Of a stretch of DNA of 21,718 nt, positions 1 to 21,718 are shown one piece after another. The stretch's first letter is position 1; every line of letters starts with the position of its first letter. Both the position numbers and the translations under genes were made by a program. The stretch lies in the IMG/VR virus record IMGVR_UViG_3300023179_000572, positions 1 through 21,718 of that record; one strand, written 5' to 3'. The stretch is from a virus. A model generated the notes under the pieces. The model ran no database searches. It saw only the letters and a list, made by a program, of their open reading frames with translations, and was not told the origin of the DNA.

Positions 1-1
1 T

Positions 2-124
2 GAAGGACCAGCAACTATGCATGGTGGAGCAACTCCAAATATGCTTACACTTTGTATGAAAAGAGTTGATAATAGCACTAAGTTAGATGTGTGGTTTGCT
101 TTTACTTGTAAGGAATTGGCATAA
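2..124 (+). CDS. C-terminal end of an unidentified protein (partial)
   Basis: An open frame enters from the left edge and runs 40 codons to TAA at 122-124. The visible end reads roughly EGPATMHGGATPN, then a segment containing KRVDNSTKLDVW and a final CKELA. I do not recognise it. In T4-like phages the gene before 17 is often the small terminase gene 16 or a neck/tail gene, but nothing in these 40 residues settles which. It lies on the same strand as the late cassette and ends 32 bases before gene 17, so it is probably co-transcribed with it. The gap holds only an 8-codon ORF (125-151). Confidence 0.5.
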   Translation, partial: EGPATMHGGATPNMLTLCMKRVDNSTKLDVWFAFTCKELA

Positions 125-156
125 ATGGACTGGGAAGAAATTAGTAGGTAACTTTC

Positions 157-1806
157 ATGGCTGATAATGTTTATTTGGGCAACCCCAACCTAAAAAGAGC
201 AAATACTCAAATTGAGTTCACGGAAGAACAAATCATTGAGTTTTTAAAATGCAAAGAAGATCCCGTATATTTTGCCAGAAATTACATCAAGATTGTTACT
301 CTTGATCATGGGTTACAACCATTCAGAATGTATCCGTTTCAGGAAAAACTAATCAGAAATTTTCATGAATACAGATTTAATATATGCAAGATGCCTCGTC
401 AGACGGGTAAATCTACGACTTGCGTATCGTATCTATTACATTATGCAGTTTTTAATGATAATGTAAATATAGCCATCTTGGCGAACAAAGCATCTACAGC
501 AAGAGATCTTCTCAATAGATTACAACTTGCCTATGAGAACTTACCTACATGGATGCAACAAGGTGTTATATCTTGGAATAAAGGTTCTTTGGAACTTGAA
601 AATGGATCCAAAATATCATCAAACTCTACATCATCATCTGCTGTTCGTGGCGGATCTTATAATATCATATTTTTGGACGAATTTGCATTCATTCCAAATC
701 ACATTGCTGATGACTTCTTTGCGTCAGTTTATCCTACTATTTCTTCTGGGCAAAGCACAAAAGTAATCATTGTATCTACACCACGCGGTATGAATCATTT
801 CTACCGTATGTGGCATGATGCTGAGAGGGGTAAAAACGAATATGTACCCACTGATGTACATTGGTCTGAAGTTCCTGGTAGAGACGATGCATGGAAGGCA
901 CAGACAATTGCAAACACTTCTGAACAACAGTTTAAAGTTGAGTTTGAATGTGAGTTTTTAGGATCCGTAAATACTCTTATTAATCCAGCAAAACTTAGAA
1001 ATCTTGTTTATGAAGATCCAATAAAAAGAAATGCTGGTTTAGATGTATATGAGGAACCAAAAGAAGAACATAACTATTTGATGACAGTTGATGTTGCTCG
1101 TGGCATAGGCAATGATTATTCGGCATTTATTGTTTTTGATATTACAAACTTTCCATATAAAGTTGTAGCAAAATATAGAAATAATGAAATAAAGCCAATG
1201 CTATTTCCAAGCATTATTAATGAAGTTGCAAGGGGATATAATGATTGTTGGTTGTTAGTCGAAGTCAATGATATTGGAGATCAGGTATCTAATATTTTAC
1301 ATTTTGATTTGGAATATGATAATATTTTAATGTGTGCAATGAGAGGACGCGCTGGGCAAATTGTTGGATCTGGATTTAGTGGAAAAAAATCTCAACTTGG
1401 TGTGAGAATGACTGCGGCAGTTAAAAAGTTGGGGTGCTCTAACTTAAAGACTTTATTAGAAGATGATAAACTGTTAACAACTGACTATGACATTATATCA
1501 GAATTAACAACTTTTTCACAGAAGCATAACTCATTTGAAGCAGAAGAAGGATGTAATGATGATTTAGCAATGTGTCTTGTTATTTTTTCTTGGTTAGTTG
1601 CACAAGATTATTTCAAAGAAATGACGGATAATGATGTTCGCAAAAGAATCTATGAAGAACAAAAAAATCAAATAGAGCAAGATATGGCGCCATTTGGATT
1701 TATCTCAGATGGTATTAATGATATAAAGAGTTTTGTTGATGCTGATGGGGATAGATGGTATACGGATGAGTATGGTGATAGATCTTATATGTGGGATTAC
1801 ATTTAA
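157..1806 (+). CDS. gp17: Terminase large subunit gp17 (packaging ATPase and nuclease)
   Basis: Motor of DNA packaging: it docks on the portal, hydrolyses ATP to drive DNA into the prohead and cuts the concatemer. The 549-residue protein shows an N-terminal ASCE ATPase with Walker A RQTGKS (81-86) and Walker B FLDEFAF (172-178, catalytic Glu 175). A coupling-type STPRG follows at about 207-211. The C-terminal RNase H-like nuclease has Asp residues in VDVARGIGND (D312, D320) and an acidic pair in CNDDLAM (D468/D469). Its length is slightly below T4 gp17 (610). The start is the first ATG after in-frame stops, with AGG about 8 bases upstream. Its stop overlaps the next ATG (TAATG), which suggests coupled translation. 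Confidence 0.97.
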   Translation: MADNVYLGNPNLKRANTQIEFTEEQIIEFLKCKEDPVYFARNYIKIVTLDHGLQPFRMYPFQEKLIRNFHEYRFNICKMPRQTGKSTTCVSYLLHYAVFNDNVNIAILANKASTARDLLNRLQLAYENLPTWMQQGVISWNKGSLELENGSKISSNSTSSSAVRGGSYNIIFLDEFAFIPNHIADDFFASVYPTISSGQSTKVIIVSTPRGMNHFYRMWHDAERGKNEYVPTDVHWSEVPGRDDAWKAQTIANTSEQQFKVEFECEFLGSVNTLINPAKLRNLVYEDPIKRNAGLDVYEEPKEEHNYLMTVDVARGIGNDYSAFIVFDITNFPYKVVAKYRNNEIKPMLFPSIINEVARGYNDCWLLVEVNDIGDQVSNILHFDLEYDNILMCAMRGRAGQIVGSGFSGKKSQLGVRMTAAVKKLGCSNLKTLLEDDKLLTTDYDIISELTTFSQKHNSFEAEEGCNDDLAMCLVIFSWLVAQDYFKEMTDNDVRKRIYEEQKNQIEQDMAPFGFISDGINDIKSFVDADGDRWYTDEYGDRSYMWDYI

Positions 1807-2036
1807 TGGACCTTGATCAACAGATTGAACTAGAACATTTATTATTTTTTGACAGAAAATGTAAAGTTTGTAGAAAAGTAAAAAACTTAATCGATGATTT
1901 TTATTTGACTAGAAAAAATAAAGGTCATTTTCCATCAGCATATTCTTATGAGTGTAAAGAATGTACAATAGAGAGAATTAAGAATACTAGAAAGAATAAG
2001 ATTTTTTCGGTCGGATGGGAATATCCCGATTGGTAA
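1806..2036 (+). CDS. Small zinc-ribbon protein between genes 17 and 18
   Basis: A 76-residue protein of unknown function. It has two Cys pairs, CKVC near residue 19 and CKEC near residue 52, separated by about 30 residues with the pattern F-Y-x-x-R between them. A basic tail (RIKNTRKNK) follows. This layout resembles the zinc-ribbon that often precedes the HNH core in phage endonucleases, but no HNH residues are present, so an intact nuclease is unlikely. It may be a DNA- or terminase-binding accessory factor or a remnant. I chose the ATG at 1806 because it overlaps the gp17 stop (TAATG); an in-frame GTG at 1791 lies inside gp17. Function is inference only. Confidence 0.7.
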   Translation: MDLDQQIELEHLLFFDRKCKVCRKVKNLIDDFYLTRKNKGHFPSAYSYECKECTIERIKNTRKNKIFSVGWEYPDW

Positions 2037-2077
2037 ATATGTTCATGTATTGTTTCCCCAATGAAAGAAGTCTTTTT

Positions 2078-2085
2078 CATAAATA
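2078..2085 (+). promoter_or_regulatory. T4-type late promoter before gene 18
   Basis: CATAAATA matches 7 of 8 positions of the T4 late promoter octamer TATAAATA, read by gp55 with host core polymerase. It lies 38 bases before the gene 18 ATG, in the only sizeable gap between 17 and 18. An imperfect hairpin (TCTAGAAT / ATTCTGGA, about 2088-2104) and a ribosome site AGGAG (2110-2114) follow it. Confidence 0.6.
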
Positions 2086-2123
2086 TTTCTAGAATAATTC
2101 TGGACTTGTAGGAGAATAAAAAA

Positions 2124-4292
2124 ATGCCGCTAAACTTAGCATCTCCTGGAATTGTAGTAAGAGAGGTTGATTTAACACTAGGTAGGGTTAATACAGTTTC
2201 TGGTTCTGTTGGAGCAATTGTTGCACCATTTTCACAAGGACCAGTTTCTTATCCCGAAATTGTTAAAAATGAAAATGATCTTCTCAATATTTTTGGTCAA
2301 CCATATCCAACTGATAAGCACTATGAACACTGGATGGTTGCTTCATCATATCTTACATATGGTGGAACATTGAGGGTTTTAAGAGCAGATGGACAACTGC
2401 TAAAAAATAGTTTTGTTGGGTCTGCTTCAAGTATTAAAATCAAAAGTGAGGAACATTATAATCAACTAGGATACGACGAAAATACTATTACAAATGTAAC
2501 CTTTGCTGCAAGAAATCCAGGTTCTTGGGCAAACGGAATTAAAGTTGCAGTCATTGATGCGAAAGCGGACCAAATTTTAACAGGTATTTCTACAACAAAT
2601 ATTGCTGTTGGTTGTGGATTTACTTTTGCAATCCCATCAGGAACTATTCTTCCTGGTGTTGGATCAACAACTATTATTGATGGATATTTGAAAGGTGTAG
2701 TCACTGAAATTGGTTCTGGACAAATAGGAACTAAAATTGTAAGTCGTGTTTCTGCCGCAGGAACATCAACAGATGTTGATTATCAACCAACTGGTGTTTA
2801 TGCAATATCCAATAGTGGAAACGTTGCAATCCATACTGCTGGGTATTCAACCCCATTTGCAACCAGATCATTTACTGGACAAAGAGATTGGTTTGGGCAG
2901 CAATACATTACACTAACAAATGGTTCCATTCAGTGGGATCAAATTTCAAATCGCCCATCAACTTCCTCATATACTACGGCAAGAAGTGGAAGATTTGATG
3001 AAGTTCACATTGTAGTCATTGATGATGCTGGAAACGTTACTGGAAATGCTGGAACTATTCTTGAAAAGCATCTATCACTTTCAAAAGCAACTGATGCGGA
3101 ATATTCAGTTGGAAGTACATCCTATTGGAGAAAATATCTTGTAAATAACTCAAGATATATTTTTGGTGGTTCACAACCAGCAGGAACTGTAGTAACAGGA
3201 TTTGATCCAGCAGGTGCATCAACATTTACTCTGAATGCTGATACTGGATGGGATCAAGATTCTTCTGGAACTATATTTGCAGGAACTGGATCTAATACTT
3301 ATACTTTGGCAGGTGGAAAAAACTATAATGGGGGGACAGATTTAACTGTAACTGGATCTCTTTATTCTGGTTTAGAAGACATTCAAAGTGGATATATTAC
3401 TTTTGAAAATACAGAAAAGTACAAGATAGATTTCATTTTAATGGGATCTGCAAACTATCCAAAAGAACAAGCCCAGGCACTTGCAAACAAGTGCATTTCC
3501 ACAGCAGAAATAAGAAAAGATGCAATTGCATTTATTTCTCCATATCGCCAAGCATTCTTGAACGATTCATCAGTTGGAACTGTTACAGTAAATTCTGACG
3601 ATCAAATCACTGATAATCTAATCAGTTTCTATTCTCCGATTACATCCACAACTTATGGAGTTTTTGACAGTGGATACAAATACATGTATGATAGATTTAA
3701 TGATACTTTCCGATATGTTCCTTTAAATGGAGATATTGCTGGATGTTGTGCCAGAAATGATATTAATCAGTTCCCATGGTTTTCACCTGCTGGAACTTCT
3801 AGAGGTACAATCTTAAATGCAGTAAAACTTCCATTCAATCCATCAAAAACTCAAAGAGATAGACTCTATTCAAACAGAATTAATCCAGTTATTCTTTCAC
3901 CTGGATCTGGGATAATTTTATTTGGAGACAAGACTGGTTATGCAAAATCATCAGCATTTGATCGAATCAATGTTCGTAGATTGTTCGTTTATCTTGAAAA
4001 TGCAATTTCTGCTGCAGCAAAAGATCAACTATTTGAGTTTAACGATGAAATCACCAGAACAAACTTTGTAAATATTATTGAACCATTCCTCCGTGATGTT
4101 CAATCCAAGAGAGGAATCTATGATTATGTTGTTATTTGTGATGAAACAAATAATACTGCTGCTGTGATTGATAATAACGAGTTTGTTGCTGACATTTATA
4201 TAAAACCAGCAAGATCGATTAACTTTATCGGTCTAACCTTCATAGCCACCAGAACTGGTGTTGCTTTTGAAGAAGTAATTGGAAAAGTTTAA
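2124..4292 (+). CDS. gp18: Contractile tail sheath protein gp18
   Basis: Major sheath subunit that polymerises around the tail tube and contracts during infection. It has 722 residues, a little longer than T4 gp18 (659). The N-terminus (MPLNLASPGIVVREVDLT) and C-terminus (ARSINFIGLTFIATRTGVAFEE) are typical of contractile sheath proteins, whose ends form the inter-subunit mesh. The central half is rich in Gly, Ser, Thr and Asn, fitting the variable surface domains inserted in sheath proteins. The C-terminal third, from about residue 430, is the conserved core. AGGAG sits 10 bases before the ATG. Gene 19 follows 21 bases later with no terminator, so the two are likely co-transcribed. Confidence 0.96.
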   Translation: MPLNLASPGIVVREVDLTLGRVNTVSGSVGAIVAPFSQGPVSYPEIVKNENDLLNIFGQPYPTDKHYEHWMVASSYLTYGGTLRVLRADGQLLKNSFVGSASSIKIKSEEHYNQLGYDENTITNVTFAARNPGSWANGIKVAVIDAKADQILTGISTTNIAVGCGFTFAIPSGTILPGVGSTTIIDGYLKGVVTEIGSGQIGTKIVSRVSAAGTSTDVDYQPTGVYAISNSGNVAIHTAGYSTPFATRSFTGQRDWFGQQYITLTNGSIQWDQISNRPSTSSYTTARSGRFDEVHIVVIDDAGNVTGNAGTILEKHLSLSKATDAEYSVGSTSYWRKYLVNNSRYIFGGSQPAGTVVTGFDPAGASTFTLNADTGWDQDSSGTIFAGTGSNTYTLAGGKNYNGGTDLTVTGSLYSGLEDIQSGYITFENTEKYKIDFILMGSANYPKEQAQALANKCISTAEIRKDAIAFISPYRQAFLNDSSVGTVTVNSDDQITDNLISFYSPITSTTYGVFDSGYKYMYDRFNDTFRYVPLNGDIAGCCARNDINQFPWFSPAGTSRGTILNAVKLPFNPSKTQRDRLYSNRINPVILSPGSGIILFGDKTGYAKSSAFDRINVRRLFVYLENAISAAAKDQLFEFNDEITRTNFVNIIEPFLRDVQSKRGIYDYVVICDETNNTAAVIDNNEFVADIYIKPARSINFIGLTFIATRTGVAFEEVIGKV

Positions 4293-4313
4293 TTTACTTA
4301 GAGGTTAAAACAA

Positions 4314-4904
4314 ATGGCAACCAGAAATCAATTAAATCCACCCCCTTTAAGAAAGATTACCGACTTCAAGAGTAAGCTTACTGGTGGTGGTGCTCGTTCA
4401 AACCTTTTTGAGGTTGTTCTTTCATTCCCAGATGCTGCTAAAGCAGATGCTGTAGTTCTTGATAAAGCAAGATTTTTGGTAAAAGGTGCAAACCTTCCTG
4501 CCTCGAATGTTGCACAAATCGAAGTTCCTTTTAGAGGAAGAGTTTTAAAAATTGCTGGGGACAGAACTTTTGATTCTTGGACAGTAACTGTTATTAACGA
4601 TACCGATTTTGCAATTCGTTCTGCTTTTGAGAACTGGATGAATAAAATCAATAGAGTTTCTGATAATACTGGGTTAACAAACCCAGCATTATATCAAGCA
4701 GATGCATATGTCTATCAACTTGATCGTAGTGGAGAAACTTTAAGAGCATATCATTTTTATGATGTTTTCCCAACACAAGTAAGTATGATTGATCTCTCAT
4801 ATGATTCTCAAGGTATTCAAGAGTTTACTGTTGAACTTCAAGTTCAGTGGTGGGAAGCAATCAAAGGTAATGCTGCAGTAGCAGGTGGAGAGGATATCAA
4901 CTAA
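4314..4904 (+). CDS. gp19: Tail tube protein gp19
   Basis: Main subunit of the rigid inner tube through which DNA leaves. It has 196 residues (T4 gp19 is 163). It shows the pattern of the phage T4 gp19 tube family: an early NLFEVVLSFP strand, a KGANLPASN loop, the FRGRVLKIAGDRTFD stretch, a central NDTDFAIRSAFENWMNKI segment and a C-terminal strand ending in VQWWEA. The ribosome-site leader GAGGTTAAAACAAATG (4301-4316) is nearly identical to that of gene 23. A perfect 7-bp hairpin lies inside the gene at 4669-4686. Gene 20 starts 31 bases after the stop. Confidence 0.95.
   Translation: MATRNQLNPPPLRKITDFKSKLTGGGARSNLFEVVLSFPDAAKADAVVLDKARFLVKGANLPASNVAQIEVPFRGRVLKIAGDRTFDSWTVTVINDTDFAIRSAFENWMNKINRVSDNTGLTNPALYQADAYVYQLDRSGETLRAYHFYDVFPTQVSMIDLSYDSQGIQEFTVELQVQWWEAIKGNAAVAGGEDIN
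4669..4686 (+). other. Perfect hairpin inside gene 19
   Basis: CTGGGTT (4669-4675) pairs fully with AACCCAG (4680-4686) around a 4-base AACA loop. No T-tract follows, so it is not a standard terminator. It may affect mRNA stability or ribosome movement, or be chance. Confidence 0.5.
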
Positions 4905-4935
4905 ATAGTATAATAACAGGTAAATAGATTTTACT

Positions 4936-6651
4936 ATGGCAAAACTTTTTGGATTTTCTATTGAAGACCAAGTCCAAAAATCACCTACAATATTATCCCC
5001 CGTCCCCGAAACTAACGAGGACGGGGTTGATAATTTTATTGCCAGTGGTTTTTATGGTCAATATCTTGATATTGAAGGCGTATATAGATCAGAACATGAT
5101 TTAATTAAAAGATACCGTGAGATGGCAATACACCCAGAGTGTGATAATGCCATCGAAGATGTTGTTAACGAAGCTTTGGTAAGTGACTTATATGATTCTC
5201 CAGTTGAGATAGAACTATCAAATTTAAATGCGAGTGATCAGTTAAAGAAAAGAATAAGAAACGAGTTTAAATATATCAAAGAAATAATGGATTTTGACAG
5301 AAAATGTCATGAAATCTTTAGGAACTGGTATGTTGATGGGAGACTATATTATTTAAAAGTTATCGATGTTAAGAATCCTCAACTTGGTATCCAGGAGTTG
5401 AGGTATATTGATCCCATGAAAATGAGATATATTCGTCAGGAGAAAAAAGATCCAAATAGAAGAGAAATTTTTAATATCGCAGCAGATACTAAAGAAACTC
5501 AAAGGTCATTAAATATTGAACTTGAAGAATATTATACATATACACCAACACCAAATTATCCAACAGGAATGATATCAGGTGCTGGTGGACAAAAGGCGAT
5601 TAAAATTGCAAAAGATTCAATCACATACTGCACTTCTGGATTAGTAGATAGAAATAAAGGAACTGTTCTTTCATATTTGCATAAAGCAATTAAAGCTCTC
5701 AATCAACTTCGTATGATTGAAGATTCTCTTGTAATTTATCGTTTATCCAGAGCACCAGAACGTCGTATTTTTTATATTGATGTTGGCAATCTTCCAAAAG
5801 TAAAGGCAGAGCAATATCTCAAGGATGTTATGAATCGTTATCGTAACAAACTTGTATATGTTGCCAACACTGGTGAAGTCCGTGATGATCGTAAGTTTAT
5901 GAGTATGATGGAAGATTTTTGGCTTCCAAGAAGAGAGGGTGGAAGAGGAACAGAAATTACAACTCTTCCTGGTGGACAAAATCTTGGAGAACTTGCCGAC
6001 ATTGAATATTTTCAAAAGAAACTTTATAGGGCATTGGGAGTTCCAGAATCAAGAATTGCTGGAGATGGTGGATTTAATCTTGGTCGTTCATCAGAAATTT
6101 TGAGAGATGAACTTAAGTTTTCTAAGTTTGTTGGGCGCTTAAGAAAACGATTTTCTCAAATGTTCAATGACATGTTGAGAACGCAATTGATTCTCAAAAA
6201 CATCGTATCTCCCGAAGATTGGGAAGTAATGAGTGATCATATTCAGTATGATTTTCTTTATGATAACCAGTTTGCCGAACTAAAAGAGACTGAACTTTTA
6301 CAAAACAGACTTGGAATCTTAGCAACGATTGAATCTTATATTGGAAAATATTATTCAAACGAATATGTGAGAAAAAGGATTCTTCGGCAGACGGATACTG
6401 AAATAATTGATATCAACGAACAAATTAAAAATGAGATTAAAAAGGGAATAATACCAAACCCTTCATCCACTGATCCTATTACAGGTCAGCCCTTACCACC
6501 AACATCTCCAGAAGGAACTGGATATGGAACTGAAGGAATGGGTCAAAATGGAATGAATATGGGAGAAGTTCCACAAGAACCAACTCTAAACCAGCAGTCC
6601 ACTGATCTAGATGCTCAGATGCAAAAAGATGCCAAGAAATCCGAAATATAA
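4936..6651 (+). CDS. gp20: Portal vertex protein gp20
   Basis: Forms the dodecameric portal that starts head assembly, binds terminase during packaging and joins the neck. It has 571 residues (T4 gp20 is 524). Recognisable gp20 stretches include YRSEHDLIKRYREMA, HPECDNAIEDVVNEA, FRNWYVDGRLYY, SRAPERRIFYIDVGNLP and EYFQKKLYRALGVPESR. The C-terminal 70 residues are rich in Pro, Gly, Met and Gln and look disordered. The gene begins 31 bases after gene 19 and its TAA lies inside a consensus late promoter octamer. A GC-rich hairpin sits 62 bases inside the coding region, unusual for this AT-rich sequence. Confidence 0.97.
   Translation: MAKLFGFSIEDQVQKSPTILSPVPETNEDGVDNFIASGFYGQYLDIEGVYRSEHDLIKRYREMAIHPECDNAIEDVVNEALVSDLYDSPVEIELSNLNASDQLKKRIRNEFKYIKEIMDFDRKCHEIFRNWYVDGRLYYLKVIDVKNPQLGIQELRYIDPMKMRYIRQEKKDPNRREIFNIAADTKETQRSLNIELEEYYTYTPTPNYPTGMISGAGGQKAIKIAKDSITYCTSGLVDRNKGTVLSYLHKAIKALNQLRMIEDSLVIYRLSRAPERRIFYIDVGNLPKVKAEQYLKDVMNRYRNKLVYVANTGEVRDDRKFMSMMEDFWLPRREGGRGTEITTLPGGQNLGELADIEYFQKKLYRALGVPESRIAGDGGFNLGRSSEILRDELKFSKFVGRLRKRFSQMFNDMLRTQLILKNIVSPEDWEVMSDHIQYDFLYDNQFAELKETELLQNRLGILATIESYIGKYYSNEYVRKRILRQTDTEIIDINEQIKNEIKKGIIPNPSSTDPITGQPLPPTSPEGTGYGTEGMGQNGMNMGEVPQEPTLNQQSTDLDAQMQKDAKKSEI
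4998..5026 (+). other. GC-rich hairpin near the start of gene 20
   Basis: CCCCGTCCCCG (4998-5008) pairs with CGAGGACGGGG (5016-5026) with one C-A mismatch and a 7-base AAACTAA loop; the outer 8 bp are perfect. It lies in codons 21-31 of the portal gene. No U-run follows directly (the next bases are TTGATAATTTT), so it is at best a pause or attenuation site. Confidence 0.55.
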
Positions 6652-6654
6652 ATA
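6647..6654 (+). promoter_or_regulatory. Consensus T4 late promoter before gene 67
   Basis: TATAAATA, an exact match to the T4 late octamer. It overlaps the gene 20 stop codon (TAA at 6649-6651) and lies 26 bases before the gene 67 ATG, allowing a short leader. It would start transcription of 67, the unknown gene and 21. Confidence 0.8.
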
Positions 6655-6679
6655 AAAGATAGACATATATCTAAATTTT

Positions 6680-6847
6680 ATGGAAGAAATTATCGATTTG
6701 ATTGCAACAGATTCTTCTCCTGCAAATATTTCAGACAAAATTAAACAAGTGTTATTTGCAAAATCAGCAGAAAAAATCGAACTTGCAAAACCAGTAGTTG
6801 CTTCATCAATGTTTGATGAAGTAGAAGAGGTAGAGGATCAAGAATAA
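6680..6847 (+). CDS. gp67: Prohead core protein gp67-like
   Basis: A 55-residue protein just after the portal gene, exactly where T4 has gene 67. It starts MEEIIDLIATDSS, has a central Lys-rich helix (FAKSAEKIELAKPVVASSMF) and ends in an acidic tail (FDEVEEVEDQE). This is the layout of T4 gp67, a small scaffold-core protein with an acidic C-terminus that gp21 cuts into an internal peptide. T4 gp67 is 80 residues, so this one is short and its acidic tail reduced. The identity rests on position, N-terminus and composition. The stop overlaps the next start (TAATG). Confidence 0.72.
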   Translation: MEEIIDLIATDSSPANISDKIKQVLFAKSAEKIELAKPVVASSMFDEVEEVEDQE

Positions 6848-7389
6848 TGGCTATCAAAGTTATTCAAGATACAGTTATTCCTAGACTTGCGCCATCTATA
6901 GGTGTTGCTACAACTAGTGTTCCGATTGTTTTGAGAACTGGATATTTGAGAATTACAATTGGATCCACTACTGGAAGTTCTGGAGGATATGTTTCTATCG
7001 GAACAAATCCAGTTGCAACACAAGATAGCTATCATATTACATCATACAGTGTAGATATTCTTAAAGAAACTTTGAGAAATCAAAGAATAATAGGAATCAC
7101 TACTGGAACAACAACAACAATAAATTTTGGCGAAAATAATGGTAATACATTTGACATAAAAGATTATGTATCAATTACTGGTGCAACAACAGCAGGTATC
7201 AATACTTCTCATGTGCCAATTATTTCAATGACTGAGAATGGAATTACAATCGCACATAATAGTTCATCTGTTGTTTCTCCAGTTATAGGTAATGGTATTG
7301 TTTCGAGAAGTGTAAAAGTTTCTTGCTTGACCTATGAGCCAGATACATTCTTCAATATTGCAGAAGTCGTTTCTCTAGTATCAGAATAA
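6847..7389 (+). CDS. Unknown beta-rich protein in the place of T4 gene 68
   Basis: A 180-residue protein rich in Thr, Ser, Gly, Ile and Val, with few charged residues and no coiled coil. Stretches such as YLRITIGSTTGSSGGYVSIG, GITTGTTTTINFG and VSITGATTAGINTSHVP suggest short beta-strands and turns, as in decoration, fibre or tip domains of virion proteins. T4 gp68 is a charged, helical core protein, so this is not an obvious gp68. It overlaps gp67 by one base and ends one base before gene 21. This suggests late co-expression with head-assembly proteins. A head-surface or connector role is inference; I do not recognise the family. Confidence 0.75.
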   Translation: MAIKVIQDTVIPRLAPSIGVATTSVPIVLRTGYLRITIGSTTGSSGGYVSIGTNPVATQDSYHITSYSVDILKETLRNQRIIGITTGTTTTINFGENNGNTFDIKDYVSITGATTAGINTSHVPIISMTENGITIAHNSSSVVSPVIGNGIVSRSVKVSCLTYEPDTFFNIAEVVSLVSE

Positions 7390-7390
7390 A

Positions 7391-8041
7391 ATGAAACTCA
7401 TCACAGAAGAAGTACAACAAGTTAAGTTTATCACCGAAGGAAAAGGTACTAATAAAAAAATGTTTATTGAAGGTATTTTCCTTCAAGGAGACATTTGCAA
7501 TCGTAATGGAAGAATGTATCCTATGTCAACTCTTGCAAAAGAGGTAAACAGATACAATGAAGCATTTGTTTCCAAAGGTCGTGCTCTTGGAGAACTTGGT
7601 CATCCTGAGGGACCTACTGTTAATCTTGATCGTGTTTCTCATAAAATTGTTTCTCTTACTTGTGAGGGAACTAACTTCAGGGGTAAGGCACAACTTTTAG
7701 AAACTCCAATGGGTAAGATTGCAAAATCTCTTATTGGTGAAGGAGTTTGTCTTGGTGTTTCTTCTCGTGGTGTTGGATCTCTTCAGATGACTAATGAAGG
7801 ACATAAAGTAGTTGGTCCCGATTTTATGTTAGCAACTGCTGCTGATATTGTTGCAGATCCTTCTGCTCCCGATGCCTTTATTTCTGGAATTATGGAAGGT
7901 AAGGAATGGGTTTGGGAAGGTGGAATTCTTCGTGAAAAACTTGCCAAACAAACTAAGCGCAGAATTAATACTTTAGTAGATGAAAGAACACTTCAGGAAC
8001 ATAAGGTTGAATTGTTTCAGGAATTTCTTTCAAATCTTTGA
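7391..8041 (+). CDS. gp21: Prohead core protease gp21
   Basis: Serine protease of the prohead core that cuts the scaffold, gp23 and packaged internal proteins before DNA filling. In T4 it cuts after Glu in (L/I)-x-E|(A/G). It has 216 residues (T4 212). The catalytic His lies in GELGHPE (H71) and the Ser in LGVSSRGVGS (S124/S125), the herpesvirus-assemblin-like arrangement of this family. FIEGIFLQGDICNRNGRMYP near the N-terminus is also typical. The ATG follows the previous stop by one base. Candidate substrates with matching sites in this window are gp22, gp23 and the products at 10951 and 18106. Confidence 0.95.
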   Translation: MKLITEEVQQVKFITEGKGTNKKMFIEGIFLQGDICNRNGRMYPMSTLAKEVNRYNEAFVSKGRALGELGHPEGPTVNLDRVSHKIVSLTCEGTNFRGKAQLLETPMGKIAKSLIGEGVCLGVSSRGVGSLQMTNEGHKVVGPDFMLATAADIVADPSAPDAFISGIMEGKEWVWEGGILREKLAKQTKRRINTLVDERTLQEHKVELFQEFLSNL

Positions 8042-8044
8042 TTT

Positions 8045-8056
8045 AATAAATAAATA
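8045..8056 (+). promoter_or_regulatory. Overlapping late promoter octamers before gene 22
   Basis: AATAAATAAATA holds two overlapping AATAAATA octamers (8045-8052 and 8049-8056), each matching 7 of 8 positions of TATAAATA. They lie 23-35 bases before the gene 22 ATG, just after the gene 21 stop. Which register is used cannot be told from the sequence. Confidence 0.55.
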
Positions 8057-8079
8057 TAGATTATAACACAATCAAACAA

Positions 8080-9432
8080 ATGTCCGTTGGTAGAAATTTA
8101 CAAGAAATGGAAAACGTAGTAACCAAAGGAGCTGCAGCTGCCGAACCAATGCACAACTTGTCTACAGGAATTGCTCCTGGGCAAACTGGAACTTGGGAAG
8201 ATCTGGGCGGTCCTACTGTAGACAACTATCGTCCAGATGACGATTCAGCAAAACTAAACACTCCTGCAGTAACTTTAGCACAAGTTAAAAATGTTGTTAA
8301 TGCTAAGGCAGCAGCAGCAGAACCTCCATCTAATACTTCTATGCGTAAAGAAGACTCCGATTATGATGAAGATGAGGAACTTCTAGAAGCATCTAAGAAA
8401 GAGGGGGATGATGAAGAGGACGAAGCAGGTAAAAAGAAATCTAACAAAAGAGTAATGAAAGCGTCATACATGAAGAAAGATTCTAAAGAGGACGAAGAGG
8501 ACGAAGAGGACGAAGAGGACGAAGAGGACGAAGAGGACGAAGAGGATGAAGAGGATGAAGAGGACGAAGCAGGTAAAAAGAAATCTAAGAAAAGAAGAAT
8601 GAAAGCATCATACATGAAAAAAGGTTCTAAAGATGATGACGACGATGATGACGATGATGATGAAGAAGATGAATCTGGTTATGGTAAAAAAATGGAAGAA
8701 GAGTTTAACATTGAAGAAGATGTTAATGCTCTTCTAGCAGGTGAAGAACTATCTGAAGAGTTTCAAGAAAAGGCACGTACAATCTTTGAAGCTGCTATTC
8801 GTTCAAAGGTTGAACAAATCAAAGAATCTCTTCATTCTTCATATGAAGAAGCACTTATAGAGGAGATTGAATTAATCAAGGAAGACTTGGTTGATAGAGT
8901 CGATACTTATCTTGAGTATGTTGCTGATGAGTGGTTCTCTGAGAATGTACTCGCAGTTGAGCACGGTCTTAAGACCGAAATGACCGAGAGCTTCCTCTCG
9001 GGCATGAAGCAACTTTTTGAAGATCATTATGTAACTGTTCCTGAAGATAGATATGATGTAATCGAAAGCATGGTAGATAAACTTGATGAAATGGAAGAAA
9101 AACTCAACGAGCAAATTTCAAGAAATGTTGCTCTTAATAGAAGATTAGCCGAGTCGGTTGCTGATGTAATCTTTGCAGATGTCGCTGAGGGTCTTGCACT
9201 TTCTCAGAAGGACAAACTCGCTTCTCTTGCCGAAAATGTTGAGTTTGATGGTGAAGCAGAATATCGTGAGAAACTAGTAATGTTGAGAAATTCTTATTTC
9301 CCAATCAGTGCTAGTACTCCAAGAGATAACTCTGAAAACTTGTCTGAAAGCACAGATGTTCAAAATCAACCACAAGTTGGCAGCATCATGGAAGCTTATC
9401 TTCAGACTCTTAGTAGAGTTGCCAAAAAGTGA
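8080..9432 (+). CDS. gp22: Prohead scaffold (major core) protein gp22 with acidic repeat insertion
   Basis: Main internal scaffold on which gp23 assembles; gp21 later digests it. It has 450 residues against 269 in T4. The C-terminal half (about 205-450) is the charged, helical scaffold core. The extra length is an N-terminal region with two VxxKAAAAEP-like motifs (about 15-23 and 74-82) and a very acidic section (about 92-200). That section has two copies of a 25-residue EDEAGKKKSxKRxMKASYMKK-type unit, nine EDE triplets between them and a ten-Asp run after. Sites fitting (L/I)xE|A occur at LLE103|A, IFE237|A and IME438|A. The gene sits between gp21 and gp23 as in T4. Confidence 0.93.
   Translation: MSVGRNLQEMENVVTKGAAAAEPMHNLSTGIAPGQTGTWEDLGGPTVDNYRPDDDSAKLNTPAVTLAQVKNVVNAKAAAAEPPSNTSMRKEDSDYDEDEELLEASKKEGDDEEDEAGKKKSNKRVMKASYMKKDSKEDEEDEEDEEDEEDEEDEEDEEDEEDEAGKKKSKKRRMKASYMKKGSKDDDDDDDDDDEEDESGYGKKMEEEFNIEEDVNALLAGEELSEEFQEKARTIFEAAIRSKVEQIKESLHSSYEEALIEEIELIKEDLVDRVDTYLEYVADEWFSENVLAVEHGLKTEMTESFLSGMKQLFEDHYVTVPEDRYDVIESMVDKLDEMEEKLNEQISRNVALNRRLAESVADVIFADVAEGLALSQKDKLASLAENVEFDGEAEYREKLVMLRNSYFPISASTPRDNSENLSESTDVQNQPQVGSIMEAYLQTLSRVAKK
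8413..8631 (+). repeat. Duplicated 75-nt unit within gene 22
   Basis: Two in-frame copies, 8413-8487 and 8557-8631, are offset by 144 bases (48 codons). Both encode an EDEAGKKKS-K/R-MKASYMKK-SK unit, with substitutions such as SNKRVM versus SKKRRM and KKDSK versus KKGSK. The nine-fold GAGGAYGAA array separates them. This looks like duplication followed by divergence. Confidence 0.85.
8488..8568 (+). repeat. Nine tandem copies of a 9-bp GAGGAYGAA repeat in gene 22
   Basis: 81 bases made of nine GAG-GAC/T-GAA units, encoding (Glu-Asp-Glu)x9, residues 137-163 of gp22. Seven units have GAC and two have GAT. Because each unit is three codons, gain or loss of units keeps the frame. A GAT/GAC run for ten Asp follows at 8632-8661. 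Confidence 0.95.
8964..9001 (+). other. Two adjacent perfect hairpins inside gene 22
   Basis: CGGTCTTAAGACCG (8964-8977) is a perfect palindrome that can fold as a 5-bp stem with a TTAA loop. Six bases later CCGAGAG (8984-8990) pairs perfectly with CTCTCGG (8995-9001) around CTTC. No T-tract follows. They are more GC-rich than the surroundings. Confidence 0.6.
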
Positions 9433-9441
9433 TTTTTAGAT

Positions 9442-9449
9442 CATAAATT
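9442..9449 (+). promoter_or_regulatory. Possible late promoter before gene 23
   Basis: CATAAATT matches 6 of 8 positions of the late octamer and lies 37 bases before the gene 23 ATG in the 53-base gap after gene 22. The major capsid gene is expected to have strong late expression, but this match is imperfect; readthrough from the gene 22 promoter is the alternative. Confidence 0.4.
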
Positions 9450-9485
9450 CAAACAACAACACGTTTTTAAAAAGAGGTAAAACAA

Positions 9486-10883
9486 ATGCAAATGTTCAAT
9501 GCGGAATATTTGCAGGAGAAGTGGGCACCAATCCTTGACTATGAGGGTCTTGATTCAATCAAAGATTCACATCGTAGAGCGGTAACTGCTATCCTGCTAG
9601 AAAACCAAGAGAAAGAACTACGTGAAGAGAGTTCTTTCCTCTCAGAAGCTCCAACTGTAAATACTTTTTCAAGCACAGGAACTGCAGGTTTCTCTGCTGG
9701 TGCTTCTTCACCAGTTGCTGGTTTCGATCCTGTTCTAATCAGCCTTATCCGTCGTGCAATGCCTAACTTGGTCGCTTATGACCTTGCTGGTGTTCAACCA
9801 ATGAACGGACCTACTGGTCTTATCTTTGCGATGCGTTCTAAGTATAAGACCATGAATGGAACTGAAGCTCTGTTCAACGAAGCTGATACTGCATTCTCAG
9901 GTCAGAGTAGCGCACAAAACCTCACCAGTGGATTCACTAGCGGTTCTGTTGGTCTTGGTACAACTACTCAGCGTGGTACTAACCCAGGTCTTCTGAACCC
10001 AGAATCGGGACAAACCGCAACGACCTACAACGTAGGCGAAGGTATGCGTACCGATGACGCAGAAAATCTAGGTGGCGGTGCTGGTGCTGGTGACCAGTTT
10101 AACGAAATGGCATTCTCAATTGAGAAAGTCACCGTTACTGCTAAGTCAAGAGCACTCAAAGCAGAATACACTCTAGAACTCGCACAAGACCTAAAAGCAA
10201 TCCATGGTTTGAATGCTGAGGCTGAACTCGCAAACATTCTCTCAACTGAGATTCTTGCTGAAATCAATCGTGAAGTTATCCGTACCATCTATAATGTTGC
10301 TGAGTCTGGTGCTCAGGCAAACACTGCTTCTGCAGGTATCTTCGATCTAGACGTCGACTCCAACGGTCGTTGGTCGGTTGAGAAGTTCAAGGGTCTTATT
10401 TTCCAAATCGAGCGCGATGCTAACGCAATCGCACAAAGAACTCGTAGAGGGAAGGGTAACATGATCCTCTGCTCTGCTGACGTTGCTTCGGCACTCACCA
10501 TGGCAGGTGTTCTTGATTACACCCCTGCACTCAACGCTAACCTCAACGTTGATGATACTGGCAACACTTTTGCTGGTGTTCTGCAAGGTAAGTATCGTGT
10601 TTATATCGATCCTTATTCGGCAAACGTTTCTGCTAACCAATACTATGTTGTTGGTTATAAGGGTTCTTCACCATATGATGCAGGTTTATTCTACTGCCCA
10701 TACGTTCCTCTCCAAATGGTTCGTGCTGTTGGTCAGGACACCTTCCAGCCTAAGATCGGCTTCAAGACCAGATATGGTCTTGTTGCTAACCCATTCGCTG
10801 AAGGAACTACCGTTGGTGCAGGTCGCCTCCAGATGAACTCCAACCGTTACTACAGAAGAGTACGTGTTGACAACCTAATGTGA
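9486..10883 (+). CDS. gp23: Major capsid protein gp23
   Basis: HK97-fold hexamer subunit of the head. It has 465 residues (T4 521). The match to T4 gp23 is clear: an N-terminal helix region ending FLSE|A (cleavage after E54; T4 has FLTE|A at 65), then RRAMPNLVAYDLAGVQPM, ALKAEYTLELAQDLKAIHG, ILAEINREVIR, FAGVLQGKYRVYIDPY and the C-terminal IGFKTRYGLVANPFAE. The length difference lies mainly in the middle. The ribosome leader GAGGTAAAACAAATG (9474-9488) resembles that of gene 19. The gene uses more C-ending codons (AAC, CTC, ATC, GAC) than its neighbours, as expected for a very highly expressed protein. A strong terminator follows. Confidence 0.98.
   Translation: MQMFNAEYLQEKWAPILDYEGLDSIKDSHRRAVTAILLENQEKELREESSFLSEAPTVNTFSSTGTAGFSAGASSPVAGFDPVLISLIRRAMPNLVAYDLAGVQPMNGPTGLIFAMRSKYKTMNGTEALFNEADTAFSGQSSAQNLTSGFTSGSVGLGTTTQRGTNPGLLNPESGQTATTYNVGEGMRTDDAENLGGGAGAGDQFNEMAFSIEKVTVTAKSRALKAEYTLELAQDLKAIHGLNAEAELANILSTEILAEINREVIRTIYNVAESGAQANTASAGIFDLDVDSNGRWSVEKFKGLIFQIERDANAIAQRTRRGKGNMILCSADVASALTMAGVLDYTPALNANLNVDDTGNTFAGVLQGKYRVYIDPYSANVSANQYYVVGYKGSSPYDAGLFYCPYVPLQMVRAVGQDTFQPKIGFKTRYGLVANPFAEGTTVGAGRLQMNSNRYYRRVRVDNLM
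9611..9638 (+). other. Inverted repeat near the 5' end of gene 23
   Basis: GAAAGAACT (9611-9619) pairs perfectly with AGTTCTTTC (9630-9638) around a 10-base loop, and can extend by AGAG/CTCT pairs with one bulge. It lies in codons 42-51, just before the codons for the FLSE|A processing site. Role unknown. Confidence 0.45.
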
Positions 10884-10903
10884 GTTATATTCACATATTC
10901 TCT

Positions 10904-10929
10904 GGGGTGCTCAGGCACCCCTTTTTTTT
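10904..10929 (+). terminator. Rho-independent terminator after gene 23
   Basis: GGGGTGC (10904-10910), TCAG loop, GCACCCC (10915-10921), then eight T (10922-10929). A perfect 7-bp GC-rich stem with a run of T, placed 21 bases after the gene 23 stop. It separates the abundant capsid transcript from the genes downstream. Confidence 0.93.
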
Positions 10930-10930
10930 A

Positions 10931-10938
10931 TCTAAATA
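10931..10938 (+). promoter_or_regulatory. Late promoter before the RlpA-like gene
   Basis: TCTAAATA matches 7 of 8 positions of TATAAATA, directly after the gene 23 terminator and 13 bases before the next ATG. A promoter is expected here because the terminator cuts off readthrough, but the spacing leaves a very short leader and no clear ribosome site. Confidence 0.42.
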
Positions 10939-10950
10939 AAAATAAAAAAA

Positions 10951-11346
10951 ATGAAAAGTTTTAAGGAGTTTATATCTGAGGCAATTCCTTTTGCTGTTGT
11001 TGGACAAGTAAGTTCTTATGGTCCAGGATTATATGGAAATAAAACCGCTAGTGGATCAGTATTAACTCCTCAGAGTAGAGGAATTGCCAGTAAAACTTTA
11101 CCACTTGGTAGCGATGTTAAAATAACTGATCCAAAAACTGGAAAAAGTGTTACAACCAAAGTAATTGATAGAGGTCCATATGTAGGAGATCGTCAGGCCG
11201 ATTTAACTACACAGACAACCAAAGATCTTGGATATAAAGATTATAAACAGTTTGGTGTTAAAGATATGGATGTAAGTCTTTTAGCAAAAACCAAACCTTC
11301 ATTTCCAACAACACAAAGTAAAGGTTTAATGTACGGAAAGTATTGA
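10951..11346 (+). CDS. RlpA-like double-psi beta-barrel protein with a capsid-targeting N-terminus
   Basis: 131 residues. Residues about 17-95 match the RlpA-type double-psi beta-barrel: VGQVSSYGPGLYGN, KTASGS, ASKTLPLG, VKITDPKTGKSV, then VIDRGPY (Asp 73) and ADLT. Bacterial RlpA proteins bind or cut peptidoglycan. Two residues usual in active RlpA enzymes look replaced: Glu after TASG is Ser36 and His before (K/R)TLP is Ser47. There is no signal peptide or lipobox. Instead the N-terminus MKSFKEFISE|A closely resembles the 10-residue capsid-targeting sequence of T4 internal proteins (MKTYQEFIAE|A) and fits the gp21 site. I infer a head-packaged protein. It lies between gene 23 and the gp3-like gene. 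Confidence 0.82.
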   Translation: MKSFKEFISEAIPFAVVGQVSSYGPGLYGNKTASGSVLTPQSRGIASKTLPLGSDVKITDPKTGKSVTTKVIDRGPYVGDRQADLTTQTTKDLGYKDYKQFGVKDMDVSLLAKTKPSFPTTQSKGLMYGKY

Positions 11347-11347
11347 A

Positions 11348-11893
11348 ATGACACGATCACCTTTTACCAACCAAATAGAAAATAGAAATTTCCTATCTCC
11401 CATTGGTTTTAAGTTCACATTATCGAAAGAACCAAAATCTGTTTTCTTTTGTAATAGTGCTAGAATACCAGAGATTAGTTTGCCAACAAATACACAACCA
11501 TCATATCTAAAAGATATTGATATTCCTGGAGAAAAACTTTCTTATGGTGATTTATCAATTAGGTTTTTAGTTGATGAAGATATGAGTAACTATATGTCTA
11601 TTCATAACTGGTTAACTGGACTTGGATATCCAGAATCAACATCAGAATACAGAAATTTAATTACTCAAGATGATATTAGAGATCCAAAAAAAGCATTTAG
11701 TGATGGAACTCTTCACATTTTGAACAGTAGCTTTAGGGACAATGCTCTTGTCAGATTCAAAGATTTATTTCCAGTTTCATTAACATCTTTAGAGTTTGAT
11801 GCAACTCAATCTGATATTCAGTACTTTACAGCAGACGTATCTTTCAAGTATACTATTTACAATATAACAGGAACAAACGGAAAACCTTTATGA
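11348..11893 (+). CDS. gp3: Tail completion and sheath stabiliser protein gp3-like
   Basis: 181 residues (T4 gp3 is about 176). In T4-like cyanophages the gene between 23 and uvsY is the gp3 tail terminator, which caps the tube and stabilises the sheath. Visible features are a beta-rich N-terminus (LSPIGFKFTL), NSARIPEISLPTNTQPSY, YGDLSIRFLVDEDMSNYMSIHNWLTGLGYPE and a C-terminal strand VSFKYTIYNI. This pattern resembles a tube-like fold, so a gp19-family paralogue (tube initiator or terminator) is the alternative. The ATG is one base after the previous stop, and its TGA overlaps the uvsY ATG (ATGA), tying it to recombination genes. Confidence 0.72.
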   Translation: MTRSPFTNQIENRNFLSPIGFKFTLSKEPKSVFFCNSARIPEISLPTNTQPSYLKDIDIPGEKLSYGDLSIRFLVDEDMSNYMSIHNWLTGLGYPESTSEYRNLITQDDIRDPKKAFSDGTLHILNSSFRDNALVRFKDLFPVSLTSLEFDATQSDIQYFTADVSFKYTIYNITGTNGKPL

Positions 11894-12327
11894 ATCTTGA
11901 TGAAATTCAGGAGATGTGGCAGAGAGATTCTGTCATCGATCCTGACAACTTACATGATGAATCTTTAAAAATTCCCCAATTACATTCCAAATATTATACC
12001 ATCTATAATACGATTACCTTATTACGCGAAAAGGCAAGAGAATCTTACAATAGAGTGCGTTTAGAACGCTATAATTACTACACAGGAAAGGCACCAGCAG
12101 AAGCTTATGTAGAAGAACCATTTCCGTATAAGGTAAGGGAAAAGGATGCCATAGAGAGGTATATGAGTGCCGATGAAAGACTTTCTAAAATTGATTTGAA
12201 GATAAGATACTATGATATTATGCTCAAGTTTTTAGAAGAAATTATTAAGACCGTTTCTAACAGAACTTATCAAATCAAGAATAGTATTGAATTTATGAGA
12301 TTTCAGGCTGGATATGGAGGTCCTTAG
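11890..12327 (+). CDS. uvsY: Recombination mediator UvsY
   Basis: Loads the UvsX recombinase onto gp32-coated single-stranded DNA for recombination-dependent replication and repair. It has 145 residues (T4 137). It is almost wholly helical and charged, with MNLDEIQEMWQRDSVID at the N-terminus, RLERYNYYTGKAPA in the middle (T4 has DYYSGRGD), YMSADERLSKIDLKIRYYDIMLKFLEE and a C-terminal IKNSIEFMRFQAG (T4 ends IKHIQDMRAFEAGK). It overlaps the gp3-like gene by ATGA and is followed, after 38 bases, by uvsW, the T4 order. Confidence 0.93.
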   Translation: MNLDEIQEMWQRDSVIDPDNLHDESLKIPQLHSKYYTIYNTITLLREKARESYNRVRLERYNYYTGKAPAEAYVEEPFPYKVREKDAIERYMSADERLSKIDLKIRYYDIMLKFLEEIIKTVSNRTYQIKNSIEFMRFQAGYGGP

Positions 12328-12334
12328 TTGATGA

Positions 12335-12342
12335 GATAAATA
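12335..12342 (+). promoter_or_regulatory. Possible late promoter before uvsW
   Basis: GATAAATA matches 7 of 8 positions of the late octamer and lies 24 bases before the uvsW ATG. In T4 uvsW is also driven by a late promoter, which supports the call. A second A/T-rich stretch, TATAAAAT (12359-12366), touches the ATG and is too close to serve as promoter for it. Confidence 0.5.
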
Positions 12343-12365
12343 TTTGTATCGAAATGATATAAAAT

Positions 12366-13829
12366 ATGAGTCATTTGACTATATCAAAAAAGAACGAAGT
12401 ATATTTGCATATCAAAGCGGAACCTCATATCTATTATGAATTAAGGGACGCATTTCAATTTGAAGTTCCAAATGCAAAGTTTGCTCCTGCTTATAAAAAT
12501 AAATGGTGGGATGGTCGCATATATTTGTTTAATGTGGATACAAGAGAGATTTATGTTGGACTTTTAGATAAAATTATCAAATTTTGTGAGGATCACGGAT
12601 ATACATATGAGTTCGCAAATAATAAGTTTTATGGTCTTCCCTTTGAGGTAAATGAGAATATTTCAAAGGAAGGTGTAAAAGATTATATGGATGCAATCAG
12701 TAGACACGCCCCACGCGATTACCAAGTTGAGGGAGTATACGACGCCTTGCGACATAATCGAAAGTTATTGATATCTCCAACTGCTTCTGGAAAGTCATTA
12801 ATGATATATTCTGTTGTGAGATATTATGTTGAGAAAGGACAAAATACTCTGATAGTCGTTCCGACGACATCCCTTGTAGAACAAATGTATAAAGATTTTG
12901 CAGATTATGGATGGGATGTTGGTTCATACTGCCACAAAATCTACGCTGGAAAAGAAAGAGAAACTGATTCTCAAGTCATTATTACCACCTGGCAAAGCAT
13001 TTACAAATTGCCTAAGCAGTATTTTGCAAGATTTAATGTAGTCGTAGGAGATGAAGCACACCAGTTTAAATCCAAATCATTAATATCTATAATGACTAAA
13101 CTTTGTGATGCAAAATATCGTTTTGGATTTACTGGAACACTTGACGGAAGTCAGACTCATAAATGGGTTTTAGAGGGATTATTTGGACCTTCTTATAAGA
13201 TTATTAAAACAGATGAACTGATGCAAAAAGGTCATCTTGCTAAGTTAGATATTAAAATACTTTTATTAAAACACCCGCCAAATAAGTTTGAAATATTTGA
13301 AGATGAGATTCAATACATTATTAATCATTCAAAAAGAAATAACTTTATTAAAAATCTTGCTCTTGATCTTAAGGGAAATACTTTAATTCTTTTCTCAAGA
13401 GTCGAAGGTCATGGACAACCATTATATGAACTCATAAATAGTAGCAAACTTGATAATCGTCATGTATTTTTTATTCATGGTGGAGTAGAAACTGAAGAAA
13501 GAGAAAGAGTTCGTGAAATAACTGAAAAGGAAAATAATGCTATCATCGTTGCTTCTTACGGTACTTTTTCTACTGGTATTAACATCAGAAATCTACATAA
13601 TGTGGTCTTTGCTTCCCCTAGTAAATCAAGAATCAGAAATCTCCAATCTATCGGAAGAGTTCTCAGAAAAGGAGAAAACAAAGTAAAAGCAACTTTATAT
13701 GACATTGCCGATGATATCAGTTATAAATCAAGAAAAAATTATACACTCAATCACTTAATCGAAAGAATTAAAATTTATAACGAAGAAAATTTTAACTATG
13801 ATATTGTAAACATACCACTTAAAAACTAA
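12366..13829 (+). CDS. uvsW: ATP-dependent DNA/RNA helicase UvsW
   Basis: SF2 helicase that unwinds branched DNA and R-loops, shifting the phage from origin-dependent to recombination-dependent replication. It has 487 residues. The N-terminal UvsW domain includes ELRDAFQFEVP and KNKWWDGRIYLF. Then come the Q-like PRDYQ (116-120), Walker A PTASGKS (138-144), motif Ia VVPTTSL, DEAH (229-232; T4 has DECH), motif III FTGTL, and in the second RecA lobe ASYGTFSTGINI and motif VI QSIGRVLRKG. The C-terminal LNHLIERIKIYNEENFNYDIV matches the T4 end. The stop overlaps the next ATG (TAATG). Confidence 0.96.
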   Translation: MSHLTISKKNEVYLHIKAEPHIYYELRDAFQFEVPNAKFAPAYKNKWWDGRIYLFNVDTREIYVGLLDKIIKFCEDHGYTYEFANNKFYGLPFEVNENISKEGVKDYMDAISRHAPRDYQVEGVYDALRHNRKLLISPTASGKSLMIYSVVRYYVEKGQNTLIVVPTTSLVEQMYKDFADYGWDVGSYCHKIYAGKERETDSQVIITTWQSIYKLPKQYFARFNVVVGDEAHQFKSKSLISIMTKLCDAKYRFGFTGTLDGSQTHKWVLEGLFGPSYKIIKTDELMQKGHLAKLDIKILLLKHPPNKFEIFEDEIQYIINHSKRNNFIKNLALDLKGNTLILFSRVEGHGQPLYELINSSKLDNRHVFFIHGGVETEERERVREITEKENNAIIVASYGTFSTGINIRNLHNVVFASPSKSRIRNLQSIGRVLRKGENKVKATLYDIADDISYKSRKNYTLNHLIERIKIYNEENFNYDIVNIPLKN

Positions 13830-14230
13830 TGGGAGAAGAGTTTTACGCAGCAATAAAACTAGTTACAGGAGAAGAAGTCTTCTCAATCGTTTGTGTCGAT
13901 GAGAATGATGGAGATCCTATCATTATTCTTCAAAATCCTGTCATTATGAAAGTCGTCACAAATCATATTGGGCAATATGTAAAGATAAAGCCCTGGATGG
14001 AAATACCTTCTGATGAAATGTTTGTAGTCAAATATGACAAGATTGTGACTATGACAGAAATCAAAGAGGGGAAAATGATTTCATTCTATGAAAGATATTT
14101 AAATGATCATGATGTAGATATTGAAATAGATGGTAAAGTTAAAATATCTGATAAAATGGGATTTATATCGACAGTAGAAGATGCTCGCAAGAATCTTGAA
14201 AGAATCTTTAATAATATTAATGAAAGTTAA
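13829..14230 (+). CDS. Conserved-looking small protein of unknown function, possibly Sm-like
   Basis: 133 residues, start overlapping the uvsW stop. The first 90 residues look like a small all-beta barrel: YAAIKLVTGEEVFSIVCVDE, IIILQNPVIMKVV, GQYVKIKPWMEIPSDEMFVVKYDKIVTMTEI. The order of a 'KLVTGEEV' strand, a 'LQNPVIM' strand and an 'IVTMTE' strand recalls LSm/Sm folds, but this is a visual impression only. The C-terminal part is helical and charged, ending ARKNLERIFNNINE. No catalytic motif is visible. Sitting between uvsW and gene 55, it may act in RNA or transcription control; that is inference from position. Confidence 0.8.
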   Translation: MGEEFYAAIKLVTGEEVFSIVCVDENDGDPIIILQNPVIMKVVTNHIGQYVKIKPWMEIPSDEMFVVKYDKIVTMTEIKEGKMISFYERYLNDHDVDIEIDGKVKISDKMGFISTVEDARKNLERIFNNINES

Positions 14231-14279
14231 ACTATTATCTTAAACGGGAACAAACAGATTCTACTTGTATTTTTGAATA

Positions 14280-14307
14280 TTGTCAAGCCCTTAAAGTATG
14301 TTATAAT
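14280..14307 (+). promoter_or_regulatory. Sigma-70-type promoter before gene 55
   Basis: TTGTCA (14280-14285), 16-base spacer, TATAAT (14302-14307), in the 113-base gap after the 13829 gene. The -10 is a perfect consensus. It lies 36 bases before the gene 55 ATG. The host major sigma factor could read it, which fits the need to make gp55 before late promoters can work. Confidence 0.72.
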
Positions 14308-14343
14308 AAACATAACAAATATTTATTTACAAAGACCGATGTT

Positions 14344-14871
14344 ATGCCCAAAAAGAAATCAGAACATTATGTAAACAACAAAGAGTTACTTGAAGCATTA
14401 ATTGTTTATAGAACTAAAGTTGAAGCATCATATTTAAAGAAATACGATAAAGATTTAAAAAAGCAACCCAAAGAAGAGCGAGCAAAGCACTGGGAAGGTA
14501 AACCATCCATTTCTAACTATCTGGGCGAGTGCTTTCTTAAAATCGCCACGCATCTTTCATATAAACCGAACTTTGTTAACTATATGTTTCGGGATGATAT
14601 GATTTCTGATGGTATTGAAAACTGCGTTCAATATATTCATAACTTTGACCCCGCAAAGTCAACTAATCCATTTGCTTATTTTACTCAAATCATTCATTAT
14701 GCTTTTCTTCGTCGTATTCAGAAAGAGAAAAAACAACTAGAAATCAAGACCAAGATCATTGAACGCACTGGTTTTGATGAGGTTATGGTTGTTGATGATA
14801 GCTTGCTTTCTGGCAGTAGTTCGGACTATAATAGCATTAAAGATAACATCTCTTATAGAAATAATCGATGA
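14344..14871 (+). CDS. gp55: Late-transcription sigma factor gp55
   Basis: Small sigma-like protein that redirects host core polymerase to TATAAATA late promoters. It has 175 residues (T4 185). It shares with T4 gp55 the opening YVNNKELLEALI, the central MISDGIENCVQYIHNFDPAKSTNPFAYFTQIIHYAFLRRIQKEKK (sigma region 2-like, core and -10 binding) and a following basic helix. The C-terminus (SSDYNSIKDNISYRNNR) does not show the hydrophobic/acidic clamp-binding tail of T4 gp55 (SLDFLYE-type). The gene has its own sigma-70 promoter and overlaps gene 47 by ATGA. Confidence 0.94.
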   Translation: MPKKKSEHYVNNKELLEALIVYRTKVEASYLKKYDKDLKKQPKEERAKHWEGKPSISNYLGECFLKIATHLSYKPNFVNYMFRDDMISDGIENCVQYIHNFDPAKSTNPFAYFTQIIHYAFLRRIQKEKKQLEIKTKIIERTGFDEVMVVDDSLLSGSSSDYNSIKDNISYRNNR

Positions 14872-15905
14872 AGATTGCTATTCTGACGGACACCCACTAT
14901 GGGGCAAGAAAAGGTTCAAAATATATTCATGATTATTTTGAACTGTTTTATAGTGAAGTGTTTTTTCCTGCTCTTAAAAAATATGGGATAGAAGTAGTTA
15001 TTCATATGGGTGATACTTTTGATAGTCGTAGATCAATTGATTATCAAAGTCTTGAATGGGCAAAAAGAGTTGTATTTGAACCTTTGCAAGATTATGAGGT
15101 TCATATGATTGTTGGTAATCATGATTGTTACTACAAGAATACCAATAGTGTTAACTCTCCAAGTTTGCTTCTTCAAACTTATCCAAATATTAAAACTTAT
15201 AGTTCCCCACAAACTATTAAAGTTGGTGATTTAGATATTTTAATGGTTCCTTGGATTTGTAGCGAGAACTATGATGAAACTTTAAAGCAGATTAAAAAGA
15301 CCAAAGCAAAAGTTGCGATGGGTCATCTTGAACTTCAAGGGTTTCTTGTAAATCGAAACCTGATTATGGAAGAGCACGGAACTGACCCTAAAGTTTTTGA
15401 TAAGTTTGATAAAGTATTTTCTGGTCATTATCATACTCGTTCAAATAATGGGAAGATTTTCTATTTGGGAAATCCTTATGAAATGTTTTGGACTGATGTG
15501 AATGATACAAGAGGATTTCATATTTTTGATACGGAAACCCTTACCCATACACCAGTTAATAATCCTCATAAATTATTTTTTAACATTTATTATGAAGATA
15601 CTCCATATCAGTTATTTGATGCATCGGAATATGAGAATAAGATTGTAAGAGTGATTGTTCGTAAAAAATCTAGACCAAAGGATTTTGAAAGGTTTATTGA
15701 TAAGTTATATACTGCTGGTATTCAAGAACTTAAGATTGTTGAAAACTTTGAAATACAAGAAAGTGAAGAATTTGAAATTGATGAAGAAGAAAATACACTT
15801 TCTATTTTGAATAGATATATTGATGAGTCTGATTTTAATTTAGACAAAAACCTAATTAAAGGAATCTTTCAAGATTTATATAAACAAGCTTGCGAAGTCG
15901 AATAA
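14868..15905 (+). CDS. gp47: Recombination nuclease subunit gp47 (Mre11/SbcD-like)
   Basis: Metallophosphoesterase subunit of the gp46/gp47 complex, which resects DNA ends for recombination-dependent replication and host DNA breakdown. It has 345 residues (T4 339). The metal-binding motifs are in order: LTDTHYG (D8, H10), HMGDTFDSR (D49), VGNHDC (N84, H85), a GHLELQG segment and SGHYHTRS. The C-terminal 100 residues, acidic and helical (ESEEFEIDEEEN), should bind the gp46 coiled-coil base. It starts inside the gp55 stop (ATGA) and ends in a TAATG overlap with the next gene. Confidence 0.96.
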   Translation: MKIAILTDTHYGARKGSKYIHDYFELFYSEVFFPALKKYGIEVVIHMGDTFDSRRSIDYQSLEWAKRVVFEPLQDYEVHMIVGNHDCYYKNTNSVNSPSLLLQTYPNIKTYSSPQTIKVGDLDILMVPWICSENYDETLKQIKKTKAKVAMGHLELQGFLVNRNLIMEEHGTDPKVFDKFDKVFSGHYHTRSNNGKIFYLGNPYEMFWTDVNDTRGFHIFDTETLTHTPVNNPHKLFFNIYYEDTPYQLFDASEYENKIVRVIVRKKSRPKDFERFIDKLYTAGIQELKIVENFEIQESEEFEIDEEENTLSILNRYIDESDFNLDKNLIKGIFQDLYKQACEVE

Positions 15906-16180
15906 TGTATCTTCTTACTCTTAAAGATCAAAAAGAAGATGGTGCTTATGCCGTTCAAAATCGATACGGTGAGAAAGTTCTTTTTCTTTTTGAGGAGGAA
16001 GATGATGCGGTTAGATATGCCTTAATGCTTAAGGATCAAGAAGAATCAGAAATGGATGTAGTAGAAGTTGATGATGCACTTGCCATAATGACTTGTAAGA
16101 GGTATAATTACAAGTATGCTGTGGTAACTCCCAACGATATCGTGATACCCCCTAAGAATGCTAGTATTTCACAAGATTAA
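15905..16180 (+). CDS. DUF3110-like protein between genes 47 and 46
   Basis: 91 residues from the ATG at 15905, which overlaps the gp47 stop (TAATG); an in-frame TTG at 15890 inside gp47 is less likely. MYLLTLKDQ, GAYAVQNRYGEKVLFLFEEEDDAVRYALMLKDQE, VVEVDDALAIMTC and the C-terminal VVTPNDIVIPPKN follow the pattern of DUF3110, a small family I know mainly from cyanobacteria and plastids. The function of that family is unknown. The gene also overlaps gp46 by 23 bases. Its place between two subunits of one complex suggests co-regulation, perhaps a physical partner, but that is inference. It may derive from a host gene. Confidence 0.78.
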   Translation: MYLLTLKDQKEDGAYAVQNRYGEKVLFLFEEEDDAVRYALMLKDQEESEMDVVEVDDALAIMTCKRYNYKYAVVTPNDIVIPPKNASISQD

Positions 16181-17873
16181 ATGGAAAAACTTCCTCTCCA
16201 CAGGAAATCAATGGACGGAAGTTGATTTTGAAAAACATTGTATTAATTTGATTATTGGAACAAACGGCGCTGGTAAATCGACAATTCTGGATGCACTTAC
16301 GTTTGTTCTTTTTAATAAACCTTTTCGTAAGATTAATAAATCTCAACTAGTCAATACAACGAACGAAAAGGACTGTGTTGTTGAGATTGAGTTCTCTATC
16401 AATAGTAGAGATTATTTGGTTCGTCGCGGAATCAAACCAAATATTTTTGATATTGAAGTAAATGGATCTCCCCTTCATAAGGAAGCAGATGATCGAGCAA
16501 ATCAAAGAATCTTAGAAGATAATATTTTAAAAGTTAACTATAAATCTTTTACTCAAATTGTGATTTTGGGTTCAAGTACTTTTGTTCCCTTTATGCAACT
16601 TACGACTGCAAATCGTCGTGAAGTGATCGAAGATCTCTTGGATATTCGCATTTTTTCTGCAATGAATAATCTGATTAAAGATAAGATTCGTGAGAAAAAA
16701 GATCAAATTAAATCTCTTGATCTTAAGAAAAATAATCTTAAGGACAAAATAAAAATGCAGCAAGAGTTTATTGAAGAACTTGAAAATCGTGGTAATGCCA
16801 ATATAAATGCAAATAAAGAAAAGATTGCCAATTTAGATAAAGAAGTTGGTATTTATATGGTGGAAAATGCCATGACAGAAGAGCAGATTTTTACTTTTAC
16901 TAAAGAGCAAGAGGAAGTGATTGGTGCTGATGATAAGTTAGTAAAACTCAACAATCTTAAAGGTAAAATTTCTCAGAAAGTATTAGTCATTACGAAAGAG
17001 CATAAGTTTTTTACTGAGAATACGGTCTGCCCCACTTGTACTCAGACTATTGAGGAAGAGTTTCGGTTAAATAGAATTACAGACGCTCAAAATAAAGCAA
17101 AGGAACTCCAGAAAGGTTTTCAAGAACTTGAGGAGACTATCAAGTTAGAACAGGAACGAGAGCGTCAATTCACAGTTCTATCTAAGGAGATTACGAAACT
17201 CAATCATGAGATTTCTCAAAACAATACTCGGATTTCCCTCAACCAGAGACAAATACGAGACCTTGAATCTGAAATTCAAACTATTACCCAAAACCTTGCA
17301 AACAGAAATACTGAGCATGAGAAGTTAGAAGAATTTCAAACCAATCTCCAAAAAACATTCGAAGACCTTTCAAAGAAAAAAGAAGAAATAGTTTATTACG
17401 ATTTTGCCTATTCCTTACTCAAGGACGATGGCGTTAAAACGAAGATCATTAAGAAATATCTTCCGTTCATAAATCAACAGGTAAATCGTTATCTTCAAAT
17501 GATGGATTTTTATATTAATTTTCATCTCGATGAAGAGTTTAATGAAACGGTAAAATCACCCATTCACGAAGATTTCTCATACTCCTCTTTTTCTGAAGGA
17601 GAAAAGGCAAGAATTGATTTGAGTTTGTTGTTTGCTTGGCGCGAAATTGCAAGAGTCAAAAATTCAGTAAATTGTAATATTCTTTTATTTGATGAAGTTT
17701 TTGACTCTTCTCTTGATGGTTTTGGTGCGGATGAATTTTTAAAAATTATTAGATATGTTGTTAAGGATACTAATGTTTTTGTAATTTCTCACAAAACAGA
17801 TCTTCAGGATAAGTTTGATTCTACAATTAAATTTGAAAAGAAAAATGGGTTTTCATATAAGACAGAATTATAG
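16158..17873 (+). CDS. gp46: Recombination nuclease ATPase subunit gp46 (Rad50/SbcC-like)
   Basis: SMC-like ATPase that forms the end-processing complex with gp47. It has 571 residues (T4 560). Walker A GTNGAGKS (34-41) and FTQIVILGSSTFVPFMQLTTANRREVIEDLL lie in the N-terminal lobe. Coiled coils run about 165-285 and 300-410 on either side of a zinc hook CPTC (291-294). The C-terminal lobe has LKDDGVKTKIIKKYLPFINQQVN, the signature SFSEGEKAR (477-485), Walker B LLFDEVFD (509-516) and the switch-His region VISHK. The ATG at 16158 lies inside the DUF3110-like gene; an ATG in the same frame with KIKWKNFLSTG following is typical. Confidence 0.97.
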   Translation: MLVFHKIKWKNFLSTGNQWTEVDFEKHCINLIIGTNGAGKSTILDALTFVLFNKPFRKINKSQLVNTTNEKDCVVEIEFSINSRDYLVRRGIKPNIFDIEVNGSPLHKEADDRANQRILEDNILKVNYKSFTQIVILGSSTFVPFMQLTTANRREVIEDLLDIRIFSAMNNLIKDKIREKKDQIKSLDLKKNNLKDKIKMQQEFIEELENRGNANINANKEKIANLDKEVGIYMVENAMTEEQIFTFTKEQEEVIGADDKLVKLNNLKGKISQKVLVITKEHKFFTENTVCPTCTQTIEEEFRLNRITDAQNKAKELQKGFQELEETIKLEQERERQFTVLSKEITKLNHEISQNNTRISLNQRQIRDLESEIQTITQNLANRNTEHEKLEEFQTNLQKTFEDLSKKKEEIVYYDFAYSLLKDDGVKTKIIKKYLPFINQQVNRYLQMMDFYINFHLDEEFNETVKSPIHEDFSYSSFSEGEKARIDLSLLFAWREIARVKNSVNCNILLFDEVFDSSLDGFGADEFLKIIRYVVKDTNVFVISHKTDLQDKFDSTIKFEKKNGFSYKTEL

Positions 17874-17874
17874 G

Positions 17875-17893
17875 ATACTTTCTAAACTGGACT
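17875..17893 (+). repeat. Boundary motif, copy 1 (after gene 46)
   Basis: ATACTTTCTAAACTGGACT begins one base after the gene 46 stop. It shares the core ACTT-Y-Y-Y-AAACTG with copies at 18772-18790 and 21003-21021, each lying directly behind a stop codon. Confidence 0.6.
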
Positions 17894-17895
17894 TC

Positions 17896-17924
17896 TTGAC
17901 TTCTGTAAATATAGATAGTAGTGT
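17896..17924 (+). promoter_or_regulatory. Weak possible sigma-70 promoter after gene 46
   Basis: TTGACT (17896-17901) is a good -35, followed after 17 bases by TAGTGT, which has only the TA...T skeleton of a -10. It would drive the small basic ORF at 17946. Speculative. Confidence 0.25.
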
Positions 17925-17945
17925 GTCCTCACAAGCACAAGACGA

Positions 17946-18083
17946 ATGAACACCCCAAACTGGCAACACCACTCTAAAAAGGAGCAGAAGCGGAAACTCA
18001 AACCACAAGCACTCCGACAAGCAAAGGCACGTCGCCAAGCACTCAAGAAGCGTCTCCAAACGGGGACGCTTCTTATTTTATAA
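17946..18083 (+). CDS. Small very basic protein, possibly real
   Basis: 45 codons starting ATG, giving MNTPNWQHHSKKEQKRKLKP, then QALRQAKARRQALKKRLQ and a hydrophobic end TLLIL. Almost half the residues are Lys, Arg or Gln, with QAxxxAKARRQA helix periodicity, as in small nucleic-acid-binding peptides. I see no clear ribosome site. The last 13 codons coincide with a strong terminator hairpin (18045-18074) and the stop lies in a late promoter octamer, so the base composition at the end is explained by these signals. The ordered, codon-like composition before that favours a real gene. The alternative is a non-coding 3' region of gene 46. Confidence 0.45.
   Translation: MNTPNWQHHSKKEQKRKLKPQALRQAKARRQALKKRLQTGTLLIL
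18045..18080 (+). terminator. Terminator hairpin at the end of the small basic ORF
   Basis: AAGAAGCGTCTCC (18045-18057) pairs with GGGGACGCTTCTT (18062-18074) around AAAC: a 13-bp stem with one T-G wobble, then ATTTTA. It is one of the longest stems in the window. The T-run is short but the stem is strong. It ends transcription just before the late promoter at 18079. Confidence 0.82.
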
Positions 18084-18086
18084 ATA
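18079..18086 (+). promoter_or_regulatory. Consensus T4 late promoter before the 18106 gene
   Basis: Exact TATAAATA, overlapping the stop of the small basic ORF (TAA 18081-18083), directly after the terminator and 20 bases before the next ATG. It marks the following gene as late, as expected for a virion protein. Confidence 0.82.
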
Positions 18087-18105
18087 ACTAAAAAGTTTTA
18101 AAAAA

Positions 18106-18768
18106 ATGAGAGATCAAGAAATTATCGGACTTTGGGAAGCTTACCAACAAGTTCATTCTCAAGTAGAAGAAGTAGAACAACTTGATGAAGATGATGCATA
18201 CGATAGAAATCGTAGAAGAGCAGCACAAAGGGCACAAGCAAGAAACGAAGCAAGAGCAAGGGGACAAACTGGTTCTGTTCCTGGCGTAGGTTATGTATCT
18301 CCTAGACCAGAAAGAGCAACTTATACTGATTCTGCTGGTGTTGTAAGACATCATACTGGTGCTAGAATGCCTAAAAAAGAAGATCAAACAGAATCATACG
18401 ATTTCTTTAACTATCTCCTAGAATACCTAGTTGCCGAAGGTTATGCTAATACCAACAAGGCAGCTCTTGCTATTATGGCAAATATGAGTGAAGAGTGGAA
18501 GCAGAGTATTGTTGAGGGTATGTTTGATTTTCTTCCAAAATCAAACATTAGTTCTCCTGGAATGTATGGAAAAAACACCGTTCTCTCTATGAAAAAGGGT
18601 GTTGAGGGAGTATCCGACAAAACTAAACCTGGCACATTTACTAAACAACCAGGTGGTTGGGATACAACAGATGCTAATAGATATAGTGATGAAAAAATCA
18701 AGCAAGGTGCTGAATCTGGTGGTGTAAATCTCGCTAATCGCAGAACAAACCCAAACAGAATACAATAA
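18106..18768 (+). CDS. Putative internal head protein with capsid-targeting-like N-terminus
   Basis: 220 residues, under an exact late promoter. The N-terminus MRDQEIIGLWE|A ends in a site fitting the gp21 rule (L-W-E|A, after E11), as in T4 capsid-targeting sequences. Then come an acidic stretch (EEVEQLDEDD), a basic Arg/Ala-rich stretch (about 33-52, RNRRRAAQRAQARNEARAR), and a module at 99-137 containing FNYLLEYLVAEGYANT and AIMANMSEEWKQSIVE, which ends in a second possible site (I-V-E|G). From memory, similar 'EGYA-T...AxxIMANMSEEW' modules recur in hypothetical proteins of T4-like cyanophages, but I cannot check this. The C-terminal 75 residues are polar and likely disordered. I infer a packaged DNA-binding protein. 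No homologue with known function. Confidence 0.8.
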   Translation: MRDQEIIGLWEAYQQVHSQVEEVEQLDEDDAYDRNRRRAAQRAQARNEARARGQTGSVPGVGYVSPRPERATYTDSAGVVRHHTGARMPKKEDQTESYDFFNYLLEYLVAEGYANTNKAALAIMANMSEEWKQSIVEGMFDFLPKSNISSPGMYGKNTVLSMKKGVEGVSDKTKPGTFTKQPGGWDTTDANRYSDEKIKQGAESGGVNLANRRTNPNRIQ

Positions 18769-18771
18769 TAA

Positions 18772-18790
18772 CCACTTCTCAAACTGGCAC
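18772..18790 (+). repeat. Boundary motif, copy 2 (after the 18106 gene)
   Basis: CCACTTCTCAAACTGGCAC begins 4 bases after the stop. It matches the copy at 21003-21021 at 16 of 19 positions. It is followed 3 bases later by a terminator hairpin. Confidence 0.7.
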
Positions 18791-18793
18791 ACT

Positions 18794-18819
18794 AGAGGGT
18801 TTCATCACCCTCTTTTTTT
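18794..18819 (+). terminator. Rho-independent terminator after the 18106 gene
   Basis: AGAGGGT (18794-18800), TTCATC loop, ACCCTCT (18807-18813), then a run of T to 18819. A perfect 7-bp stem. Confidence 0.88.
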
Positions 18820-18820
18820 G

Positions 18821-18826
18821 TATGAT
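18821..18826 (+). promoter_or_regulatory. Possible -10 element before the CobT-like gene
   Basis: TATGAT, preceded by TTG, lies immediately after the terminator T-run, the same arrangement as TTGTATAAT before the cobS-like gene. No convincing -35 is visible, so the call is weak. It is 22 bases before the ATG at 18848. Confidence 0.3.
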
Positions 18827-18847
18827 GGTTCTATACGAATCAAACTA

Positions 18848-21001
18848 ATGCCCTTCAATCACGAAATCAAGTCTCAACTCGCCAAGCTTCTTGCCACCGA
18901 AGACATCATAGTTGAACATAAAAAAGTAGAAACTGCCTGCTTTAATGTTCATACTCGTGTTCTGACTCTGCCGATGTGGGAAAAGGCAAGTGATAATATC
19001 TATACGATGCTCGTCCTTCATGAAATTTCCCATTCTTTGTGGACCCCCGATATTGATTGGACTAAAGATTATAAAATTCCAGGACAATTTGTAAATATTG
19101 TAGAAGACGCTCGTATTGAAAAACTTTGTAAAAGGAAGTATCCAGGTTCTCCTAAAAGTTTTTACGCTGGTTATAAGGAACTTGCCGATAACGATTTCTT
19201 CCAAATCAAAGACGATAAACTAGAAACTTATAATCTTGCTGACCGTGCAAACCTGTGGTTCAAGATTGGCAACTATATTGATATTCCTATTGAGCGTGGC
19301 GAAGAGACTGAAATCATCAATTTGATTGCCAACACTGAAACCTTTGCTGATGTCCTGGTGGCAGCAGAAGCACTCTATAAGTATTGTAAGCGAGCACAAC
19401 AAGAACAAGTAAAAACCAACCTGGATAACCTGGAAGCACAACAAAGTGGTGCTGATAATCAACCTGCTTCTGATTTCACCGACCAGCAGGAAGGTGATAA
19501 CGACCAACCCAAGTCAAATTCTTCCGAAGGATCCGCTTCTAATGAAACCACCCCCAAAATGAGTGAAACTACCCCAGAAATGGGTGGTGGTGAGAAGAAT
19601 AAAGATCCTGAAGTGAAGACGATGGACTCTCTGGAAGAGGCACTGAAAGAACTTATCAATAATAGTGGTCCTGAAAATGTTTATTTGGAACTGCCTAAAC
19701 TTGACCTGAAAAAAGTGATCGTTCCGAATGTTGATATTCATTCTCGGTGTAAAGAATCTTGGGATTCTTATTCGGAAAATACTGAATATAAGTATGAAGA
19801 TCTTTTTGGTGAGGTGGATAATCAGTTTGTAGAGTTCAAGCGTTCAGTGCAAAAGGAAGTCAACTATCTAGTCAAAGAGTTTGAGTGTCGCAAGGCAGCA
19901 GACTCCTATGCCCGTGCTACAACTGCCCGCACTGGTGTTCTGGATTGCACCAAACTTCATACCTACAAATACAATGAAGATCTTTTCAAAAAGGTTACAA
20001 CTCTTGCTGATGGTAAGAATCATGGTCTGATATTTGTTTTGGACTGGTCTGGTTCAATGGGTAATGTAATGCTTGATACTGTTAAGCAACTCTTTAATCT
20101 TGTCTGGTTCTGCAAAAAAGTTGCAATTCCGTTTGAGGTTTATGCTTTCACAACTGACTATCCTCGTGTTTCTTATGATGATAATAGTAAAGCAAATTTT
20201 CGGGAACTTGCCTATGAGAAAAAAGATGGACTGATTCAGGTTGGTGAGTGGTTTTCGATGATGAATCTCTTAACTAGTCAAGTAAATGTCAAAACTTTGG
20301 AAGAACAAATGAAGAATATCTTTCGCCTTGCCTATTCTTTTGGTCGTAATTTTTATTCCCGTTACCCTATTCCTTTGGGTCTTTCTCTTTCGGGCACTCC
20401 TTTGAATGAAGCACTCATTTCTCTTCATCAAATTTTGCCTAAGTTCCAGAAAGAGAATAAACTCCAAAAAGTTCAGTGTGTGATTCTGACTGACGGTGAA
20501 GCGTGTGGTATTAAGTATCATCGTGAAGTCAGGCGTCATTGGGAAGATGGTCCTTATTTGGGAACTTCTCATATTGGTCCTAATGCTTTTATTCGAGACC
20601 GAAATACTGGAAATACTTATTCTTGTGATGTTGATTGGTGGGAGTTTACTGACCTTCTCCTTCATAATCTGAGGGATAACTTTATCAATATTAACTTCAT
20701 TGGTATTCGTGTTCTAGAATCCCGTGATGCTAACAATTTTATTCGTCGTTATTGTGGGTATTATGGTCCAGAACACGACAAGGTGATGGGTTCTTGGAAA
20801 AAAGAAAAGGCATTTACCATCAAGAAGTCTGGATATCATTCATACTTTGGTCTTTCTGCAAACGTCTTATCTCAGGATACTGAGTTTGATGTTGCTGAGG
20901 ATGCTTCTAAGGCACAAATCAAATCTGCTTTTGTAAAGAGTCTTAAATCTAAAAAAATGAACAAAAAGATTCTTGGGGAGTTTATGGAACTTGTCGCCTG
21001 A
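18848..21001 (+). CDS. CobT-like protein: HExxH metallopeptidase-like domain plus C-terminal VWA domain
   Basis: 717 residues from the ATG at 18848; an in-frame TTG at 18818 lies in the terminator T-run and is less likely. An N-terminal zincin-like segment has VLHEISHSLW (H58, E59, H62) followed by IVEDARIEKL (86-91 core), the order seen in VWA-linked metallopeptidase-like proteins. A Gln/Ser/Glu-rich low-complexity linker spans about 185-275. The C-terminal VWA domain has the MIDAS DWSGSMG (D399, S401, S403), a Thr in SGTPLNEAL and Asp in ILTDGEA. CobT of the aerobic cobaltochelatase and related VWA proteins work with a MoxR/CobS AAA+ ATPase, and such a gene follows directly. The substrate is unknown; CobN is not seen here. 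Confidence 0.87.
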   Translation: MPFNHEIKSQLAKLLATEDIIVEHKKVETACFNVHTRVLTLPMWEKASDNIYTMLVLHEISHSLWTPDIDWTKDYKIPGQFVNIVEDARIEKLCKRKYPGSPKSFYAGYKELADNDFFQIKDDKLETYNLADRANLWFKIGNYIDIPIERGEETEIINLIANTETFADVLVAAEALYKYCKRAQQEQVKTNLDNLEAQQSGADNQPASDFTDQQEGDNDQPKSNSSEGSASNETTPKMSETTPEMGGGEKNKDPEVKTMDSLEEALKELINNSGPENVYLELPKLDLKKVIVPNVDIHSRCKESWDSYSENTEYKYEDLFGEVDNQFVEFKRSVQKEVNYLVKEFECRKAADSYARATTARTGVLDCTKLHTYKYNEDLFKKVTTLADGKNHGLIFVLDWSGSMGNVMLDTVKQLFNLVWFCKKVAIPFEVYAFTTDYPRVSYDDNSKANFRELAYEKKDGLIQVGEWFSMMNLLTSQVNVKTLEEQMKNIFRLAYSFGRNFYSRYPIPLGLSLSGTPLNEALISLHQILPKFQKENKLQKVQCVILTDGEACGIKYHREVRRHWEDGPYLGTSHIGPNAFIRDRNTGNTYSCDVDWWEFTDLLLHNLRDNFININFIGIRVLESRDANNFIRRYCGYYGPEHDKVMGSWKKEKAFTIKKSGYHSYFGLSANVLSQDTEFDVAEDASKAQIKSAFVKSLKSKKMNKKILGEFMELVA

Positions 21002-21002
21002 T

Positions 21003-21021
21003 CCACTTTCCAAACTGTCAC
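21003..21021 (+). repeat. Boundary motif, copy 3 (after the CobT-like gene)
   Basis: CCACTTTCCAAACTGTCAC begins two bases after the stop and is directly followed by the terminator stem. Core shared with 17875-17893 and 18772-18790. Confidence 0.7.
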
Positions 21022-21050
21022 GGGGGGTACTTGAATGCCCCCTCTTTTTC
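21022..21050 (+). terminator. Terminator after the CobT-like gene, with a promoter -35 in its loop
   Basis: GGGGGG (21022-21027) pairs with CCCCC (21038-21042) around a loop of about 10 bases, then TCTTTTTCTT. The loop contains TTGAAT, which is also the -35 of the next promoter. Confidence 0.8.
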
Positions 21051-21059
21051 TTGTATAAT
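21031..21059 (+). promoter_or_regulatory. Sigma-70-type promoter before the cobS-like gene
   Basis: TTGAAT (21031-21036), a 17-base spacer, and a perfect TATAAT (21054-21059). It lies 33 bases before the ATG. This suggests early expression by the host polymerase, unlike the late virion genes. Confidence 0.75.
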
Positions 21060-21091
21060 AACTTCAGTTAACAAACACACCTAACTACATT

Positions 21092-21718
21092 ATGCCTCGC
21101 AAGTCTGCTGTGAACGACGCCCAAATGATTGAGTCCATTAAAGAACTGTATGGTTCAGAAGTCACCACTGGTGACCTCAAGGGTTTCTGTGCTTCTCGTG
21201 GTCTGAACTATCAGACCGTAACCCGCCGCTTGGAACAATATAAGACTTCTCGTGGTCGTTGGAATCTTGAAGTTACCCAACAAAAAGTAGAAGAAATCGA
21301 ACGTACTTTTCAAGCTCCTGCTGTGATTCCTCCTGTAGAACAAACACTGATTCCTGAAAAAGATGATACCTTCGTCAAGTTTGGTAACTTTAACGATATT
21401 AAAAAAATTATTTCTTCCAATCTTTTTTATCCGACGTTCATTACGGGTCTTTCGGGTAATGGTAAAACGTTTAGTGTGGAGCAAGCGTGTGCTCAACTTG
21501 GCCGTGAACTGATTCGTGTTAACATCACGATTGAGACTGATGAGGATGATTTGATCGGTGGTTTCCGTTTGGTGAATGGTGAAACTGCCTGGCACAATGG
21601 TCCTGTGATTGAAGCACTGAAGCGTGGTGCAATTTTACTTTTGGATGAGATTGACCTTGCCTCCAATAAGATTCTGTGTCTTCAATCTGTTCTGGAAGGC
21701 AAGGGTGTTTTCTTGAAA
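21092..21718 (+). CDS. cobS: CobS-like AAA+ ATPase (MoxR type), 3' end outside the window
   Basis: The first 209 residues of a AAA+ ATPase. The N-terminal 60 residues (KGFCASRGLNYQTVTRRLEQY) look like a small helical domain. The ATPase core shows Walker A GLSGNGKT (119-126), a presensor segment TDEDDLIGGFRLVNGETAWHNGPVIEALKRGA and Walker B LLLDEID (183-188 core). The segment after Walker A is typical of MoxR/CobS enzymes. T4-like cyanophages often carry a gene annotated cobS, named for the cobaltochelatase subunit in cobalamin synthesis. Together with the preceding VWA protein it forms a MoxR-VWA pair. Whether it acts in cobalt insertion or remodels another target is not shown here. It has its own sigma-70 promoter. 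Confidence 0.88.
   Translation, partial: MPRKSAVNDAQMIESIKELYGSEVTTGDLKGFCASRGLNYQTVTRRLEQYKTSRGRWNLEVTQQKVEEIERTFQAPAVIPPVEQTLIPEKDDTFVKFGNFNDIKKIISSNLFYPTFITGLSGNGKTFSVEQACAQLGRELIRVNITIETDEDDLIGGFRLVNGETAWHNGPVIEALKRGAILLLDEIDLASNKILCLQSVLEGKGVFLK

Follow-up and report, generated by a model that had tools for sequence, protein, structure and literature searches.

Why would a T4-like virus of cyanobacteria send a cell-wall-type domain through its capsid, although relatives of that virus secrete the same domain? Little has been established about which proteins cyanophages inject at the start of infection, and contamination has been suspected as the source of the enzymes in their virions. Here, we analyse a gene for an RlpA-like double-psi beta-barrel (DPBB) protein that begins with a sequence resembling the capsid-targeting sequence (CTS) of T4 internal proteins. 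The window, meaning the whole stretch of DNA analysed, is the complete virus record of 21.7 kb. We infer that the DPBB protein is very probably packaged inside the head of a cyanophage, in the manner of the T4 internal proteins, because of the tag, its conservation and the selection on it, the position of the gene, the matching presumed site in gp23, the modular use of the tag and virion data on other phages.

Gene order around the DPBB gene

An open reading frame at 10951-11346 on the forward strand, named in an earlier sequence-only reading, is present and encodes 131 residues. The window has a T4-like gene order: gp17, gp18, gp19, gp20, gp21, gp22, gp23, the tagged DPBB gene, gp3, UvsY and UvsW. 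Here gp17-gp19 were assigned by reading of the frames and by the matching order in S-CREM2 and S-SZBM1, the other families come from PHROG matches, and the name gp3 is taken from P-SSM2, where the gene at the corresponding place is so called. The features next to the DPBB gene are the following (a slash in a protein motif marks the cut).

7391..8041, forward strand: gp21 prohead protease (PHROG head maturation protease, 1.3e-79)
8080..9432, forward strand: gp22 scaffold (PHROG head scaffolding, 3.5e-101)
9486..10883, forward strand: gp23 major capsid protein (PHROG major head protein, 1.5e-173)
nt 9636-9647, forward strand: presumed gp21 site FLSE/AP inside gp23, residues 51-54
10904..10929, forward strand: intrinsic terminator after gp23, stem GGGGTGC/GCACCCC followed by a T-run
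10932..10938, forward strand: late-promoter-like CTAAATA, 12 bases 5' of the DPBB ATG
11348..11893, forward strand: the next gene, a gp3-type tail completion or tail tube protein (PHROG tail tube, 2.3e-42)

Since gp23 is 84% identical to that of Prochlorococcus phage P-SSM2, we take the phage to be a cyanophage of the Kyanoviridae type. As a host marker psbA was rejected, being found in only one of 13 contigs, all of them fragments, and the host group was read from gp23 instead. The sequence CTAAATA occurs only twice in the window, the second time directly before gp20, and recurs in most of the relatives that have an intergenic stretch in front of the gene; a hairpin with a T-run likewise stands at the corresponding place in many relatives of the locus. 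Across 80 related loci, gp23 lies to the left of the DPBB gene in 67 and gp3 to the right in 68, and wherever gp23 on the left or gp3 on the right is missing (12 of the 80 loci on the right), that side of the locus shows no gene of the window.

The gap between gp23 and gp3 (10884-11347) is a slot whose content varies by phage. Apart from the DPBB, it holds a 2OG-Fe(II) oxygenase in P-SSM2, with an N-terminus that lacks the tag, an annotated intron endonuclease in S-CREM2 and a small tagged protein of 56 residues, starting MKSFQQFQED, in S-SRM01. Elsewhere in the window, gp22 shows at 8361-8615 long acidic runs (EDEEDEEDEED, DDDDDDDDDD) beside basic KKKSKK blocks, which is unusual for a scaffold, and a protein of 220 residues at 18106-18768 has PHROG matches that are all unannotated.

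The N-terminal tag

T4 IPII and IPIII begin with MKTYQEFIAE/A. The DPBB protein of the window, MKSFKEFISEA, is identical to this sequence at 7 of 11 positions (M1, K2, E6, F7, I8, E10 and A11), in agreement with the count in the sequence-only reading.

10951..10980, forward strand: CTS-like tag, residues 1-10 (MKSFKEFISE), with the predicted gp21 cut at E10/A11 (10980/10981)
10981..11010, forward strand: short variable linker, residues 11-20 (dN/dS 0.39)

With Met fixed and the residue composition taken from other N-termini in the window, the chance of at least six further matches to the T4 CTS is 1.1e-5 per protein. The other 20 genes of the window score 1-3 against the T4 CTS, and none of 125 internal Met positions scores above 3. 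When the first 24 residues are searched alone, their best PHROG match is 'internal head protein', residues 1-12 aligning with 1-12, at a weak E of 0.24. In a T-even-type record of 168 kb (L152), four proteins start with MKTYKEFIAEA or MKTYKEFITEA.

Genetic work on T4 has shown that targeting by the CTS depends mainly on residues 4 and 7, and processing on residues 8 and 10 (PMC9026906). In all 56 sequences of the family, position 4 is Phe or Tyr and position 7 is Phe (F4 and F7 in the window), while position 8 is hydrophobic in 50 and position 10 is Glu in 52 of them. Residues 8-10 of the window tag read ISE/A, which fits a gp21-type (L/I)xE site, and on one and the same contig the tag end FISE/A resembles the phage's own gp23 site FLSE/A; FL[SYG]E was found in every gp23 read. 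The tag has a dN/dS of 0.07, compared with 0.39 for linker codons 12-20 and 0.16 for the domain: the tag is under purifying selection, and constraint is relaxed in the linker that follows the predicted cut.

Homologues lacking the first 11 residues were looked for in close relatives and none was found: the tag is present in each of the 57 distinct relatives, once in a shifted frame. The candidate tagless relative L072/L201 proved to have a frameshift, its tag lying in another frame. Relatives were searched with the tag pattern and with domain-only patterns, both of which favour close relatives; the result was the same, so that a detection bias from using the tag as the search pattern could be dismissed.

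By analogy with T4, most members of the family are likely to be cut after E10. The mature protein is predicted to comprise 121 residues, with a mass of 12.9 kDa and a pI of 9.7 (family median 10.0). The trimming by gp21 that the sequence-only reading had proposed would not extend to every relative: one clade (L073-L081, L254 and L261), with tags ending in FQEQA or FQEEI and a longer linker with extra charges, has kept the targeting residues but lost the processing residues of the gp21 site, although its gp23 still has FL(S/G)E.

The same tag on other proteins

A degenerate DNA pattern for MK[ST][FY][KQ]EFIxEA matched at least 119 stretches in viral contigs, which give at least 123 ORFs in at least 39 otherwise distinct clusters, the T-even internal proteins included. 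A permuted pattern gave no match, and in 257 Gb of cellular genomes the tag pattern itself gave a single match, to a family also present in viral contigs. These counts, together with the chance of 1.1e-5 per protein, rule out a fortuitous resemblance to the CTS.

Among the matches listed, gp21 is present in all eight tag-bearing records above 150 kb (and in 12 of 19 large records overall), and the tagged proteins have a median pI of 9.8, with 91% above 8.5, compared with 5.5 for the other genes of the window. The CTS-like proteins of T-even phages have been reported to be basic (PMC9026906). Among the tagged cargo are a SAM lyase (Pfam 1.3e-15), a protein with a weak PARP-like match, DUF5661 and GNAT, and more tagged proteins, some of them ADP-ribosyltransferase-like, share contigs with the tagged DPBB gene. 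The sequence-only reading had noted neither that T4-like phages use the tag generally nor that related free-standing DPBBs carry a secretion signal instead.

The DPBB domain and its possible task

The assignment of the cargo to the RlpA-like DPBBs held up in sequence and structure comparisons. The protein matches Pfam DPBB_1 with an E of 8e-9 (36.0 bits, cut-off 28.8) and PDB entry 4avr (PA4485) by sequence with an E of 6e-9; the AlphaFold2 model, with a pLDDT of 76, is a DPBB that Foldseek matches to 4avr at 3e-8 (VIA Z 15.5, rmsd 1.7 over 94 residues).

10993..11283, forward strand: RlpA-like DPBB, about residues 15-111, its first strand overlapping the linker (Pfam, PDB, model)
11089-11091, forward strand: S47, His in 51 of 56 sequences
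11167-11169, forward strand: invariant D73, the Asp of DRGP
11200-11202, forward strand: invariant D84, by motif spacing the catalytic D168 of P. aeruginosa RlpA
11284..11343, forward strand: variable C-terminal tail (pLDDT below 50 for residues 114-131)

In P. aeruginosa RlpA, the catalytic Asp is D168 (PMC9712689). Judged from these residues, the putative cleavage of peptidoglycan is plausible, as the catalytic Asp is invariant, yet the conserved His is Ser in the window copy. As a domain of the RlpA lytic-transglycosylase type with its catalytic Asp retained, the DPBB would most likely act on host peptidoglycan or another glycan; peptidoglycan itself is a possible target that we name with some reserve.

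How could such a protein reach the host? The CTS proteins of T4 bind the gp22 core, and the DPBB protein, presumably expressed late, would join the gp22 prohead core through F4 and F7. Subsequently, gp21 would cut after E10, and the basic DPBB of 121 residues would stay among the packaged DNA. At the next infection the mature DPBB would, reasoning from T4, probably be ejected into the host with the DNA, where its target might be peptidoglycan or another glycan, either during entry or very soon afterwards. Binding to the wall, interference with the septum and assistance in DNA entry, suggested in the sequence-only reading, would be putative roles of such an effector.

The main rival to peptidoglycan action is a binding role in the cytoplasm: the protein would be packaged and ejected, but would act away from peptidoglycan, with the DPBB serving as a binding module, for instance against a defence protein. 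A precedent is T4 IPI, an anti-restriction inhibitor that acts against GmrSD (PMC3012670), and other tagged cargo (the SAM lyase, the PARP-like ADP-ribosyltransferase and GNAT) looks cytoplasmic. A protein passing through a T4-type tail tube would also be expected to arrive in the cytoplasm, a compartment devoid of peptidoglycan, which counts against a wall role and is why we favour action on peptidoglycan only tentatively; the Ser in place of His at position 47 of the window copy points the same way. Nonetheless, we consider the binding role rather unlikely, as D73 and D84 are invariant in 56 of 56 sequences and His 47 is present in 51, which is expected of an enzyme and not of a fast-evolving inhibitor.

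Published virion proteomes

Virions of S-CREM2 were found to contain 52 proteins (PMC10665884). Among the annotated CDS of this phage (OR473000), the core motif [FY]xx[FY][ILMVF]xE occurs within the first 12 residues of ORF6, ORF14, ORF136 and ORF154, and all four proteins are in the virion (Fisher p 0.0026; 2.7e-4 without the named structural proteins), p-values that flatter because the residue classes were chosen after the N-termini of S-CREM2 had been seen. With a different motif expression, ORF6, 13, 14 and 154 are selected, again all in the virion. In the Cas9-like ORF12, which was also detected in virions, the motif lies deeper in the sequence but still among the first 30 residues (FASFMAE/A near residue 25).

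The non-structural ORFs 6, 12, 13, 14 and 154 of the S-CREM2 virion (L301, L303) thus have CTS-like N-termini or N-terminal regions, and include a SAM hydrolase, an APH-like kinase, a cytidylyltransferase and a Cas9-like nuclease. Like the DPBB protein, the first three of these enzymes are virion proteins with tag-like starts (MKDFDSFLEE, VKRFDAFLTE and MKNFSSFLTE/A), while their cargo differs. The authors left contamination open for the virion enzymes, and the sections of their report that were consulted make no mention of a targeting tag (PMC10665884). In S-SZBM1, with a shallower proteome of 30 proteins, one of three motif-bearing proteins, a cytidylyltransferase, was detected (PMC9146016). 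A kinase of S-CRM01 that has been reported in virions starts with MISFDQFLSE, and the virion proteome of S-CREM1 comprises 14 proteins.

These data bear on the possibility that the tag-like N-terminus is a common feature of T4-like phages with another role and does not lead to packaging. Its high frequency in these phages and the absence of two of the three S-SZBM1 motif proteins from the detected virion set would fit such a role. However, the tag is built like the CTS that was defined by experiment in T4, its FxxE/A imitates the site at which gp23 is cut, and mass spectrometry found every one of the S-CREM2 motif proteins in the virion, so that we regard another role as very unlikely. Capsid targeting, as the sequence-only reading had suggested, is well supported by the selection on the tag, its invariant positions 4 and 7, the gp23 site and the presence of gp21 and gp22 on the contig, and further by the tag on T-even internal proteins and many other families and by the virion mass spectrometry of tagged proteins in a related cyanophage.

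Secretion signal or capsid tag

Could the N-terminus be a weak signal peptide on a secreted enzyme for lysis or wall remodelling? Free-standing DPBBs with Sec-like N-termini occur in S-PM2, S-CREM1, S-CRM01, B23 and several rhizobial phages, and those of the four named phages and of OLIVR5, ORM_20 and phiM12 have hydrophobic or lipoprotein-like N-termini. The moderately hydrophobic stretch IPFAVVG gives the window protein a maximal 11-residue hydropathy of 1.88, compared with 1.91-2.96 for signal-bearing phage DPBBs. In the family, however, the median is 1.38 and the minimum -0.25; the stretch is unconserved and interrupted by charged insertions in some relatives, the would-be n-region contains two acidic residues, and constraint falls on the tag and not on the hydrophobic stretch. 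The earlier statement that there is no signal peptide thus holds for the family, whereas the window copy taken alone is borderline, and a secreted enzyme is a highly improbable reading.

The free-standing proteins S-PM2p158, SCREM1_51, SCRM01_109c and B23 gp360 resemble the packaged candidate in being phage-encoded domains with DRGP and (I/L/A)DL(S/T) motifs, but their N-termini are Sec-like signals and their genes occupy other genomic positions. The DPBB domain therefore appears under two addresses, secretion and capsid.

Least probable of all is a place in the tail or baseplate. In its favour, DPBBs commonly serve as hub domains in phages, the hub of cyanophage A-1(L) (8kea) ranks second among the fold matches, gp3 follows directly and S-CBWM1 has a DPBB in a long protein beside the tape measure. 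But these DPBBs are domains of long proteins without the tag, the window protein is a free-standing, basic 13-kDa protein with a prohead address, and its slot is filled by unrelated genes in other phages.

Relation to known systems

The DPBB protein, which we take to be an internal head protein, shares with T4 IPI, IPII and IPIII the 10-residue N-terminal tag, in which residues 4 and 7 serve targeting and residues 8 and 10 serve processing (PMC9026906), the (L/I)xE before Ala, a basic mature protein, unrelated cargo behind the tag and the presence of gp21 and gp22. It differs from them in having an RlpA-type DPBB as cargo, Phe in place of Tyr4 and a gene between gp23 and gp3; moreover, its phage is a cyanophage by gp23 relatedness, and its packaging is predicted from sequence. 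With P. aeruginosa RlpA and PA4485 it has in common the DPBB, the catalytic Asp (D168 corresponding to D84), DRGP and an LP(L/F)G motif. RlpA, in contrast, is periplasmic and has a SPOR domain, and the window copy has Ser for the conserved His.

T7 gp16 resides inside the head, has lytic-transglycosylase activity and leaves with the ejected material at infection. Unlike the DPBB of the window, it is a large core protein, belongs to a short-tailed phage, has a fold of another kind and lacks a cleavable tag. Should the DPBB of the window cleave peptidoglycan, a contractile-tailed phage would be delivering a wall enzyme from within its head.

CTS proteins of T-even phages are covered in reviews of T4, which suggest that the CTS is used more widely, and no report of a CTS in cyanophages, or of a DPBB as CTS cargo, was found in the open-access literature. 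The targeting system is known; the cargo is new, and the system is extended to cyanophages. A short sequence rule derived from T4 genetics picks candidates from sequence alone and explains several virion enzymes, and for the DPBB protein it makes an exact prediction, a new N-terminus at residue 11. With greater reserve than for the peptidoglycan target, we suggest that in T4-like phages, cyanophages included, one portable head address may load a large and changing set of host-entering proteins (SAM lyase, ADP-ribosyltransferases, kinase, Cas9-like nuclease, acetyltransferase), the cargo in this lineage being a peptidoglycan lytic transglycosylase rerouted from secretion to the capsid.

Two tagged families deserve a separate mention. 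The first, a large family (L104, L105, L108, L117, L276 and others) with the motif YHGTSxxxxxKIxxSGF, looks ADP-ribosyltransferase-like, with weak matches to Pfam PARP and PHROG RNA 2'-phosphotransferase, and would be a parallel to T4 Alt. The second is an S-AdoMet lyase family (L160, L187, L195 and L136; the Pfam match of 1.3e-15 is that of L160) with an N-terminal part similar to S-CREM2 ORF6, and such a tagged lyase would be an injected anti-restriction enzyme.

Follow-up and report, generated by a model that had tools for sequence, protein, structure and literature searches.

The gene at positions 18106-18768 of the window (the whole 21,718-base stretch analysed here, an IMG/VR virus record whose source is a T4-like cyanophage) encodes a member of a family in which an N-terminal segment with the consensus LxEAYxxVY, cassettes that can be interchanged and are for the most part basic, and an acidic module of three helices, with (L/I)xE at its end, are combined in one chain. 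We consider it reasonably likely, taking all steps of the processing model together, that its product is a late, capsid-targeted, modular precursor cut by the prohead protease gp21. Since a relative with the same layout was detected in purified particles, the proteins of this family are probably packaged within the virus head in a form that can be cleaved.

Genomic setting

The closest named relative found is phage S-SRM01, which covers 68% of the window with a mean identity of 80.8%. The gene is flanked by gp46 (16158-17873) on one side and a peptidase gene on the other, and stands as a single-gene unit in which a hairpin, the sequence TATAAATA, the ORF and a second hairpin follow in that order. 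The features of this unit, and two genes that bear on its processing, are:

18045..18074 (+): intrinsic terminator-like hairpin with a 13-bp stem and a T tract, separating the gene from gp46 and directly preceding the promoter
18079..18086 (+): T4-type late promoter TATAAATA, exact match, 27 nt upstream of the ATG
18106..18768 (+): gene for the proposed modular capsid-targeted precursor of 220 aa, an ATG-started frame, stop included, supported by family scans
18794..18813 (+): intrinsic terminator-like hairpin 3' of the gene, from a hairpin search
7391..8041 (+): homologue of the gp21 prohead protease, which would carry out the processing; assigned from its place between the portal/core genes and gp22, in line with the annotation of S-SKS1 and S-SCSM1
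9486..10883 (+): major capsid protein gp23, with FLSE/A at residue 54 as a same-genome example of the site type (the slash marks the predicted cut)

In S-SRM01 a different module protein occupies the equivalent position, and in B23 a module protein sits two genes after gp46. A hot spot of Synechococcus phages has been placed in the interval between gp46 and gp25 (PMC3037559). A short, very basic ORF of 45 aa (MNTPNWQHHSKKEQKRKLKP...) follows gp46 at 17946-18083 (+), its end overlapping the terminator hairpin and the late promoter.

The gp21 copy of S-SRM01 is annotated as 'primosomal protein' in record MW015081 (L001:8970-9620), where it occupies the expected gp21 slot as judged by position and by comparison with S-SKS1; in the same record the labels 'tail sheath' and 'terminase large subunit' appear to be swapped relative to the gene order elsewhere. 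In the window, the translation of gp22 contains long (ED)n and Dn acidic repeats in mid-protein (about 8361-8615), and its C-terminus, at about 9385-9429, is IMEAYLQTLSRVAKK; most of the 47 distinct gp22 ends compared read M[EAGS][AST]YLxTL. Just after gp23, the ORF at 10951-11346 (+) joins a capsid-targeting-like N-terminus, MKSFKEFISE/A, to a domain of the DPBB/lytic-transglycosylase type (Pfam PF03330, E 8.3e-9), and its product is a candidate packaged peptidoglycan-acting enzyme.

Extent of the family and late promoters

The preliminary description of this gene had pointed to similar modules of the form EGYA-T...IMANMSEEW in other cyanophage hypothetical proteins, and such modules are indeed widespread. 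A protein-based scan of IMG/VR with six patterns, from which 80 loci were retained, found a relative encoded in 525 of the 532 candidate stretches. Because one of these six patterns came from the N-terminus, the scan was repeated with a profile of the module only, which yielded at least 557 relatives among at least 599 candidates; 80 loci were again retained, 79 of them new. Together with loci from named phages and whole records, the first set comprised 157 ORFs, reduced to 83 non-redundant proteins (79 with a closed 5' end). The second set started from 89 ORFs; 18 of these were already represented in the first set, and 56 non-redundant proteins were added, of which 54 had a closed 5' end. Both sets combined hold 139 non-redundant proteins.

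In the searched data, members occur only in T4-like cyanophages and viral contigs, often in several copies. Profile searches of whole records found four module copies each in S-SRM01 and S-CRM01, three each in S-SCSM2R and B23, two each in DSL-LC02 and DSL-LC03, one in S-SCSM1, two to five in each of seven large viral contigs and none in S-SKS1, S-CREM2, ACG-2014d and S-RIM8. A scan of bacterial and archaeal genomes returned a single match of 18 residues among 35 candidate stretches. PHROG 9737 matches residues 18-93 of the protein (E 3.2e-28) and PHROG 3708 residues 94-139 (E 4.2e-6); these two and PHROG 22522 are listed with unknown function, and their entries describe neither the architecture nor the sites. 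The protein had no match in Pfam. In an alignment of 79 proteins, made up of S-SCSM1 ORF89, S-RIM8 gp183 and 77 module proteins from the first set, Pfam matches were confined to one member apiece (best E 0.00098), and we took them as chance. PADLOC gave weak single or double matches only, and a sequence search of the PDB gave none. In the literature searched, mostly outside subscription journals, we recognised no paper that deals with capsid-targeting sequences of cyanophages or with modular precursors cut by gp21.

The late promoter is exact, as had been claimed, and most relatives have it at a similar position. Within the window, TATAAATA occurs three times against 1.7 expected, which is not above chance. 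Upstream of family genes, an exact copy lies within 100 nt in 59/79 members of the first set, always at 26-36 nt, as opposed to 29 of 362 ORFs in a control group, which was assembled mechanically from other ORFs with 150 aa or more and includes non-genes. The second set gave a similar picture, with 32 of 54 genes carrying the motif at 22-34 nt. In S-SCSM1, TATAAATA precedes 3 of the 46 virion genes; the 100 nt upstream of ORF89 contain no exact copy. From the motif and its position we propose that the product of ORF 18106-18768 would be expressed late.

Architecture and charge

The protein can be divided into four segments:

18106..18189 (+): residues 1-28, acidic N-terminal segment LWEAYQQVH...EEVEQLDE, net charge -7, a proposed targeting peptide supported by column conservation
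18190..18387 (+): residues 29-94, Arg-rich basic cassette, net charge +6, PHROG 9737, predicted to form a helix and then short strands
18388..18516 (+): residues 95-137, acidic three-helix module A, net charge -5, from the alignment and an AlphaFold model (mean pLDDT 83.8)
18517..18765 (+): residues 138-220, basic tail and C-terminal cassette, net charge +5, also present in loci L006 and L011

Module A has the sequence FDxILEHLVAEGYADTNEAALAIMANMSEEWRQSIVE, and cassettes may sit before it, after it or on both sides; the N-terminal consensus L-x-E-A-Y-x-x-V-Y is often followed by EEVEQLDE. The alternation of charge is a property of the family. Module A is negative in all 81 copies of the first set (median -8) and all 58 of the second, and the tails that follow it are positive in 77/77 and 50/50, respectively. 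From residue 28 to the first module, the chain was positive in 67 of 75 cases in the first set. The Arg-rich stretch pointed out previously corresponds to residues 29-94, and the contact with DNA for which it was judged suited is conjectural. It had also been suggested that these proteins form a class of injected proteins defined by a cleavable N-terminus and the module. The class is indeed recurrent, and larger and more modular than proposed. However, module A is acidic and looks less like an injected part than like a removable or docking one, and the variable, mostly basic cassettes that flank it are the candidates for cargo.

The full-length model was poor (pLDDT 61) and gave only insignificant matches to PDB folds; in BFVD it matched three uncharacterised cyanophage proteins with E of 0.001 or less. 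For the model of module A alone, the best PDB match was a helical stretch of RNA polymerase beta' (Foldseek E of at least 0.72, Z of at most 6), which we regard as a common arrangement.

Predicted gp21 sites

In T4, gp21 cleaves after L/I-X-E (PMC9026906). The protein begins MRDQEIIGLWE/AYQQVH, and [LI]xE followed by A, G or S occurs in it exactly twice, after E11 and after E137 (QSIVE/GMF), as had been noted. Two further LxE matches are LDE28/D and LLE106/Y, the latter within a helix of module A. The predicted sites are:

18136..18138 (+): Glu11, predicted gp21 site LWE/A, from [LI]xE[AGS] near the N-terminus in relatives
18187..18189 (+): Glu28, predicted gp21 site LDE/D, directly 5' of the cassette, from [LIVF]xE upstream of all 16 distinct cassette copies
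18514..18516 (+): Glu137, predicted gp21 site IVE/G at the module end, from module-end conservation

LxE is a weak motif, matched by 16% of random 12-mers from the same proteins, yet [LI]xE stands at 133 of the 135 module A ends among the 139 non-redundant members. Its position relative to the conserved Trp varies: it lies 6 residues past Trp in 108 members, 7 in 15 and 8 in 2, with L or I shifted into place, so that L/I remains at P3 and E at P1 in the 17 variants with one- or two-residue insertions (15 and 2). Eight module ends without the Trp anchor also keep the motif, and two have VxE instead.

Conservation at the module end is far above that of the N-terminal Glu. Within the first 20 residues, [LI]xE[AGS] occurs in 63/79 proteins of the first set, where shuffled composition predicts 2.9, and in 37/54 of the second (2.24 expected); relatives usually have an N-terminal site as well as the promoter, as the preliminary description had proposed. 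Of the 132 N-termini that were aligned, 107 have E, 109 have A and 122 have Y, with F in 5 more; L or I is found in 121 of 131. The Glu is replaced in about 19% of members and is less conserved than the adjacent Tyr, which is retained in variants such as LMQAY and IMGAY. The idea of a cyanophage family with late promoters, a usual N-terminal LxE/A and a site at the module end stands, but the N-terminal Glu is not its invariant feature. As the Glu is lost while the Tyr stays, the segment of about 28 residues is itself conserved, beyond the cut site alone. For the protein of the window, we predict from these patterns that cutting would be best supported after E137, then after E28 and then after E11. 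There is no LxE between the cassette of residues 29-94 and module A, so residues 29-137 may stay in one piece.

Cassette exchange at the sites

The ends of pairwise homology segments among these proteins fall within one residue of an LxE cut in 51% of cases, versus 5.3% for random positions. Among cassettes in differing upstream contexts, with module A and the N-terminus masked, both copies start at an LxE-type site in 39%, versus 1.8%. When each point was counted once, [LI]xE marked 27.9% of 759 ends (random 5.4%) and 32% of 169 starts (random 8.9%). All the percentages given here come from related sequences and are not independent trials. Comparison of all 20 residues in [LI]xX gave at most 4.1% at ends or starts for every residue other than E. 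The C-side ends of cassettes, with the module masked, mostly lie off LxE (12 of 101 points on it).

The cassette of residues 29-94 illustrates this exchange. Sixteen distinct copies were found across the loci examined, some preceding module A, as in the window, others directly following its end (QDIVE/AMSSYDRN in L193 and SILDE/GDNYDKN in L101), and those of S-RIM8 and ACG-2014d lying inside large multi-cassette proteins without module A. All 16 have LDE, LNE, VDE, IGE, LGE, IVE, FGE or FDE a few residues upstream, in differing contexts. The multi-cassette proteins of ACG-2014d (gp154, L086:1763-3553) and S-RIM8 (gp183, L087:2012-3976) carry the label 'cytidyltransferase' in PHROG 764 and in part of the RefSeq records. 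The Pfam scan of S-RIM8 gp183 found no nucleotidyltransferase family, and the label seems to have been carried over from the adjoining true NMNAT-like gene.

Evidence from virions

For S-SCSM1, virions purified on CsCl were reported to yield 45 proteins by mass spectrometry, and 13 of these are of unknown function (PMC9602691). The genome record labels 47 CDS by our count as virion proteins, and 46 were recovered for our tests. One is ORF89 (86357-87328), with the product label 'virion protein'. It starts MDSKTFNSLSE/AYAAVY, continues with module A and then reads SILDE/ARRADK. Its module is a distant relative (E 3.7e-8, 32 bits) and the sole match in the 228,827-base genome. Over 84 residues, the central cassette of ORF89 shares 65% identity with the cassette that follows module A in L078. 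ORF89 belongs to a run of virion-labelled genes, ORF89-93, and lies two genes before NMNAT, itself virion-labelled and starting MKSFLQFLKE/A. A module found nowhere else or only in non-virion proteins, or homologues lacking the N-terminal site, had been named as contrary outcomes, none of which was found; here the module lies in a protein labelled as a virion component, with LSE/A near its start.

Moreover, the published virion list of S-CREM2 includes gp154 (PMC10665884), whose gene begins MKNFSSFLTE/A, and cytidylyltransferase is also present in S-SM1 virions (PMC3037559). Given ORF89, NMNAT and gp154, N-termini of this kind occur in cyanophage virion proteins, one of them with the full layout. 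These data support the view that ORF89, with the same layout as the product of ORF 18106-18768, is present in virions, although CsCl purification does not establish an internal location. The N-terminal pattern on its own separates poorly in S-SCSM1, where it is found in 2/46 virion ORFs and 4/190 others, and we rejected it as a general predictor of virion proteins.

Proposed mechanism and alternatives

In the processing model, the gene would be transcribed late from its own T4-type promoter, and the N-terminal segment together with module A would hold the precursor in the prohead core. There gp21 would cut at L/I-x-E. Glu137 is the most confident of the predicted cuts, and a cut after Glu28, Glu11 or both is probable; small basic cargo pieces would be left in the head, one made of residues 138-220 and another of residues 29-94 with or without module A. 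The basic cassettes are swapped between proteins and phages at the sites, as the breakpoint statistics show, and with such exchange at LxE, release would be preserved whichever cassette is attached to whichever carrier module. The weakest step comes last: the basic pieces would probably remain associated with the DNA and might act on the host after injection.

The acidic helical module and the several LxE sites also recall the core proteins that are degraded during T4 head assembly (PMC9026906), and members of the family could instead supplement gp22, gp67 and gp68 as assembly-core proteins that gp21 fragments, the pieces mostly leaving the head with no delivery to the host. The C-terminus of gp22, IMEAYLQTL, resembles the N-terminal LMEAYxSVY of the family. 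However, this likeness is not significant, as the N-terminal profile reached gp22 only with E 4.2, at rank 8 among the listed matches from 1096 ORFs, and no core family is named among the PHROG matches. Basic tails that are exchanged so readily do not resemble a conserved part of the core, and ORF89 was reported from mature virions, even if T4 too retains a gp22 fragment. We therefore regard a core role as rather unlikely. Lists from mass spectrometry do not tell head from tail, and with a motif so frequent by chance in these proteins, E-rich linkers between domains could mimic LxE in an unprocessed virion protein located elsewhere, for instance in the neck, tail or baseplate. Against this, the breakpoints are marked by [LI]xE alone and not by [LI]xD or others, the register is kept through insertions, and neither such exchangeability nor up to five copies per contig would be expected of structural proteins, which makes a neck, tail or baseplate protein the least probable of the readings considered.

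It is also conceivable, if unlikely to a degree between these two, that the family consists of late regulatory or host-takeover proteins absent from the virion, with functionless sites and with ORF89 as a co-purified contaminant. The authors of the S-SCSM1 study indeed state that some non-structural proteins were possibly carried over (PMC9602691), and we found no virion data for the phage of the window or its near relatives. Yet ORF89 lies within a run of virion-labelled genes, and the statistics of the sites are hard to account for without gp21.

Processing of a modular precursor by gp21 remains our preferred reading. A bolder extension of it, which we put forward as tentative and rather doubtful, is a combinatorial cargo system in which acidic carriers and exchangeable basic effector cassettes, joined by gp21 sites, would be recombined at these joints, freed in the capsid and injected, forming an arms-race repertoire beyond the single-cargo internal proteins of T4; LxEAYxxVY may then dock where MEAYLQTL of gp22 does. 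If the processing model is right, dozens of cyanophage 'hypothetical proteins' would fall into one definable class, namely cargo that is packaged, freed by a protease and cut at a predictable site; their cassettes would be candidates for early host-takeover or counter-defence factors, and the family would exemplify domain shuffling guided by protease sites. T4-like cyanophages are abundant, yet the literature found says almost nothing about what their heads contain apart from the NMNAT-like enzyme.

Comparison with known systems

The genes of T4 internal head proteins are late genes. Like the present family, IPI, IPII, IPIII and Alt of T4 have a short N-terminal peptide ending in L/I-x-E and basic mature parts, with several such proteins per phage, and IPI acts as an inhibitor of a restriction nuclease (PMC9026906). 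The protein of the window shares the basic mature part, with net charges of +6 (29-94) and +5 (138-220) between predicted ends. The family differs in its longer N-terminal segment of about 28 residues, in the extra acidic helical module with its own site, and in carrying several cassettes per chain that are shuffled between proteins at the sites. Neither the IP nor the Alt family appeared among the Pfam, PHROG or PDB matches; as no homology to the T4 internal proteins was found, we do not file the protein as a member. They are the nearest functional model, and what appears new, judging from sequence, is a modular variant of capsid-targeted internal proteins with no detectable homology to those of T4.

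The cyanophage NMNAT/cytidylyltransferase (core protein, T4-GC190) also has a short N-terminal peptide, ending in FLxE/A, and is reported from virions; it differs in being a single enzyme without module A. In S-RIM8 and ACG-2014d its downstream neighbour is the multi-cassette protein that shares the cassette, here over residues 29-92. The inner-head proteins of phiKZ and SPN3US are likewise processed by the prohead protease, paralogous and variable in number, although they are different proteins of different phages, several of their propeptides are N-terminal and exceed 100 residues, and the available text of that report does not mention cassette shuffling (PMC5694885). In DSL-LC03, a protein starting MKTYTEFISE/C is encoded directly after a module A protein (L127:3653-4426). 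Its start closely resembles the leaders of T4 internal proteins.
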